The position numbers and the translations under genes are program-made. Positions 1 to 61,626 of a stretch of DNA of 61,626 bases are shown here, piece by piece. Position 1 is the stretch's first letter. Each line of letters begins with the position of its first letter. The stretch is from contig CALVED010000011.1 of NCBI GenBank assembly GCA_944326485.1, positions 1-61,626 of the forward strand, read 5' to 3'. Origin of the DNA: Candidatus Gastranaerophilales bacterium (GTDB taxonomy: Bacteria > Cyanobacteriota > Vampirovibrionia > Gastranaerophilales > Gastranaerophilaceae). The notes below the pieces were generated by a model. It searched no databases and was not told the DNA's origin. It saw only the letters and a list, made by a program, of their open reading frames with translations.

Positions 1-4
1 AAAT

Positions 5-76
5 AGCCGGTGATAGGAATCGAACCTACAACCTACGGTTTACAAAACCGTTGCTCTACCGTTGAGCTACACCGGC
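5..76 (-). tRNA. tRNA-Thr (anticodon TGT)
   Basis: Read on the minus strand the stretch folds as a full cloverleaf. The acceptor arms are GCCGGTG and CACCGGC, the T loop is GGTTCGATTCC, and the anticodon stem ACGGT/ACCGT carries loop TTTGTAA, so the anticodon is TGT (Thr). The 3' CCA is not encoded. A strong promoter lies directly upstream. Confidence 0.95.
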
Positions 77-96
77 ATATCCAATATGCTTCTTGT

Positions 97-125
97 ATAA
101 TATAAAGGATATAATTCATTGTCAA
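97..125 (-). promoter_or_regulatory. sigma70-type promoter of tRNA-Thr
   Basis: On the minus strand a perfect TTGACA (120-125) is followed after exactly 17 bp by TATTAT (97-102). The predicted start lies about 15 nt before the tRNA 5' end. Confidence 0.85.
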
Positions 126-217
126 GAAAAATTTATTTTATTTTTTAAATTTTAGATAAACAATTATATTTTTCTAAAAAATTTCTAGATAAACTGTAAT
201 TATGAATGATTTCTTTT

Positions 218-319
218 TAAAAACGAACAAAAAACGTTATTTTTGAGTGGCATTTTTTTAAGGTGACTACATTGTTAGCGAGTCATCCTCGCTAACAAAT
301 TGCGATACTAGATTAAATA
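218..319 (-). repeat. copy of the dispersed ~190-bp intergenic repeat (partial)
   Basis: Minus-oriented partial copy of the family described at 17072-17259. It keeps the end 'GATACTAGATTAAAT' (complement of the conserved left end), the 'GAGTGGC' block and the near-palindrome GTTAGCGAG-TCATC-CTCGCTAAC, which is a perfect 9-bp stem here (about 273-295). The rest of 77-430 is AT-rich with no ORF. Confidence 0.75.
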
Positions 320-430
320 TTTGTTAATTTATATAGACAATTTATAAATACTCCGCTAACATGATTCAATAGTTTACCAATTTACTTTATTTTTTAAAGT
401 TAAATAATATAGACAAATAGGAGATAAACA

Positions 431-754
431 ATGTCAAAAGTAATAGAAATAACAGATGAAAATTTTGAACAAGAAGTAATAAAAGAAAATAAATTAACTC
501 TTGTAGACTTTTGGGCGACTTGGTGCGGACCTTGCAGAAAACTTGCACCAGTTATCGATGAGATAGCCGAAGAATTTGGCTCAAAAGTTAAATTTGTTAA
601 GATAAAAGCTGATGAAAACCTTCAAACAGCTCAAAAATATTCTATTAGCGGAGTTCCTTGTATTTTAATTTTCAAGAATGGAGAACCGGTTGAAAGAATT
701 GTAAGTATTGTTCCCAAATCAATTATTGTATCTAATTTAAATAAACATTTATAG
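431..754 (+). CDS. trxA: thioredoxin
   Basis: A 107-residue cytosolic thioredoxin, the usual family length. The redox motif WCGPC is at residues 31-35 and the cis-proline segment 'SGVPC' is near 74. It reduces protein disulfides, normally with electrons from thioredoxin reductase, which is not in this window. A good ribosome site (AGGAG, about 8 nt upstream) fixes the ATG. An extra Cys directly after the cis-Pro is unusual but seen in some anaerobe thioredoxins. A DUF805-like membrane gene follows after 9 nt, suggesting cotranscription. Confidence 0.93.
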   Translation: MSKVIEITDENFEQEVIKENKLTLVDFWATWCGPCRKLAPVIDEIAEEFGSKVKFVKIKADENLQTAQKYSISGVPCILIFKNGEPVERIVSIVPKSIIVSNLNKHL

Positions 755-763
755 AAAGAAAAC

Positions 764-1207
764 ATGCCTTATATGGATAATACTAATTTTTTAAGTTTTG
801 AAGGAAAAATTGGAAGAAAGAATTATATAATAAATTTATTAATTCTTTTGTTATTACTTATAGGAATTTTTTTCATTAAATTTGAAAATTATATAGAATA
901 TTTTAGATACAAATTTTTATACACTATTCTGATTTTTATTGTAGACATATTAAAATTTGCAATAGTTATATCTATTTTATCTGTTGTATATAGAAGAATT
1001 GCTGATTTTTCAACAATAAATAAAAAAATGAAGTATTTATTTTTTATATTTTATTTGTTTCCTGTTTTATATGTATATTGGGGTCATTACTTACTTGATT
1101 TTATTCCACCTTTAATATCTCTGTTAGATATAATAACTTATATAATTATTATCCCAACAGCAATAATTATAACAATTATTTTTTCTTTTTTGAAAAGTAA
1201 AATATAA
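764..1207 (+). CDS. DUF805-like small membrane protein
   Basis: A 147-residue, strongly hydrophobic protein with about four predicted membrane segments. The N-terminus carries 'FEGKIGRKNYIIN', resembling the F-x-G-R-x-x-R-x-x-Y start of the DUF805 (YhaH) family, and 'VYRRIADF' sits where DUF805 proteins have a conserved R-R-x-x-D element. The function of the family is unknown. It follows trxA by 9 nt, and a homologue lies at 1542-2030 on the far side of an inverted pair of intergenic repeats. The family call rests on pattern only. Confidence 0.6.
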   Translation: MPYMDNTNFLSFEGKIGRKNYIINLLILLLLLIGIFFIKFENYIEYFRYKFLYTILIFIVDILKFAIVISILSVVYRRIADFSTINKKMKYLFFIFYLFPVLYVYWGHYLLDFIPPLISLLDIITYIIIIPTAIIITIIFSFLKSKI

Positions 1208-1294
1208 TTTAATCTAGTATCACACTTAAAAAAATACCACTCGAAAAAATTCACTCACACTTTCAATTTATCGTGAATTTTTTCTCGGACAATT
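1207..1294 (+). repeat. copy of the dispersed intergenic repeat (internally deleted)
   Basis: Plus-oriented copy with both family ends: 'TTTAATCTAGTATCAC' at the left and 'TTCACTCACACTTTCA' through 'TTTTTCTCGGACAA' at the right. The middle of about 90-100 bp is missing. It forms an inverted pair with the copy at 1335-1525. Confidence 0.8.
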
Positions 1295-1334
1295 TATTGA
1301 TATTTAAAAGTATATATTTTATACTATATGAGGA

Positions 1335-1525
1335 ATAATTGTCAGAAAAAGTTCTACAATAAGCTGAAAATATGAGTATTTTTTTATAAAACGAACCCAA
1401 ATTTTGTTTTTGTATGAGCTTGTATACATAGTAAAATAAAAGTGAGTGACGTTTTAAGAATTTAAATACTTTATTAGCTATTAACCTGAACATCTGTTGA
1501 ACAAAGTGCAATAATATACTAATTC
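1335..1525 (-). repeat. copy of the dispersed intergenic repeat (full length, diverged)
   Basis: Minus-oriented and close to full length. In order it shows 'AATTGTCAGAAAAAGTTC', 'AAGCTGAAAATATGAGT', 'TTTTGTTTTTGTATGAGC', 'GAGTGACGTTTT' and a degraded left end 'AATATACTAATT'. Together with 1207-1294 it separates the two DUF805-like genes. An 82-codon minus-strand reading frame across it is judged a chance frame. Confidence 0.75.
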
Positions 1526-1541
1526 TTTGAAAGGTTTTTTT

Positions 1542-2030
1542 ATGAGTGATGATAGGCTTTTTGCTTCAAATAATGCAATAGGAAGAAAATGGTATTATAT
1601 AAATTTAATAATACTTGGAGCTTTAAGTTATTTTATATATATTGTTTTTCGTGATTATGTCATTCCTAACACGGTAAGTGAAACATATACTTTGATAGCT
1701 ACTTGGGTATCATATTTTATATACATAATTTTATTTATAACATTTTTTTCTTTAGTTGAAAGAAGACTATATGATGTTACAGGAAGAAGAGACACAAAAG
1801 GTTATAAAAATATATCATCATTGCTACAATTCATAGTAATTTTTCAAATTATAATATTAATTTTAAATTATTTTCAACTAACAGACATATATTTACTTCA
1901 AGGAATGCAGCAAATTGCAAATATGCTAAACATTGCATTTATAATATTTGTTATGGTAATTGGCTTATTTAAAGGTCAAATTTCAAATATTTCATATGAG
2001 GAATATAAGAGAAGAGATAAATACAGGTAA
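1542..2030 (+). CDS. DUF805-like membrane protein
   Basis: A 162-residue membrane protein with four likely hydrophobic segments. 'NNAIGRKWYYIN' near the start and 'VERRLYDVTGRRD' in the middle match the same positions of the neighbour at 764-1207 and of DUF805 proteins. The ATG at 1542 is preferred over an upstream TTG at 1527 because GAAAGG lies 7 nt before it. The C-terminus is basic. No function is inferred; the two genes look like an old tandem duplication split by repeat insertion. Confidence 0.6.
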   Translation: MSDDRLFASNNAIGRKWYYINLIILGALSYFIYIVFRDYVIPNTVSETYTLIATWVSYFIYIILFITFFSLVERRLYDVTGRRDTKGYKNISSLLQFIVIFQIIILILNYFQLTDIYLLQGMQQIANMLNIAFIIFVMVIGLFKGQISNISYEEYKRRDKYR

Positions 2031-2044
2031 AACATAAATTAGAT

Positions 2045-2965
2045 ATGAAAAAAATAGAAAAAGTTATTATATGCGGACTTGGTGGAATGGGATGTATTTG
2101 TGCCACACAAATGTCTAAATGCAAAGAAATTGAATTTAAAGTTCTTGTTGATGAAGAAAGATATAAAAGATATAAAAAAGAACCTACTTTTTTTAATAAT
2201 GAACCTTATTTTTTTGATTATGCACTACCATCTGATACAAACTTCCAAGCAGATTTAATAATAATTGCAACAAAGCATGACGGATTAAAAGCTGCAATAA
2301 ACAATATAAAAAATTTTGTAAAAGAAAATACAATAATCATCTCATTATTAAATGGAATATCAAGTGAAAAAGAAATAGCCGCTGTATACGGTGAAGACAA
2401 AGTTATAACATCATTTTACATAGGGCATTCAAGTATTAGAGAAGGCAGACATATAAAACAAGATGGAATATATAAATTTGTTGTAGGTATTAAAAGTAAA
2501 GAAGAAAATGAAAAATTAAAAAAACTAATAGATTTTTTTGAAATAACAAAAATAAATTATGAAGTTTCAACAAAAATAGAAAGTGAATACTGGAAAAAAT
2601 TTATAATTAATGTAGGAATAAATCAATTAAGTGCCTCAACTGGCTTAACATTAAAAGAAATAAAAAAAGACAAAAAACATACAGATTTATTAAAAGAAAT
2701 AATGAAAGAAGCAGAAAATATAGCAGCAGCTTGCAATATAAAAGGACACAAACAAATATATAAGGATGCTGAAAAATTTTTATTAGAAGATATTGATGAT
2801 GCTTTTCCTTCTATGCTACAAGACATCGTTGCAAAAAGAAAAACAGAGGTTGATATATTTGCAGGGACAATTATAGAACTAGGAAAAAAATACAATATAG
2901 AAACCCCAATAAATAAAGAATTATATAAAATAATAAAAGATAAAGAAAAACAGACAAGAAATTAA
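2045..2965 (+). CDS. panE: 2-dehydropantoate 2-reductase family protein (PanE/ApbA)
   Basis: A 306-residue NADPH-dependent reductase. The Rossmann motif GLGGMG is at residues 11-16, 'IIATKHDG' follows near 75, and the C-terminal ApbA domain has 'EYWKKFIINVGIN', which contains the catalytic Lys and substrate Asn pattern of ketopantoate reductases. Canonical PanE converts ketopantoate to pantoate for coenzyme A. No other pantothenate gene is nearby, so a related 2-oxoacid reductase role is possible. It starts 14 nt after the DUF805-like gene with only a weak ribosome site. It ends just before the promoter of the citrate operon. Confidence 0.75.
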   Translation: MKKIEKVIICGLGGMGCICATQMSKCKEIEFKVLVDEERYKRYKKEPTFFNNEPYFFDYALPSDTNFQADLIIIATKHDGLKAAINNIKNFVKENTIIISLLNGISSEKEIAAVYGEDKVITSFYIGHSSIREGRHIKQDGIYKFVVGIKSKEENEKLKKLIDFFEITKINYEVSTKIESEYWKKFIINVGINQLSASTGLTLKEIKKDKKHTDLLKEIMKEAENIAAACNIKGHKQIYKDAEKFLLEDIDDAFPSMLQDIVAKRKTEVDIFAGTIIELGKKYNIETPINKELYKIIKDKEKQTRN

Positions 2966-2989
2966 TTTTATATAAAGATAAAACAATTA

Positions 2990-2998
2990 TGGTATAAT
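2990..2998 (+). promoter_or_regulatory. extended -10 promoter of the citrate/2-oxoglutarate operon
   Basis: TG-G-TATAAT, a perfect extended -10 element, lies 30 nt before the start codon at 3029, with a purine-rich ribosome site (AGAGAAGGG) between. No good -35 is seen, as is common for extended -10 promoters. Confidence 0.7.
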
Positions 2999-3028
2999 AG
3001 TACTTAAAATTTTAGAGAAGGGAAAGAT

Positions 3029-4342
3029 ATGCCGAACAAAAAGTACATATATTTCGTTGATGTAACAAATAGAGACGGAGTGCAAACATCAAGATTAGGT
3101 CTTGCAAAACTACAAAAAACAATAATAAACTTAATGTTAGATGATTTAGGCGTAACTCAATCAGAATTTGGTTTTCCCACAACAAGACATGAAATAAACT
3201 ATTTAAATGGAAATCTTGAGCTTGTAGATAGAGGTGTTATAACAAAAACAAAGCTATCAGGATGGATGAGAGGTATAGAAGAAGATGTATTATTATCATT
3301 CCAAAATGTACCAAGATTAAAATATATAAATTTATCAGTTTCAACATCAGACCAAATGATAAAAGGAAAATTTGGCGGCAAAAAAACAAGAGATGACATA
3401 ATAAAATCAACAAATAAAGCTATTGATACAGCAATTGCTTGTGGAGCTCAATCTATAGGTGTTAATGCAGAAGATGCATCAAGAACAGATTTAGACTATT
3501 TAATAACATTTGCACTTGAAGCAAAAAAACACGGTGCAAAAAAATTCAGATATTGCGATACACTAGGATACGACGATCCTATTAGTGCTTATGAGAGAAT
3601 AAGTAAAATCGCAGAAGAAACAAAAATGGATATAGAATTACACTTCCATAATGATTTAGGTATGGCGGCAGGGAACTCTGTAATGGGAGCTAAAGCAGCA
3701 ATAGATGCAGGAGTAAATGCATACATAAATACAGCAATAAACGGAATGGGAGAAAGAGCAGGTAACGCAGATTTAATTTCTTGTTTATTGGGTGTATTAA
3801 AATCAAGTGGAATGCATGGCAAATATGAAATAGATCCAAATATAGATTTATCAAAAACTTGGAAACTTGCAAAATATACATCATATGCATTCAATGTTCC
3901 AATTCCAATAAACCAACCTGCAACAGGTGATAATGCATTTGCTCACGAATCAGGCATACACGCCGATGGGGCATTAAAAGATCGATTAAATTATGAATTA
4001 TATGACTATGCAGAGCTAGGAAGAGGCGAGCCTGAAATTGTTGAAACAGGTAGAATGATAACAACAGGTGAATATGGCGGTATAAAAGGTTTTAGAAATG
4101 TATATGAAAAAATGGAAATAGAATTCCAAGATGAAGATGAAGCAAGAAATATATTAGAACTTGCAAGATATGCAAATGTTCACACACAAAAACCATTAAC
4201 ACAAAGTGAATTAAAATTTATATATTATTATCCTGATATAGCAGCAAAAATAATGACAGTAACACCATACTATATGCCAACAGGCAACTTAAAGAAAAGA
4301 GTTGATAATAATTTTATTACCAAACCACATTTATTTGTATAG
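3029..4342 (+). CDS. Re-citrate synthase-like / isopropylmalate-homocitrate synthase family enzyme
   Basis: A 437-residue DRE-TIM acyltransferase. 'DVTNRDGVQT' at residues 11-20 holds the catalytic and metal residues. 'ELHFHNDLG' near 205 holds the HxH metal ligands, and 'NTAINGMGERAGN' follows. The protein lacks the C-terminal LeuA regulatory domain. Anaerobic Re-citrate synthases (first shown in Clostridium kluyveri) belong to this family and share the N-R-D-G-V-Q-T and 'SEFGFPTTRHE' style start. Aconitase and isocitrate dehydrogenase genes follow at once, so acetyl-CoA plus oxaloacetate to citrate is the likely reaction. Homocitrate or isopropylmalate synthase are the alternatives. It heads a tight four-gene operon with gaps of about 10 nt or less. 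Confidence 0.75.
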   Translation: MPNKKYIYFVDVTNRDGVQTSRLGLAKLQKTIINLMLDDLGVTQSEFGFPTTRHEINYLNGNLELVDRGVITKTKLSGWMRGIEEDVLLSFQNVPRLKYINLSVSTSDQMIKGKFGGKKTRDDIIKSTNKAIDTAIACGAQSIGVNAEDASRTDLDYLITFALEAKKHGAKKFRYCDTLGYDDPISAYERISKIAEETKMDIELHFHNDLGMAAGNSVMGAKAAIDAGVNAYINTAINGMGERAGNADLISCLLGVLKSSGMHGKYEIDPNIDLSKTWKLAKYTSYAFNVPIPINQPATGDNAFAHESGIHADGALKDRLNYELYDYAELGRGEPEIVETGRMITTGEYGGIKGFRNVYEKMEIEFQDEDEARNILELARYANVHTQKPLTQSELKFIYYYPDIAAKIMTVTPYYMPTGNLKKRVDNNFITKPHLFV

Positions 4343-4351
4343 GAGAAGATA

Positions 4352-5605
4352 ATGGGACAAACAATAGCAGAAAAAATATTATCAGAACATGCTGGAAAAA
4401 ATGTAAAGCCTGGGGAGCTTGTTATATCAAATATAGATGTAGTAATGGTTCAGGATGGAACAGGTCCATTAGCAGTAAGTGAATTTAAAAAACTTGGAAA
4501 AACAAAACTAAATAATCCACAAAGAACTATTTTGTTTATAGACCACGCTGCACCAAGCCCTAGAAAAGAACTTTCAAATTCTCATACTGTTTTAAGAGAA
4601 TTTGCAAAAGAATACGGTGCTATATTATCAGAAGTAGGTGATGGTGTATGTCATCAAAGGCTTATAGAAAGCTATGTTAATCCCGGAGAAACATTATTAG
4701 GTGCAGATTCTCATACTTGTACATCAGGTGCATTAGGTGCATTTGCAACAGGTGCAGGTTCTACAGACATTGCAGTAGTAATGGGTCTAGGAAGAACTTG
4801 GTTAAAAGTCCCATCAACATATAAAATTGTAGTAGAGGGAAGCTTTCCTAAAGGAGTATATGCGAAAGATTTAATTTTACATTTAATAGGACTAATTGGC
4901 GCAGATGGGGCCACATATAAAGCATTGGAATTCACAGGTTCAGGTGTAAAGAATATGACAATGGCTGATAGATTTACAATATCAAATATGGCAGTTGAAG
5001 CAGGTGCAAAAGTCGGATTATTTGAGACAGATGAAAAAACTTATGAATACTTAAAAGAACAAGGCAGAGCAGATAAATATAAAGAAATAAAAGCTGATGA
5101 AGATGCCGTATATGAGAAAGTAATAAATATTAATTTGAATGATTTAAAACCGACAATATCTTGCCCTCATACAGTTGATAATACAAAAACCATAGATGAA
5201 ATGGAAAAAGTAAAAGTTGACCAAGTATATATAGGAACATGTACAAACGGAAGAATAGAAGATCTTCGAATTGCAGCCAAAATATTAAAAGGTCAAAAGG
5301 TAAATCAAGATGTAAGATTGTTAGTAGCACCGGCATCGAGAAAAGTCTTTATGCAAGCATTAGAAGAAGGATTGATTTCTACATTTGTAGAAGCAGGAGC
5401 TGCAATAGTAACATCAGGATGTGGAGCTTGTGTTGGTGTTCACGCTGGAATTTTAGGTGATGGTGAAGTTTGTTTAGCAACTCAAAATAGAAACTTTAGA
5501 GGAAGAATGGGAAATACTGAAGGATTTATATATCTATCATCTCCGGCAACAGCAGCATACAGCGCAATTAAAGGGTATATAGCCGATGTAAGGGAGGTTT
5601 TATAA
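4352..5605 (+). CDS. aconitase-type hydratase, large subunit (LeuC/HacA family)
   Basis: A 417-residue iron-sulfur hydro-lyase large subunit. The three [4Fe-4S] ligands are Cys297 (in 'GTCTNGR'), Cys357 and Cys360 (in 'SGCGACVG'), and 'GADSHTCTSGA' lies near 118-128. The family includes isopropylmalate isomerase, homoaconitase and two-subunit aconitases. Its place between a citrate-synthase-like gene and an isocitrate-dehydrogenase gene points to citrate/isocitrate isomerisation. The stop overlaps the small-subunit ATG region (5605), which suggests translational coupling. A leucine role is not excluded by sequence alone. Confidence 0.82.
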   Translation: MGQTIAEKILSEHAGKNVKPGELVISNIDVVMVQDGTGPLAVSEFKKLGKTKLNNPQRTILFIDHAAPSPRKELSNSHTVLREFAKEYGAILSEVGDGVCHQRLIESYVNPGETLLGADSHTCTSGALGAFATGAGSTDIAVVMGLGRTWLKVPSTYKIVVEGSFPKGVYAKDLILHLIGLIGADGATYKALEFTGSGVKNMTMADRFTISNMAVEAGAKVGLFETDEKTYEYLKEQGRADKYKEIKADEDAVYEKVININLNDLKPTISCPHTVDNTKTIDEMEKVKVDQVYIGTCTNGRIEDLRIAAKILKGQKVNQDVRLLVAPASRKVFMQALEEGLISTFVEAGAAIVTSGCGACVGVHAGILGDGEVCLATQNRNFRGRMGNTEGFIYLSSPATAAYSAIKGYIADVREVL

Positions 5606-6105
5606 TGGAATTAAAAGGTAAAGCATTTAAATTTGGTGATAACATATCAACCGACCATATTGCTCCCGGCAGATTATTCCATTTACGTTCAAATCTTCCG
5701 GAATTAGCAAAACATGTTTTAGAAGATGCAGATCCTGAGTTTGCATCAAAAATGCATAAAGGTGATTTTGTAGTAGCAGGTAATAATTTCGGACTCGGTT
5801 CATCCAGAGAACATGCTCCGCAAATAATAAAAATAGCAGGAGTAGGTGCTGTTTTAGCAAAAAGTTTTGCAAGAATTTTTTATCGTAATGCAATTAATAT
5901 TGGTTTATTATTAATTGAATGCGATACAGATAAGATTGATGCAGGTGATGAGTTAGAAGTAGACGTAAAAAAGGGAGTTGTATTAAATAAAACAAAAAAT
6001 ATAACTCTTCCATTTTCACCATTACCTGATGTTATGATTAAACTACTTAATGAAGGTGGATTAATTGAACATCTAAAAATACATGGTGATTTTGATTTAG
6101 TCTAG
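5605..6105 (+). CDS. aconitase-type hydratase, small subunit (LeuD/HacB family)
   Basis: A 166-residue swivel-domain subunit. The start 'FGDNISTDHIAPG' and 'GLGSSREHAP' (near 66-75) are typical. In the substrate loop the sequence 'FHLRSN' (residues 25-30) has an Arg at the place where homoaconitase-type subunits have Y-L-R-T and isopropylmalate isomerases have Y-L-V. That Arg binds the extra carboxylate of tricarboxylic substrates, so the loop supports citrate or homocitrate rather than isopropylmalate. It is coupled to the large subunit by overlap. Confidence 0.82.
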   Translation: MELKGKAFKFGDNISTDHIAPGRLFHLRSNLPELAKHVLEDADPEFASKMHKGDFVVAGNNFGLGSSREHAPQIIKIAGVGAVLAKSFARIFYRNAINIGLLLIECDTDKIDAGDELEVDVKKGVVLNKTKNITLPFSPLPDVMIKLLNEGGLIEHLKIHGDFDLV

Positions 6106-6115
6106 GAGAGAACAA

Positions 6116-7111
6116 ATGCAAACAGTAACATTAATTCCTGGTGATGGAATTGGACCTGAAATAACAGAAGAAGTTATCAGAATACTAAAAGAAGCTGGAG
6201 CACAGGTTGAATGGGATGTACAGACTGCCGGTGCAGATGTGGCAGAAAAAGAAGGCTCACCTCTTCCAGATAGAGTAATTGAATCCATTAAAAAAAACAA
6301 GGTTGCATTAAAAGCGCCAGTTACTACTCCTATCGGTAAAGGATTTAGAAGTGTAAATGTAGCATTAAGAAAATCTCTTGATTTATATGCAAACCTACGT
6401 CCTTGTAAAAATATAGAAGGAATAAAGACTCGTTTTGAAAAGGTAGATTTAGTAATAGTAAGAGAAAATACTGAAGATTTATATGCCGGTATTGAAAGGC
6501 AAATAGATGAAGATACAGCAGAATCAATAAAAATAATTACAAGAAAGGCCTCTACAAGGATTGTAAAATTTGCATTTGAATATGCAATAAAAAATAATAG
6601 AAAACTTGTAACTGCTGTTTCTAAAGCAAATATATGCAAATTATCTGACGGATTATTCCTTGAATGTGCAAGGGAAGTTGCAAAAAAATATCCGCAAATA
6701 GAATATAAAGAAATTTTGGTAGATAATCTTTGCATGCAATTAGTTCAGAAACCCGAACAATTTGATGTTCTTGTTCTTCCAAATTTATATGGTGATATTG
6801 TTTCAGACTTATGTGCAGGTTTAATTGGCGGTTTAGGTATTGCTCAAGGAGCAAATATTGGAGAAAATGCAGCTGTATTTGAACCAGTTCATGGAAGTGC
6901 ACCCGACATAAAAGGACAAAATAAAGCAAATCCTACAGCATTAATTCTTTCAGCCATTGAAATGCTTAAATACATTAATCAAAACGATATTGCAATAAAA
7001 ATTGAAAATGCTCTTTTCAAAACCATTAAAGAAGGTTCAATTTTAACACCTGATTTAGGTGGCATTTCAAGTACAAAAGAATATACAAATGCAATAATAA
7101 GAAATCTTTAA
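6116..7111 (+). CDS. NAD-type isocitrate dehydrogenase (IDH/IMDH family)
   Basis: A 331-residue beta-decarboxylating dehydrogenase. '[10 protein letters not shown]' is at residues 7-16. '[20 protein letters not shown]' near 78-97 carries the Ser and Arg residues that contact isocitrate. '[13 protein letters not shown]' and '[12 protein letters not shown]' follow, and the latter ends as in NAD-using enzymes. The Ser before V-N-V and the following L-R-K favour isocitrate over isopropylmalate. It ends the operon and would yield 2-oxoglutarate for glutamate synthesis. No obvious terminator follows before the next gene. Confidence 0.85.
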
Positions 7112-7198
7112 AATAACATTAAGTTTTGTAACAAAAAACAAATATAAGTCAAATCAGGTTCGTATATATTTTTTATATATATAACGAGGATTATTTAC

Positions 7199-9220
7199 AT
7201 GAATAATATTTCATCTTTAATTACTGGTTTTAAATTATATTTAGAAGATTTAAGTGAGATTTCAAATAAACCTTATGCTGCTTCTGACTCCGATGTTAGT
7301 ATTTTCATGTATGCTAATGAATTTAAAAATTACTTATCTGATGAACTGGATATTGATCCTAAAATATTATCTATGAGTATTAATGATATTCTTGATATGG
7401 ATATCGAAAATGGTAAATTGGTTGATCCTGATGATGAGGAGGATGATGAAACTGTTTCTTCTGACCCTGATACTTCTCCTCAAACCTCTGAATCTACTGA
7501 TACACTACCTTCTGAAGATGATTCTACTTCGATTACTAATGATGAAAATTCATTATCTGATAGTGCTCAAATCCCACTAAATCAAGAAAATCAACAAAAC
7601 TCAATTGGTAATGATTCTGTTAGTGATTTATTAAATAACTTGTTTGTTGATGATACCTTTAAAAATATTATTGATTTAGATAAAAATGGCGAACTAAATG
7701 AAGAAGAAATCTACTCCTTCTTAGATGCTATTAAAGGTTTTGACGGCGATGATCAAAATATTTCCCTCGAAGATATTTTATCTGCTATTAAAACTATTAA
7801 AGACAATCTATTATCTTCTGATAATCAATTAGAAAATAATTTAGATGAAAATCAAGAAGTTGATGATCTACAAGAAGCTCAATCAGCTCCTTCTTCTTCC
7901 GCTGCTTCTGCTCCTTCCGGTGTATCCGGCTCCTCTGGTAGCTTTAGCCCTTCCGCTGTTTCTTCTTCTCAACAACAAGGTACTCAAGAAAAAACTCTTG
8001 ATAATATGTCTAAAGAAGAATTGAATTCTGAACTTAATTCTGCTCAAGCAGATCTATCTGATAAACAAAATACTTTATCTGCTATCTTAGACGGCTCTGA
8101 TTCCCAAATCGCTAAACTTCAACAAAATATTGATGATTCCTATGATACATATCTTGAACAACTTGAAAATGTTGATGAAGATTTAGCTGAACAAGTTGAT
8201 AATCTAAAAACTGATATTGATTCTAAAGAAGATGAAATCGATAATAAAGAACAAGAAATCTCTGATCAGGAATCTACTGTTAGTGACTCTGAAACAGCCT
8301 ACAATAATGCTGTCGCAACAAGAGAAACTCTTGAAAGCTCCCTTGATGCACTTAAATCTGCTGATACCTCTGATATGGACAGTGATAAAAAAGCTGAACT
8401 TGATTCTAAAATAGCTGAATTACAATCTAAAATCCAAGATGCTAAACAAGCTGAAGATGATGCTAAAACTGCTTGGGATGAAGCTGAAGATAAACTTAAA
8501 CAATTAAATGATGAAAAAGATTCTCTTCAAGCTGATCTTGATGAACTTAATGAACAAATGACTGCTCTTGAAGAAGAAATTACTCAAAAATATCCTGAAA
8601 TTCAACAATATCTCGATGCTTACAATACCGCTAAAGATGAATATGACTCCTATAAACAAGAAGCTATCTCTAACGCTAAAGCTGATATTCAGGAATCTCA
8701 AAACTATGTTAATGAAGTCCAAACAGCTATTAACAATTTTGATAATAAAGAAACTATTAAAGAATACTGCTTCAATGACTTTGGAGAAGACATTATAGAA
8801 TTTGCTTCTTCATTTATAGGAAACAATGAAGGAGATGGAAGTGCAGATAAATTTTTAGGAGGAGAAAACTCTTCTGAAATACCCTGGTGTGCAGCTTTCG
8901 TTGAATATGTAATGGAAAATTTCGGAGATTATGAAGATGTTCCAGATTGGTATAAAAATATAGAGAATAAATGGTGGTGTCCAAATATATATCAAGCCGC
9001 AAGTGATGCAGGTGCTATAATTAATGGAAATGAAGTACAAACAGGAGATATTGTACTCTTTGATTGGGATGGCGATGGCGTAAAAGATCATATAGGAATT
9101 GTTAAAGTCGCAGAAAACGGTCAAGTTATAACCATTGAAGGTAATACTTCTAATCAAGTTGCAGAAAAATCTTACGATATTAACGATAGCAGATTAACTT
9201 TCTGTAAAGTTGTTTCATAA
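7199..9220 (+). CDS. EF-hand / coiled-coil / CHAP-domain protein 1
   Basis: A 673-residue modular protein. It has an N-terminal domain (1-75) shared with the next gene and an acidic Ser/Thr-rich linker. Two EF-hand-like loops follow ('DLDKNGELNEEE' near 160 and 'FDGDDQNISLED' near 181), then a Gly/Ser hinge, a long coiled coil (about 265-510) and a C-terminal CHAP domain. The CHAP catalytic Cys is in 'PWCAAFV' (~564), the His in 'DHIGIV' (~630), and 'IEGNTS' follows. CHAP domains cleave peptidoglycan amide bonds. No signal peptide is visible, so the export route is unclear. Codons up to about 8724 are T/C-rich (TCT, ACT, GCT) and then switch to the A-rich style of the neighbourhood. Ribosome site CGAGG lies 10 nt upstream. 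Confidence 0.8.
   Translation: MNNISSLITGFKLYLEDLSEISNKPYAASDSDVSIFMYANEFKNYLSDELDIDPKILSMSINDILDMDIENGKLVDPDDEEDDETVSSDPDTSPQTSESTDTLPSEDDSTSITNDENSLSDSAQIPLNQENQQNSIGNDSVSDLLNNLFVDDTFKNIIDLDKNGELNEEEIYSFLDAIKGFDGDDQNISLEDILSAIKTIKDNLLSSDNQLENNLDENQEVDDLQEAQSAPSSSAASAPSGVSGSSGSFSPSAVSSSQQQGTQEKTLDNMSKEELNSELNSAQADLSDKQNTLSAILDGSDSQIAKLQQNIDDSYDTYLEQLENVDEDLAEQVDNLKTDIDSKEDEIDNKEQEISDQESTVSDSETAYNNAVATRETLESSLDALKSADTSDMDSDKKAELDSKIAELQSKIQDAKQAEDDAKTAWDEAEDKLKQLNDEKDSLQADLDELNEQMTALEEEITQKYPEIQQYLDAYNTAKDEYDSYKQEAISNAKADIQESQNYVNEVQTAINNFDNKETIKEYCFNDFGEDIIEFASSFIGNNEGDGSADKFLGGENSSEIPWCAAFVEYVMENFGDYEDVPDWYKNIENKWWCPNIYQAASDAGAIINGNEVQTGDIVLFDWDGDGVKDHIGIVKVAENGQVITIEGNTSNQVAEKSYDINDSRLTFCKVVS
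7986..8724 (+). repeat. 739-bp direct repeat, copy A (gene-conversion tract)
   Basis: Read by eye this segment matches 10117-10855 at every base except position 8692 (G here, A at 10823). It encodes the coiled coil of both CHAP proteins. The offset is 2131 bp. Sequence outside the tract is clearly diverged on both sides. Confidence 0.92.
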
Positions 9221-9341
9221 TCAATAATAATTATTTTTTATTGTCATAATATTAACATATTGTTACATTCTAGAATAAAATAGCTAAATAAAATATAAAC
9301 AATGCCGATTATATAAAATGTATGGAAAAAAAGGTATTGTT

Positions 9342-11342
9342 ATGAATTTTGAAGCACTAAAAGTAGGGTTTAAAAGTTACCTTGAAGAAATAAGTGAAAT
9401 AAGTAATAAAACTTATAGTACAGAAAACGCAGACATTAGTATTTTTATGTATGCAGATGAGTTTAAAAACTATTTGTCTGATGAATTAAATTGTGATTCT
9501 TCAATATTTTCAAAAAGTATCAATGAAATACTTGATATGGAAATAGTTAATGGTAAACTAGTTGCTCCTGAAGAAAATTCTAATAACCTTACTGAAGAAA
9601 ATTCAGGAGATAATATAATACAACCCGGAAATGACAATAATTCTACAAACCAAACACAAAATACAACTACAGAAGAAAATGCACAACCGCTTCCTAGCGA
9701 AAATGGAGTAATGCCAGAAGAAGGAAGCGAGACAAAAATAGAAGATCCTAATATAATAACAAATATTTTGAATGATTTACTACAAGACAAAACATTTAAA
9801 GATACTGTAGACAGAGACCAAGACGGTAATATAACAGAAGAAGAATTATCAGGATTTTTAGATGTAATAAAAAACTATGATAAAAATGGAGAAAATATTT
9901 CGCTTGAAGATATTATCTCGGCAGTAAAAGATATACAAGATGGTGTATTTGTATATGCAACAGATGAAGAAATAGAAGAAGAAATAGGACCAACTCCTCA
10001 AGCAGATGCAGCAGGAATTAGCGGTTCAGGAAGTACAGGCGGGGCATCCGGAAGTAGTGGCTCTTTTTCTGTTCCTTCAACATATAGCGCAGCTCAAAAG
10101 AAGGTTAGCGGAACAGAAGAAAAAACTCTTGATAATATGTCTAAAGAAGAATTGAATTCTGAACTTAATTCTGCTCAAGCAGATCTATCTGATAAACAAA
10201 ATACTTTATCTGCTATCTTAGACGGCTCTGATTCCCAAATCGCTAAACTTCAACAAAATATTGATGATTCCTATGATACATATCTTGAACAACTTGAAAA
10301 TGTTGATGAAGATTTAGCTGAACAAGTTGATAATCTAAAAACTGATATTGATTCTAAAGAAGATGAAATCGATAATAAAGAACAAGAAATCTCTGATCAG
10401 GAATCTACTGTTAGTGACTCTGAAACAGCCTACAATAATGCTGTCGCAACAAGAGAAACTCTTGAAAGCTCCCTTGATGCACTTAAATCTGCTGATACCT
10501 CTGATATGGACAGTGATAAAAAAGCTGAACTTGATTCTAAAATAGCTGAATTACAATCTAAAATCCAAGATGCTAAACAAGCTGAAGATGATGCTAAAAC
10601 TGCTTGGGATGAAGCTGAAGATAAACTTAAACAATTAAATGATGAAAAAGATTCTCTTCAAGCTGATCTTGATGAACTTAATGAACAAATGACTGCTCTT
10701 GAAGAAGAAATTACTCAAAAATATCCTGAAATTCAACAATATCTCGATGCTTACAATACCGCTAAAGATGAATATGACTCCTATAAACAAGAAGCTATCT
10801 CTAACGCTAAAGCTGATATTCAAGAATCTCAAAACTATGTTAATGAAGTCCAAACCGCAATAACTAATTTCAATAACAAAGAAGACACAAAAGAATACTG
10901 TATGTCAGGAGATTTAGGTGATGAAGTACTTGAACTGGCATATAGTATGCTTGGATATTCTGAAGGACAAGTAGAAGGTGAATGTGGTTATAATCTACCA
11001 GATGGGCTATGGTGTGCAGCATTTGTTAAATATGTATTATCAGAGACATATGGAGATGAATTACCGGAATGGTATACAAATTGCAATTATAATTCTTGTT
11101 CAGAAGTATTAGCCGCAGCAAATAACAATGGCTGTGCCTTTACAGATGCAAATGATGCAAAACCCGGAGATTTAATTATTTTCAATACAAATAGAGGAAC
11201 AGCAAGACATATTGGTATCGTTGTTTCTGTAGAAAATGGGGTAATTAAAACCATTGAAGGTAATACAAGCAGCCAAGTTGGAGAAAGAACATACGAAGTT
11301 GGTTCTTCTAAGGTTAACTCTTTTGTCAGAGTTACAGAATAA
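9342..11342 (+). CDS. EF-hand / coiled-coil / CHAP-domain protein 2
   Basis: A 666-residue paralogue of the preceding gene with the same order of parts: conserved N-terminal domain ('FKSYLEEISEISNKTY'), acidic linker, EF-hand loops ('DRDQDGNITEEE' near 157 and 'YDKNGENISLED'), Gly/Ser hinge, coiled coil and CHAP domain. The CHAP Cys is in 'LWCAAFV' (~557) and the His in 'RHIGIV' (~622). The ATG at 9342 is chosen over 9318 because AAAGG lies 7 nt before it and the N-terminus then aligns with protein 1. Only the coiled-coil part is T/C-rich; both flanks use A-rich codons, so the middle looks imported from gene 1. No signal peptide is seen. Confidence 0.8.
   Translation: MNFEALKVGFKSYLEEISEISNKTYSTENADISIFMYADEFKNYLSDELNCDSSIFSKSINEILDMEIVNGKLVAPEENSNNLTEENSGDNIIQPGNDNNSTNQTQNTTTEENAQPLPSENGVMPEEGSETKIEDPNIITNILNDLLQDKTFKDTVDRDQDGNITEEELSGFLDVIKNYDKNGENISLEDIISAVKDIQDGVFVYATDEEIEEEIGPTPQADAAGISGSGSTGGASGSSGSFSVPSTYSAAQKKVSGTEEKTLDNMSKEELNSELNSAQADLSDKQNTLSAILDGSDSQIAKLQQNIDDSYDTYLEQLENVDEDLAEQVDNLKTDIDSKEDEIDNKEQEISDQESTVSDSETAYNNAVATRETLESSLDALKSADTSDMDSDKKAELDSKIAELQSKIQDAKQAEDDAKTAWDEAEDKLKQLNDEKDSLQADLDELNEQMTALEEEITQKYPEIQQYLDAYNTAKDEYDSYKQEAISNAKADIQESQNYVNEVQTAITNFNNKEDTKEYCMSGDLGDEVLELAYSMLGYSEGQVEGECGYNLPDGLWCAAFVKYVLSETYGDELPEWYTNCNYNSCSEVLAAANNNGCAFTDANDAKPGDLIIFNTNRGTARHIGIVVSVENGVIKTIEGNTSSQVGERTYEVGSSKVNSFVRVTE
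10117..10855 (+). repeat. 739-bp direct repeat, copy B (gene-conversion tract)
   Basis: Second copy of the segment at 7986-8724, differing at one base by eye. It lies inside the second CHAP gene, and its codon style contrasts with the flanks of that gene, so this is the probable recipient. Confidence 0.92.
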
Positions 11343-11343
11343 A

Positions 11344-11378
11344 AAAAAGGCTTACCAAATGGTAAGCCTTTTTTTTAT
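11344..11378. terminator. bidirectional intrinsic terminator
   Basis: The stem AAAGGCTTACC/GGTAAGCCTTT with a 3-nt loop has A runs on one side and T runs on the other, between convergent genes (CHAP protein 2 and pckA). Confidence 0.92.
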
Positions 11379-11382
11379 CTAA

Positions 11383-12981
11383 TTATACACCTGCTTTTAC
11401 TCTAGGGCCTGCATTTACTATAGCAGAAGGCATATTTGGATATTTAGCAGCAAAGTTATCTACAAACATTTGTGCTAATTTATTAGCTGTTTGATCATAA
11501 GCTGCTTTATCTGACCACATACCTCTTGCATCAAGCATTTCATTTGGAACACCAGGACAAGAAGTAGGATAATCAACATTAAATACATCATGATGCTTAA
11601 ATTCAACATTATCAAATGAACCATTTAATGCTGCACTAACCATAGCACGAGTATATGATAACTTCATACGTTTAGCTCCAGAAGAAGCACTTCCGCCAGC
11701 CCAACCGGTATTAACTAAATAAACTTTAGTACCATACTTATCTAATTTTTCACCAAGCATTTGAGCATATACAGAAGCATCCATTGGCATAAATGGCTCA
11801 CCGAATAAAGTAGAGAATGTTGGTTGAGGCTCTGTAACACCACGTTCAGTACCTGCTAATTTTGAAGTAAATCCTGTTACAAAGTGATACATAGCAGCAT
11901 TTTTATCCAATCTTGAAATTGGAGGTAAAACACCAAATGCATCAGCAGTTAAGAATACAACAACTTTAGGTATTCCGCCTTTGCTTGGAACTTGTGCATT
12001 ATTAATATAATCTATTGGATAACCAACACGAGTATTTTCAGTTAAAGAACCATCATTAAAATCAAATTCTCTTGTATTTTCATCCATTATAACATTTTCA
12101 ACTAAAGAACCAAATTTAATTGCATTATAAATATCTGGCTCATGTTCTGCTGAAAGGTTAATACATTTTGCATAACAACCACCTTCAAAGTTAAATATAC
12201 CATCTGGTGACCAACCATGCTCGTCATCACCAATTAATTTTCTTGAAGGATCAGCAGATAAAGTAGTTTTACCAGTTCCTGATAAACCGAAGAATACAGC
12301 TGTTTCACCAGTTTGAGGATCCATATTTGCACTACAATGCATTGGAAGAACATTTTTCTTTGTCATAATGTAGTTCATTGTAGCAAATACAGATTTTTTA
12401 ATTTCTCCTGCATATTGAGAACCACAAATTATAATTACATGTTCTTCATAATCAATTGCAATACAAGCTTCAGAATTTACACCATCTATTTCAGGGTCGC
12501 ATTTAAAACCGGGAGCGCAAAGAATTGTATAATCCGGTTCACCGTATGATGCTAATTCTTCTTGAGTTGGTCTGATTAATAATTGATGAATAAATAAATT
12601 TTGGCTTGCTAATTCATTTATTACACGGAACTTTTGTGTATATTTTTTATCAGCACCAGCAAAACCATCAAAAATAAATATTTCACGACCTTGTAAATAA
12701 GCAGCTATTTTACCTTTTATAGCGTCAAATTTTTCTTTAGAAATAGGTCTATTAACTTTACCCCAAGCAATTTCATTGTGAACACCATCAGTATCAACAA
12801 TAAATTTGTCCTTAGGTGAACGACCAGTATATTTACCAGTTGTAACAACTAAAGCACCGGTAGAAGATAATTTTCCTTCACCTCTACGAAGAGCAGCTTC
12901 AGTTAATTGGGCAGGTGATAAATTACGATGAACTTCTTTAGTACCTATAATTCCAAATTTTTCGATTCCATATGTTTCCAT
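11383..12981 (-). CDS. pckA: phosphoenolpyruvate carboxykinase (ATP)
   Basis: A 532-residue cytosolic enzyme, the usual length of ATP-dependent PckA. 'GLSGTGKTTLS' near residues 230-240 is the kinase-1a phosphate loop and 'IGDDEHGW' follows as the metal site. 'TGKYTGRSPKDKFIV' lies near the N-terminus. It interconverts oxaloacetate plus ATP with PEP plus ADP plus CO2. In fermenters it often runs toward oxaloacetate and makes ATP. Ribosome site AAGGAG is 6 nt before the ATG. It lies downstream of oadB with its own -10, so it is probably co-expressed with the decarboxylase but can be transcribed alone. Confidence 0.97.
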   Translation of the reverse strand: METYGIEKFGIIGTKEVHRNLSPAQLTEAALRRGEGKLSSTGALVVTTGKYTGRSPKDKFIVDTDGVHNEIAWGKVNRPISKEKFDAIKGKIAAYLQGREIFIFDGFAGADKKYTQKFRVINELASQNLFIHQLLIRPTQEELASYGEPDYTILCAPGFKCDPEIDGVNSEACIAIDYEEHVIIICGSQYAGEIKKSVFATMNYIMTKKNVLPMHCSANMDPQTGETAVFFGLSGTGKTTLSADPSRKLIGDDEHGWSPDGIFNFEGGCYAKCINLSAEHEPDIYNAIKFGSLVENVIMDENTREFDFNDGSLTENTRVGYPIDYINNAQVPSKGGIPKVVVFLTADAFGVLPPISRLDKNAAMYHFVTGFTSKLAGTERGVTEPQPTFSTLFGEPFMPMDASVYAQMLGEKLDKYGTKVYLVNTGWAGGSASSGAKRMKLSYTRAMVSAALNGSFDNVEFKHHDVFNVDYPTSCPGVPNEMLDARGMWSDKAAYDQTANKLAQMFVDNFAAKYPNMPSAIVNAGPRVKAGV

Positions 12982-13016
12982 ATTTTTCTCCTTCTTATTC
13001 GTAAAATTTCAGTAAT

Positions 13017-13022
13017 ATTATA
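13017..13022 (-). promoter_or_regulatory. candidate -10 box for pckA
   Basis: On the minus strand TATAAT lies 35 nt upstream of the pckA ATG in the 67-bp gap after oadB. The -35 is weak. Confidence 0.45.
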
Positions 13023-13048
13023 ATCGAAACAAAAATATTAATACATCA

Positions 13049-14224
13049 TTAGTGAGGTATTAAAGATAATAAGACACCAGCAGCAACAGCACTACCAATA
13101 ACACCTGCTACATTTGGTCCCATAGCGTGCATCAATAAATAATTTTGTGGATTATATTCTAAACCAACTTTATTAGATACACGAGCTGCCATAGGAACTG
13201 CGGAAACACCTGCAGAACCTATTAATGGATTTATTTTTTCTTTTATAAATAAATTCATAATTTTTGCCATTATTACACCACCTGCGGTAGCTAGAGAGAA
13301 TGCAATAATACCAAGTATTAATATAAATAATGTTTGAGGTGTAAGGAATTGATCAGCAGATAATTTTGATCCAACAGAAAGTCCCAAGAAAATAGTAACT
13401 ATATTAATAAGAGCATTTTGCATAGTATCTGATAATCTATCAGTAACACCACATTCTTTACATAAATTACCAAAAGTTAAAGCCCCTACTAAAGGACAAG
13501 CATCTGGTAAGAATATTGCACATAATACTAATACTGCAATAGGAAATACAATTTTTTCTCTTTTAGAAACTTCTCTTAACTGTTTCATCTCTATTTTACG
13601 TTCAGCTTCAGTTGTTAAAAGTTTCATAATAGGCGGTTGAATAACAGGAACAAGTGCCATATAAGAATATGCTGCAACAGCGATTGCTCCCAATAGTTCA
13701 GGCGCTAATTTTGTTGTAACGAAAATAGAAGTAGGACCATCAGCGCCGCCTATAATACCTATTGCACCTGCTTGCGGAAGGGTAAATCCAAAACAAACAA
13801 GAGCCATAAGTAATGCACCAAATATACCAAATTGAGCAGCACCACCTAATAATAAAGTCTTAGGATTTGCTATTAAAGGACCAAAATCTGTCATAGCACC
13901 AACACCCATAAAGATAATTAAAGGGAATAATCCTTTATGAATACCGGCTTCATAAACTATACCTAAAAATCCGTTTGGTCCTGCCATATCACAAACAGGA
14001 ATATTTGATAATAAACCACCAAAAGCAATTGGTACCAACAACAATGGTTCAAATTGTTTCTTTATACCCAACCAAAGTAAAAATAAACAAACTAATATCA
14101 TAATTGGTGAACCAAATTGATGCATAAATTGTTCAGCACCGCACAAATTTGGATCAGCTGGTTTGATAAAGTTCATTATACCGGTTGACATCCATAGATT
14201 TTGTAAACCTTCAACTAATTGCAT
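13049..14224 (-). CDS. oadB: Na+-transporting oxaloacetate decarboxylase, beta subunit
   Basis: A 391-residue integral membrane carboxybiotin decarboxylase with about ten hydrophobic segments. '[15 protein letters not shown]' and '[14 protein letters not shown]' contain the conserved Asp/Ser residues of the OadB/GcdB/MmdB family that bind Na+ and couple decarboxylation to its export. The C-terminal '[13 protein letters not shown]' is also typical. It lies 9 nt after oadA in the birA-oadG-oadA-oadB order. Substrate is inferred from the alpha subunit; methylmalonyl- or glutaconyl-CoA decarboxylase betas look alike. Confidence 0.92.
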
Positions 14225-14233
14225 TTTTACCTC

Positions 14234-16033
14234 CTAACCTACTGTTACCATTGTTTGACCGGTTTGTACTTTATCACCTTGAGCAACAGACATACCGCTC
14301 ACAACACCGCTAACAGGTGATTTAATAGGTGTTTCCATTTTCATAGCTTCTATAACAAGAAGTTCTTCATTTTCTTCAACACTGTCGCCAACATTTTTTA
14401 ATATTCTTAAAACACTACCCGGCACTGGTGCTTTTACTTCAGTACCTTCTCCAGCTGATTTTGAAGAAGAAGTTTCTTCTATTCCATCTTTTACATCAAC
14501 ACTGTATTCTTTACCATTAACTATAGCTTTACCATTTTCAAGTTTTACTGCATACTTTTTACCATTAACTGTTACAGTACAACCTTCACTATTTGAACAA
14601 GTAACAGCAGCTTCTTGAGCTTTAGCAGGCTCATTTTTTCTTACACCGATTGTGCCTTTTCCTTGTAAGAACATAATACCTTTTTCCTTACAAGCAGCTG
14701 CAATGAATATATTTTCTTCCGTTTGTTCCAAATTAGCATCTGCTAACATTTTCTTAGCAGCTTCAATTCCTTTTGAAGGATCTTTATCATTAAGATCCAG
14801 AACTGTTTCTGTAGTCGGTTGAAGTCCTAACTGTTCAGAAGCTTCTTTTATTACTTCCGGATCTGGTTCACATGGAGTTTTACCAAAGTAACCAAGAACC
14901 ATTTTTCCGTAACCTTCAGTAATTTTCTTCCAAGCACCAAACATAACGTTTGCATAAGCTTGTTGGAAGTAGAATTGAGAAACAGGAGTAACAGAAGTAG
15001 CAAATCCGCCCTTTTCAACAACTTCTTTCATAGCTGCAACAACTTCAGGGAATCTATCCATTGTTCCATTATCTCTCATCATTTGAGTATTAGCGGTTAA
15101 TGCACCACCAGGCAATGGAGAAGATATAATTACAGGATTTACAGCTAAGGCTTCAGGCGGTAAGAAATAATCTTTCATACATTCTTTAAATATTTCTTCT
15201 GTTTCAAGAATTTTTTCTATATCAACACCAAGATCATATTCAGTACCTTTTAAAGCATGCCACATAGAAACGATATCAGGTTGAGCAGTACCACCAGATA
15301 CAGGTTTCATTGATAAATCTATACCATCAGCACCACCATCTAAAGCTGCTCTATATGCTAACAAGCCAGTACCAGCTGTTTCATGAGAATGGAATCTGAT
15401 ATGAGCATCAGATCCTAAAATTTCTCTTGTTCTTTTAATTGTTTCATAAACTTTTTGAGGAGCAGATGTACCGGAAGCATCTTTGAATGCTAAAGAAGTA
15501 AAAGGAATACCGGCATCTAGAATAGAACGCAATACCCTTTCATAAAATGCAACATCATGAGCACCTTTGCATCCAATAGGAAGTTCCATCATTGTAATTG
15601 TAACTTCATGGTTTAATCCATTATCAACAATACATTGTCCTGAGTATATTAAATTATTAACATCATTCAATGCATCGAAGTTTCTAATAGTAGTCATACC
15701 GTGTTTTTTAAACATTTTTGCATGAAGATTGATAATATCACGAGGTTGAGAATCCAAACCAACAACATTAACTCCTCTTGCTAAAGTTTGTAAATTAATA
15801 TCAGGACCAACTGTTTTCCTAATTGTGTCCATCATATCAAAAGCATTTTCGTTACAATAGAATATTGGAGACTGAAATCTTGCACCGCCACCAACTTCAA
15901 AATGTTTCAAACCTGCTGCAACAGCTGCTTCAAGCGCAGGTAAAAAATCTTTTGTGAATACTCTTGCACCATATACAGACTGAAATCCATCTCTGAAAGA
16001 AGTATCCATAACTTTAATTTGTTTTTTTGCCAT
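14234..16033 (-). CDS. oadA: oxaloacetate decarboxylase alpha subunit (carboxyltransferase plus biotin carrier)
   Basis: A 599-residue protein. The N-terminal TIM-barrel carboxyltransferase begins 'DTSFRDGFQS' (residues 10-19). 'FKDASGT' holds the active Lys, and 'IRFHSHETAGTG' carries the metal-binding His-x-His. A conserved carboxylase domain and a flexible linker follow. The biotinyl domain has 'EAMKMETPI', with the biotinylated Lys near 565. It moves CO2 from oxaloacetate to biotin; OadB then releases it and pumps Na+. The start differs from the usual D-T-T-L-R-D-A-H-Q, so it belongs to a divergent branch. Confidence 0.9.
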   Translation of the reverse strand: MAKKQIKVMDTSFRDGFQSVYGARVFTKDFLPALEAAVAAGLKHFEVGGGARFQSPIFYCNENAFDMMDTIRKTVGPDINLQTLARGVNVVGLDSQPRDIINLHAKMFKKHGMTTIRNFDALNDVNNLIYSGQCIVDNGLNHEVTITMMELPIGCKGAHDVAFYERVLRSILDAGIPFTSLAFKDASGTSAPQKVYETIKRTREILGSDAHIRFHSHETAGTGLLAYRAALDGGADGIDLSMKPVSGGTAQPDIVSMWHALKGTEYDLGVDIEKILETEEIFKECMKDYFLPPEALAVNPVIISSPLPGGALTANTQMMRDNGTMDRFPEVVAAMKEVVEKGGFATSVTPVSQFYFQQAYANVMFGAWKKITEGYGKMVLGYFGKTPCEPDPEVIKEASEQLGLQPTTETVLDLNDKDPSKGIEAAKKMLADANLEQTEENIFIAAACKEKGIMFLQGKGTIGVRKNEPAKAQEAAVTCSNSEGCTVTVNGKKYAVKLENGKAIVNGKEYSVDVKDGIEETSSSKSAGEGTEVKAPVPGSVLRILKNVGDSVEENEELLVIEAMKMETPIKSPVSGVVSGMSVAQGDKVQTGQTMVTVG

Positions 16034-16072
16034 TTTCTTTCCCTCTTTATAACTTATACCCTAACTATCTGT

Positions 16073-16291
16073 TTACTTTTTCATTTTTGCAGCTGCAATA
16101 GCAATTGCAATTTCAGAATCATTACAAACTGTTTTTACAGCATTTACAACAGCATTTGTTTCTTCCGGAAATATTTTGCACAATAGTGCAATAACTTTTC
16201 CTAAACAAAAAACAACGGCCCATAAGATTATAAGGAAGAAGAAAACTGTTCCCATTCCTACTGCCATTGTTGCTAAACCTTCATTTAACAT
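16073..16291 (-). CDS. oadG: oxaloacetate decarboxylase gamma-type subunit
   Basis: A 72-residue protein with one N-terminal membrane helix ('GTVFFFLIILWAVVFCLG') and a short soluble tail, as in OadG subunits that hold the alpha-beta complex together. Its ATG overlaps the stop of birA by 7 nt (ATGTTAA), so the two are translationally coupled, and oadA follows after 39 nt. The family is short and variable, and the call leans on position as much as on sequence. Confidence 0.8.
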   Translation of the reverse strand: MLNEGLATMAVGMGTVFFFLIILWAVVFCLGKVIALLCKIFPEETNAVVNAVKTVCNDSEIAIAIAAAKMKK

Positions 16292-17034
16292 AATACATCT
16301 CCCGTTATTATTTTACTTTCTATATTATTCTCATCTATTACAACCAATAAACCTTCATCATCAATTGACTTTGCAAAATAGTTCTTTTCTTTATCAAATT
16401 CTCTAACTTTTATATTACTCCCTAAAAAATTACATTGCATTATATATTCTTTTTTTATATATGCAAAACCTTTATTAATAAAATCATCATATTTTTGAAA
16501 AAATTTATCACATAATTTATTTAATATATTTTCAACATTAAAATTTTTATTCAATAAAACATAAAGAGAAGTTGCTTTTTGATCTATTTTTTCAATAGTT
16601 TCTTGATTCAAATTAACATTTAAGCCCAAACCTAAAACAATTGCCTTTATTCTATTATTCTCCATATATGATTCTGCTAAAATTCCGGAAATTTTATAAC
16701 CGTTTATTAATATATCATTTGGCCATTTTATTTGAGGATTTAAATTAAACTCTTGCTTTAATAAATCACACAATATAACAGAAAGATACTGGGTTAAATT
16801 TGCAAACGGATAATTGGAAATATTCTCAGGTTTTAGAATAAAAGAAATATACAAATTTTCTGTATTATCACTAATCCATTTTCTATTATATCTACCACGT
16901 CCTAAAGATTGATGAGGAGAAAAAATAACCGTTTTATCATCAAAAGACAAAATATTCTCAAGTGCATAACTATTAGTTGAATGTACTTCTTCAAGTGTTA
17001 TTATTGAATATTTCGACATGTCTTGTTTAAGCAT
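16285..17034 (-). CDS. birA: biotin-protein ligase
   Basis: A 249-residue ligase without an N-terminal DNA-binding domain. 'SLGRGRYNRKW' near 43-53 is the biotinyl-AMP loop, and 'KWPNDILINGYKISGIL' is the catalytic Lys region. It attaches biotin to the OadA carrier domain, which fits its place as the first gene of this operon. The ATG at 17034 has no Shine-Dalgarno but sits 7 nt after a TATAAA box, so the mRNA may be leaderless. A TTG at 17040 is the alternative start. Confidence 0.92.
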   Translation of the reverse strand: MLKQDMSKYSIITLEEVHSTNSYALENILSFDDKTVIFSPHQSLGRGRYNRKWISDNTENLYISFILKPENISNYPFANLTQYLSVILCDLLKQEFNLNPQIKWPNDILINGYKISGILAESYMENNRIKAIVLGLGLNVNLNQETIEKIDQKATSLYVLLNKNFNVENILNKLCDKFFQKYDDFINKGFAYIKKEYIMQCNFLGSNIKVREFDKEKNYFAKSIDDEGLLVVIDENNIESKIITGDVLC

Positions 17035-17071
17035 AATCAAATTTATACTAACACAAACAAAATCAAATATA

Positions 17072-17259
17072 AATTTTGTCCGAGAAAAAGTTCAAAATTA
17101 GCTGAAAGTGTGAGTGAATTTTTTTTTACAAAATGAACCAAAAACTTTGTTTTTGAGTGAGCTTGTATCCGTAGTGAAACGAAGGTGAGTGGCGTTTTTA
17201 AAATGTGAGTACTTTGTTAGTGAGGATGACTCGGTAACAAAGTACTATACTAGATTAAA
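17072..17259 (-). repeat. dispersed ~190-bp intergenic repeat, best full-length copy
   Basis: Reference copy of the family. Read on the minus strand it begins 'TTTAATCTAGTATAGTAC'. It then has the near-palindrome GTTACCGAG-TCATC-CTCACTAAC, 'AAAAACGCCACTCACC', 'CACTACGGATACAAGCTCAC', 'CAAAGTTTTTGGTTCATTTT' and 'TTCACTCACACTTTCAGC', and ends 'CTTTTTCTCGGACAAAATT'. CACTCA recurs four times. The left end abuts the stop codon of the receiver gene. Other copies lie at 218, 1207, 1335, 24996, 31666, 37515, 48146, 51813 and 59732. Confidence 0.85.
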
Positions 17260-17667
17260 TTATTTATTCAAAAAAGGCATTATTTTTTCAAACATGAACT
17301 TTAATAAAAGCTTATTTCTAATCAAAAGATTTTTTGATAAACATTCAACATTATATTTCTTTGCAATCATTTCAATATTATACATTGCAGATATAATCAC
17401 AATTTTAGAATTATTATATTCTTTTATAGATTTAATTTGTTCAATTAACCACTCACCTGCCAATTTTGGTTCAAAATCCGTTTCCATCTGTAAATCAGTA
17501 ATTATTAAATCAAAAGGATTTAAAATATTATGTTTTATAATATCTAATGCTTTTTTTGCATCTTCTGCAAAACTTATTACAAAGTAATCTTTATACAAAT
17601 CTGTTATTACTTCTTTATGAAATAATAACCAAGATTTAGTATCATCAACTATTAAAATTCTATTCAT
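17260..17667 (-). CDS. stand-alone response-regulator receiver protein
   Basis: A 135-residue CheY-like receiver with no output domain. The acidic pair D8-D9 is in 'LIVDDT', the phospho-acceptor D58 is in 'IITDLQM', Ser near 94 is in 'VIISAMY', and the conserved Lys is in 'CLSKNL' near the end. It would be phosphorylated by a histidine kinase that is not in this window and act by protein contact. It has no ribosome site. A TATAAT lies 7 nt before the ATG, consistent with a leaderless message. Its stop codon abuts an intergenic repeat. Confidence 0.85.
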   Translation of the reverse strand: MNRILIVDDTKSWLLFHKEVITDLYKDYFVISFAEDAKKALDIIKHNILNPFDLIITDLQMETDFEPKLAGEWLIEQIKSIKEYNNSKIVIISAMYNIEMIAKKYNVECLSKNLLIRNKLLLKFMFEKIMPFLNK

Positions 17668-17674
17668 ATCTAAA

Positions 17675-17680
17675 ATTATA
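17675..17680 (-). promoter_or_regulatory. -10 box placed for a leaderless receiver mRNA
   Basis: On the minus strand TATAAT is followed by TTTAGAT and then the ATG, so transcription should start at or next to the start codon. No Shine-Dalgarno is present. Confidence 0.5.
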
Positions 17681-17783
17681 CATAAGTATAATAAAAAAAG
17701 CTAATTTATTAATAGTTAGTAGCTGTTTTTTTTTTGATAAAAAAAATAAAATAAATAAGGAATTATATGTTGGATATAAAACT

Positions 17784-17933
17784 ATGAATATAATAAAATA
17801 TTTTTATGAAATAACAGAACGCATAAAATCAATCAATAAATATTTATCTAATCCTAGCAACTATAGAGATCTAAACAATCCTTTTGCATCTACGTTAAGC
17901 AAAACTTATGTATGGATAGATGAAGAAAATTAA
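17784..17933 (+). CDS. small ORF, 49 residues, unknown
   Basis: Begins 'MNIIKYFYEITERIKS' and contains 'LSNPSNYRDLNNPFAS'; it ends just before a strong terminator. A six-codon leader ORF (ATG 17767, with AAGGA about 7 nt upstream) stops in ATGA overlap with this ATG, a possible translational coupling. A similar N-P-x-N-Y ... A-S-x-L pattern occurs in a broken frame at 25174-25260. I do not recognise it; coding status rests on composition and the terminator. Confidence 0.4.
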   Translation: MNIIKYFYEITERIKSINKYLSNPSNYRDLNNPFASTLSKTYVWIDEEN

Positions 17934-17940
17934 TAAAATA

Positions 17941-17975
17941 TTAGTCCGAGAATAATTGTTCTCGGACTAATTATA
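17941..17975. terminator. bidirectional intrinsic terminator
   Basis: The 12-bp stem TTAGTCCGAGAA/TTCTCGGACTAA with a 6-nt loop lies between the small ORF and the convergent gene at 17976-20015, directly after the latter's stop. Confidence 0.85.
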
Positions 17976-20015
17976 TTAACCTAAAGCAAATTCTAGAATC
18001 TTCTCAACAGGTAATCCTGAATTAAAGAAGGAAATAATTGTATCTACTAAATTATAATTAATATATCCTTCTCTTTTACAAGCATCTATAATATCTAACA
18101 TTTGGTCAATGTCTGACTTTTGAAGACTCATCATCCATATTACTTCAGATAATTTCTCATCTATATTACCTTTAGAGTCATGACAAGCATCAAGTGCTGA
18201 AATAATATCCTCAGGAGATTTAAAATTCTGACACATTATTGCAACAATACCGGCACCTTCATCATTAACTTTATTCTCACCGCTATTTATTGCCGCTTGA
18301 ATGATATTATTGGCATACTTAAGAAAATCACTCATATTTATAGGATTATCATCCCTTAGTATATTTTGTGCAAGATTATAGATTACATCCATTGCATTTT
18401 CATCAATGTTACCTTTATCGTCTTTAACAAGATTAACTAAATCAATAAGATATTTTTTATCTTCAATAACAGATGAAAAATCAAGAACAAAATCCTTCAA
18501 ATTTTCATTTTTATTCATGTCCGGTAATAATGTAGCAATTACATGTCCCGGAGTCACCCTTGAAGTAAGCATAGATGCATTACTAATATCATCTTTATTA
18601 TATAAACCATCATTATCTTTTGTAATAGCAGTCATAATTAAAGGAATATCGTCGCTAAGTACACCGGAAGATTTAAGTTCTTTTATTACTTCCAAAGTAT
18701 TCTTATCAATATTTCCATCCTTATTTATACACATATCAACCATATTTAATAATTGACCATATGTAACGCCATAATGTCTTAATGCAATAAGAGTTCTAAC
18801 ATATTTAGAGTCTATTTCTCCATTTTCATCTTTATATTTTTTTACAAAATCTATCAATAAATTATCTTCAATTTTAGAAACCATTTCATCATATTGTTGT
18901 TGAAGATTATAGACACTTTCTCCTTCCACTGGTGTAATATATGTAATTTTTCCATCTTTTACAATCATTACATCATCACCAAATGAAAATTTCTGAACGC
19001 CTAATAAATTAATAGGGTTATCTCGTTCAGACTTTTCATTGTTTCTTGCCAAAAGTAAAGCTTTTTTTATTCTTAAAACTGATTGAATAGAAGAATTACT
19101 AATATTATCTTTTCCGGTTTCTGAATCATAAGTTCTTAAAGAATCTAATATTTTTAAAGTTGCATCTGACCCTATTCCGGCTTTATTCAATCTTATTATA
19201 TTTTTAACAACAGTTTCTTTATTTTCAAAATTTGAATTTAAATATCTTGTAAAATGCAAGCTATCTATATCTTCAAATCCCATATGTTTAAAATCACATA
19301 CTTTTTTACAAGCATCTATATCAATTTTTTCAGGTGAAGACTCATCATCTGAAACAACTAACTCTTCTAATAATTGAGGAATAATTGCACTAGACATATC
19401 AGCATCAGCAAATAATTTCACAGCACAAAGTTTATCCAAAGAAGTATGTCCATCATCGCCTATACATTTTTTTACAATATATGCTGTATTAGACATTCCA
19501 TAATTTTTCTTTCCGAGGACTCTAATAATTTCTTCAGAATTATCATCTAAAGGAATATCATTATGTTGGGATTTAAATCCTTCGAGAAATTCATCACTCA
19601 TTTGTTCAGTTTGAGAATAAAAGATATTATCAAGACCAGAAGTTTCTTCATCAGTAGAGAGTTTTTCTTTTCGTATAGATGAACTACCGCCTTTAAACGT
19701 CAATGGAGAATAATAAAGTTCTCCATTTGAAGTTACTGGAGTATTAGCGAGTTTTGTATATATTGATTGCTCACGATCTTCAATGTTTTTAACTTCAGAT
19801 AAAAGTCCTTCTTTTTCTGCCAATTCTTTCAATTTAGCCAATAACGTTAATTCTTTTTCAAGTGCAACAGGAGAATTGGCAAAATCCGTTTTTTGCATTT
19901 TCTTTTTTTGCTTTTCATACTCTTTTTTTAACTTAAAAAATTCACTGTTCCCAATATTAGAAGAACTTTCTTTTTTAGAAATAGAAGCTGATTTTATTGA
20001 AAAATTTGACATACT
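17976..20015 (-). CDS. large repeat-containing protein of unknown function
   Basis: About 679 residues. The N-terminal third is Ser/Lys-rich with a coiled coil ('KLKKEYEKQKKKMQK') and a 'PLTFKGG' segment near 115. The C-terminal half is built of degenerate helical units marked by 'KGNID' (e.g. 'DDKGNIDENAMDVI', 'DSKGNIDEKLSEVI', 'NKDGNIDKNTLEVI'). No signal peptide or membrane segment is seen. The ATG at 20015 is preferred over a TTG at 20037-20039 because AGGAG precedes it by about 11 nt. I do not recognise a family; the style resembles other long lineage-specific proteins here (59841-61118). It may be a helical-repeat scaffold. Confidence 0.7.
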   Translation of the reverse strand, partial: SMSNFSIKSASISKKESSSNIGNSEFFKLKKEYEKQKKKMQKTDFANSPVALEKELTLLAKLKELAEKEGLLSEVKNIEDREQSIYTKLANTPVTSNGELYYSPLTFKGGSSSIRKEKLSTDEETSGLDNIFYSQTEQMSDEFLEGFKSQHNDIPLDDNSEEIIRVLGKKNYGMSNTAYIVKKCIGDDGHTSLDKLCAVKLFADADMSSAIIPQLLEELVVSDDESSPEKIDIDACKKVCDFKHMGFEDIDSLHFTRYLNSNFENKETVVKNIIRLNKAGIGSDATLKILDSLRTYDSETGKDNISNSSIQSVLRIKKALLLARNNEKSERDNPINLLGVQKFSFGDDVMIVKDGKITYITPVEGESVYNLQQQYDEMVSKIEDNLLIDFVKKYKDENGEIDSKYVRTLIALRHYGVTYGQLLNMVDMCINKDGNIDKNTLEVIKELKSSGVLSDDIPLIMTAITKDNDGLYNKDDISNASMLTSRVTPGHVIATLLPDMNKNENLKDFVLDFSSVIEDKKYLIDLVNLVKDDKGNIDENAMDVIYNLAQNILRDDNPINMSDFLKYANNIIQAAINSGENKVNDEGAGIVAIMCQNFKSPEDIISALDACHDSKGNIDEKLSEVIWMMSLQKSDIDQMLDIIDACKREGYINYNLVDTIISFFNSGLPVEKILEFALG

Positions 20016-20311
20016 AACATTGTCTCCTGTGTGCAACACACCTTACTTTTACATTTCTCCGAATTAATAATTTTATCGGAAGGATAAAGAAAAACTTTAG
20101 CCTTCTATTTATATAAAAACTTTTTAGTAATAATTATTTACATTAAATTACACAAAACTTATTTGGAGGTTATTCGTAGAAGTAAAAAACATATAAAAAA
20201 GCAATGTTAAGAAAAGTAAAAGATTAGATTATTTATGTAAATTAAAAAAATTCATCATTTTTTCTTTTTACGGAAATAAAAATATAAATAATTAGTAAAG
20301 GAATGGTAATT

Positions 20312-20641
20312 ATGTTAAATTCTCAAAAAAAAGTAAAAATCGAATGGCTAAATGAAGTCAATGAAGGAATAAAAAAATCGAACATGACCAATCCTTTAGA
20401 AGTAAAACCCCAAAAGTCTGATAAAATAGCCTTAATGGTTAAAAAAATATTACAAGAAGAGATTCCGCAACTAAAAGATAATTCTCTTTTATATGATTTG
20501 GTATTATATACAATTATAGAGAAGATGAACACTGTACAAACAGTAGGAAATGTTTTATCATATATAAGGAAGAACCATGTAAAAGAAGTACATGACGTTT
20601 CCATAGAAAATGGAGAAATACGAATAAAATGTTCGGTTTAA
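20312..20641 (+). CDS. small protein, tandem paralogue 1, unknown
   Basis: About 109 residues. The ATG at 20312 is chosen because AAAGGA sits 9 nt before it. The centre 'ALMVKKILQEEIPQLKDNSLLYDLVLYTIIEKM' pattern (Met-Val, Leu-Gln-x-Glu, Tyr-Asp, then hydrophobic) recurs in the next gene, so the two are probably an ancient tandem duplication. It is helical and charged, with no membrane segment. Its 3' end overlaps the start of the next gene by 13 nt. Hsp20 follows downstream. Function unknown. Confidence 0.65.
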   Translation: MLNSQKKVKIEWLNEVNEGIKKSNMTNPLEVKPQKSDKIALMVKKILQEEIPQLKDNSLLYDLVLYTIIEKMNTVQTVGNVLSYIRKNHVKEVHDVSIENGEIRIKCSV

Positions 20642-20940
20642 AAGGATTTAAACTTGTAAAAGAATTATCAAACATAAAGCCACAAATAAATTGGCTAAAA
20701 TTTTCTGCATCAAAAAATTCTCAAAATACAAGAAATAAATTTTTTGAAGAAGTGCTTGCTGATAGTAAATTTGTTCAAGAAGATTTAAAAATAAGAGCAA
20801 TGGTTGAAGAAATGCTTCAAAAAGAATTTTCTTCTGAAATTAAAAATATAAAATCATATGATTTTTTAGTAGATTCTGTTGTCAACAGATTAAAGAAAAA
20901 TCAATTAAAAACCTCTTTACCAATTGAAGATATTGAATAA
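20629..20940 (+). CDS. small protein, tandem paralogue 2, unknown
   Basis: 103 residues; the start lies inside the end of the preceding ORF, which implies translational coupling. 'RAMVEEMLQKEF' and 'YDFLVDSVVNRLKKN' align with the core of the neighbour, while the N- and C-termini differ. It has no recognised domain. The pair lies just upstream of a small heat-shock protein gene. Confidence 0.6.
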   Translation: MFGLKGFKLVKELSNIKPQINWLKFSASKNSQNTRNKFFEEVLADSKFVQEDLKIRAMVEEMLQKEFSSEIKNIKSYDFLVDSVVNRLKKNQLKTSLPIEDIE

Positions 20941-21035
20941 TATATTCTTATAACTTATCCAATAAGGTAATGTTGTAATATTTTTTTTCGTGCAAACTAA
21001 GTTTGTATATAGTTATGTTTGCATAGGAGAAAAAT

Positions 21036-21497
21036 ATGAAATACTTAATAAAAAAACCCGATACATTTTTAAATACATTAAATGAAGATATTAATGCAAT
21101 ATTACAAAAAAGTTTTGATAACTTATTTCCTGAATACATATTTCATCAAGAATTAAAAGGAATGGCAATGCCTGTGGATGTAAAAGAATATGATGATAAA
21201 TATTGTGTTAAGGTTGAGCTCCCCGGTATTAACAAAGAAGATATAGATATTGATATAAACAAATCTTATGTAAAAATAGAAGCAAAAAAAGAATACGAAC
21301 AAGAGAAAGAAGATAAGAAGTATAAATATCATAAATCAGAATTTAGATACGGAAATTATTCTCGCACACTTTATTTCCCATATGAAATTGCTGTAGAAAA
21401 ATCAACTGCAGAATTGAAAAAAGGTATATTACATTTAGATTTACCAAAAATTCAAAGTGAAGATAAAAAGACAAGTAAACTTGAAATAAAAGAATAA
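21036..21497 (+). CDS. small heat-shock protein (Hsp20/alpha-crystallin)
   Basis: A 153-residue ATP-independent holdase. The alpha-crystallin domain runs from 'AMPVDVKEYDDKYCVKVELPG' (about 45-65, one quoted stretch of the domain start) to 'AELKKGILHLDLPK' near 130, which contains the A-x-K-x-G-x-L motif. The C-terminal tail ends 'SKLEIKE', with an I-x-I-like oligomerisation element. Ribosome site AGGAG is 6 nt before the ATG. A short CAAAC-TAA-GTTTG palindrome lies upstream, but it is not a CIRCE element. Confidence 0.93.
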   Translation: MKYLIKKPDTFLNTLNEDINAILQKSFDNLFPEYIFHQELKGMAMPVDVKEYDDKYCVKVELPGINKEDIDIDINKSYVKIEAKKEYEQEKEDKKYKYHKSEFRYGNYSRTLYFPYEIAVEKSTAELKKGILHLDLPKIQSEDKKTSKLEIKE

Positions 21498-21501
21498 GTT
21501 C

Positions 21502-21741
21502 ATGACTATAATTTTAGGTATTAAATTAAGTGATAAAGTTGATAATGCAGTTAAATTTCAAGAAATTCTTACAAAATTTAACTGTATTATTAAGCTACGC
21601 ATTGGTATAAATAATTCTCTTTTATTTTGCTCAGATAGCGGAATTATATTATTACAAATAGATAAAGAAGAAGATTCAATAGCAATAGAAAAAGAACTAA
21701 TAAATATAAGCGGGATAGAAATTCAAAAAATGGTTTTTTAA
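21502..21741 (+). CDS. small ACT/ferredoxin-fold protein, TM1266-like
   Basis: 79 residues starting 4 nt after hsp20. The pattern 'ILGIKL', 'EILTKFNCIIKLRIGINN', 'GIILLQID' and 'ISGIEIQKMVF' is that of a beta-alpha-beta fold near the TM1266 / 'iron-only hydrogenase system regulator' group of small proteins often found in organisms with [FeFe] hydrogenases. It ends 13 nt before a flavin oxidoreductase gene. Family placement is from pattern memory; its function is not established. Confidence 0.5.
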   Translation: MTIILGIKLSDKVDNAVKFQEILTKFNCIIKLRIGINNSLLFCSDSGIILLQIDKEEDSIAIEKELINISGIEIQKMVF

Positions 21742-21754
21742 AAAGGTCAATAAA

Positions 21755-23119
21755 ATGAGTGAAAAAGTTGTTATTATAGGAGGCGGAGCAGCAGGCCCAA
21801 AAACTGCAGCAAAATTAAGACGTGAAAATCCTGATATAAAAATAGAATTATATACACAAGAAGATATTATTTCTTATTCTGCTTGCGGACTACCATACTA
21901 TATAGAAAATATAATTCAGAGTCCTGAAACCTTAATAATGAGGACTCCTGAAGATTTTAGGAAACAAAATATAGATATTTATTTGAAAAGTCGATGTTTA
22001 AAAGTTGATACAGAAAAACAAACTGTTTTAATTGAAGATTTAGTATCAAATAATAAATATGAAATAAATTATAATATATTGGTTATAGCAACAGGTGCAA
22101 GTCCTATTATTCCAAATATAAGAAATATAAACTTAAAGAACATATATACTTTACGAACTATTGATGACGGTATAAAGATAAAGAAAAAGATGTTGGAATC
22201 TAATAAAGCCGTACTACTTGGTGGTGGATATATTTCCATAGAATTATTAGAAGCCCTCGTTAGTAATAATATTCAAGTAACATTAATAGAGAAAAATTCA
22301 CAAATATTAAAAATGTTTGACGAAGATTTCGCACAAAGGGTTACAGATTACATAATAGGACGGAACCCGGGACAAGTTAGTATATTAACAAATGAAGAAG
22401 TAATCGAATTTAGAGGAAATGATGAAGGAGAAGTGAAAAAAGTAATAACCGCATCAGGGAAAGAAATTGCAACAGATTTTGTAATACTTGGAACAGGTGT
22501 TAAACCAAATACTGATTTTCTAGAAGGTAGTAACATTGAACTAGGGATACAAAATAGTATAAAAGTCGGTAATACAATGCGAACATCACAATCAAATGTG
22601 TATGCAGCAGGAGATTGCACTGATAATTTTAATCTTGTAACAAACAGATATACCTGGGTACCAATGGGATCAACGGCAAACAAAGAAGGCAGGTGTGCCG
22701 CAATTAATATAGCAGGAGGACATTGTTCTTTCGACGGAATATTAAATTCTACAATTACAAAATATTTTAATTTAACAATATCCATAATAGGAATAAGCTA
22801 TAAAGAAGCCCTTGAACTTGGTTTCCAACCGGAATATGCAATAGTTACGAAAAGAGATAAAGCAGGATACATGCCTGATTCAAGTATGATGACATTAAAA
22901 TTAATAGCAGATAGAAATACTCACATAATACTTGGGATTCAAGGTATAGGTGAAGGAGAAGTAAACCAAAGAATAAATACTGTAATACCGGCTATATTAA
23001 GCAAAACAAAGCTGGAGACATTTATGAACTTAGATTTACCTTATTCTCCGCCATATTCTCCAGCAATTGATCCAATTTTAAATGCAGCTCAAATAATCTA
23101 TCAAAAGATTAAAGACTAG
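21755..23119 (+). CDS. FAD-dependent CoA-disulfide reductase / NADH oxidase family enzyme
   Basis: A 454-residue class III pyridine-nucleotide-disulfide oxidoreductase. FAD motif 'IIGGGAAGPKTA' is near residues 7-18, the single redox Cys in 'YSACGLPYYI' near 44, NAD motif 'VLLGGGYISIE' near 150, and 'VYAAGDCTD' near 290. Relatives reduce CoA disulfide, polysulfide or O2 to water with NAD(P)H; the sequence does not decide among them. In an anaerobe O2 or disulfide detoxification is likely. Its 3' end overlaps the convergent ctpA gene by 11 nt. Confidence 0.88.
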   Translation: MSEKVVIIGGGAAGPKTAAKLRRENPDIKIELYTQEDIISYSACGLPYYIENIIQSPETLIMRTPEDFRKQNIDIYLKSRCLKVDTEKQTVLIEDLVSNNKYEINYNILVIATGASPIIPNIRNINLKNIYTLRTIDDGIKIKKKMLESNKAVLLGGGYISIELLEALVSNNIQVTLIEKNSQILKMFDEDFAQRVTDYIIGRNPGQVSILTNEEVIEFRGNDEGEVKKVITASGKEIATDFVILGTGVKPNTDFLEGSNIELGIQNSIKVGNTMRTSQSNVYAAGDCTDNFNLVTNRYTWVPMGSTANKEGRCAAINIAGGHCSFDGILNSTITKYFNLTISIIGISYKEALELGFQPEYAIVTKRDKAGYMPDSSMMTLKLIADRNTHIILGIQGIGEGEVNQRINTVIPAILSKTKLETFMNLDLPYSPPYSPAIDPILNAAQIIYQKIKD

Positions 23120-24344
23120 CTGAAGCAGACATTTTTTCATTTTTAATCATTTGTAAAAGGACTGCTTGAGCTTTCTTAAGCTGAACATCATCTTTATTTT
23201 TTACATTCTCTTCTGAAAGTTTAACTTCAATATCAGGAGCTATCCCCTTCTTATTAATATCCGTTCCATTTGGAGTTAAATATTTTTGAATTGTAATATT
23301 TAATCCAGAACCAAAAGGAACCAATGGTTTAACCTCTTGAACAAGACCTTTTCCAAAAGTATTTTCCCCAATTAAAATAGCTCTTTGATTATCTTTTAAA
23401 GCACCGGACAAAATTTCACTGGCAGAAGCACTACCTTTATTAATAAGAACAACAAGAGGTTGATCTGAAATAAAAGCCTTTCTTGATCTAGCAGTATCTT
23501 TATATCCATCTCTATCAACAGTACTTACTATTATGTTCTCATCTAAAAACATATCAGCTATTTGAATAGCATTAGTTAAAAGCCCGCCAGAATTCGCTCT
23601 TAAATCAATAATAATACCTTCTTTATCTTTGAGTTTTAATAATTCCTTTTCGAAATCAGTTCCAGAATTTTTACCCATAAAAGAACTGATTCTAATATAG
23701 CCCAATCTATCATCTAGTTTAAATTCTTCTGGCAATTTTACTGAAATTGATTTAATAACAATTTCATCTCTAACAATACTATATGTTTTATTTGGTTCAC
23801 CTTTTCTTTTAATTAAAAGCTTTACAGCAGTACCTTTTTTACCTCTGATTTTATCAGCAGCCTTATCAACCGTCATATCTTTAGTTGATACACCATCTAT
23901 AGCAAGAATTTCATCTTCTGGCTTTAATCCTGCCTTTTCTCCAGGTGTATCTTCAATAGGAGATATAATTAATACTTTACCGTCTCTTAATCCAATTTGA
24001 ACTCCAATACCGAATAAAGAACCTTTTATAGCATTTTTTTCTTCTTCAAATTCCTTAGGAGGAACAAATCTGGTATATCTGTCATTTAAACTTGCAATCA
24101 TTGTATCAATAGCAACATAAGCATCTTCTGATGTCTTTATTTTATCATCATACTTATAACGCCATCTTTCCCAATCCTGCCCATTATTTGTTTGATCAAG
24201 ATATTTTGAATTTACAATTTTCCATACCATATCATATAAAGCAGTATCAGCCTGTGCCATTGCAGTATTGCTTCTGCAAAAACACATACAAACAAATAAT
24301 AAAGTTAATGTTATTAATGCTGTTTTCTTTAAAATTTTTCTCAC
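23109..24344 (-). CDS. ctpA: carboxyl-terminal processing protease (S41 family)
   Basis: A 411-residue exported protease. A signal peptide is at the N-terminus (cleavage near 'TAMA-QAD', about residue 31). A PDZ domain at about 105-185 carries 'FGIGVQIG' and 'GLKPEDEILAIDG'. The S41 catalytic core has the Ser in 'GSASASEIL' and the Lys in 'FGKGLVQ'. It trims C-terminal tails of envelope proteins. Ribosome site AGGAGAG lies before the ATG. It converges with the flavoenzyme gene and has no terminator between. Confidence 0.93.
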   Translation of the reverse strand: MRKILKKTALITLTLLFVCMCFCRSNTAMAQADTALYDMVWKIVNSKYLDQTNNGQDWERWRYKYDDKIKTSEDAYVAIDTMIASLNDRYTRFVPPKEFEEEKNAIKGSLFGIGVQIGLRDGKVLIISPIEDTPGEKAGLKPEDEILAIDGVSTKDMTVDKAADKIRGKKGTAVKLLIKRKGEPNKTYSIVRDEIVIKSISVKLPEEFKLDDRLGYIRISSFMGKNSGTDFEKELLKLKDKEGIIIDLRANSGGLLTNAIQIADMFLDENIIVSTVDRDGYKDTARSRKAFISDQPLVVLINKGSASASEILSGALKDNQRAILIGENTFGKGLVQEVKPLVPFGSGLNITIQKYLTPNGTDINKKGIAPDIEVKLSEENVKNKDDVQLKKAQAVLLQMIKNEKMSASASL

Positions 24345-24545
24345 AACTCTCTCCTTGTTATAAATAATTATAATATAAAATTTTATATTTGTTTATTCAC
24401 TTATCAGTAATAGACTAATATCCGATAAGAAAGTTTCAAAATATTTTTTATTATTAGAAAATATAAAATATTAGCATTTTAATTTACTAATTAAAGTGAT
24501 TTAAACAACAAACAAAAATAATATACTCCATAAAAAGGAGAAATT

Positions 24546-24992
24546 ATGAACTACTTAGACATTGAATTAAAAGGAATTAACGAAGAAGGAAAAGAAAATG
24601 ATTTTAAACTTTCTGATTTTAAAGGAGAAAATATAATTCTTTACTTTTATCCAAAAGATGATACACCTGTATGCACAAAAGAAGCAAATCTTTTCAACGA
24701 ATACTTAAATAAAATAAAACAATTTGCAAGAATAATCGGGGTTAGTTCTGATGATATAGAAGAACATAAAGAATTTAAGAAAAAATACAATTTAAACTTT
24801 ATATTACTTTCTGATAAAGAAAATATGCTAAAAAAAGCTATTGAAGAACATCATAGACCTACATCAATTTTACATAGAGCAACTTTTATATTAGACAAAA
24901 ATGGTAATATTATAAAGTTTTGGGAGAAAGTTGATGTAGATGATCATATAGAAGAAATCATTAACTTTTTTGAAAAAGAACTAAATATTTAA
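24546..24992 (+). CDS. bcp: thioredoxin-dependent peroxiredoxin (Bcp/PrxQ type)
   Basis: A 148-residue cytosolic peroxidase. The peroxidatic Cys is in 'YPKDDTPVCTKEA' near residue 44, with the usual Thr three residues before it. 'RATFILDKNGNI' follows near 115. Bcp enzymes reduce hydroperoxides using thioredoxin. The resolving Cys five residues on, found in many PrxQ proteins, is absent, so this would be a 1-Cys form. Ribosome site AAGGAG lies 6 nt upstream. A repeat fragment and then a terminator lie downstream. Confidence 0.9.
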   Translation: MNYLDIELKGINEEGKENDFKLSDFKGENIILYFYPKDDTPVCTKEANLFNEYLNKIKQFARIIGVSSDDIEEHKEFKKKYNLNFILLSDKENMLKKAIEEHHRPTSILHRATFILDKNGNIIKFWEKVDVDDHIEEIINFFEKELNI

Positions 24993-24995
24993 CAT

Positions 24996-25044
24996 AATTC
25001 ACTCACACTTTCAGCTTATCTTGAATTTTTTCTCGGACAAATTT
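24996..25044 (+). repeat. right-end fragment of the dispersed intergenic repeat
   Basis: Matches the right end only, 'TTCACTCACACTTTCAGC' through 'TTTTTCTCGGACAA', directly after the bcp stop codon. Confidence 0.7.
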
Positions 25045-25138
25045 GTTTTATTAAATAAAATAATATATAATTATATGTAATCTAAAAAGGAACAATAAAG
25101 TATAATATATTTCAGAACATGGTAAAAAACCTTTCCCA

Positions 25139-25171
25139 AATCAGTAAGTATAAACAACTTACTGATTTTTT
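25139..25171 (+). terminator. intrinsic terminator
   Basis: The 11-bp stem AATCAGTAAGT/ACTTACTGATT with a 7-nt loop is followed by TTTTTT. It may end the bcp transcript or a short transcript from a TATAAT at about 25100. Confidence 0.8.
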
Positions 25172-25261
25172 ATACAAATGAATAATAAGAAATCCTAGAA
25201 ATTATGTCACTGATGAATATTTAGCTTCGAATTTAATTTATCATAGAACTTCTTACACTAA

Positions 25262-26266
25262 TTATATAAGATACTTAACCGGTTCCATACCAGCTTGTTT
25301 TATTATATTTATACAAAATTCCTCTTCAGGCATATATCTTTTTTCAGAATAAATTGTATATTTTTTTTCAAGCTCTTTTGGTGTTCCATCATGAATTGTA
25401 ACAGTATTACATCCCGCCAATAATCCTCTTAATTGTCCATTACTACTGTTAGTTTCAAGTGATGATGTTGATGGTATCAAACAATCAGGTTTTAATATTC
25501 TCAATATAGCAAGGAAATTTAATGTTAAATCAATATCACCATCTGAATAGTTTTTAAACTCTGAATATTCATTTGAGATAAATTTTGTTGCACTAACCAT
25601 AGCTAAATCAAGCTTATTAATCAGAACAAGATCTTCATAAAGATTGTCTAAAGTTTGTCCAGGCAAGCCAACTATGTTACCACTTCCTGTTTGAAAACCT
25701 ATTTCTATTAAATTTTCTATACATTTTATTCTATTTTCAATAGAATCAGAAGGTCTGCAATATTTATGATGAGAGCCATTTGCAGTTTCAAATTTTAGAA
25801 TATATCTTGATGCTCCTGAATCTTTTAATTGCTTATATTCTTCTTTACTTAAATTTCCCAAACACAGTATTATTTTTATATCAGGATACAATTTTAGTAT
25901 TTCTTCACAACAGAAAGAAATATCATCAATAAAATGTCTATTATGTGATTCGCCTGATTGGAGTAAAAAAGTTCTTCTTCCCAAATTTGCCAATATTTTC
26001 ATTCTATTTAATATTTCATCTTTTGATAAAAAATATATATCATTCCTATTTTTACCCATAGAGCAATATCTGCAAGATTGTGAACAAATATTGGAAAGTT
26101 CTATTACACTTCTAAGTTCTGCTTTATTTTGAAATTTACTTTTATTTCTCAAATCCCTTGCGGTTAAAATCAATTCTTCCTGATTTTTTCCCCTTAACAT
26201 AAGAAAATCTTTTATTCTTTCTTTATTAAGTAATTTTATATTTTCTATGAAATAAGAACTGTCCAT
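25262..26266 (-). CDS. radical SAM enzyme, HydE/BioB-like
   Basis: A 334-residue protein. The start at 26266 is set by a strong GGAGG 5 nt upstream; an upstream frame opening at 26290 is ignored. The radical SAM cluster CSQSCRYC has Cys61, 65 and 68. 'FLLQSGE', 'ILKFETAN', 'GNIVGLPGQT' and 'IPSTSSLET' follow the order of HydE, the H-cluster maturase, and of biotin synthase relatives. Since the window has two [FeFe] hydrogenases, a divergent HydE is plausible, but the match is loose and another HydE/PylB-type function cannot be ruled out. No other maturase (HydF, HydG) is in the window. Confidence 0.65.
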   Translation of the reverse strand: MDSSYFIENIKLLNKERIKDFLMLRGKNQEELILTARDLRNKSKFQNKAELRSVIELSNICSQSCRYCSMGKNRNDIYFLSKDEILNRMKILANLGRRTFLLQSGESHNRHFIDDISFCCEEILKLYPDIKIILCLGNLSKEEYKQLKDSGASRYILKFETANGSHHKYCRPSDSIENRIKCIENLIEIGFQTGSGNIVGLPGQTLDNLYEDLVLINKLDLAMVSATKFISNEYSEFKNYSDGDIDLTLNFLAILRILKPDCLIPSTSSLETNSSNGQLRGLLAGCNTVTIHDGTPKELEKKYTIYSEKRYMPEEEFCINIIKQAGMEPVKYLI

Positions 26267-26311
26267 TTTTCCTCCAGACAATGTATACAAGTATTATTTT
26301 TACAATATTTA

Positions 26312-26320
26312 TGATATTAT
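26312..26320 (+). promoter_or_regulatory. extended -10 promoter, leaderless type
   Basis: TG-A-TATTAT is followed by 8 nt and then the ATG at 26329. No Shine-Dalgarno is present. Confidence 0.55.
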
Positions 26321-26328
26321 AAATAACT

Positions 26329-27306
26329 ATGAAAAAGAATATATTTTACATAATCGTTGGATTATTTGTTTTAACACTTATATATTTTACTTATAGTATA
26401 TTGGAATATTTAAATACTCAAAGGAACAATTATAGTCAAATAACATTTTGTTCCACTGAAGGACAAAATTGTTTTAACAAAATGTTTGAACTAATCCTAC
26501 CAAAGATGTTAATACATAAAGTAACAATCAATTCTAAAACTCCTGAATTACTGAGATTGGATTGGTCTGCCAGATTAGTATCAGATTATGCAATAAATAA
26601 TTCAGATGTGCTAATTTCATATGGAGTAGGGTATGATATTACATTTGAAAATAACTATGCAAAATTTTTACATAAACCTGTGTATTCATTTGATTGCGGC
26701 ATTTCAGTTCCCCCAACATTAGAAGCAGGGTGCCATTTTTATAGTGAATGTATAGAAACAAATGACTTTGTTGTTGAATTTCCAAATCAAATTATTTCAA
26801 ACAAAGTACACAAATATACTGAAATGCTAGACAAATTAAAACTAACAGATAAGAAAGTATTTGTAAAAATGGATATTGCCGGAGCAGAAAAAGCAGCACT
26901 TCCCCAAATCATTGATAATTCTGACAATATAACAGGTATGGCTATTGCATTTTATTTATATGATGCAAAAAGCGTAATGGAAGCAATGCCTATATTAGAC
27001 AAATTAAATGAAAAATTTGTCTTAATTTCAAGGAATTCACTTCAATTTGTAAGCTGCCCAGTTGATATATCATCAAAATATTATAAAGGGGGTCCTTGTA
27101 ACTATCTTTTTGTATTATCTTATGTTAATAAAAATATAATAGATAAAGAAGAAATATCGTGGATACAAGAAACAACAAAATTATATAAATATAAATCAAT
27201 AGACGAAAGTAAATATTATCCCATAATTGATAATAATATTAGTTTAATAGTTGTACTTATTGAAAAATTAAAGCAATTAAAAACAGTATTATATAAATTT
27301 TCGTAA
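26329..27306 (+). CDS. membrane-anchored FkbM-like methyltransferase-fold protein 1
   Basis: 325 residues with one N-terminal membrane helix (about 5-23) and then a soluble domain. 'ISYGVGYDITFE' (96-107) and 'MDIAGAE' (181-187) resemble the S-F-G-x-G-x-D-x-x-F and K-x-D-x-E-G-A-E motifs of FkbM-type SAM methyltransferases, but the Glu of E-G-A-E is Ala here. Two paralogues follow in tandem. There is no ribosome site; the extended -10 lies 8 nt upstream. The soluble domain may be outside the membrane, where SAM would be absent, so the enzyme activity is doubtful. The substrate is unknown. Confidence 0.55.
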   Translation: MKKNIFYIIVGLFVLTLIYFTYSILEYLNTQRNNYSQITFCSTEGQNCFNKMFELILPKMLIHKVTINSKTPELLRLDWSARLVSDYAINNSDVLISYGVGYDITFENNYAKFLHKPVYSFDCGISVPPTLEAGCHFYSECIETNDFVVEFPNQIISNKVHKYTEMLDKLKLTDKKVFVKMDIAGAEKAALPQIIDNSDNITGMAIAFYLYDAKSVMEAMPILDKLNEKFVLISRNSLQFVSCPVDISSKYYKGGPCNYLFVLSYVNKNIIDKEEISWIQETTKLYKYKSIDESKYYPIIDNNISLIVVLIEKLKQLKTVLYKFS

Positions 27307-27328
27307 ATTGCACATTTATATAGCATTG

Positions 27329-27337
27329 TGCTATTAT
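27329..27337 (+). promoter_or_regulatory. extended -10 promoter, leaderless type
   Basis: TG-C-TATTAT is followed by 7 nt and then the ATG at 27345. It is the same arrangement as before the flanking paralogues. Confidence 0.55.
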
Positions 27338-27344
27338 TCTAATT

Positions 27345-28316
27345 ATGAAGAAAAAGTTTCTTATATTATTTGGATTATTTATTTTAACTTTTGTATATTT
27401 TACATATGTGCTATTAGAGTATTTAAATGTTCAAAAGCATAATTATAGTCAAATAAAATTTTGTTCTAATGAGAAACAAGACTGTTTCAACAAAATGTTT
27501 GAACTAATTTTACCAGAGCTATTAATACATAAAGTTAAAATAAATTCGAAAACTCCAGAATTGTTAAGATTAGATTGGTCTGCAAGATTGATGTCAGATT
27601 ATGCACTATCCAATGCAGATGTTTTAGTCTCTTACGGTGTTGGTGATGATTTGACTTTTGAAAATACATACATTAAAAACATGAAAAAACCCGTCTATGC
27701 TTTTGATTGCGGAGTCACTAATCCGCCTTATGCAGAAAATGGCTGTAATTTTTATAGTGAATGTATAGCAACAGATACATTTATAACTGAAGATAAAGAT
27801 AATTATAAACTTAAAAAGGTTCATACATATAAAGAAATGATAGATAGGTTAAACTTATCTGATAAAAAAATATTTATTAAAATGGACATAATTGGAGCAG
27901 AAAAATTAGCAATTCCCCAAATTCTTGACTTTTCAGATAATATCACAGGTATGGTAATATGTTTTTATTTTTCCGATACAAATAAAGTTATAGAAGCAAT
28001 ACCAGTCTTAGAAAAATTAAATAAAAAATTCGTTCTTATTTCAAGAATTTCTGATTCAACCTGGACTTGTCCTATAAATATAAAATCAAAATATTTTAAA
28101 GGCAACTCTTGCAATTATCTTTTTGCATTATCATATGTCAATAAAAATTTAGTGGACAAAGACGAAATACCTTTTCAACAAAAAACAACTGAGTTATATA
28201 AACATAAATCAATCTGTGACATAAAATATCGTCCCATAATCGATAATGATATAAGTTCAATAGTTGTAATAGTAGAAAAATTAAAAAGATTTAAAAAGCA
28301 GTTATTCAATAACTGA
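27345..28316 (+). CDS. membrane-anchored FkbM-like methyltransferase-fold protein 2
   Basis: 323 residues, clearly homologous along the full length to the genes on both sides: N-terminal membrane helix, 'FNKMFELILP', 'ELLRLDWSARL', 'VSYGVGDDLTFE', 'FDCGVTNPP', and 'MDIIGAE' in place of the E-G-A-E motif. Conserved Cys residues after the helix ('CSNEKQDCF') and in 'GCNFYSEC' and 'CNYLF' could form disulfides, as expected for an exported domain. Each gene of the trio has its own promoter-like element, so they may be expressed separately. Confidence 0.55.
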   Translation: MKKKFLILFGLFILTFVYFTYVLLEYLNVQKHNYSQIKFCSNEKQDCFNKMFELILPELLIHKVKINSKTPELLRLDWSARLMSDYALSNADVLVSYGVGDDLTFENTYIKNMKKPVYAFDCGVTNPPYAENGCNFYSECIATDTFITEDKDNYKLKKVHTYKEMIDRLNLSDKKIFIKMDIIGAEKLAIPQILDFSDNITGMVICFYFSDTNKVIEAIPVLEKLNKKFVLISRISDSTWTCPINIKSKYFKGNSCNYLFALSYVNKNLVDKDEIPFQQKTTELYKHKSICDIKYRPIIDNDISSIVVIVEKLKRFKKQLFNN

Positions 28317-28341
28317 TAAAGTGTATTTTTTAATACATTTA

Positions 28342-28350
28342 TGATACTAT
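28342..28350 (+). promoter_or_regulatory. extended -10 promoter, leaderless type
   Basis: TG-A-TACTAT is followed by 9 nt and then the ATG at 28360. No Shine-Dalgarno is seen. Confidence 0.5.
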
Positions 28351-28359
28351 AAAATAATT

Positions 28360-29343
28360 ATGAACAAAAAGATTTTTATTACCATCATAGTAGTATTGTT
28401 TTTAATTTTTGGTTATTTTACTTACTGTTTATGTAATTATTTTTATACTCAAAAAATAAACTATAATAAAATAAATTTATGTTCAAACAATAAAAAAGAT
28501 TGCTACAATAAAATGTTTGAACTAATATTACCAAAAATGTTAATACATAAGATAGAAATAGAGCCTAAATCTCCTGAACTACTAAGATTGGATTGGACAG
28601 AAAGATTAATATCAGATTATGCAATAAATATGGCAGATATATTAATTTCATATGGAATAGGATATGACGACATAACATTTGAAAATACATTTATTGAAAA
28701 TTTCAACAAGCCTGTATATGCTTTTGATTGTGGCATATCTGTTCCTCCCAGAGCCGCGGATGGGTTCAATTTTTATAGCGAATGCATAGCAACAGATGCT
28801 TTTATATCAAAATATCCAAATCAAATAGCTTCAGGGAAAATACACTCATATAAAGAAATGTTAGATAAACTAAATTTAGCAGATAAAAAAGTATTTATAC
28901 AAATGAATATCTCTGGAGCTGAAACTGCAGCTATTCCACAAATAATTGATAATGCTGATAATGTTACAGGAATAGTTATTACTTTTTATCTGTCTGATAC
29001 ACAAAAAATTATTGAGAATATTCCAATATTAGATAAGTTAAACGAAAAATTTATTCTAATTTCAAGATTTGCATTTCCTTACATAAATTGTCCTGCTGAA
29101 ATAAAATCAAAATATTACAAAGGTAATCCGTGTAATTATCTTTTTGTATTATCTTACATTAATAAAAATATAGTAGATAAAGACGAAATATCTTGGAATC
29201 AAGAGACAACAAAGCTATATAAATTTAAACCAATTGGGAACACAAAATATTATATAATTACAAATAATAACATAAGTATAATAGTTACGTTTGCTGAAAA
29301 ATTAAAAGAGCTAAAAAATAATATATGGAAAACTCAATATTAG
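28360..29343 (+). CDS. membrane-anchored FkbM-like methyltransferase-fold protein 3
   Basis: 327 residues, third member of the tandem. It keeps the membrane helix, 'YNKMFELILPKMLIHK', 'ISYGIGYDDITFE' and 'FDCGISVPP', but the acidic motif has drifted further to 'MNISGAE' (Asp to Asn, Glu to Ser). This argues against a normal SAM-binding site. Its last 19 nt overlap the start of the EamA transporter gene, so those two are cotranscribed. No function is assigned. Confidence 0.55.
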   Translation: MNKKIFITIIVVLFLIFGYFTYCLCNYFYTQKINYNKINLCSNNKKDCYNKMFELILPKMLIHKIEIEPKSPELLRLDWTERLISDYAINMADILISYGIGYDDITFENTFIENFNKPVYAFDCGISVPPRAADGFNFYSECIATDAFISKYPNQIASGKIHSYKEMLDKLNLADKKVFIQMNISGAETAAIPQIIDNADNVTGIVITFYLSDTQKIIENIPILDKLNEKFILISRFAFPYINCPAEIKSKYYKGNPCNYLFVLSYINKNIVDKDEISWNQETTKLYKFKPIGNTKYYIITNNNISIIVTFAEKLKELKNNIWKTQY

Positions 29344-30221
29344 GAATAATTTTTGCTTTAATTTCTACTGCGTCTTGGGCATTATGTACAATAATACTAA
29401 AAAAATTAGGAGAAAGACTAGAGCCAATTGGAATTACCACGGTAAAATCCTGTTTAAGTACTTTATTTTTATTTATAGCTATATTATTAACAACAAAAGA
29501 AATATTTGTAACTAAAGAATATTTATTCCCGATTGCTTTAAGTGGTCTTATTGGAATAGCAATTGGAGACAGTTTCTTTTTTGCATCATTAAACAGATTG
29601 TCTCCAATGGTATTATCATTAATTCTTTTCGTTGGTCCTGATTTATTTACAGGTATATTTGGACTATTATTTCTTGGAGAGATGCCAACAGTTATTGCTT
29701 GGATTGGTATTATTCTAACTTTAATCGGGCTTAGTTTATTTATTTTTCCAATAAAAACCGTAAACACAACTAATGATAAATCTACTACAACAATTATTGG
29801 AATTATATTGGCAATACTATCTTTATGCTGTACCGCATATTCAATGGTAATAATTAAACCAGTTTTACAAATGGTTCCAACAATTACAGCAACAATGTAC
29901 AGAATGTTATTTAGTGCAGTTGGGTTAATAATAATAGGACTTTATACAAAAAAAATATTTAATTGGAAATATACACTATCTGATAAAAAGTATAGTCTAA
30001 AGCTTACATCGACAATGCTGCTTTCAACATTCGGCGGTTTTTGGCTATCTTTATCTGCCATAAAATATTGTGATTTAATAATTGCAAGTACAATAATGAC
30101 ACTAGAACCTTTATTTATCTTATTATTTATGATAGTATTTAATGGATATAAACCAAAAAGAAAAGAATATCTTGGGATAATATTTATAATAGTGGGAATA
30201 ATCTTTATATGCAAAGGTTAA
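29325..30221 (+). CDS. EamA/DMT-superfamily transporter
   Basis: A 298-residue inner-membrane protein with ten predicted helices in two EamA repeats (about 5-140 and 155-297). 'GIAIGDSFFFASLNRLSP' and 'TMTLEPLFILLF' are typical: each repeat has the E-P or acidic/proline helix signature. DMT transporters export or import small metabolites such as amino acids or sugars; substrate unknown. The ATG overlaps the preceding gene by 19 nt, and the next gene starts 6 nt after its stop. Confidence 0.85.
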   Translation: MENSILGIIFALISTASWALCTIILKKLGERLEPIGITTVKSCLSTLFLFIAILLTTKEIFVTKEYLFPIALSGLIGIAIGDSFFFASLNRLSPMVLSLILFVGPDLFTGIFGLLFLGEMPTVIAWIGIILTLIGLSLFIFPIKTVNTTNDKSTTTIIGIILAILSLCCTAYSMVIIKPVLQMVPTITATMYRMLFSAVGLIIIGLYTKKIFNWKYTLSDKKYSLKLTSTMLLSTFGGFWLSLSAIKYCDLIIASTIMTLEPLFILLFMIVFNGYKPKRKEYLGIIFIIVGIIFICKG

Positions 30222-30227
30222 TACAAT

Positions 30228-31652
30228 ATGAATTTAAAAGAATTATTGATATCAGCAAACAAACGCGTTGATGATTTTCATGAGATGCAAAGACTGGGAG
30301 CACATACTAATACCGGAGAATTTATCCCTGCAGGAGTACACTATCCGCCAATTACTAAATATCCCGAAATAAAATATGAAGAAATGTTTAAAGGATATAC
30401 TGTTCCTGAAGACGGTTTAATGGATGTATATGTTCATATTCCTTATTGTTCAAAAAGATGTATATTTTGTCATTATCCTTCTATTTATAATGGTTCAGAC
30501 AGTGAAAAGGACAAATATCTTGATGCAATAGAAAAAGAAATAGATATTTATCTTAGAACGTTAAATATAGATAAAATTAAGTTAAGAGTTGCCCTAATTG
30601 GTGGAGGTACTCCTACTGACTTAAGCCCTAAACAGTTAGAACGCTTTTTAAAAATATTAACGAAGAAATGTGATTTATCTAATGTCCGTCAATTCAACTA
30701 TGATGTTTCTCCATCAAGCATAATTGGAGCTGAGGGAATTGAAAGATTAAAGATTCTAAAAACATTTGGTGTAGATAGACTTACAATTGGTGTACAGTCA
30801 ATGGACGACAATATACTAAGTCATATGAACAGAAATCATACAAAAAAAGAAGCTTTAGAAGCAATAAGTAATTCAATGAAAATGGGTTTTCAGACAAATA
30901 TAGAATTTATATATGGTTATCCCGGACAAACTGTCGAAAGTTGGTATGAAGAATTAAAACAAATAGTAAAAATTGATGTACATGAACTTCAATTTTACAG
31001 GCTAAAAGTTGATGCATACGGAGACCAACAAGGTACAATAAAAAAACATATTTTTCTCCATCCTGATGAATGTCCTATTGCTGAAGATACAATGAGAATG
31101 AAACAGATGGTATTTGATTACTTAAGAGAATTTGGTTATGAAGAAAATTTAAGACGCGTATTTACAAAAAAGAAATCTTATATTTCTTTATATGCATTTA
31201 ATCAATGTTGTATGCTATATGACCAAATAGCGTTTGGACTTACCGGTTTTTCTTCATTAAGAGATAGATTTGTATTGAATACTCAGCATTTTGACGAATA
31301 TTATAAACGTATTTCCGAGGGAAGACTTCCTTTTAACCGTGGTTATGTAAGAGATAAAGAAGCACAACAAAGATGGGCGTTGATTCTGCCATTAAAAAAT
31401 TATTTCATCAGAAAAAATCATTATAAAAAAGTTACAGGCTTTAATATATCAGAAACAAAATTATATCCTATTATAAATAAACTAAAAGAATATGACTTGA
31501 TAGAAGAAGACGAAAAAACAATAAGATTAACTTCTAAAGGTGCTTTTTTCTCTGATGAAGTTGTTGGATTATTCTATGATACAAGATTCATACCTAAAGA
31601 AAGAAAATATTTTAACGAAGGACCATTAAATCCTTATTCACTTAATGAATAA
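30228..31652 (+). CDS. radical SAM protein, coproporphyrinogen oxidase-like (HemN/HemW family)
   Basis: A 474-residue radical SAM protein. 'HIPYCSKRCIFC' contains the cluster Cys74, 78 and 81. 'ALIGGGTPTDLS' (about 123-134), 'TIGVQSMDDNIL' and 'FIYGYPGQT' are hallmark HemN-family segments. A C-terminal winged-helix-like region ends the protein ('LKEYDLIEEDEKTIRLTSKG'). Members include the anaerobic coproporphyrinogen dehydrogenase, the heme chaperone HemW and heme-cleaving HutW/ChuW-type enzymes. No heme genes are nearby to decide. It is linked to the transporter by a 6-nt gap. Confidence 0.85.
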   Translation: MNLKELLISANKRVDDFHEMQRLGAHTNTGEFIPAGVHYPPITKYPEIKYEEMFKGYTVPEDGLMDVYVHIPYCSKRCIFCHYPSIYNGSDSEKDKYLDAIEKEIDIYLRTLNIDKIKLRVALIGGGTPTDLSPKQLERFLKILTKKCDLSNVRQFNYDVSPSSIIGAEGIERLKILKTFGVDRLTIGVQSMDDNILSHMNRNHTKKEALEAISNSMKMGFQTNIEFIYGYPGQTVESWYEELKQIVKIDVHELQFYRLKVDAYGDQQGTIKKHIFLHPDECPIAEDTMRMKQMVFDYLREFGYEENLRRVFTKKKSYISLYAFNQCCMLYDQIAFGLTGFSSLRDRFVLNTQHFDEYYKRISEGRLPFNRGYVRDKEAQQRWALILPLKNYFIRKNHYKKVTGFNISETKLYPIINKLKEYDLIEEDEKTIRLTSKGAFFSDEVVGLFYDTRFIPKERKYFNEGPLNPYSLNE

Positions 31653-31665
31653 TTGTATAATTTAT

Positions 31666-31839
31666 ATCGTACTTTGTTACAGTTTCATTCTCACTAACAA
31701 AATACTCATCATTTAAAAACGAATCTAACCATAGTTCCAATACAGATACACTCTTAGATAAAAATAAAGTATTTGGTTCTTTTTGTAAAAAAATTCACTA
31801 GAAATTTCTAGCTTATCATTATTTTTTCGAACATTTTTA
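31666..31839 (+). repeat. copy of the dispersed intergenic repeat (decayed)
   Basis: Plus-oriented and eroded. 'TACTTTGTTACAG', 'TCTCACTAACAAAATACTCA', 'CAGATACACTCTTAG', 'GTATTTGGTTCTTTTTGTAA' and 'AAATTCACTAG' follow the family order. Confidence 0.65.
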
Positions 31840-31840
31840 C

Positions 31841-31866
31841 AAAAAAAAACACCCTAAGGTGTTTTA
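31841..31866 (-). terminator. intrinsic terminator of tRNA-Asp
   Basis: On the minus strand AAAACACC-TTAG-GGTGTTTT is followed by a long T run, starting 4 nt after the encoded CCA. Confidence 0.88.
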
Positions 31867-31869
31867 AAA

Positions 31870-31947
31870 TGGCGGGACCGACGAGGCTCGAACTCGCGAC
31901 CTTCTGCGTGACAGGCAGACACTCTAACCAAACTGAGCTACGATCCC
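31870..31947 (-). tRNA. tRNA-Asp (anticodon GTC)
   Basis: Minus-strand cloverleaf with acceptor GGGATCG/CGGTCCC, anticodon stem TCTGC/GCAGA, loop CTGTCAC (anticodon GTC), and an encoded CCA end. Confidence 0.96.
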
Positions 31948-31959
31948 AACTGCAAAACT

Positions 31960-31988
31960 ATTATATGCGGAACAAAAAAAAATTGCAA
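31960..31988 (-). promoter_or_regulatory. promoter of tRNA-Asp
   Basis: On the minus strand TTGCAA (31983-31988), 17 bp, then a perfect TATAAT (31960-31965), 12 nt before the tRNA 5' end. Confidence 0.85.
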
Positions 31989-32064
31989 CAACATTATTCT
32001 ATATTTTACTAATAATCTTTTTGCAATATAATTATTGATATCATAGACTATCAAGAGGCATATT

Positions 32065-34095
32065 ATGAATAAATATTTGTTGGAAATTGGAACAGAAGAG
32101 CTTGCATATAAATTTATTCCATCAGCAATGGAACAATTAAAAGATGAATTTTCTAAAGCATTAAAAGAAAATGAAATAAAATTTTCCAACATAAAAATTT
32201 ATGCTACGCCCAGAAGACTTGCAGTAATAGTTGAAGATCTACCTTTGAAACAAGATGATGTTGAAAAAACAATAAAAGGACCTATTGCCAATATAGCATA
32301 TGATGAAAATGGAGAATTAACAAAAGCGGCAGTTGGTTTTGCAAATAAAAATAATATTTCCACCGATAAATTATTTAAAAAAGACAATTATATTTGGGCA
32401 AAAATTGAACAGAATGGAAAATTAACTCAAGACATTTTAAAAGAGATAGTTCCTTCAATTATTCTTAAATTAAAAGGTACTCATTTTATGAGATGGGCCG
32501 ATTTAGACATAAAATTCCAACGTCCAATAAGATGGGTTGTTTCAATTTTTAACAACGAAAAAGTTGAAATAGAAATTGCAAATATAAAATCTTCAAATAT
32601 TTCAAGAGGCCATAGATTTTCACAATATAAAGAAATTGAAATAAATAATCCTGATGATTATCTTGAGGCACTTGAAAAAGGAAATGTCATTGCAGATGTT
32701 GAAAAAAGGAAACAAACAATAATTGATTTAGCAACAGCTAAAGCAAAAGAAATAGGTGCTGAAATTGTTATTAATGAAGATTTACTTGATGAAGTTACTT
32801 TTATAACCGAATGGCCAGTTCCTGTTATATGTTCTTTTGAAGAAAAATACTTAGAAATACCTGAAAAAGTTACAGTTACGGTAATGGCAGTACATCAAAG
32901 ATATTTCCCTTTATATAAAGATGGAAAACTTTTAAATAAATTTATAACAATAAGTAATTATTTAGGAGATACTTTTGAAAATATAAAAGCAGGTAATGAA
33001 AGAGTTGTAAAAGCAAGATTAGAAGATGCTATTTTCTTTGTTCAAGAAGATACTCAAAAACCTCTAATCTCATATTTAGAAGATTTAAAAGGTGTAACTT
33101 TCCAAAAAGGATTTGGAAGTGTATACGATAAAACACAAAGAATTTGTTCTTTGTCAAAATATCTTGCAAAATCTTTGCAAGCTCCTATTGCGAATATAGA
33201 AAGAACAGCATTATTATGTAAAGCTGACCTTGTAACAAAATTAGTATTCGAATTTACCGAATTACAAGGCTATATTGGCTGTGATTACGCTTTAAGAAGT
33301 GGAGAATCAAAAGAAGTTGCAGAAGGCATAAAAGAACATTATTTTCCATTAAATGCCGATAGTGAAATAGCCGAACATATTGAAGGACAAATTGTTGGTA
33401 TTGCAGATAAAATTGACACAATTGTAACTGTCTTTGCTGAAGGAAAAAAAATATCGGGATCTCAAGATCCACTTGGAGTAAGAAGAGCAACTCTTGGTAT
33501 ATTAAGAACAATATTACAAAAAGATTTGAACATTAATATTTCTGATTTATTAAAACAAACAATAAACCTACTTTCTGATAAAATTGAAGACAAAGATAAG
33601 TTATATAACAATATAAAAGAGTTTTTTGAACAAAGATTAATTATTTTACTATCGGATAAATATAAACATGACATATTAGAAGCTTGTATCAGCGAAAAAG
33701 ATGCTTTAAGTAATCTAAAAGATTTTATTAAACGTCTTGATATTGTTTCAGAAATTATTAAAAAAGAAAATAAAGACCAATTTTTAGAAGCAATAAATAG
33801 AATTATTAGAATTATTAAAAATGAAAAAGATTTTTCTTCTGTAAATACTAAGCTTCTAACATGTGAAGCTGAAATAAATTTATGGCTAGCGGTTAAAGAT
33901 ATAAATGAAAATGTGCTTACTTATGAAAAATTAGAAGAAGAACTAATAAAAGTAGTTCCAAAAATTTCAGAATTTTTTGATAAAGTTCTGGTTATGGATA
34001 AAGATCAAATAATAAAACAAAACAGAATAAATTTACTTTATTTTATTAAACAAAAGTTTGCAAAAATAGCAGATTTCAGCAAAATAGTATTTTAA
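32065..34095 (+). CDS. glyS: glycyl-tRNA synthetase, beta subunit
   Basis: A 676-residue beta subunit of the alpha2-beta2 bacterial enzyme, near the usual length. The start 'LLEIGTEELAYKFIPSAMEQL' region, 'TPRRLAVIVEDLP', 'GTHFMRWADLDIKFQRPIRWV' region and 'VTVMAVHQRYFPL' are all family hallmarks; the C-terminus holds the tRNA-binding DALR-like domain. It joins glycine to tRNA-Gly together with GlyQ, which is not beside it. Ribosome site AAGAGG precedes the ATG. Confidence 0.96.
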   Translation: MNKYLLEIGTEELAYKFIPSAMEQLKDEFSKALKENEIKFSNIKIYATPRRLAVIVEDLPLKQDDVEKTIKGPIANIAYDENGELTKAAVGFANKNNISTDKLFKKDNYIWAKIEQNGKLTQDILKEIVPSIILKLKGTHFMRWADLDIKFQRPIRWVVSIFNNEKVEIEIANIKSSNISRGHRFSQYKEIEINNPDDYLEALEKGNVIADVEKRKQTIIDLATAKAKEIGAEIVINEDLLDEVTFITEWPVPVICSFEEKYLEIPEKVTVTVMAVHQRYFPLYKDGKLLNKFITISNYLGDTFENIKAGNERVVKARLEDAIFFVQEDTQKPLISYLEDLKGVTFQKGFGSVYDKTQRICSLSKYLAKSLQAPIANIERTALLCKADLVTKLVFEFTELQGYIGCDYALRSGESKEVAEGIKEHYFPLNADSEIAEHIEGQIVGIADKIDTIVTVFAEGKKISGSQDPLGVRRATLGILRTILQKDLNINISDLLKQTINLLSDKIEDKDKLYNNIKEFFEQRLIILLSDKYKHDILEACISEKDALSNLKDFIKRLDIVSEIIKKENKDQFLEAINRIIRIIKNEKDFSSVNTKLLTCEAEINLWLAVKDINENVLTYEKLEEELIKVVPKISEFFDKVLVMDKDQIIKQNRINLLYFIKQKFAKIADFSKIVF

Positions 34096-34197
34096 CAGGT
34101 AATAACTAATCTGGTATTTCTCTTTGTTACATTGTCATAAATATTAAAATAAATTAAATATTCATTAAAAAATTAAATTTCTCGTTAATTTTTATAT

Positions 34198-34242
34198 AGA
34201 CAGATTGAAAGATTGATAAATTATCAATCTTTCAATCTGTCT
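34198..34242. terminator. long bidirectional hairpin terminator overlapping a stop codon
   Basis: AGACAGATTGAAAGATTGAT ... with its reverse complement forms a near-perfect palindrome (22-bp arms, one central base). The left arm lies after glyS. The right arm encodes the last five codons and stop (34224) of the convergent gene. Confidence 0.75.
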
Positions 34243-35459
34243 ACTATTGCTTTAATATTAGGATTTTTTATTTTTAAATATACAACATTAAAATCTTCTT
34301 CAAATACAAATCCTAAACTTTTCAATGATGATAATGCTTCACATAATATTATTTCATTGGTAGAATCATTTATTATTTTTCTTATCCCGTCTATTGCATC
34401 AATTATGTTAAATTCAACAATAATCGGAAGAACTGAAAGAATTCTATCATCAGATTGATTAAGCTCATCAATGATCAATTTTTTTTGATTAATCCAAAAC
34501 TCATTATCTTGACTTTTTAAAAGCTTGTATATAGCATTAACTTCATATTTAGTACTTTTATCTTCATCAAAAATATATTCATCATTTTCATTAAACAATT
34601 TAAATTTAGAAAGGGATTTTAATAATATTTCAGAAATTTTGCCATTATATATATTTACAGATTTATTAGTATTTATAAGCATTTCGAATACTTCATACAA
34701 TTCAAACTGAAATATATCAGATAAAGGAAGGATTTCACCCAAACCAGATATAATGTAATCTATTGTATAAAGAACATTTTCTTTATACATAACAGAATCA
34801 AATAAATCTATAAGGCTCTGCATATAAGGTATTTGACCTGCAATGTTTTCAGGCATTTTCGATGTCTTCATCGCTTCAAAAATATCGTCCAGAGGATAAT
34901 TTTTTCCATAAGCACAGAAAAATTTAACTGCTTTCAATTTTTCAAAATCATCACTGCTTTTTAGATAACTTAAAGCAATATCATAAGATATATCATCCTG
35001 CATTTGTCCAAGAGCTTCAGCAGAATTGTAACTGAGATATTCATCTTCACAAAATGCATATTTACTTAAAATTTCTAAAGCAACAGTATCAGGAATATAA
35101 TAAAAATATTTTGCAGCATAGGTTTTCTCTGCCATTGTACCTTTTTCAAGAAGTTCAAATATATTGTCAGTCAAATCTTGATTTGCATGCTTTGCTAAAA
35201 TACTTGCAAAGAAGTCATCATAATAAAAAGAATAAACTTTGAATAAATTAATGACATTTTTAAAATTTTTTTTATTTACAGCCTTATCAAGCCTTGATAA
35301 AACATTATTTTTAACAAAATCAAAAAGAAAATCAGTTTTTTCTACTAATTTTTTAAATAACTCGATGTCTGAAGTATTAATCAGATAATCAGCAGCCTGT
35401 TGAGCCTTAACTTCATCTTTTCCTATTAAATCATTTAAAATTGAAATTAAACTATCCAT
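34224..35459 (-). CDS. HEAT-like alpha-helical repeat protein, unknown
   Basis: 411 residues, all-helical. Several paired-helix units are visible, e.g. 'EYLSYNSAEALGQM', 'DFEKLKAVKFFCAYG' and 'NEIILCEALSSLKSLG', with the A-x-x-A-L-G spacing of HEAT/PBS-lyase repeats. There is no signal peptide or membrane segment. Such repeats bind proteins, but the partner is unknown. The final codons (V-D-R-L-K-D) lie inside a terminator hairpin shared with glyS. Confidence 0.65.
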   Translation of the reverse strand: MDSLISILNDLIGKDEVKAQQAADYLINTSDIELFKKLVEKTDFLFDFVKNNVLSRLDKAVNKKNFKNVINLFKVYSFYYDDFFASILAKHANQDLTDNIFELLEKGTMAEKTYAAKYFYYIPDTVALEILSKYAFCEDEYLSYNSAEALGQMQDDISYDIALSYLKSSDDFEKLKAVKFFCAYGKNYPLDDIFEAMKTSKMPENIAGQIPYMQSLIDLFDSVMYKENVLYTIDYIISGLGEILPLSDIFQFELYEVFEMLINTNKSVNIYNGKISEILLKSLSKFKLFNENDEYIFDEDKSTKYEVNAIYKLLKSQDNEFWINQKKLIIDELNQSDDRILSVLPIIVEFNIIDAIDGIRKIINDSTNEIILCEALSSLKSLGFVFEEDFNVVYLKIKNPNIKAIVDRLKD

Positions 35460-35495
35460 AAATTAATTATAAGATTAAAATATCTGTTTTACAAG

Positions 35496-35528
35496 AAAGA
35501 GCTCCGAGTGTATTTCGGAGCTCTTTAA
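35496..35528 (-). terminator. intrinsic terminator of the SLH gene
   Basis: The stem AAAGAGCTCCGA/TCGGAGCTCTTT lies 16 nt after the stop of the minus-strand gene at 35544; T-rich on its 3' side. Confidence 0.8.
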
Positions 35529-35543
35529 AATATAGTTATAAAA

Positions 35544-36857
35544 TTATTCGTTATATAAACTACAATCAACCTTTAATTCTATAAGTACATCTTCATTAGC
35601 TCTAGCTTTAAAATTAACCCCAGGAGTTAAGAACCCTGCGATTAAGCCAGCACCGGCACCAGCAGGAAATCCTATTGCCATACCATCACCGGAACGATCA
35701 TTAGCAGCACCAATAGGAAGACCAATAGCAGCACCACCTATAGCTGCACCAGCAACTGTATATTCTAATGGTTTTAACCAATAGTTTTCAACCAATACAC
35801 CTTCTGTATTGTTTAAAACTCTTGCTATAAATGGATATTCTTTTCCATTTGGAAATACCATATTTGTAAAATGTAGATAAACTTCTGCATTTTTATTAAC
35901 CCATTTTTTATCTCTTAATTCTTCAATTGTTGCATAAAGTTTTGTATTAGCAGGAATTAACAAAGTGCCTTCTTTAGTAACCACATCCTTTTTAAAATAG
36001 AAAGGAATAACATCTCCAACTTTATGTTTTGTAGAATTAAACGGTTCTACAAAAGAAACCTTAAATACATTTTTTGCTAAAATAATTCTTCTTAAATTTG
36101 TAATTGAAACTCTGTCAACAACTGCTTTACCATAATTTTCAAGATGTTCTACAGATAGTATATATTCTTTAGGTTCTTCTTGAACAGGTTCTTCTTGAGC
36201 TGGTTCTTCTGCTTTATATTGATCTTCTACAAGTCCCAAAGCTTTCATTAATCTAGCTAATAAAACAGCAGCTTCAGCACGATTTAACTCTCTATTTGGA
36301 TTTAACTCAGTTTCTAATGGGTAATTAACATATAAACCATACTTTATTGCTTTTGAAAAAGGAATAACACCCCAAGCCGGTATTTGTTTATAATCAGCAA
36401 ATTGCTTAATAATATCAGTATCAACTTCTGTATCTTTTGTTATATGGCTCATAATAGAAGCCGTTTCAACTTTAGTAATAAATCTTTGTGGTTTAAATTC
36501 GCCATCTGTATAACCGTAAATTAAACCAAATTGATCAGATCTTGCAATATTTTCATAACCGAATGTAGCTGTTGTCACATCAGTATATGCAGGTTCAGCA
36601 GTGATTGGTGCATTATACAGACCCAATGCTTTTAATAGCCAGCCTGTCCAATCAACTCTTGTAACTCTGTCTAAAGGTCTAAAAGTATTATCACCATAAA
36701 TAGGAATAATATCTTTTGTTACTACATCTTCAATTTCTTCTGCTGCCCAATAATCATCAGGAATATCTGTATATTCTTTTGCTAAAACAGGAGAAAAACT
36801 TGTAAACAGCAACATAAATCCAAGAAATATTGCTGTTAAACTTTTTCTAAAATTCAT
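35544..36857 (-). CDS. SLH-domain surface protein with glycine-zipper tail (1)
   Basis: 437 residues. A signal peptide (cleavage near 'PVLA-KEY', residue 26) is followed by S-layer-homology repeats (about 28-200), with 'YTDIPDDYWAAEEIEDV', 'FGLIYGYTDGEFKPQRFITKVE' style segments and 'PNRELNRAEAAVLLARLM'. A P/E-rich linker follows, then a beta domain and a glycine-zipper hairpin ('AAIGGAAIGLPIG', 'GAGAGLIAGFLTPG') near the end. SLH repeats anchor proteins to pyruvylated cell-wall polymers; the glycine zipper may insert in a membrane. A paralogue in the opposite orientation is at 40046-41308. An AGGT ribosome site lies upstream. Confidence 0.85.
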   Translation of the reverse strand: MNFRKSLTAIFLGFMLLFTSFSPVLAKEYTDIPDDYWAAEEIEDVVTKDIIPIYGDNTFRPLDRVTRVDWTGWLLKALGLYNAPITAEPAYTDVTTATFGYENIARSDQFGLIYGYTDGEFKPQRFITKVETASIMSHITKDTEVDTDIIKQFADYKQIPAWGVIPFSKAIKYGLYVNYPLETELNPNRELNRAEAAVLLARLMKALGLVEDQYKAEEPAQEEPVQEEPKEYILSVEHLENYGKAVVDRVSITNLRRIILAKNVFKVSFVEPFNSTKHKVGDVIPFYFKKDVVTKEGTLLIPANTKLYATIEELRDKKWVNKNAEVYLHFTNMVFPNGKEYPFIARVLNNTEGVLVENYWLKPLEYTVAGAAIGGAAIGLPIGAANDRSGDGMAIGFPAGAGAGLIAGFLTPGVNFKARANEDVLIELKVDCSLYNE

Positions 36858-37099
36858 ATTTACCTCACTTAAACTATTATTTAAATTCTTATTATTCCAA
36901 TAACATACAAAAATTATAAGTTAAAACAATTTTTTAGGCAATAAAACTACATACAATAATGTAGAAAAATTAAATATTTATATACTATGTATTTACCAAA
37001 AAATTGACTTAACAAAAGTTATTGTAGTAAATATAAAAAAATAAGTTAAAATATAATAAGTTATAATAAAAAAATATAGAATTGAGAAGGGAGCAGAAA

Positions 37100-37390
37100 A
37101 TGATAAAAAAGGTATTTTCGTTATTAGTATTATTTGCAATGCTAACAATTAGTACTCCGGCAATGGCAGAAAGTACACATGGAACAGATGGAGAAGTTTC
37201 AGGAAGAAGCGTAGGTGCTGCTATTTGTTCATTGTTAATATGGCCAGGAATAGGACAAGCTATAAACAAACAGAATAAAGAAAAGAATATTACACACGCT
37301 GTTCTTGGATTAACCGGTGTATTTAGATTATGGTCATTTTATGATGCATTAGTAGATAGAGATGGCGGAGTTTGGCATAATAGAATATAA
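37100..37390 (+). CDS. small exported membrane protein, unknown
   Basis: 96 residues. The ATG at 37100 follows GAAGGGAG by 5-6 nt; an upstream TTG is ignored. A clear signal peptide (cleavage near 'PAMA-EST') is followed by 'GRSVGAAICSLLIWPGIGQAINKQ', one or two hydrophobic segments and a polar end. The G-x-G-Q element resembles TM2-like or DUF5683-like small membrane proteins, but I cannot place it. A strong terminator follows, so it is a single-gene unit. Confidence 0.65.
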   Translation: MIKKVFSLLVLFAMLTISTPAMAESTHGTDGEVSGRSVGAAICSLLIWPGIGQAINKQNKEKNITHAVLGLTGVFRLWSFYDALVDRDGGVWHNRI

Positions 37391-37406
37391 ATTTAACACA
37401 AACTAT

Positions 37407-37439
37407 AAAAGAGACAGAGTTAAAAGTCTGTCTCTTTTT
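37407..37439 (+). terminator. intrinsic terminator
   Basis: The stem AAAGAGACAGA/TCTGTCTCTTT with an 8-nt loop is followed by TTTTT, 17 nt after the stop at 37390. Confidence 0.9.
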
Positions 37440-37514
37440 AGGTAAACGAGAAAAAAAGCAGTATTGCTCAATCTCATTAAACAACTAATTTATCATTTTA
37501 CTTTGATATCAAGT

Positions 37515-37648
37515 CAATCCTATATTACAAATTGCTAACGTTGGTTTCACCATGAATATAATCTCACTCAAAAGAATAGTTTTTGGCTCATTTTAAAAGA
37601 AAATTCACTGACACTTTCATCTTATCGTGATTTTTCTCAGACAATTTT
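37515..37648 (+). repeat. copy of the dispersed intergenic repeat (decayed)
   Basis: Plus-oriented. 'CCTATATTACAAATTGCTAAC', 'ATCTCACTCAAAAG', 'TAGTTTTTGGCTCATTTT' and 'AAATTCACTGACACTTTCAT' follow the family order, ending 'TTTTTCTCAGACAATTTT'. The hairpin GAGTCGATAAC-TAAT-GTTATCGACTC directly follows at 37650-37675. Confidence 0.65.
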
Positions 37649-37662
37649 AGAGTCGATAACTA

Positions 37663-37806
37663 ATGTTATCGACTCTTCTAAATGGTGGTGCAGAAGTTAC
37701 AAAGTTAGAACTTATAATCAATAAATTTATTGAAAAAGTCCGTACTTTTGAACTATTTGAACTTGGAAGAATGATTGATTGTATAAATTCTAAAAACGTA
37801 GCATAA
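37663..37806 (+). CDS. small ORF, 47 residues, possible gene remnant
   Basis: A frame that starts at an ATG inside the hairpin after the repeat, contains 'INKFIEKVRTFELFELGRM' and stops 48 nt before the nuclease gene. Composition looks protein-like (alternating charged and hydrophobic residues) but there is no ribosome site. It could be the 3' remnant of a longer gene cut by the repeat, or a small upstream partner of the nuclease. Not recognised. Confidence 0.3.
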   Translation: MLSTLLNGGAEVTKLELIINKFIEKVRTFELFELGRMIDCINSKNVA

Positions 37807-37853
37807 TAAAAATTTTTGTTTTATAATTCACTTAATTATCGAGGAGAACAATA

Positions 37854-39251
37854 TTGCCAAATATAAAAGATAGGATTTATCAAATATTAAAACAAAATGA
37901 ACCACTTGATATTAATATATTAATAAATAAAATCTTTGAAATTGCATATAACGAAGACAAGATAACTTTAGATAAAAACAGAATAAAAAGTCAAATAGAA
38001 TCAGAGATTAAAAATTTCAAGATAATTTATGATGAAAATAAATTTTTATTAATAAATACCCCCAAGAATATGCATAAAATGGCTAGAACTCAAGGTATTG
38101 TTGTAAAACATGTAAAATCTGGTCAAGAAATGATTTTCGGCTCCCCTGGGGTCATAATTGGGCAGTCACATATGACAATAGGTGATTTTCAATCTGTTGA
38201 AATAAATCCTAATAATTATTACTTTGTATTGGATATAGATTTACCTATGAGAATTAATCTCAATGAAAGAAAAAGTAATCCATTTAAAATAACTGTAGAT
38301 GGTAAAAATTATAACCTTTTTCATATAATTAAACACAGGGGGGAAGAAAACTTTTCGATTCAAAATATAGACTATTTACCATATTTTTCCTCTTTACAAA
38401 TTAATGGTACAGCAAATAAAGATATTGATTTTAATCTTGTAACAAAAGTGCTTTCAAAATTAAATGTCGCTTTAAATGATAAAAAAATTGAGAATGTTTT
38501 ATCTAATAAAACAAATTTGCCATTTGAAATTAATTATATTGACAAACAGACTAATAAATATGTTGCACAAACACGTTATTTTTTAACAACGGATATTGAA
38601 ATTTTAGGTAAAGATATTAAGCAAATTTGTTCTGATTCCGAATTGGAGAACATTTTAAATTCAGAAAAATTTGTTTTACAAAATGAAATCGAAGAAAACA
38701 AAGAATTATACAATAAAATTGATAGTTTTGAAGATAAAATTCTAAAATATACTCATGATTTTTCTTTTTACGCGCGCCAAAGTTCTGAAATTTTTTCTAA
38801 ATTGCAAGAGGAAAATATAAGAGATTTATATAATTTTGGTGTAAAGGTTGGTCTTGGTTTTGATTGCGAAGCAGAAGTTCAAAATTATGATGGAAAATCG
38901 GATTTTAAAATAAAAAATCCATTAAATAAATATGAATACATAATAGGTGAATTAAAGTGGTGGACTGGTGAGAAATCTATTAGTGAATTATGTACACAAG
39001 CTTTTGAAAAACATGTAACAGGACAAGAAAAAAATATTTATATGCTAATGTTATCAAAAAATAAAGATATTGATGGTCCATTATTGAAATCAATAAATTT
39101 TATAAAAGATAATTATTCATTATCATCAGATATAACCAAAATTACAACTCTTGGGTCAAAAGAACACTTTTATGAGTTTTGGGTAAATATTAAAGGTGAA
39201 ATGATAAAAGTATATTTTGCAATGTTAAATTTATATCATAGCAGAGTATAA
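37854..39251 (+). CDS. putative HTH-PD-(D/E)XK nuclease-like protein
   Basis: 465 residues starting with TTG, supported by a strong GAGGAG 7 nt upstream. Residues 1-65 ('DRIYQILKQNEPLDINILINK' region) look like a HARE-type winged helix found in restriction systems. The C-terminal part (about 320-440) has E339/E341, then 'DGKSDF' with D350, then 'IGELKWW' with E366 and K368. This is the spacing of a PD-(D/E)XK nuclease core, followed by a helix ('SELCTQAFEKHV') that fits the motif IV region. A DNA-cutting or defence role is inferred. A small gene follows after 48 nt. No methyltransferase is nearby. Confidence 0.5.
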   Translation: MPNIKDRIYQILKQNEPLDINILINKIFEIAYNEDKITLDKNRIKSQIESEIKNFKIIYDENKFLLINTPKNMHKMARTQGIVVKHVKSGQEMIFGSPGVIIGQSHMTIGDFQSVEINPNNYYFVLDIDLPMRINLNERKSNPFKITVDGKNYNLFHIIKHRGEENFSIQNIDYLPYFSSLQINGTANKDIDFNLVTKVLSKLNVALNDKKIENVLSNKTNLPFEINYIDKQTNKYVAQTRYFLTTDIEILGKDIKQICSDSELENILNSEKFVLQNEIEENKELYNKIDSFEDKILKYTHDFSFYARQSSEIFSKLQEENIRDLYNFGVKVGLGFDCEAEVQNYDGKSDFKIKNPLNKYEYIIGELKWWTGEKSISELCTQAFEKHVTGQEKNIYMLMLSKNKDIDGPLLKSINFIKDNYSLSSDITKITTLGSKEHFYEFWVNIKGEMIKVYFAMLNLYHSRV

Positions 39252-39299
39252 TATAGGTTTTATATTTATATCCTAAAATATTAAAAAAAAGAGGGATAT

Positions 39300-39524
39300 A
39301 TGACTACAAAGAAACCAAATTTTATTATTGAGTTTGACGGCAAAGAATATTCGGAAGAAGAACAATGTTTTCTTATTGGACGTTTTATTATGTGTTTAAT
39401 GAGAATGTCTGCGAAACAAGACTCCGAAAAATTTAAAACTAAAAAAGAACAACAAATTTATACTAAAAATTTTATTGATTTTAGTTCAAAAGCCTTACAG
39501 GACATAAGGAAACAACTAAAATAA
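39300..39524 (+). CDS. small protein downstream of the nuclease-like gene, unknown
   Basis: 74 residues with a good GAGGG ribosome site 5 nt before the ATG. It begins 'MTTKKPNFIIEFDGKEYSEE' and contains 'LIGRFIMCLMRMSAKQ'; a short beta N-terminus and a helical rest. It may be cotranscribed with the gene upstream (48-nt gap). An accessory or inhibitor role is speculation. The region after it (39525-39642) holds nothing recognised. Confidence 0.55.
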   Translation: MTTKKPNFIIEFDGKEYSEEEQCFLIGRFIMCLMRMSAKQDSEKFKTKKEQQIYTKNFIDFSSKALQDIRKQLK

Positions 39525-39644
39525 CAATATAAAAATGTTCGAACTTCTAAGATTCTCGTTATTATTGCGTTTTGACGATTGTTTGCTTTTGGTGTCTGCC
39601 TTGTTTGAACAGGTGCAGAGCCGAAAAGCCCCATTTTGACAATA

Positions 39645-39673
39645 AAAAAAGAAGTCTTAATGACTTCTTTTTA
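39645..39673 (-). terminator. intrinsic terminator of tRNA-Leu
   Basis: On the minus strand AAAAGAAGTC-ATTAA-GACTTCTTTT is followed by T residues just after the tRNA CCA end. Confidence 0.88.
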
Positions 39674-39675
39674 AA

Positions 39676-39759
39676 TGGTGGGCGTGAAGAGACTCGAACT
39701 CCCATGCCGAAGGCGCTAGATCCTAAGTCTAGTGCGTCTACCAATTTCGCCACACGCCC
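39676..39759 (-). tRNA. tRNA-Leu (anticodon TAG)
   Basis: Minus-strand class II tRNA: acceptor GGGCGTG/CACGCCC, anticodon stem CTAGA/TCTAG with loop CTTAGGA (anticodon TAG), a long variable arm, T loop GTTCGAGTC, and an encoded CCA. Confidence 0.96.
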
Positions 39760-39780
39760 ATTTATTAAATTTACTAGCTA

Positions 39781-39809
39781 ATAGTATGCTAAAAATATTA
39801 AATTGTCAA
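39781..39809 (-). promoter_or_regulatory. promoter of tRNA-Leu
   Basis: On the minus strand a perfect TTGACA (39804-39809), 17 bp, then TACTAT (39781-39786), in the short gap after tRNA-Lys. Confidence 0.85.
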
Positions 39810-39817
39810 TTTAAAAA

Positions 39818-39890
<73 letters not shown>

Positions 39891-39947
39891 AATACGATAT
39901 AAAAAATTATAATATAAAAAAAAATTTTGTACACTTTTTTATTTCCA

Positions 39948-39976
39948 TTGCAAAATAGTACTTATTATAATATAAT
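39948..39976 (+). promoter_or_regulatory. promoter of the second SLH gene
   Basis: TTGCAA (39948-39953), exactly 17 bp, then TATAAT (39971-39976), giving a leader of about 65 nt before the ATG at 40046. Confidence 0.75.
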
Positions 39977-40045
39977 AACTTTAACTAATTTTTATAATAC
40001 ATTTATAATAATTAGCCGAGGTTTATTTTAAATTGGAGAGTAAAA

Positions 40046-41308
40046 ATGAAGAAGATTTTAGCAAGTTTAGCTGTACTCTTTATGTTTGCTTCATTTAATC
40101 CGGCGAATGCGGACGTTTATAAAGACGTTCCTGCTGATTATTGGGCGAATACTGAAATTACAGCTGTAGTACAAGATGGGGTTTTACCTCTAAAAGATAA
40201 CGAATTTTTCCCAGAACAAGAAGTTTCAAGATCTTTATTTAATAGTGCATTATTAAAGACACTTGGACACAGAAGTGCAACATTGAGTGAAACAAACCCA
40301 TTTTCAGATGTTGTTTCTTCAAGAGCAGACTACGGAGATATTTTATTATCATCTAAGTTAGGTCTTGTATATGGATATGAAGATGGAACATTTAAACCAG
40401 ATAGAATTATTACTAAAACAGAAGCGGCTTCCATTATAAGTCATATTACAAAAGATTATAAAGGTAATCTAAGTTCTTTAAATGCATTTAAAGATAAAGA
40501 TTCTATCCCGTCATGGGCAACTAAACAATATGCAAAAACTATTGATTTGGGTATTTACGTAAATTACCCGGATTCACAAGAATTACTACCTAATAAGAAC
40601 TTAAATAAAGCTGAGGCAGCTGTTCTTCTTTATAAATTAAAAGAAAAACTAAGTGCTGTACAAGAAAAATATGTAAGCAAAGAAGTTCTACAAAGCGTTG
40701 AACATTTAGATGTTACAAGAAAAGCAGAAGTTGATGAAGTAAAAATAACAAACCAAAATAAGATTATTTTAGCTAAAAATATTATAAAAGGTTATTTTTA
40801 TACATACTTCTCTTCTAAAGACGTAAAAGTTGGCGATTGCGTAAAATTCACTGCTAAAGATGATGTATATACAAAAGAAGGTACATTAGTAATTCCAAAA
40901 TCAACTGTAATGTCAGCAAAAGTTACAAGTGTTGAACCAAAAAAATGGTGGAATAAAAATGATAAAGTAACTGTAGAATTTGAAAAAATGCAATTACCAA
41001 ACGGTGTATGCATACCATTCAACGCAAAAGTATTAAATAATAACGGCGTTCTAACAGAAAACAGATGGGCAAAACCTGTTGGATATACAGTAGGTGGTGC
41101 TGCTATTGGTGCCGGTGTAGGTATGGGTATTGCAGCAATCGCAGCTGAAGATGATGATCACTTTGAAGAAGGTATCGGTATTGGTGCTCCTGTTGGCGCA
41201 GCAGTAGGTTTAGTAACAGGTTTAACAACTCCAGGTAGAACTTATAAAGCAAATGATGGTGATTTTCTTTGGTTAGAATTAACTCAAGATCTTGTAATTC
41301 CTAACTAA
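40046..41308 (+). CDS. SLH-domain surface protein with glycine-zipper tail (2)
   Basis: 420 residues with the same plan as the gene at 35544-36857: signal peptide (cleavage near 'NPANA-DVY'), SLH repeats ('YKDVPADYWANTEITAV', 'GLVYGYEDGTFKPDRIITK', 'PNKNLNKAEAAVLLYKL'), beta domain ('SVEHLDVTRKAEVDEVKI') and glycine zipper ('GAAIGAGVGMGIAAIAAE', 'GAPVGAAVGLVTGLTTPG'). It lacks the P/E-rich linker of its paralogue. It is likely exported and bound to the cell surface. It has its own promoter and terminator and a GGAG ribosome site. Confidence 0.85.
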   Translation: MKKILASLAVLFMFASFNPANADVYKDVPADYWANTEITAVVQDGVLPLKDNEFFPEQEVSRSLFNSALLKTLGHRSATLSETNPFSDVVSSRADYGDILLSSKLGLVYGYEDGTFKPDRIITKTEAASIISHITKDYKGNLSSLNAFKDKDSIPSWATKQYAKTIDLGIYVNYPDSQELLPNKNLNKAEAAVLLYKLKEKLSAVQEKYVSKEVLQSVEHLDVTRKAEVDEVKITNQNKIILAKNIIKGYFYTYFSSKDVKVGDCVKFTAKDDVYTKEGTLVIPKSTVMSAKVTSVEPKKWWNKNDKVTVEFEKMQLPNGVCIPFNAKVLNNNGVLTENRWAKPVGYTVGGAAIGAGVGMGIAAIAAEDDDHFEEGIGIGAPVGAAVGLVTGLTTPGRTYKANDGDFLWLELTQDLVIPN

Positions 41309-41337
41309 TTTAAATAAAAAAATATGTAAAAAGACTG

Positions 41338-41361
41338 TTTGATTTACAAACAGTCTTTTTT
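41338..41361 (+). terminator. intrinsic terminator
   Basis: AAAGACTGTTTG-ATTTA-CAAACAGTCTTT followed by TTTT after the SLH gene; the stem extends a few bases left. Confidence 0.88.
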
Positions 41362-41365
41362 ATAC

Positions 41366-41394
41366 TTGAAATTAAAATATGTTCTTGATAGTAT
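41366..41394 (+). promoter_or_regulatory. promoter of rpsU
   Basis: TTGAAA (41366-41371), 17 bp, then TAGTAT (41389-41394), starting right after the preceding terminator. Confidence 0.7.
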
Positions 41395-41435
41395 CTAATT
41401 AAAATTAAAAGATAAAATCAAAGGTGGTGAATAAA

Positions 41436-41609
41436 ATGCCAGAAGTTAGAGTTGGAGATAACGAAAGTATTGAAAGCGCTCTAAAGAGATTTAAGAAAAA
41501 AATACAAAAAGCAGGTATACTTTCTGAAATAAAACGTCGCGAACGCTATGAAAAACCAAGTATAAAGAAAAAACGCAAATCAGAAGCTGCTCGTAAAAGA
41601 CGTGTATAA
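41436..41609 (+). CDS. rpsU: 30S ribosomal protein bS21
   Basis: 57 residues, the normal length. '[19 protein letters not shown]' and the very basic tail '[13 protein letters not shown]' are typical of bS21, which helps the small subunit bind mRNA leaders. The ATG at 41436 lies 6 nt after an AAAGGTGGTG ribosome site; an upstream GTG is part of that site. It is a single-gene unit with its own promoter and terminator. Confidence 0.95.
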
Positions 41610-41613
41610 AATT

Positions 41614-41645
41614 AAAAAGAGAGAACAATAAATGTTCTCTCTTTT
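41614..41645 (+). terminator. intrinsic terminator of rpsU
   Basis: AAAAGAGAGAACA-ATAAA-TGTTCTCTCTTTT, 5 nt after the stop codon. Confidence 0.9.
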
Positions 41646-41659
41646 ATAATAAGGTGTTT

Positions 41660-43174
41660 ATGAATAAAAAATTATTAATAATTTCTATAATTATAACTTT
41701 AATATATAGCATAATTACTTTAAATACTGTCTTACATCATGAAGTATGGGCAGATGAAGCACAAGTATGGCAAATATGCACTCACTTATCAATTAAAGAT
41801 TTATTAATCCATTTAAAGAATGAAGGACATCCTGCATTATTTTATCTGATGATAATGCCTTTTGCAAAATTATTTTCAGATATTATATATATGAAATTAT
41901 TATGCTGGTTATTTATGTGTTTCTCCGTATTTTTATTGTTATATTACTCACCATTCAAACTTTACACAAAAATTGCAATAATTTTAAGTGCAGGCTTTTT
42001 ATATTTCTTTCCTGTTTTAGCAAGAAATTACTCAATTATTCCATTTCTTGTATTTCTTGCTGCTATTTTATATAAAAAATCCAAGCAGTACCCTATATTA
42101 TATGCTATTATTCTTGCCTTAATTGCAAATACTCATATAATAATGTTTATGTTTACAATATGCCTTGGTATTATTTTCTACTATGAAAATATTATTTTAG
42201 AAATAAGAAAAGGCTTTAGCAATAAATTAATAAAAAATTTTATAGCAATACTAATAATTATTATTGGATTATTATTTATATTCTTTGAATTATCAAATAC
42301 ACCAAACAGCAATGTTTTCTTAGAAATAAATATATACAATAATTTATTAGCAACATTAAGAATATTTCTTTTATTCTTTATAAATTCATATAATTATGAT
42401 ATTGGTTTAAATGCAGCATTAAATAATCCTATATTAGATTTATTATCAATTTTATTCTTAATTATCTTGTATATTTTATTATTTATAAACTTACTTATAA
42501 ATAATAAAAAATTATTTGCTGTAGCACTATTGAGTATAGGTTTTCAACTTGGAATTTACATTTTTGCATATAATAGCTTCGTTTATGTAAATAGAATTTT
42601 TTGTGCACATATAATATTAATATTTTGTTTTTGGGTTCTATTACAAAATAATAATTTTAAACCTAAATATAAAATATTTGGGAAAAAGAGTATAAATATA
42701 TTATTAACATTATTTTTTATGTTAACAATATATAATGGAATTAATTATACAAAATTAGATTTAAGCTTAAATTATTCCGGAGCAAAAGAGACTGCAGATT
42801 ATATAAGAGCAAATATAAATCCAAATAATTCAGTCATTATTATAGATAATGAACCATATATGATATCTCTAGTATACTATTTAAGAGACACTCATAGAAT
42901 ATACTCTGCATTTAGAAAAAAATATTTAGATTATGTGAGATGGGATAATATAACAGTATCAAATTATGCAGACTTGGGTTGGAGTAAATATATTGAATAT
43001 TTAAAAGAAACAGACAAAAGGGACTATTATGTTATAAATGTTTCATCTGATAAAAGACATTTATTAGAAAAAACTCAGAAAGATTATTTTAAACTAATAT
43101 TTAAATCGAAAAAAGCAGTTGAACCTTTTGAAGGTTATAGAATTTTTAAATTTATAGGGCATCAAAATAATTAA
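41660..43174 (+). CDS. multi-spanning membrane protein, GT-C glycosyltransferase-like
   Basis: 504 residues with about eleven membrane helices. The first outer loop has 'HHEVWADEAQVW', a D-E motif like the first-loop acidic site of GT-C enzymes (PMT/ArnT/Stt3 type), and 'NEGHPALFYL' is typical of family 39-like members. The C-terminal soluble part has 'AKETADYIRANINPNNSVI' and 'MISLVYYLRD'. Such enzymes move sugars from lipid carriers to surface molecules; acceptor unknown. The ATG at 41660 is placed by AAGG 6-7 nt upstream. It converges with the hydrogenase cluster (8-nt gap). Confidence 0.75.
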   Translation: MNKKLLIISIIITLIYSIITLNTVLHHEVWADEAQVWQICTHLSIKDLLIHLKNEGHPALFYLMIMPFAKLFSDIIYMKLLCWLFMCFSVFLLLYYSPFKLYTKIAIILSAGFLYFFPVLARNYSIIPFLVFLAAILYKKSKQYPILYAIILALIANTHIIMFMFTICLGIIFYYENIILEIRKGFSNKLIKNFIAILIIIIGLLFIFFELSNTPNSNVFLEINIYNNLLATLRIFLLFFINSYNYDIGLNAALNNPILDLLSILFLIILYILLFINLLINNKKLFAVALLSIGFQLGIYIFAYNSFVYVNRIFCAHIILIFCFWVLLQNNNFKPKYKIFGKKSINILLTLFFMLTIYNGINYTKLDLSLNYSGAKETADYIRANINPNNSVIIIDNEPYMISLVYYLRDTHRIYSAFRKKYLDYVRWDNITVSNYADLGWSKYIEYLKETDKRDYYVINVSSDKRHLLEKTQKDYFKLIFKSKKAVEPFEGYRIFKFIGHQNN

Positions 43175-43182
43175 AATAATAA

Positions 43183-44628
43183 TTATTTCAAATCCTCACT
43201 TTTTTCTAAAAGTTTATTAATAATTCTTTTTGCCGTTTGAGGATTAGATATGGTTGAATTACCGCCAATACAGCCACCTTCACAGCACATAACCTCAACC
43301 AAATTACCCTCCGGACAATAATTATCTTGTGCATATTTTTTTAATTTTTTAATGTTATCTTTATTTATACCATCAATCAAACAAGTCTTAACATTAAAAT
43401 CATCAGGAAGTAAACAAGAAACGGCCTGAGCAACACCCCCTGTAACACCATAATTTCTACCTTGTTTTGAACTCTCTTTTTCGAAAGATGAATCAGGCAT
43501 AGATAAGATTTCAATTTTTTTTCCAATAAATATAGCCCCAAGTTCGTCCGCATTAAGAACAAAATCAATATTATGGTTCTGAGCTACTTCAATTCTTTTT
43601 GCGACACAAGGACTTATAAATACAGTAATTGAATCTGGATATTTTTCTTTTACAATCTCTGCAGTATAAAATAATGGAGTTTTAGTATCTGAAACAAATT
43701 CTTTTATCTCTGGCAAATGTTTTTTTACAAGACTATTATAACCAGCACAACAAGATGTTGTCATAAATGGCTTATTATTATTCATTCTTTCTATAAATTC
43801 CAAAGCTTCATTTTTCGAAGTAATATCGGCTCCCAAAGCAACTTCAAAAACATCAGAAAATCCGGCTTTTATCATAGCTGATTTTAATTGATAAATAGTT
43901 CCAGGAAATTGCCCGGCAATAGCAGGAGCAAACATTGCAATAACTTTTTTTCCATTTTTAATACTTTTCAAAACATCTACTATTTGGCTTTTTTCATTTA
44001 CAGCTCCAAAAGGACAAGCCGCAACGCACTTACCACAGAAAATACACTTTTCAAAATCAATAACAGCAGTCCCATTTTCATCTTTAGATATTGCCCCTAT
44101 TGGACAAGCCTGCTCGCAAGGAACTATAAGTCTTACAATTGCATTATAAGGACAAGCTTGAATACACATGCCACAATTTTTACATTTACTGCCGTCAATA
44201 TAACTTCTTCCGCCTTCTATTTTTATAGCACCAAACTTACAAGTTTTTTCACAAGCCCTTGCAACACAACCTTGACATAAATCTGTAACATGAACCCTTG
44301 AAGGAACACAACCTTTACAGGCAGCATCAATAATAGTTAAAGGATTATCATTAGTCTTTTTTCTATTTATAGCCATAGAAGCAAAATCTTCTAACTTTTC
44401 AGATTCATTCAAATTTTCAACAGCAAATCCCAAATCAGCAATAATACGATCTTTTATTATTTCACGCTCTTTATATATACAACACCTATAAGGCACTTCA
44501 GCATCTTTTGGTCTCATTTTAAAAGGAATTGATGCTGTATTTTTAACAAAATCTTCAGAAAAAAAAGCTTCAACTAATCTTATTAATATATCTTTTTTTA
44601 TAAATATAGATTGACTATTATTTTTCAT
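43183..44628 (-). CDS. [FeFe] hydrogenase, group-B-like, with ferredoxin domains
   Basis: 481 residues. The N-terminal half has a Cys-rich segment (CKGC, CQGC near 104-130) and ferredoxin motifs 'CKNCGMCIQACP' (149-160) and 'CIFCGKCVAACP'. The H-cluster domain has L1 'TTSCCAGYN' (C293, C294), L2 'SPCVAKRIE' (C341) and L3 'VMCCEGGCIGG' (C449, C453), so all four cluster ligands and the proton-relay Cys293 are present. The L1 and L3 wording fits group B rather than the classical A type. It would make or take up H2 with ferredoxin. Its ATG overlaps the stop of the preceding small gene (ATGA). Confidence 0.9.
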   Translation of the reverse strand: MKNNSQSIFIKKDILIRLVEAFFSEDFVKNTASIPFKMRPKDAEVPYRCCIYKEREIIKDRIIADLGFAVENLNESEKLEDFASMAINRKKTNDNPLTIIDAACKGCVPSRVHVTDLCQGCVARACEKTCKFGAIKIEGGRSYIDGSKCKNCGMCIQACPYNAIVRLIVPCEQACPIGAISKDENGTAVIDFEKCIFCGKCVAACPFGAVNEKSQIVDVLKSIKNGKKVIAMFAPAIAGQFPGTIYQLKSAMIKAGFSDVFEVALGADITSKNEALEFIERMNNNKPFMTTSCCAGYNSLVKKHLPEIKEFVSDTKTPLFYTAEIVKEKYPDSITVFISPCVAKRIEVAQNHNIDFVLNADELGAIFIGKKIEILSMPDSSFEKESSKQGRNYGVTGGVAQAVSCLLPDDFNVKTCLIDGINKDNIKKLKKYAQDNYCPEGNLVEVMCCEGGCIGGNSTISNPQTAKRIINKLLEKSEDLK

Positions 44629-44885
44629 ACATGTTCAACCTTTTTTTTCAAAACTTCTAATACTTTTTCTATTGTTGCCTGAGACACATATTCATCATCT
44701 ATTTTTACATAAGGAGCCTTAGAATGTTTATCTGAACTTGAACATTGACCTAAACACAATGATGGTTTAACTACAACTTTATTTCCATATAATTGAGGAA
44801 TTATTTCATACAACTCATTTAAATAAGTACTTCCCATTACAAAACAGGTTGTTCCTGAACATATTTTAACTTCGATACTTTCCAT
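44625..44885 (-). CDS. thioredoxin-fold [2Fe-2S] protein (NuoE-like)
   Basis: 86 residues. 'CSGTTCFVMGS' and 'CLGQCSSSD' give the C-x4-C ... C-x3-C set that binds a [2Fe-2S] cluster in NuoE/HydC-like ferredoxins. It probably passes electrons to or from the hydrogenase coded by the next gene, with which it overlaps by 4 nt. AGAGGTAAG precedes the ATG. Confidence 0.85.
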   Translation of the reverse strand: MESIEVKICSGTTCFVMGSTYLNELYEIIPQLYGNKVVVKPSLCLGQCSSSDKHSKAPYVKIDDEYVSQATIEKVLEVLKKKVEHV

Positions 44886-44928
44886 TCTTACCTCTTAAAT
44901 AATAATTTTATATTTAGTTTATCATAAT

Positions 44929-46086
44929 TTAAACATATCTGACATCAACTTTTTTTACATATTTATCTTCCAATAATTTTGCTATTTTTTTTACAACATT
45001 CTTTCTAATCTCTATTTCCACAGGGAGACTAGGATCATAATGTGCTTGATTTAATTTAGCACCAACCATAAATTTAATTTCATCACTATCTAAAAGAAAC
45101 TTCATTAATTTACCTGCTGCATCATCTAAAGGCAATCCTGATTCTAAATATTCAGAAAGCTTCGTTAAGGTAAGAATACCTTCCGTAACAAGGTCAACAC
45201 CTTTCATATAAGAAATACCAGGTAATTTACCAACATTTATAGCATTATCAGCTTCTATTTCGAGATTTAATTCTCTTGCTACAAGATTTGCTGTTGTACC
45301 GCCAGCAATAGCTTTTTTCCCTTTAAAATTATAGAAATTTGTTGCATAAAAATTATCTTGTTCAATATCATAAGGTGGGCCTGTAAACACCATAGCTCGT
45401 CTTGGATCACGAAAATAAAAACAAGCAACAGAAGTATCATCTTTTAGTTTATGGTCAGGTTCTATTAATTCAACTTGTCTTACAATATGTTTTGATAACG
45501 CATCAGAAGAAATATCAGGTTCTTCTTGTAATTTATGTAAAACTATTTCAATTAATCCTTCTCTTCTTAATCCAAGTCTTAATTCTTTTGTACCAAGAGC
45601 AGCTTGTGTAACACCATCGGAGCAGAAAATAATTCTATCTCCTTTTTCTAATTTTATTTTGTATAGATGCATATGCCTATTTGAGAATGTTTTTGAAGTA
45701 ATTACTTTAAACTCCGGTTCTAAAATTTCATTATTTCTAATCCATAGAAATTGAGGATTTCCTTCTTCAACTATTTTTGCATTACCGTCTTCATCACAAT
45801 CAATAGCAGAAAAAGTAGAATAACTAATTTTTCTTATCTTACATACTGGTAATGAATTCATAATTGTTTCACAGGCAACTCTTATGTCAGATTGTGCCTC
45901 TATAAATTTCAAAAGCATAGTTGCGGTCATACTTGCTAATATATTAGCCTTTATACCACTTCCAAGCCCATCAGATAAAATGGATATTACTCTGCCTGTT
46001 TCTTTATATCTCTTAGTTACAAAATAATCACCATAAGCATTTTGATTATATTTTTTCTTTTGACTTGAACCAATATCTATAAACAC
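44929..46086 (-). CDS. SpoIIE/PP2C-type serine phosphatase of the hydrogenase cluster
   Basis: 385 residues starting with GTG, whose G is shared with the TAG stop of the upstream hydrogenase. 'ISILSDGLGSGIKA' (35-48) and 'IIFCSDGVTQAA' carry the metal-binding Asp residues of the SpoIIE branch of PP2C phosphatases. The segment after about 230 ('RRAMVFTGPPYD') is a separate C-terminal domain of unknown role. PAS-hydrogenases of the sensory group often sit beside such phosphatases, so it may turn an H2 or redox signal into dephosphorylation of a target protein. Confidence 0.85.
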   Translation of the reverse strand: MFIDIGSSQKKKYNQNAYGDYFVTKRYKETGRVISILSDGLGSGIKANILASMTATMLLKFIEAQSDIRVACETIMNSLPVCKIRKISYSTFSAIDCDEDGNAKIVEEGNPQFLWIRNNEILEPEFKVITSKTFSNRHMHLYKIKLEKGDRIIFCSDGVTQAALGTKELRLGLRREGLIEIVLHKLQEEPDISSDALSKHIVRQVELIEPDHKLKDDTSVACFYFRDPRRAMVFTGPPYDIEQDNFYATNFYNFKGKKAIAGGTTANLVARELNLEIEADNAINVGKLPGISYMKGVDLVTEGILTLTKLSEYLESGLPLDDAAGKLMKFLLDSDEIKFMVGAKLNQAHYDPSLPVEIEIRKNVVKKIAKLLEDKYVKKVDVRYV

Positions 46087-47810
46087 TACTTATCCTCACC
46101 AGGCTTATTTTCATAGTCTTGTGCTATTGAGTTTAAAAGAACCTCTGTTTCAACCATATGTTCACCCAAAAGACAAGCTATTTCTTGAACTGTTGCAATA
46201 TTTTTAGTAATAACCTCTCTGGCTTTTTTTGCAATTTTTTCTCTATCCATTTCAGATTTTGTCACATCAGTAATAACAGCCCCTGCAATTTCACCTGACT
46301 CAATAGTAAAAGCACTAATATCATATAATTTATCACCAATAGAATAATGTTCTTTATGAATATCTTGTCCCGATTTTAGTGTAGTTTTAAAAATATCTCC
46401 AAAAGGAACTATTCTATCTATAGCAGCACCTTTAAGCCCTTCATCTCTTGCCGAGAAAACATCATACATATCAGCACAAAACATTTTCATAAACGCATCA
46501 TTTGTCTCAAGTATAGAATAATTCTTATCAACCATAACTACTGCAGCTGGCATACATCTAACAAGAGCAGCAGCTTTTCTTACTGCTATTTTTCTCATAT
46601 AAGAAACACACATAGCAGGTTCTGCATCACCAGCAATTAATGCATTAACGAAATCACGACACGTAGAATATCCGCACCCGCTACAATTTAACTCATCTTC
46701 TTGTGTATATTTACTTATCTTCCTTAATGCTTCATCTATTTGATCAATAGTATATTTATGCTTTTCTACAGGCTGCGGTTTATAATCTTCACTAACTACA
46801 ACTTCAGGTTCTATTGGAACATTTTCTCTATATTTTGTTGTAGTAAGAACATCTGATGTTACAGCTATAACCCCTCTTTGCGTCGACAGACAAGGGCCAT
46901 TTACACAGCCCCCTTCGCAACCTAAAGCTTCAATAAAAATTTTTCTGCTTAATTTATCTTCTTCTATACCATCTAAAGCTTTATCAAAATTTTTAATAGA
47001 ACTTATACTAATTAATGAAACTTTATTTTCATCTATTCCCACTTTTCTAATTGTTTCATTCATTCCGCCTTCAATAGGATAAAGAGCCCCTTCATATGCA
47101 CTTCTTGGAACAAAATCAGCATCTTTATCTTCTTCAATATCATGAATATTAATATATTCATCTTTCAACCACATATTTAATTCTTCAAAAGTTAAAGAAG
47201 CATTTATCAAATCTTGATGAGAATCAGACTCTCTTTTCTTGGCAATACAAGGACCAATAAAAACAATAGCTATATCTTCACCTAATGTTTTCTTTAACAA
47301 TCCGGCATGAGTTAATGCAGGAGATACTATAGGTACAATATTTTTAGCAAACTTAGGTTTATACATCCTAATATAATCTACAATAACAGGACAAGCACTT
47401 GATATAAGCATTTCATTTTTATCTGAAGAATTTATAATTTTAGCACATTCAATAGAAACTTCCTGTGCCCCAAGCGCAGTTTCACTTACACCTTCAAAAC
47501 CTAACTTTTTAAGAGCAGATATCATTTTTTCTTTTTTGACATTATATACTCCAACCCAACTTGGAGCTAATGAAACATATACTTTCTTGTTTTGCAAAAA
47601 TAGTTTTTTAACTTTATCTATATCATTTCTAACTCTTTTTGCACCAGAAGGACAAACTATTACACAATGCCCGCAAGCTACACAACGTTCACCTATAACA
47701 TAAGCGCTATTATCTTGTATTTTTATAGCTTTTACATGGCACTCTCTTATACATTTATAACAATCATGACACTCATTTTTTAAAGTATAAACAGGATACA
47801 AATTATTCAT
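46086..47810 (-). CDS. sensory [FeFe] hydrogenase with PAS domain (group C, HydS-like)
   Basis: 574 residues: two ferredoxin motifs (C14-C24 and C43-C53), the H-cluster domain, a 4Fe-4S domain ('CSGCGYSTCRDF' near 378), a PAS domain (about 415-510) and a C-terminal helix. L1 reads 'SSACPV' (A139, C140), L2 'GPCIAKK' (C188), L3 'GCEGGCVNGP' (C298, C302). The first L1 Cys, the proton relay of catalytic hydrogenases, is Ala, as in sensory group C enzymes, so slow turnover and a sensing role are likely. It is coupled at both ends to its neighbours by one-base overlaps. Confidence 0.88.
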   Translation of the reverse strand: MNNLYPVYTLKNECHDCYKCIRECHVKAIKIQDNSAYVIGERCVACGHCVIVCPSGAKRVRNDIDKVKKLFLQNKKVYVSLAPSWVGVYNVKKEKMISALKKLGFEGVSETALGAQEVSIECAKIINSSDKNEMLISSACPVIVDYIRMYKPKFAKNIVPIVSPALTHAGLLKKTLGEDIAIVFIGPCIAKKRESDSHQDLINASLTFEELNMWLKDEYINIHDIEEDKDADFVPRSAYEGALYPIEGGMNETIRKVGIDENKVSLISISSIKNFDKALDGIEEDKLSRKIFIEALGCEGGCVNGPCLSTQRGVIAVTSDVLTTTKYRENVPIEPEVVVSEDYKPQPVEKHKYTIDQIDEALRKISKYTQEDELNCSGCGYSTCRDFVNALIAGDAEPAMCVSYMRKIAVRKAAALVRCMPAAVVMVDKNYSILETNDAFMKMFCADMYDVFSARDEGLKGAAIDRIVPFGDIFKTTLKSGQDIHKEHYSIGDKLYDISAFTIESGEIAGAVITDVTKSEMDREKIAKKAREVITKNIATVQEIACLLGEHMVETEVLLNSIAQDYENKPGEDK

Positions 47811-48043
47811 TATTTACCTCTTAAAATTTCAATAATTTTTTCGGCAGTGACATTATTATAAGTTCGACCATTAACAATAATATTTGGACCTTTTTCACAG
47901 ATATTTTCGCATCTTGCACCATAAACTTCAATTTCAGCATCAAGATTATTTTCTTTTATATAATTTTCAATAAATTCAAGATTTTCAGCATTACCACGGG
48001 CATAGCAAGAACTTCCCATACATATTTTAATTTCTGTTACCAT
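47810..48043 (-). CDS. thioredoxin-fold [2Fe-2S] protein (NuoE-like), first gene of cluster
   Basis: 77 residues. 'CMGSSCYARGN' and 'CENICEKGPN' give a C-x4-C ... C-x3-C ligand set. It is paralogous in design to the protein at 44625-44885, and each lies just upstream of one hydrogenase or phosphatase block. Its TAA overlaps the next ATG (TAATG). GAGG lies before the ATG. Confidence 0.85.
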   Translation of the reverse strand: MVTEIKICMGSSCYARGNAENLEFIENYIKENNLDAEIEVYGARCENICEKGPNIIVNGRTYNNVTAEKIIEILRGK

Positions 48044-48145
48044 TATATTTCCTCTTTGAACAATATTTTACCATATTTTTAATATTCTTTGATGAAATAT
48101 AAAAAAGATAATATTAAATATTTCTATTTTTTTAATAACTTTATA

Positions 48146-48329
48146 ATTTAATCAAGTATCGCAATTTAATACCGTCCCATCATCTATAAAACATTACTCG
48201 CCTTTGAAAAACATCAATCAATTTCGTTTTTCTCCGGATACAAGATTACTCAAAGACAATGTTTTTGGTTTTTTTGTAAAAAAATCACTCACATTTTCAT
48301 CTTATCTTGACTTTTTCTCGAATATTTTT
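48146..48329 (+). repeat. copy of the dispersed intergenic repeat (near full length)
   Basis: Plus-oriented. 'TTTAATCAAGTATCGCAATTT', 'CATTACTCGCCTTTG', 'CTCCGGATACAAGATTACTC', 'ACAATGTTTTTGGTTTTTTTG', 'ATCACTCACATTTTCATC' and 'CTTTTTCTCGAA' in family order. It fills most of the gap between the hydrogenase cluster and rex (48044-48350). Confidence 0.75.
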
Positions 48330-48350
48330 ATCTCAAAATTAAAAATAAAA

Positions 48351-48980
48351 CTATTTATCTTCTACCCCATGATTAACCGTAAATTGAAGAAAATTACCAA
48401 TTAAATTTTCATTCCAGACCTGAATATCATTCTTAACATTGAGAACACAAGGAGTGAAATTCCAAATATATTTAATTCCACAATTAACTAAAAAATCTGT
48501 AACTTCTTGAGCATATGCTCTTGGAACAGTTAAAATTGCAATTTTAACATCTAATTTTTTAGCCAAATCAGCAAGTTCATTAAGATGAAAAACTTCTTTA
48601 TCATTAACTTTTAGTCCTATTTTTAAAGGACTGTTATCAAATAAAGCTGATATTTTAAATCCATAAGCTTCAAAATTATCATACTTAGCTAAAGCCATAC
48701 CAAGATTACCAGCACCAACAATAAAAGCAGTCTTAACCTTTTTAAATTTTAAAGTTTCTTCAATTAAAATTTTAAGTTCACGAGCTCTATAACCAACCTT
48801 ACATTTACCCTTATAATTAAGAAGAGCAATATCTTTTCTTACTTGAGTATTATCCATATGAAGCAAATCCGCAATTTGAGGACTTGAAATATACTCAATA
48901 TTTTTTTCTATGTAATCAGTCAATATACTATGATATAAAGTAAGTCTGTTAATAACCTTATCTGAAATTACTTTTTTCAT
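48351..48980 (-). CDS. rex: redox-sensing transcriptional repressor Rex
   Basis: 209 residues. The winged-helix domain (1-80) has 'ISSPQIADLLHMDNTQVRKDI', with the recognition-helix T-x-x-Q-V-R-K-D pattern. The Rossmann domain has 'AFIVGAGNLGMALAKY'. Rex binds NAD(H) and releases DNA when NADH rises; typical targets are adhE and hydrogenase genes, both adjacent here. The ATG at 48980 follows GAGG by 5 nt, and a longer frame upstream is ignored. It lies directly after the adhE terminator with no room for a normal promoter. Confidence 0.93.
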   Translation of the reverse strand: MKKVISDKVINRLTLYHSILTDYIEKNIEYISSPQIADLLHMDNTQVRKDIALLNYKGKCKVGYRARELKILIEETLKFKKVKTAFIVGAGNLGMALAKYDNFEAYGFKISALFDNSPLKIGLKVNDKEVFHLNELADLAKKLDVKIAILTVPRAYAQEVTDFLVNCGIKYIWNFTPCVLNVKNDIQVWNENLIGNFLQFTVNHGVEDK

Positions 48981-48987
48981 AAAAACC

Positions 48988-49023
48988 TCAAAAAAGAAGA
49001 GGAACGTAATAACGTTCCTCTTC
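48988..49023 (-). terminator. intrinsic terminator between adhE and rex
   Basis: The minus-strand stem GAAGAGGAACGT/ACGTTCCTCTTC is followed by TTTTTT, and the GAGG ribosome site of rex begins directly after the T run. Confidence 0.85.
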
Positions 49024-49033
49024 AAAATAATAA

Positions 49034-51685
49034 TTATACTACACCATTGTAGGCGTCAATATAAATTTTCTTAATATCTTCCATAAATGGATATACAGGG
49101 TTAGCACCTGTGCATTGATCATCATAAGCTAATTCAACCAAAGTATCAAGATTAGCCATAAATGTCTTTTCATCAACACCAAATTCTTTTATAGATTTTG
49201 GAAGATTAATGTTTGTCATTAATTTATCAATAGCATTTAACAATAGCTCAACTTTTTCATCATCATTCTTACCACCCAAGCCTAATTCATCTGCTATTTG
49301 ACCATATTTCATCTTAGCACATGGGAATTTGTATTGAGGGAATATTGCTTGCTTTTTAGGCGCATCAGATGAATTATATTTAATAATTTGTCTGATTAAT
49401 AAAGCGTTAGCAACACCATGAGGAACGTGATACATAGCACCAAGTTTGTGAGCCATTGAATGGCATAATCCTAAGAATGAGTTAGCAAATGCCATACCAG
49501 CTATTGTTGCAGCATAGTGCATTTTTTCTCTTGCAATAGGATCATTAGCACCTTCATTATAAGAACGTTCTAAGTATCTGAATATTAATTTTGTTGCTTC
49601 TAAAGCATTAGAATTTGTAAAGTTTGTTGCCATACAAGAAACATAAGCTTCTACTGCGTGAACTAATGCATCAATACCTGATGAAGAAGTTAAACCTTTT
49701 GGCATACCGTCAACAAAGTTAGGATCAACAATTGCCATATTCGGAGTTAGAGCATAATCAGCAATTGCATATTTAACATGAGATTCATCATCTGTAATAA
49801 TAGCAAATGGAGTTACCTCAGAACCTGTACCTGATGTTGTAGGAATTGCAACCATCATAGCTTTCTTTCCTAATTCAGGAATTGAACAAATTCTCTTTCT
49901 AATATCCATAAATCTCATTGAGATATCTTCAAAGTTTGTATCAGGTTGTTCATACATTAACCACATAATTTTAGCAGCATCCATAGGAGAACCGCCACCT
50001 AAAGCAATAATTACATCAGGCTCGAATGGTCTTAATATTGATAATGCTTGGTTAATTGTAGATAAAGTAGGATCAGGTTTTACATCAAAGAATACTTCAT
50101 GTTCAATACCAATTTCATCTAAAACATTAGTAATGCTATCAACAGCACCTGAATTAAATAAGAATCTATCTGTAACAATGAAAGCACGTTTTTTACCAGC
50201 TAATTCACGGAGAGCCAAGTCTATAGCACCTCTCTTGAAGTATACTTTTGAAGGAACTTTAAACCATAACATATTTTCTCTCCTTTCAGCAACTGTTTTG
50301 TAGTTCAACAAGTTTTCAACTCCAATATTACCTGAAATTGCATTTTTACCCCAAGAACCACAACCTAAAGAAAGAGATGGTTCAAGTTTAAAGTTATATA
50401 AATCACCAATACCACCTTGAGAAGAAGGAGAGTTGATTAAAATTCTACAAGCAGGCATTTTTTCAGCATATTTATCTATTCTTTCTTTAGATCTTTCATC
50501 AGTATATAAAACAGCTGTATGACCTGCACCACCTTTAATAACTAATTCATAAGCCATTTCAGAAGCTTGTTCAAAGTTTTTTGCTTTATACATTGTAAGG
50601 ATTGGAGATAATTTTTCTCTAGAAAATGGATCATCCCAATCTACAGCAGGTCTTTCGACTAATAATATTTTTGCATTATCCGGAGTTTTAAATCCTGCAA
50701 GTTCAGCTATCTTATGAGCAGGTTGACCAACAATAGCAGGATGAGCTGTACCTCTTTTTGGATCTATAAATGGAAGATCTATCATTTTCTTTTGTTCAGC
50801 TTTATTTACAAGATAAGCTCCTCTATATTCAAATTCTTTTTTAACTTCTTCATATACACTGTCTACAACAACAACAGATTGTTCAGAAGCACAAATCATA
50901 CCATTATCAAAAGTTTTTGACATAAGAATTGAAGAAACAGCCATTTTAATATCAGCAGTTTCATCTATAACTGCACAAGTATTACCAGGACCTACACCTA
51001 AAGCAGGATTACCTGATGAATATGCAGCTTTAACCATGCCAGGGCCACCTGTTGCAACGATACAAGAAATAGATGGGTGTTGCATTAAAGTATTTGAAAG
51101 TTCAATAGATGGAACATCTATCCAACCTATAATATCTTCAGGTGCACCAGCTTTAACTGCAGCATCTAATACTAATTTTGCAGCAGCTATTGTACATTTT
51201 GTTGCTCTTGGATGAGGAGAAAAGATAATAGCATTTCTTGTTTTTAATGCTATTAAAGATTTAAAAATAGCAGTAGAAGTTGGATTTGTTGTAGGAATAA
51301 TACCTGCGATTACACCTAAAGGTTCTGCTACAATTTTTATTCCATTAGCTTTGTCTTCTTTGATAATACCGCAAGTTTTAGCATTTTTATGCTTATTATA
51401 GATATATTCAGAAGCAAAGTGATTTTTAATAATTTTATCTTCCAAAACACCCATACCTGTTTCTTCAACAGCCATTCTTGCAAGAGGGATACGAGCTTTA
51501 TCAGCTGCAGTAGCTGCTGCTTTAAATATTGCATCAACTTTTTCTTGTGAGAATGTTTCGTAAATTTTTTGAGCTTTTTTTACTTTAGAAATAAGAACTT
51601 CCAATTGTTCTAATGTTTCAACAGCATTAGGTTGAGTTAAAGCTTTTTCTAAAGATTCAACAGTTTTTTTACTTTTTGTTGTCAT
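49034..51685 (-). CDS. adhE: bifunctional acetaldehyde/alcohol dehydrogenase
   Basis: 883 residues, the usual AdhE length. The N-terminal aldehyde dehydrogenase (1-440) has the catalytic Cys in 'DNGMICASEQS' and 'GVGPGNTCAVID'. The C-terminal iron alcohol dehydrogenase (455-883) has 'ALGGGSPMDAAK', 'IPTTSGTGSEVTPFA', 'LCHSMAHKLGA' and 'HVPHGVANALL', with the iron-binding His residues. It turns acetyl-CoA into ethanol with two NADH, regenerating NAD+. A TTGACA at 51749-51754 (minus) may be its -35. Rex is the gene behind it. Confidence 0.97.
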   Translation of the reverse strand: MTTKSKKTVESLEKALTQPNAVETLEQLEVLISKVKKAQKIYETFSQEKVDAIFKAAATAADKARIPLARMAVEETGMGVLEDKIIKNHFASEYIYNKHKNAKTCGIIKEDKANGIKIVAEPLGVIAGIIPTTNPTSTAIFKSLIALKTRNAIIFSPHPRATKCTIAAAKLVLDAAVKAGAPEDIIGWIDVPSIELSNTLMQHPSISCIVATGGPGMVKAAYSSGNPALGVGPGNTCAVIDETADIKMAVSSILMSKTFDNGMICASEQSVVVVDSVYEEVKKEFEYRGAYLVNKAEQKKMIDLPFIDPKRGTAHPAIVGQPAHKIAELAGFKTPDNAKILLVERPAVDWDDPFSREKLSPILTMYKAKNFEQASEMAYELVIKGGAGHTAVLYTDERSKERIDKYAEKMPACRILINSPSSQGGIGDLYNFKLEPSLSLGCGSWGKNAISGNIGVENLLNYKTVAERRENMLWFKVPSKVYFKRGAIDLALRELAGKKRAFIVTDRFLFNSGAVDSITNVLDEIGIEHEVFFDVKPDPTLSTINQALSILRPFEPDVIIALGGGSPMDAAKIMWLMYEQPDTNFEDISMRFMDIRKRICSIPELGKKAMMVAIPTTSGTGSEVTPFAIITDDESHVKYAIADYALTPNMAIVDPNFVDGMPKGLTSSSGIDALVHAVEAYVSCMATNFTNSNALEATKLIFRYLERSYNEGANDPIAREKMHYAATIAGMAFANSFLGLCHSMAHKLGAMYHVPHGVANALLIRQIIKYNSSDAPKKQAIFPQYKFPCAKMKYGQIADELGLGGKNDDEKVELLLNAIDKLMTNINLPKSIKEFGVDEKTFMANLDTLVELAYDDQCTGANPVYPFMEDIKKIYIDAYNGVV

Positions 51686-51812
51686 AATGTTTCGAATCCT
51701 TTCGTGATTAAAATCTCTATTAAAAGAAAAACATAAACAATATATGATGTCAACTAATAAAGCTATTAAGAATATATAAAGAATTTCAAAAACTCAATAT
51801 TTTCCGTCTATG

Positions 51813-51938
51813 GATTTAATCTGGTATCACAATTTGTTACCGAGTCATACTCACTAATAAAGTACTCACATTTTAAAAACGCCACTCAAAAAAATTCACT
51901 CACACTTTCAGTTTATCGTGAATTTTTTCTCGGACAAC
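51813..51938 (+). repeat. copy of the dispersed intergenic repeat (internally deleted)
   Basis: Plus-oriented. 'TTTAATCTGGTATCACAATTTG', the near-palindrome 'GTTACCGAGTCATACTCACTAA', 'AAAAACGCCACTCA', then directly 'AAATTCACTCACACTTTCAG' and 'TTTTTCTCGGACAA'. About 70 bp between two CACTCA motifs are missing. The rest of 51686-52031 is AT-rich and non-coding. Confidence 0.85.
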
Positions 51939-51977
51939 TTAATATTAATTATCTCTTTAAAAAAGAATAATTTTAGA

Positions 51978-52022
51978 AAGAGAAAGGGGCTTTTTAGTAT
52001 AAACTAAAAAGCCCCTTTCTCT
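51978..52022 (-). terminator. strong hairpin terminator
   Basis: AAGAGAAAGGGGCTTTTTAG pairs with its complement across a 4-base loop (about 20 bp), ending 10 nt after the stop of the minus-strand GH77 gene. Confidence 0.85.
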
Positions 52023-52031
52023 TAATTATTT

Positions 52032-53888
52032 TTATGCATTAATATTTAATCTATCAGCTTCTTCTGTTGTCATTGGACCATCTTGTTTTAAAATATTAGC
52101 GAAATAATCTAGTTTATCAGTTAAAGCAGATCCTCTTCCATTATGTTTTGCCTTTAATGCCTTGCTATAAGCATCTGCAATATTTAACCCTTTACCTTGA
52201 GAAAGGTTTTGAAAATATTCACGTTCATAATCAGAAGAAGCTCTATAAGACCAATTACCATCTAAAGTATTTGGAACATTTATTCTCCTTCTTGAACCTA
52301 ATATATCAGGTAATGTTGCAAATTGATTTTTTGTTGTAAATAATTCAGCAAAAACAGCTTCTGAAAGTTTTTGTTGAGATTGTTCAAGTTCATGCTTATT
52401 CAAATGTAAATCTTGAGACAAGTATCCTGCACGTTCTTTTCCATTTTCAACTTGTTCTAAAAGACTATAATCATCATGAGTTCCTGGTCCTATTGTATAA
52501 TCACCCGGATTCATATTTTGATATTTATTGCTACCTTTAGATTCATAATATTTAACTCTACCCCATTGTTCTCCACCATATCTCGTAATATGAATTAAAG
52601 TAGTGCCTAAATTTTTAACTGCATCCAAAGAATCGTAAGAATTTCCTCCTAATAATTCCAATAAAATTTTATTATGAGGAACATGATTTTTATCAGCAGC
52701 TTTTAAAATTATATCCTTAATTATATACTGTCCATTATTTCTAATTTGAGGCTGATGATCTAATTTTCGTCCTAATTTATTACCATTGTTATCAAATACA
52801 TCTTTACCATTATCATGCCATGGTTCACAAATCATAGGTTTAATTAACTGCCAAGCAGCATCTATTCTAACACCATCATATCGTTTAAAAAATAAATTAA
52901 ACTTATTGTATAATAATTCTCCAGCTTCACCACCTAATTTATCAAAATTTATAGCTGGTGACCAGCAAGAATATTTACCATCGCCTATATCACAACCAAA
53001 TTCATAATTTGGATAAAAAGCAGACTTATGAGCCCAAAAATCTTTTTGAGAAAATCCAATTTGACAATCACCATAAATATCAATACCTTGTGCATTAAAT
53101 TTAGCTTTCGACTCTTTTTGCTGTTTATCAGCTATAAATTGAACAAATTCTTCAAAATCAACAACATTATTTCCGGCATCATCCGACACATATTTGAGTT
53201 CTGCTATCCTTGGTTGATCTCCTTCTTTAGTTGCAAAAATATTTTTATCCCTATCATTCCAAGTACGCATATCTTTTGAACCATTTGCAACAGCAGCTGC
53301 CTCATATAATGCATCTTTTTCTACCCAATAACTATTTTCCTTTTTAAATACTTCAAATTCCTTTTTTAATTTTGATCTTCCATCAAGATTTTTAAATCTG
53401 CTATATGCTTTTTGAAGCATTGCTCTTTGACCATCTTGAGCAAAAACATTATCATAATTTACACTCTCTGAGTTTGAATTTCTTGTCATAAAAGGAGAGT
53501 TTAAATCTTCTTGAGTCAACAATGAACCATAGCTTTCTTCTTGAAGTTTTGTTAAATCTATTATGTGCATACCTAAAGAAAACCCGGTACCAGAATATGG
53601 GGAACGGACATAATTAGATATTTCTCCTTGTGGTTGCAATTGAATAGAGTTAATCCCACACATAGATTTTAGAAAACCTGCAAGTTTCTGTGCATCTTGA
53701 GAAAAAGTTGTACCAATTCCTGTATCTTTTTCTAATGATGGAACACTAAAATCAAATATGGTAGCTGTTGTTTTATCTAAATTTAAATTTTTTCTTGCCT
53801 CTTTTTGAACCTTCTCGTATTCACTTCTTTCTCTTGAATTTAATGCTCTACCAAAAGATGCAGAATAATTAATGTTTGAAATTTTCAT
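52032..53888 (-). CDS. GH77 4-alpha-glucanotransferase-like protein
   Basis: 618 residues. 'GIDIYGDCQIGFSQKDFWAH', 'YDGVRIDAAW' (nucleophile Asp), 'ILLELLGG' (acid/base Glu), 'GPGTHDD' and 'NVPNTLDGNWSYRA' follow the order of amylomaltases (MalQ), which transfer glucan chains. Several usual side chains around these motifs differ (R-I-D-H-F is R-I-D-A-A; A-E-D-L-G is L-E-L-L-G), and a 100-residue insert with 'SKLKKEFEVFKKEN' is present. It may be a divergent enzyme or a partner protein. The ATG at 53888 has AGGAG 7-8 nt upstream. The N-terminus has the 'SASFGRA' motif seen in other lineage proteins. Confidence 0.8.
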   Translation of the reverse strand: MKISNINYSASFGRALNSRERSEYEKVQKEARKNLNLDKTTATIFDFSVPSLEKDTGIGTTFSQDAQKLAGFLKSMCGINSIQLQPQGEISNYVRSPYSGTGFSLGMHIIDLTKLQEESYGSLLTQEDLNSPFMTRNSNSESVNYDNVFAQDGQRAMLQKAYSRFKNLDGRSKLKKEFEVFKKENSYWVEKDALYEAAAVANGSKDMRTWNDRDKNIFATKEGDQPRIAELKYVSDDAGNNVVDFEEFVQFIADKQQKESKAKFNAQGIDIYGDCQIGFSQKDFWAHKSAFYPNYEFGCDIGDGKYSCWSPAINFDKLGGEAGELLYNKFNLFFKRYDGVRIDAAWQLIKPMICEPWHDNGKDVFDNNGNKLGRKLDHQPQIRNNGQYIIKDIILKAADKNHVPHNKILLELLGGNSYDSLDAVKNLGTTLIHITRYGGEQWGRVKYYESKGSNKYQNMNPGDYTIGPGTHDDYSLLEQVENGKERAGYLSQDLHLNKHELEQSQQKLSEAVFAELFTTKNQFATLPDILGSRRRINVPNTLDGNWSYRASSDYEREYFQNLSQGKGLNIADAYSKALKAKHNGRGSALTDKLDYFANILKQDGPMTTEEADRLNINA

Positions 53889-54050
53889 GCACATACTCCT
53901 AAACTAAAGACCTGTCTATATAATAACCGTAAAAAAAAAAATTGCTATTTCTTTACAATTTTTATTAAAGATTCTTTTCACGACTTAAAATTATTTACCA
54001 ATTTATAAAATTGAATTATTATAATAACGCACTAATTTGGATAAATAAAT

Positions 54051-54503
54051 ATGAATAAAAAAGAACTAAATAATTTATTCGGACATACGCTTGTTGAAAC
54101 AGGAAGACAAATAAAAATGTACAACCTTAACATGTTTAAAGAAAAAGGTTATGATATAACTCCGGAGCAATTTGTTATTTTATCTTTTTTAGAAGATAAT
54201 TCAAACTTACATCAAATGCAATTATGTGAATTATTATATAAAGACAGATCCAATATGGCACGTTTAATAGGCGTTTTAGAAAAAAAAGGACTAGTAAAAA
54301 AATTACCAAGTATTGATAAAAGACTTGTAAATAAAATTCAAATAACAGAAAAAGGGAAAAAATTAAAAGAAATAATAACACCTGATATTATGAATTCCAG
54401 AAAAAATTTTTTAAACAAAATTCCAGTAGAAGATTTAAATTGTTGTATCGATGTACTTTTAAAAATACAACATAACTTAAAAACAAAAAAGATGACTGAT
54501 TAA
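54051..54503 (+). CDS. MarR-family transcriptional regulator
   Basis: 150 residues. The winged-helix core has 'ITPEQFVILSFLEDN', 'LCELLYKDRSNMARLIGVLEKKGLV' (recognition helix) and the wing 'SIDKRLVNKIQITEKGKK' with the D-x-R-x-x signature. MarR proteins repress stress or efflux genes and respond to small ligands. No obvious partner gene is adjacent. Its last codons (K-K-M-T-D-stop) form one arm of the terminator hairpin. Confidence 0.9.
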   Translation: MNKKELNNLFGHTLVETGRQIKMYNLNMFKEKGYDITPEQFVILSFLEDNSNLHQMQLCELLYKDRSNMARLIGVLEKKGLVKKLPSIDKRLVNKIQITEKGKKLKEIITPDIMNSRKNFLNKIPVEDLNCCIDVLLKIQHNLKTKKMTD

Positions 54504-54521
54504 ATCAGTCATCTTTTTTCC
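54487..54521 (+). terminator. terminator overlapping the marR stop codon
   Basis: AAAAGATGACTGATT/AATCAGTCATCTTTT with the TAA in the loop region, followed by T residues. Confidence 0.85.
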
Positions 54522-54559
54522 CCAATTCCTTTTTAAGTCTGTAGTACGCCATTTACATT

Positions 54560-54748
54560 TTAATCAAGTAATGTTTCTAAAATACTTGCATTTTTTATAG
54601 CCAATGCATTTTCTTTAACTTTTTGCTTATGAATATATGTTCTTAGTGCTTCACGAATTAATTCACTTCTTGTACGATTTTCTCCTTCAGCAACTTCATC
54701 AATTTTTGTTAAAAATTCTTCGGGCATTGAAATTAAAACTCTAGCCAT
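54560..54748 (-). CDS. ribbon-helix-helix (CopG-type) regulator
   Basis: 62 residues. 'ARVLISMPEEFLTKIDEVA' (beta strand and helix 1) and 'NRTRSELIREALRTYI' (helix 2) are a standard RHH_1 domain, close to antitoxin and NikR N-terminal domains. No toxin ORF lies on either side, so it is probably a lone regulator, possibly of its own gene. The upstream gap (54749-54880) has an ATGCAAA/TTTGCAT inverted repeat and a GTTTACAT direct repeat that could be operators. Confidence 0.85.
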   Translation of the reverse strand: MARVLISMPEEFLTKIDEVAEGENRTRSELIREALRTYIHKQKVKENALAIKNASILETLLD

Positions 54749-54880
54749 TTTATTTATTCCTCATATTTTGCTCTCGTACATATATAAAAACAATTAAGGA
54801 ATAAAAATTGCATAAAAAGTATATAAAATATGCAAACCCCCATATTTTATAAGAGATTTGCATGTTTACATTTGTTTACA

Positions 54881-55591
54881 TTATAAATCTTCATCTTCAA
54901 ACCCGGGAGAACGTGTTGGCAAATTTTTATAACCAGGATTTGAGTATACCGCTTTTTTTATATATTTATTTGTATAATCTCCCTTTTCAAAAAGTTTTTT
55001 TAACATTATTTCTCTTGTAACTAGAGAAGAAGGATGTTTTAAAACAGAAGGGTTTTTTTCAGAAAGTTTCATCCAAGTAGCAGCTTCTAATGTCCAAGCA
55101 TAAGTTTCTTCATTCAATGAATTAAATTCGTCTTGATGAATTGCCTCATGTGCAAGTAATGCAGCTATTGCTTCAGGAGGAGAATTTCTATGTTTTTCAT
55201 TTATATATATATACAATGTATTTTTCTTTTTCCAACCTATTGCATCAAATGAAGCATATTCCTGATTTATTTCCGCAATATTTTTAAATTCAATTTTAAA
55301 AGGCTTTTCTGTCAAATTATTACCCATTAAAGCTCTATAAGAATACTTTGAAATATTTTCAGTCTGCATTAGTTCTAAAGCTTGCATTACTGCACCATCT
55401 TTAGTTACCTTTTTATATTTTTTTGCATATGCATCTGTGTCAAATTCTGGTTTATTAACACTCATCCCTTCTTTCATTTGTACAGATTTAAGTTTATTTT
55501 CATCTAATGCTGCAGGAATTTCAGACGCACAAGAGAAACTATTTATAAAAATAATTAAAAATAAAAATGAAATAATATTTTTTTTAATCAT
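54881..55591 (-). CDS. exported HExxH putative metallopeptidase
   Basis: 236 residues. An N-terminal signal peptide ('IISFLFLIIFINSFSC', cleavage near 'SCA-SEI') precedes a soluble domain with 'LLAHEAIHQDEFNSLNEE' near 143-160. This is an H-E-x-x-H zinc site with further Glu residues that could be the third ligand. The C-terminal tail is basic, then acidic. No family is recognised; it may be an envelope or cell-wall-associated protease. It is divergent from minC, sharing the 55592-55885 gap. Confidence 0.6.
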   Translation of the reverse strand: MIKKNIISFLFLIIFINSFSCASEIPAALDENKLKSVQMKEGMSVNKPEFDTDAYAKKYKKVTKDGAVMQALELMQTENISKYSYRALMGNNLTEKPFKIEFKNIAEINQEYASFDAIGWKKKNTLYIYINEKHRNSPPEAIAALLAHEAIHQDEFNSLNEETYAWTLEAATWMKLSEKNPSVLKHPSSLVTREIMLKKLFEKGDYTNKYIKKAVYSNPGYKNLPTRSPGFEDEDL

Positions 55592-55885
55592 AATTTTCCA
55601 ACTCTTAACTATTCAATAAACATTATCACTTATTTAAATATTAAGGACAATTTTTTTAAAATCAAATTTACAATTAATACAGAAAAGTACTTATTTATCA
55701 TACATAAGTGAGATTTGTAAATTTAAATTAAGACATATTTTAGGTAATCATAATAAAAAATAAATGTATATAAAACTAAACATAAAATGGATTTTTATTT
55801 GAATTATTGTAAAATTTAATATATCCTTTTCATGATTGATTAGGGTGGTTTAAATAGTAATTAACTTATAAGAAAAGAGCAGGAT

Positions 55886-56962
55886 ATGGAACAATATAAT
55901 GATAATGTATATTTAATAGACTTAGGAGAAATAAACACTGCTCCTGAAATTATATTTGAGTTAAGCTCTATTCTGGACAAAGAAGAAGCAAAAAATAAAA
56001 GAATTTGTTTGAAGTTAGGAAATGTAGATTTAAATCAGGCACAAATATTAAGTATAAAATCATTAATAAGCGGTATTGACTCAATATTATCAAGCATTGA
56101 TACAAAATCGATAGAAACAGAAAAAGTCGCTCTTTCTTTAGGAATAATAGTATCAAATATTTCTGCGGAAAATTCACTTGAAGTAGCTCCAACAATGCCT
56201 TATAAAACAGCAGACGAATTAAAAGAAGAAATTTTATCTCAAGAACAAAAACAATCAGATATTGAAGAAGATTATAATATTGTTGAGGAAGTTGAAGAAT
56301 CAGGAGAAAATAATTCAGAACACAAACCGGAAATTGATGAAAAAACCGTTAAAGAAGAAATAAAAGAATCTGAACAAAATCCTCAACTTGAACAACAAAA
56401 AGAAGATTTTGATAAACAAAATAATGAAGAAATAAAAACAGAAGATAAAGAAGAAGTTTTTGATGAGCTTGATGTAATTTTTGGTTCTTCTCCTGCTAAA
56501 AATACATTTTTTGATATGGAATCAGAACAAAACAAATATGAAGAAAAAGAAGAATTATCAGACATTATCGTTCCTGAACAAGAATATACAAAAGAAGATA
56601 TAGAGCTAGAATCATTTCCGACAAAATATATAAAACAAACAATACGTTCAGGTCAAGTAATTAATTATGAAGGTAACATAGTAATAATAGGAGATTGCCA
56701 TCCGGGATGCGAAATAACAGCATTCGGAGATATTACCGTGTGGGGAATATTAAGTGGAATAGCCCATGCAGGAGCAGGAGGTAATCAAAAAGCAAGAGTT
56801 CGTGCTTTAAAAATGAATGCAATACAGTTAAGAATAGCAAATTGTTATTCAAGAAGACCTGATTCACTAAATACTGTATACATAGAAAAAACAAATTCCT
56901 TTACCCCAGAGGAAGCAAGAATTATTAACGGAGAAATAGTAGTATTTAAAATAAATGATTAA
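55886..56962 (+). CDS. minC: septum-site-determining protein MinC
   Basis: 358 residues. The N-terminal domain (1-95) is followed by an unusually long acidic linker (about 105-235, rich in Glu/Asp/Lys). The conserved C-terminal MinC beta-helix has 'QVINYEGNIVIIGDCHPGCE' and 'DITVWGILSGIAHAGAGGN'. MinC blocks FtsZ ring assembly away from mid-cell when bound to MinD. First gene of minC-minD-minE (gaps of 12 and 4 nt). AAAGAGCAGGA precedes the ATG. Confidence 0.93.
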   Translation: MEQYNDNVYLIDLGEINTAPEIIFELSSILDKEEAKNKRICLKLGNVDLNQAQILSIKSLISGIDSILSSIDTKSIETEKVALSLGIIVSNISAENSLEVAPTMPYKTADELKEEILSQEQKQSDIEEDYNIVEEVEESGENNSEHKPEIDEKTVKEEIKESEQNPQLEQQKEDFDKQNNEEIKTEDKEEVFDELDVIFGSSPAKNTFFDMESEQNKYEEKEELSDIIVPEQEYTKEDIELESFPTKYIKQTIRSGQVINYEGNIVIIGDCHPGCEITAFGDITVWGILSGIAHAGAGGNQKARVRALKMNAIQLRIANCYSRRPDSLNTVYIEKTNSFTPEEARIINGEIVVFKIND

Positions 56963-56974
56963 GGAGCAGATTAA

Positions 56975-57793
56975 ATGGCAGGGAGAGTTATAGTAATCAC
57001 ATCCGGGAAAGGCGGCGTAGGAAAAACAACTACAAGTGCCAATATCGGAACTGCGCTTGCTAAAAATGGACATAAAGTTGTATTGGTTGATACAGATATA
57101 GGTCTTAGAAATTTAGATTTATTATTAGGACTTGAAAATAGAATTGTATACACACTTGTTGATGTTGTAGAAGAAAGATGCAAATTAAAGCAAGCTTTGG
57201 TAAAAGATAAAAAAAATCCAAATTTATGCTTACTGGCAGCAGCTCAAACAAGAGATAAATCATCCGTTAGTGCAGAGCAACTAAAGAAAATAACTGAAAA
57301 ATTAAAAAAAGATTATGACTATATTTTAATTGATTGTCCTGCCGGTATAGAACAAGGATTCCAAACTGCTATAGCCGGAGCTTCAGAAGCAATTGTTGTA
57401 ACAACTCCTGAAATGTCAGCTGTAAGAGATGCTGATAGAATTATAGGATTATTAGAAGCAGCTGATGGGATTGAAAGCTATAAACTATTAATTAATAGAG
57501 TTAGACCAAATATGATTAAGTCAAATGATATGATGAGCGTTGACGATGTAGTCAATATACTATCTTGTCAACCAATTGGTGTAATACCCGAAGATACAGG
57601 AATTATAACTTCTACAAACAGAGGTGAACCAATTGTTAATAACGAAAAATCTTTAGCAGGAAAAGCATATATAAATGTTGCAAGAAGAATTAATGGTGAA
57701 GATGTTCCTTTTCTTGATATTGATGAACCGAAAAATCTGGTAGGAAAGCTGAAAAAATTCTTATGCGGCCTAAAAAAGCAGGGAAAGGAGTAA
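56975..57793 (+). CDS. minD: septum-site-determining ATPase MinD
   Basis: 272 residues. The deviant Walker A 'SGKGGVGKTTTSANIG' is at 10-25, 'VDTDIGLRNLDLLLG' follows, and 'ILIDCPAGIEQGF' is the Walker B region. The C-terminal end 'VGKLKKFLCGLKKQ' is an amphipathic membrane-targeting helix. MinD binds the membrane as an ATP dimer and recruits MinC; MinE triggers release. Confidence 0.97.
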   Translation: MAGRVIVITSGKGGVGKTTTSANIGTALAKNGHKVVLVDTDIGLRNLDLLLGLENRIVYTLVDVVEERCKLKQALVKDKKNPNLCLLAAAQTRDKSSVSAEQLKKITEKLKKDYDYILIDCPAGIEQGFQTAIAGASEAIVVTTPEMSAVRDADRIIGLLEAADGIESYKLLINRVRPNMIKSNDMMSVDDVVNILSCQPIGVIPEDTGIITSTNRGEPIVNNEKSLAGKAYINVARRINGEDVPFLDIDEPKNLVGKLKKFLCGLKKQGKE

Positions 57794-57797
57794 GCTA

Positions 57798-58292
57798 ATG
57801 AAAACACTTTTTGCTGATATCTATAATAAAATAATGGAATTATTCCAGATAGAAAAATCTGAAAATACTAGTGAATGTGCAACAAACAGACTTCAAGTTA
57901 TTTTAATGCATGACAGGACAAAATTAGATCCTCTTATTATGAATAAAATGAGAGAAGAATTAATTGATGTTTTTTCTAAGTACGTAGTTATTAATAAGGA
58001 AGAGCTTGAAATTGGTTTAAAACAAGAAGGAGATGCTGCTGCGTTAATGTTAAATATTCCTATTGTTAGAGCCAAAACTGAAGCAGAATTAGAAGAATTA
58101 AGAAAAAAACTACAAGAAGAAGAAGAAAAAATTTCTGATGATGAAGATAATGATGAAGAAGGCAAAGAAGAAATTATTGATGGTGAAATTACAGAAGTTG
58201 TAATTGAGTCTACTGTTGAAGAAGAAGTTAATAACAAAAAACCAGAAGATAATGATAATGTTATAGTGGAAGAAGAAGAAGATAAAGAATAA
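57798..58292 (+). CDS. minE: cell division topological specificity factor MinE with acidic tail
   Basis: 164 residues, nearly twice the usual length of about 90. The N-terminal part is ordinary MinE: 'NRLQVILMHDRTKLDP' is the MinD-contact helix and 'KYVVINKEELEIGLKQE' the dimer domain. From about residue 100 a tail made mostly of Glu and Asp runs to the end. MinE stimulates MinD ATPase and sets the oscillation. The tail role is unknown; the MinC linker is also acidic. Confidence 0.92.
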   Translation: MKTLFADIYNKIMELFQIEKSENTSECATNRLQVILMHDRTKLDPLIMNKMREELIDVFSKYVVINKEELEIGLKQEGDAAALMLNIPIVRAKTEAELEELRKKLQEEEEKISDDEDNDEEGKEEIIDGEITEVVIESTVEEEVNNKKPEDNDNVIVEEEEDKE

Positions 58293-58311
58293 AACTAACA
58301 ACAATTTAAAA

Positions 58312-58345
58312 TAAAAAGGGATAATTTTATTATCCCTTTTTTATT
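58312..58345. terminator. bidirectional terminator
   Basis: AAAAAGGGATAA-TTTTA-TTATCCCTTTTTT between the convergent minE and transporter genes. Confidence 0.9.
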
Positions 58346-58355
58346 TATCATAATT

Positions 58356-59660
58356 TTATTTTAATCCATAAATTAATACCAATAATAAAATAAATGGAAT
58401 AACAAACTTTAATAAAATTGAGAATACTTTCTTTAACATCAAATTTTCTGTTATTTCCTTTGTAAAATTATTAATGCACCAACCAGAAATCAAACAAATT
58501 AATAAAGTATTAAAAGGTAATAAAACGTTAGATGTAGTAAAATCTAATAAATCAAAGATTGTTTTATCAAAAAGTTTAATTCCGGATAATACACCAAAAG
58601 ATAAAGTTGAAGGAATACAAATTAAAGCAATTATAATACTAACAATAACAGTTGCTTTTTTTCTTGATATATTGAAATTTTCAATAAAAGATGAAATAGC
58701 AGTTTCCATAATACTAATACCAGAAGTTATAGCAGCAAAGAATAAAAGTACAAAAAATATTACACCAAATAATTCAGGAAATGGAAGTTTCATAAAAATT
58801 TGCGGAAGAGAAATAAAAACTAAAGTTGCTCCGGCTGTTGGTTCAACTCCAAAAGAGAATACAACAGGGAAGATTACTATACCGGCAGTAACTGCTATTA
58901 AAGTATCAAAAAATATTAAAGTATATGCGGATTTAAAAATATTCGTATTTTCTTTCATATAACTACCGTAAGTTATTATAGCCCCCATACCAATACTAAG
59001 AGTAAATAAAGCCTGACCAAGAGCAATTAAAATCATACTTTTATTAAATTGAGAAAAATCCGGCTTAAACATAAATTCCAATCCGTTTTTAGCACCTGGA
59101 AGTGTTAATGCAAATACAGCCAAAAGAACTATCATCAAAGCAAATAGTGGCATCATAATATTATTAGCTTTTTCTATTCCACTATTAACACCTCTATATG
59201 GGAAAACTGCTGTCATTATCAGAAACAATAAAGTTAATAAACAAGGCATAATAATTTCTGAGCTATAAGACGAAAAATACTGAGCAAAATCAGGTGGTAT
59301 ATGATGTGCCAAGAAAATCCAAATATAATTTAAAATCCAGCCTCCTACCACAAAATAAAAGCAGGGAATCATCAACACTGTAATTACACATAGCCAGCCA
59401 AACCACTTAAATTTAGGATTTATCTCATTAAATGCACTAACTGTATCCTTTCTATATTTTTTTCCAATAGCAAGCTCACAACATAGAGGTATAATACAAA
59501 TAAATGCTATTAACAAAAGATATGTAATTAAAAAAACGGCACCGCCATTTTTACCCATTATATATGGAAATCTCCAAATATTACCTAAACCTACAGCACT
59601 TCCCACTGTTGCAATTATAAAACTTATATGCGAACTCCATTGTGCTCTTTCTTTTTGCAT
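58356..59660 (-). CDS. Na+-dependent symporter of the NSS (SNF) family
   Basis: 434 residues with about eleven helices. The TM1 signature 'SAVGLGNIWRFPYIMGKNGG' with the unwound Gly and the Na+ and substrate contacts is clear, and 'SIGMGAIITYGSYM' is TM6. NSS members import amino acids or related solutes with Na+ (LeuT type). It could use the Na+ gradient made by the oxaloacetate decarboxylase. Substrate unknown. Confidence 0.93.
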   Translation of the reverse strand: MQKERAQWSSHISFIIATVGSAVGLGNIWRFPYIMGKNGGAVFLITYLLLIAFICIIPLCCELAIGKKYRKDTVSAFNEINPKFKWFGWLCVITVLMIPCFYFVVGGWILNYIWIFLAHHIPPDFAQYFSSYSSEIIMPCLLTLLFLIMTAVFPYRGVNSGIEKANNIMMPLFALMIVLLAVFALTLPGAKNGLEFMFKPDFSQFNKSMILIALGQALFTLSIGMGAIITYGSYMKENTNIFKSAYTLIFFDTLIAVTAGIVIFPVVFSFGVEPTAGATLVFISLPQIFMKLPFPELFGVIFFVLLFFAAITSGISIMETAISSFIENFNISRKKATVIVSIIIALICIPSTLSFGVLSGIKLFDKTIFDLLDFTTSNVLLPFNTLLICLISGWCINNFTKEITENLMLKKVFSILLKFVIPFILLLVLIYGLK

Positions 59661-59731
59661 ACTTTTCTCCCAATTAATATTTCAAAGATATCATATTTTT
59701 TATAATTTGTTAAATCATATCAGATATTAAT

Positions 59732-59838
59732 CTGTCCAAGGAAAATTTCACCATAAGCTTAAAGAGTAAATATTTTTTACCGAACAAACCAAAACATTTA
59801 TTTTTAACCAAACTTGTATCCTTAGTAAAACGAAAGTA
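59732..59838 (-). repeat. copy of the dispersed intergenic repeat (decayed)
   Basis: Minus-oriented. 'CTGTCCAAGGAAAATTTC', 'CATAAGCTTAAAGAG', 'ACCGAACAAACCAAAACATTT' and 'CAAACTTGTATCCTTAGTAAAACGAAAG' follow the family order; the left end is lost at the stop codon of the next gene. Confidence 0.65.
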
Positions 59839-59840
59839 AT

Positions 59841-61118
59841 TTAATTTATATAATCTTTCGGTGAAATACAATTCGGAATTATATTTCCTGTATTTTTATC
59901 TCTTACTTTATTAAAATATCCATCTATTAAACTTTGGGTAAGTCTATCGGTATATTCCAAATCTTCTTTTGTTTCTATAGGGAAGTCATCTGTATAATCA
60001 ATAACTTGTTTTGCCAAATCAAGAAGCAACGCTGCAGCTTTTTCATCAAATTTACCGGTTAAAGGATTAAAAACATTTGAAAGAGCAGACTCAAAAATTT
60101 GAGTTGTATCATCAACTTCAATTATATTAGCCAATTTAAGCATACAATCCATAATTTGTTTTTCATTAGCTCTATCACAAGCAGTAAATGATTTTATAAT
60201 ACTGCTTCTATGTGAAACTAATTTTTCAGGCATAAAAACACTTGTTGTATATATAAGTCCAGTTAATGTTTCAGCAAAATCTAAATCAATCTTACCTTTT
60301 TTAGATTTTGCTTCTTCTACAATACTATGAGATAAATCATAAGGTACAGCATCTCCATAGCTTGATTGAATTTCTTCAATCGTATTAACCAGTTTTGTTT
60401 TTCTTTCCAAATCAGAAAAATCATAACCATCTTTTGTTTGACATATATCAAACAAACAAACAGTTCTATTTAAAGCTTTAGTGTATTTTTCTCCTAGAAC
60501 TCTATCTCTTTGACTTAAATATTTTATTGCATAATCTTTTCTTAACTGTTCATTTTCTATACCATTAAAAAAATTAATAACAAAATTTTCAACAGGCGCA
60601 GATAAAGCTCCCATTAATGATTCAACAGCTTCATCATTTGATTTTAAGTAAGAAACATTAGTAGTTTTTGGACTTTTATTTTCTCCATTTATAATACCTT
60701 TAATAAATTTAAGTTCTTCATCATCTGCTTTTGTAAGTTCTTGCAAAGATGTTTTATAAGCAGATAAGAATGCCTGCAACGAAGTTTGATTAATATTTCC
60801 ATCATCTGACAATAAAAATCTATTAATTATATTTCTATCTATCTTAAGATTATGAATCTCACCCGAATCTAATGGAATTTTACCAATAATTTTCGAAGGT
60901 TTTTGATTTTCATCAGTCAATAATAAAAATGGTATTTGAGAATTATCCTTTTCTGTTTTTCCAAAGGAAACATTATAATATGCTTTATATAGTTGAGGAT
61001 TACAAACAGAAGCTGTTTGTTTGTATACATTATGATTTGATTTAGAATTAGATTTATTTATATTTTTACTATAAACATTTGGCTGATGATTTAAAACAAA
61101 ATTATTATATATTCTCAT
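59841..61118 (-). CDS. lineage-type hypothetical protein with 'SFGK' N-terminal motif
   Basis: 425 residues; the ATG at 61118 follows AAAGGTG by 7 nt. The N-terminal 55 residues are Asn/Ser/Lys-rich and end in 'YNVSFGKTEKD'. The rest is helical, with 'DGNINQTSLQAFLSAY' and 'TGKFDEKAAALLLDLAKQV', reminiscent of the units in the protein at 17976-20015. No signal peptide or catalytic motif is seen. I cannot assign a function. Confidence 0.7.
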   Translation of the reverse strand: MRIYNNFVLNHQPNVYSKNINKSNSKSNHNVYKQTASVCNPQLYKAYYNVSFGKTEKDNSQIPFLLLTDENQKPSKIIGKIPLDSGEIHNLKIDRNIINRFLLSDDGNINQTSLQAFLSAYKTSLQELTKADDEELKFIKGIINGENKSPKTTNVSYLKSNDEAVESLMGALSAPVENFVINFFNGIENEQLRKDYAIKYLSQRDRVLGEKYTKALNRTVCLFDICQTKDGYDFSDLERKTKLVNTIEEIQSSYGDAVPYDLSHSIVEEAKSKKGKIDLDFAETLTGLIYTTSVFMPEKLVSHRSSIIKSFTACDRANEKQIMDCMLKLANIIEVDDTTQIFESALSNVFNPLTGKFDEKAAALLLDLAKQVIDYTDDFPIETKEDLEYTDRLTQSLIDGYFNKVRDKNTGNIIPNCISPKDYIN

Positions 61119-61236
61119 AAAAGACACCTTTACTTAAATAAGTAAAAAATCTGAAGAGTAAATTTTGCTTAAATTTTAATAAATGTAAACCAAAGAGAAG
61201 TAAAAAATATGTGGGGTTGATTTTTTGTTTTCAGCA

Positions 61237-61242
61237 TATAAT
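61237..61242 (+). promoter_or_regulatory. -10 box of tRNA-fMet
   Basis: A perfect TATAAT lies 13 nt before the tRNA, with a GGTTGA-like -35 16 bp upstream. Confidence 0.65.
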
Positions 61243-61255
61243 AATAAGAACATAG

Positions 61256-61626
<371 letters not shown>

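Follow-up and report, generated by a model that had tools for sequence, protein, structure and literature searches.

Two tandem genes for CHAP-domain proteins share a 739-bp segment that differs at a single base in the assembly, and we consider it likely (probability about 0.8) that recent non-reciprocal copying, i.e., gene conversion in the broad sense, put the helical stalk segment of gene 1 into gene 2. Nearly the whole stalk segment of gene 2 would thereby have been replaced by that of its tandem neighbor. The window, that is, the whole 61,626-nt stretch analyzed, is contig C11 of a 1.9-Mb genome in 15 contigs, for which the nearest named relatives are MAGs of Candidatus Gastranaerophilales.

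Both genes are open reading frames on the plus strand. Gene 1 (7199..9220) encodes 673 aa with the following modules, whose borders were set with phmmer: an N-domain (residues 1–95; 7199..7483), an EF-hand-like pair (residues 136–210; 7604..7828), a linker, a helical stalk (residues 263–520 as searched; 7985..8758) and a CHAP domain (Pfam stretch, residues 559–649; 8873..9145). Gene 2 (9342..11342) encodes 666 aa with the same architecture: N-domain 9342..9632, EF-hand-like pair 9738..9962, stalk 10116..10883 and CHAP domain 11007..11264 (Pfam stretch, residues 564–649). Its start was placed at the ATG at 9342, which lines up with the starts of relatives; an upstream ATG at 9318 would give 674 aa. 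The matches to CHAP (PF05257; E 7e-10 and 6e-9) scored 39.6 and 36.7 bits, above the gathering cut-off of 26 bits. For the EF-hand-like pair, the family profile weakly matches solved calcium-binding EF-hand chains (e.g., 1jfj, E 1.5e-5). The linker between this pair and the stalk is of low complexity and could not be aligned. In the predicted structure of protein 2, residues 276–527 are almost all helix; most ten-residue blocks have a pLDDT of 96–98, with a dip to ∼79 near residue 395, and the parts outside the stalk are of low confidence. Stalk matches to YwqH-like, SMC and similar proteins were below cut-off, and we took them as generic coiled-coil likeness.

The predicted catalytic residues of the CHAP domain, the Cys in WCAAF and the His in HIGIV, are kept in both proteins, and thus we suggest that both are probably peptidoglycan hydrolases. 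The Cys (C566 in gene 2) is invariant in the family alignment, and the His is the sole His of each protein. Both proteins are strongly acidic. No hydrophobic signal peptide or membrane segment was apparent in either, and the suggestion of the first-pass annotation that they might be surface proteins therefore finds no support in the sequences. A literature search returned no paper combining “Gastranaerophilales” and “CHAP domain,” and the protein family and the hotspot described below are apparently undescribed.

The two copies of the tract, 7986..8724 and 10117..10855 (both plus strand), were compared at an offset of 2131 bp. Every base is equal except position 8692 (G), which corresponds to 10823 (A); this count of one mismatch in 739 is as given by a short-read, k = 77-like assembly, and the interior exactness may be the assembler's choice. 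The difference is synonymous (CAG/CAA) and lies 33 bp inside the right edge of the tract. The tract is thus as the first-pass annotation had described it. That annotation had also called the sequence outside it well diverged. Indeed, ungapped identity in 20-bp blocks falls to 2–12 of 20, but the flanks (N part and CHAP) are diverged homologs with ∼44% amino acid identity and not unrelated sequence. There is no third copy anywhere in the genome, the next match being 65% over 207 bp. Among four-fold codons for the same amino acid in both genes, the third bases match at all 83 sites of the tract, whereas the N part has 10 matches in 26 sites and the CHAP part 13 in 26, which indicates copying at the DNA level and not protein constraint. 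The tract spans nearly the whole helical stalk of both genes. It starts at most six codons from the point where the two genes become alignable, and its right end is the point where the CHAP parts diverge. This coincidence of the edges with the limits of homology fits homology-bounded recombination.

Codon style, trees and orthologs point to gene 1 as the likely donor and gene 2 as the likely recipient. Codons ending in C or T make up 0.84 of the four-fold codons in the N part of gene 1 and 0.90 in the tract, versus 0.39 in the N part of gene 2, 0.52 in the CHAP part of gene 1 and 0.40 in that of gene 2. The values are 0.23–0.67 in other members of the family and 0.29–0.45 in most ribosomal-protein genes. 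Gene 2 switches to the style of gene 1 at both tract edges (10117 and 10855), with change points adjoining them at 10125 and 10857 (log-likelihood gain 22.5 and 18.5). In gene 1 the style of the tract is continuous with the upstream part and changes at the right side only, at ∼8783 (broadly supported between 8723 and 8810). High-expression codon usage was rejected as the cause of this style, since most ribosomal-protein genes are opposite in style. Strand bias alone was likewise rejected: the minus-strand genes of the window reach 0.51–0.75, which is below 0.84–0.90.

The trees are in agreement with this direction (relatives' genomes are denoted by G-numbers, e.g., G020, G021 and G033). AU tests rejected a grouping of the gene 2 stalk with its own orthologs (p = 0.0003) and a grouping of the N/EF part of gene 1 with that of gene 2 (p = 0.005). 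In its N/EF part gene 2 falls with G020 and G027, and the gene 2 tract is thus phylogenetically discordant with its flanks. Compared with these same two orthologs, gene 2 is 66–77% identical in its N, EF and C modules and 52–53% in the stalk, while its stalk is 66% identical to the gene 1 ortholog in G021. Gene 1 itself resembles one G021 gene throughout (67/58/67/68% identity). The stalk evolves faster, however: G020 and G027 are 65% identical in the stalk and 76–87% in the other modules. The ortholog identity expected for the gene 2 stalk is therefore only ∼57%, which makes the ortholog argument supportive and not decisive. The proposal of recent gene conversion made in the first-pass annotation is thus well supported by codon style, trees and orthologs, and a direction, from gene 1 to gene 2, can be added to it. 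The same degree of identity was also looked for in distant relatives and was absent, the best of the other tandem pairs being ∼68–87% identical at the nucleotide level. A near-identical tract is absent from all other tandem pairs sampled, and the best long tract, in G388, reaches 87% over 857 bp.

Could the identity have been made by the assembler? The first-pass annotation had raised this worry, and it is a real one: four contig-end pairs have exactly 77 bases in common and a fifth has 48, as expected of a short-read, SPAdes-like, k = 77 de Bruijn assembly, and a search of the contigs gave no 16S gene. Over 706 bp the repeat is exact, which exceeds the span of usual read pairs. Where a repeat of this kind makes a simple loop, a contig can still run through it, but the assembler may then merge small differences in the interior. 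Given the 77-base overlaps, the contig was probably led through a collapsed loop at this exact repeat. The sole surviving difference lies within 77 bp, one k-mer, of unique sequence, and the interior exactness and the copy number may therefore be choices of the assembler. On this explanation, two similar but nonidentical stalks were collapsed into one edge, their interior differences were removed and the contig was threaded twice through the loop. The real copies would then be mismatched at anything from several to tens of positions, or the number of 2131-bp units would not be the assembled one, or the assembler would have combined junctions that belong to different strains. A contig of G024 that ends 28 bp inside this module, in the second of its tandem genes, would be in line with such an effect; the duplicate expected for a contig end at the stalk was absent from the G024 bin. 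Against it, the window has no Ns, and a de Bruijn assembly needs both junctions between gene 2 and the tract as 77-mers in the reads. Moreover, stalks that are ∼66% alike, as orthologs are, would share no 77-mers and would assemble apart. A truly diverged gene 2 stalk is therefore unlikely, and only the exactness is in doubt. We conclude that the high similarity and the tract edges are probably real, and we regard an assembly effect as an unlikely source of the pattern, though one that deserves to be taken seriously.

The biological alternatives appear weaker still. If one gene had recently been duplicated in tandem and its flanking modules had then diverged or been replaced, this would account for the tandem position and the shared architecture, and the tandem pairs of G004 and G388 are indeed alike in all modules they share. 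Such a history would, however, require two separate end replacements, the synonymous sites of the flanks are near chance level, and gene 2 clusters by its N/EF part with G020 and G027 and not with gene 1 (the AU test given above); we thus find a duplication highly improbable. The stalk could also have entered each of the two genes separately from an unsampled third source, as the codon style of the N part and stalk of gene 1 is unusual for the genome and the family. Yet this unusual style covers the N part of gene 1 and not that of gene 2, which makes gene 1 the simpler source, and a search of 383 genomes of the order gave no relative closer than 72% at the nucleotide level. A third source is accordingly very unlikely in our view. 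A scan of viral contigs for a phage or viral origin gave no relative, and only distant CHAP matches were seen in phages. Purifying selection on the stalk can practically be dismissed: nothing speaks for it specifically beyond the stalk being one recognizable module across the family, the synonymous sites (all 83 comparable four-fold sites identical) refute it, and the stalk is one of the modules that evolve faster between species.

To place the event in context we turned to the surroundings of the two genes in relatives. The left neighbor (6116..7111, plus strand) belongs to the isocitrate/isopropylmalate dehydrogenase family (IDH; PF00180) and is found in the same place in relatives with 81–92% identity. 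The right neighbor (11383..12981, minus strand) encodes an ATP-dependent PEPCK (PF01293; 93% identical in G033) and is followed by the OAD beta and alpha genes; OAD beta is 82–86% identical in most relatives. The citrate-synthase-like and aconitase genes further left are mostly 88–98% identical. Where the neighbors are visible, family members sit between the IDH and OAD/PEPCK genes in relatives, with one family gene in this slot in, e.g., G020, G015, G014 and G005, and two in, e.g., G021, G001, G006, G027 and G012. The slot of G033 holds two family genes and a free-standing CHAP ORF. The genomes also carry family members scattered outside this slot. The C-termini vary: in some members the C-terminal domain is a diverged CHAP-like one, and in G004 one member matches a putative esterase.

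Other tandem pairs look mosaic as well. The tandem stalks of G021, G001, G006 and G269 are 64–68% identical, which corresponds to the 96–98th percentile of cross-genome pairs, while the N, EF and C modules of the same pairs lie at the 20th–71st percentile, except for the N module of G021 at the 89th. G012 and G033 show the reverse pattern, with N-domains 59–71% identical and stalks 23–25%. As both patterns occur, the mosaics are not explained by modules evolving at unequal rates. The four pairs with similar stalks may share one old event, because the stalks of G021, G001 and G006 form one supported clade with that of G018 in a tree that left out G269. Across all members, Mantel correlations between module identities were weak and positive for all pairs (0.23–0.36), suggesting that the modules are loosely, not completely, decoupled; these correlations did not set the stalk apart from the other modules.

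The copying from gene 1 to gene 2 is probably the latest case of episodic module exchange among tandem family copies in a fixed, hypervariable slot. The stalk is the module with alignable sequence common to the paralogs, with the non-alignable linker on its left and strongly diverged CHAP domains on its right, which accounts for the limits of the exchanged tract. Candidate routes are RecA-type conversion, a circular 2131-bp intermediate, or fragment uptake; for Rhs elements a circular unit has been proposed as a recombination intermediate (PMC2935791). One point against conversion is that before the event the stalks were probably ∼65–70% identical at the nucleotide level, as judged from relatives, which is little for conversion of the classical RecA-dependent type. 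The route, the function of the proteins and any benefit are inferred.

The copying would leave a 2131-bp direct repeat, on which further recombination could give in-frame hybrids. The tract copies are in the same codon phase of both genes, so both conceivable hybrids are open reading frames: N1-stalk-CHAP2 (670 aa), which would arise by deletion, and N2-stalk-CHAP1 (677 aa), which would arise by duplication. The 2131-bp deletion envisaged in the first-pass annotation, fusing the N-terminus of protein 1 to the second CHAP domain, is thus possible. Its further idea that catalytic ends are shuffled in this way is plausible, with indirect evidence in the mosaic paralogs and the one free-standing CHAP, although no hybrid of gene 1 and gene 2 was seen. 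A bolder and rather doubtful possibility is that a dedicated diversification locus lies between IDH and PEPCK/OAD, at which tandem modular proteins swap stalk, N-domain and catalytic ends through recombination and leave free-standing CHAPs behind, much like Rhs but on an undescribed scaffold.

The mechanism itself is ordinary; the example apparently lies in an undescribed family and hotspot. It is a clean, directional example of module-limited copying between paralogs in an uncultured lineage, and it draws attention to a locus at which the metabolic genes on either side keep 81–98% identity and the proteins encoded in between undergo rebuilding. Should the example hold up in long reads, this locus would lend itself to studies of how gut bacteria reshuffle CHAP-bearing proteins. 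It is also a reminder that short-read genomes hide such tracts.

Of the known systems, PE/PPE conversion is the closest analog in mechanism and Rhs the closest in behavior. In Mycobacterium tuberculosis, gene conversion occurs between paralogs of the PE/PPE and ESX genes (PMC13061034; PMC12046097), with the same tract-limited homogenization, diversity hotspots and poor visibility to short reads; here, in contrast, one structural module between diverged flanks is involved, in uncultured Gastranaerophilales and as judged from one assembly. Rhs proteins diversify core and tip by C-terminal displacement (PMC2935791). They share with our family a common core with variable C-termini, decoupled evolution, a proposed recombination between homologous segments, and free-standing C-terminal fragments, here the CHAP ORF of G033. 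The family is not a member of Rhs, however: no Rhs/YD-repeat core match was found in Pfam or NCBIfam, and the C-termini are mostly CHAP-like. An adjacent immunity gene, as in Rhs and polymorphic toxin systems, was not noticed, the next genes being metabolic. Long-lasting concerted evolution in prokaryotes, which keeps whole genes alike for long periods (PMC6053082), is similar in that paralogs within a genome are closer than orthologs, here in the stalk, but our case is limited to one module and appears episodic. Finally, PcsB-type hydrolases also have a helical coil followed by CHAP. PcsB was the top but weak fold match (E 0.0026), and NCBIfam gave a weak PcsB match in the coil (E 8e-4), with scores of 18.6 and 18.8 bits against the cut-off of 450 bits for the PcsB equivalog NF046104. 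The proteins described here differ from PcsB in the extra N-domain and EF-hand pair, and no signal peptide was seen.

Across all genes compared in the window, four-fold degenerate codons end in C or T at a fraction of mostly 0.57-0.67 in minus-strand genes and mostly 0.34-0.54 in plus-strand genes. Third-base style thus tracks the strand, which suggests an underlying replication-strand asymmetry. In gene 1, the first of the tandem family genes on the plus strand, a pyrimidine-ending style of 0.84-0.90 extends over the N part and the helical stalk (7199-8780). This style was found neither in any other family member examined nor in the ribosomal-protein genes. It ends close to the right edge of the near-identical tract common to both tandem genes (7986-8724 in gene 1); despite this, the CHAP part of gene 1 is equally close to its orthologue in the relative G021. 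The N part and stalk are perhaps an older import or replacement.

The contig also carries two copies of an interspersed repeat of ∼75 bp (244-318 and 17186-17260) containing the inverted repeat TTGTTAGCGAG...CTCGCTAACAA, and several other contigs of the genome partially match the first 250 bases of this one.

Among the relatives, a contig of G024 ends 28 bp inside the stalk module of the second tandem gene (L051:6851-6878). These 28 bp are 100% identical to the stalk module in the window, and a search of the G024 bin found no second copy. G018 has two members similar to the G001 tandem pair on separate contigs, with no IDH gene, the conserved left neighbor, found next to either within the stretches L053 and L054; this arrangement may reflect a rearrangement or a misjoin.

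A G016 member contains a short tandem repeat in its linker region (L048:7647-7757; 81 bp identical, 30-bp spacing). In a G004 pair (L050:3842-8245), the C-terminus of the second member matches the putative-esterase family PF00756 (E 2.9e-6) rather than CHAP, and in G033 a free-standing CHAP ORF of 166 aa (L046:2821-3318), which resembles a displaced C-terminal module, adjoins two full family genes.
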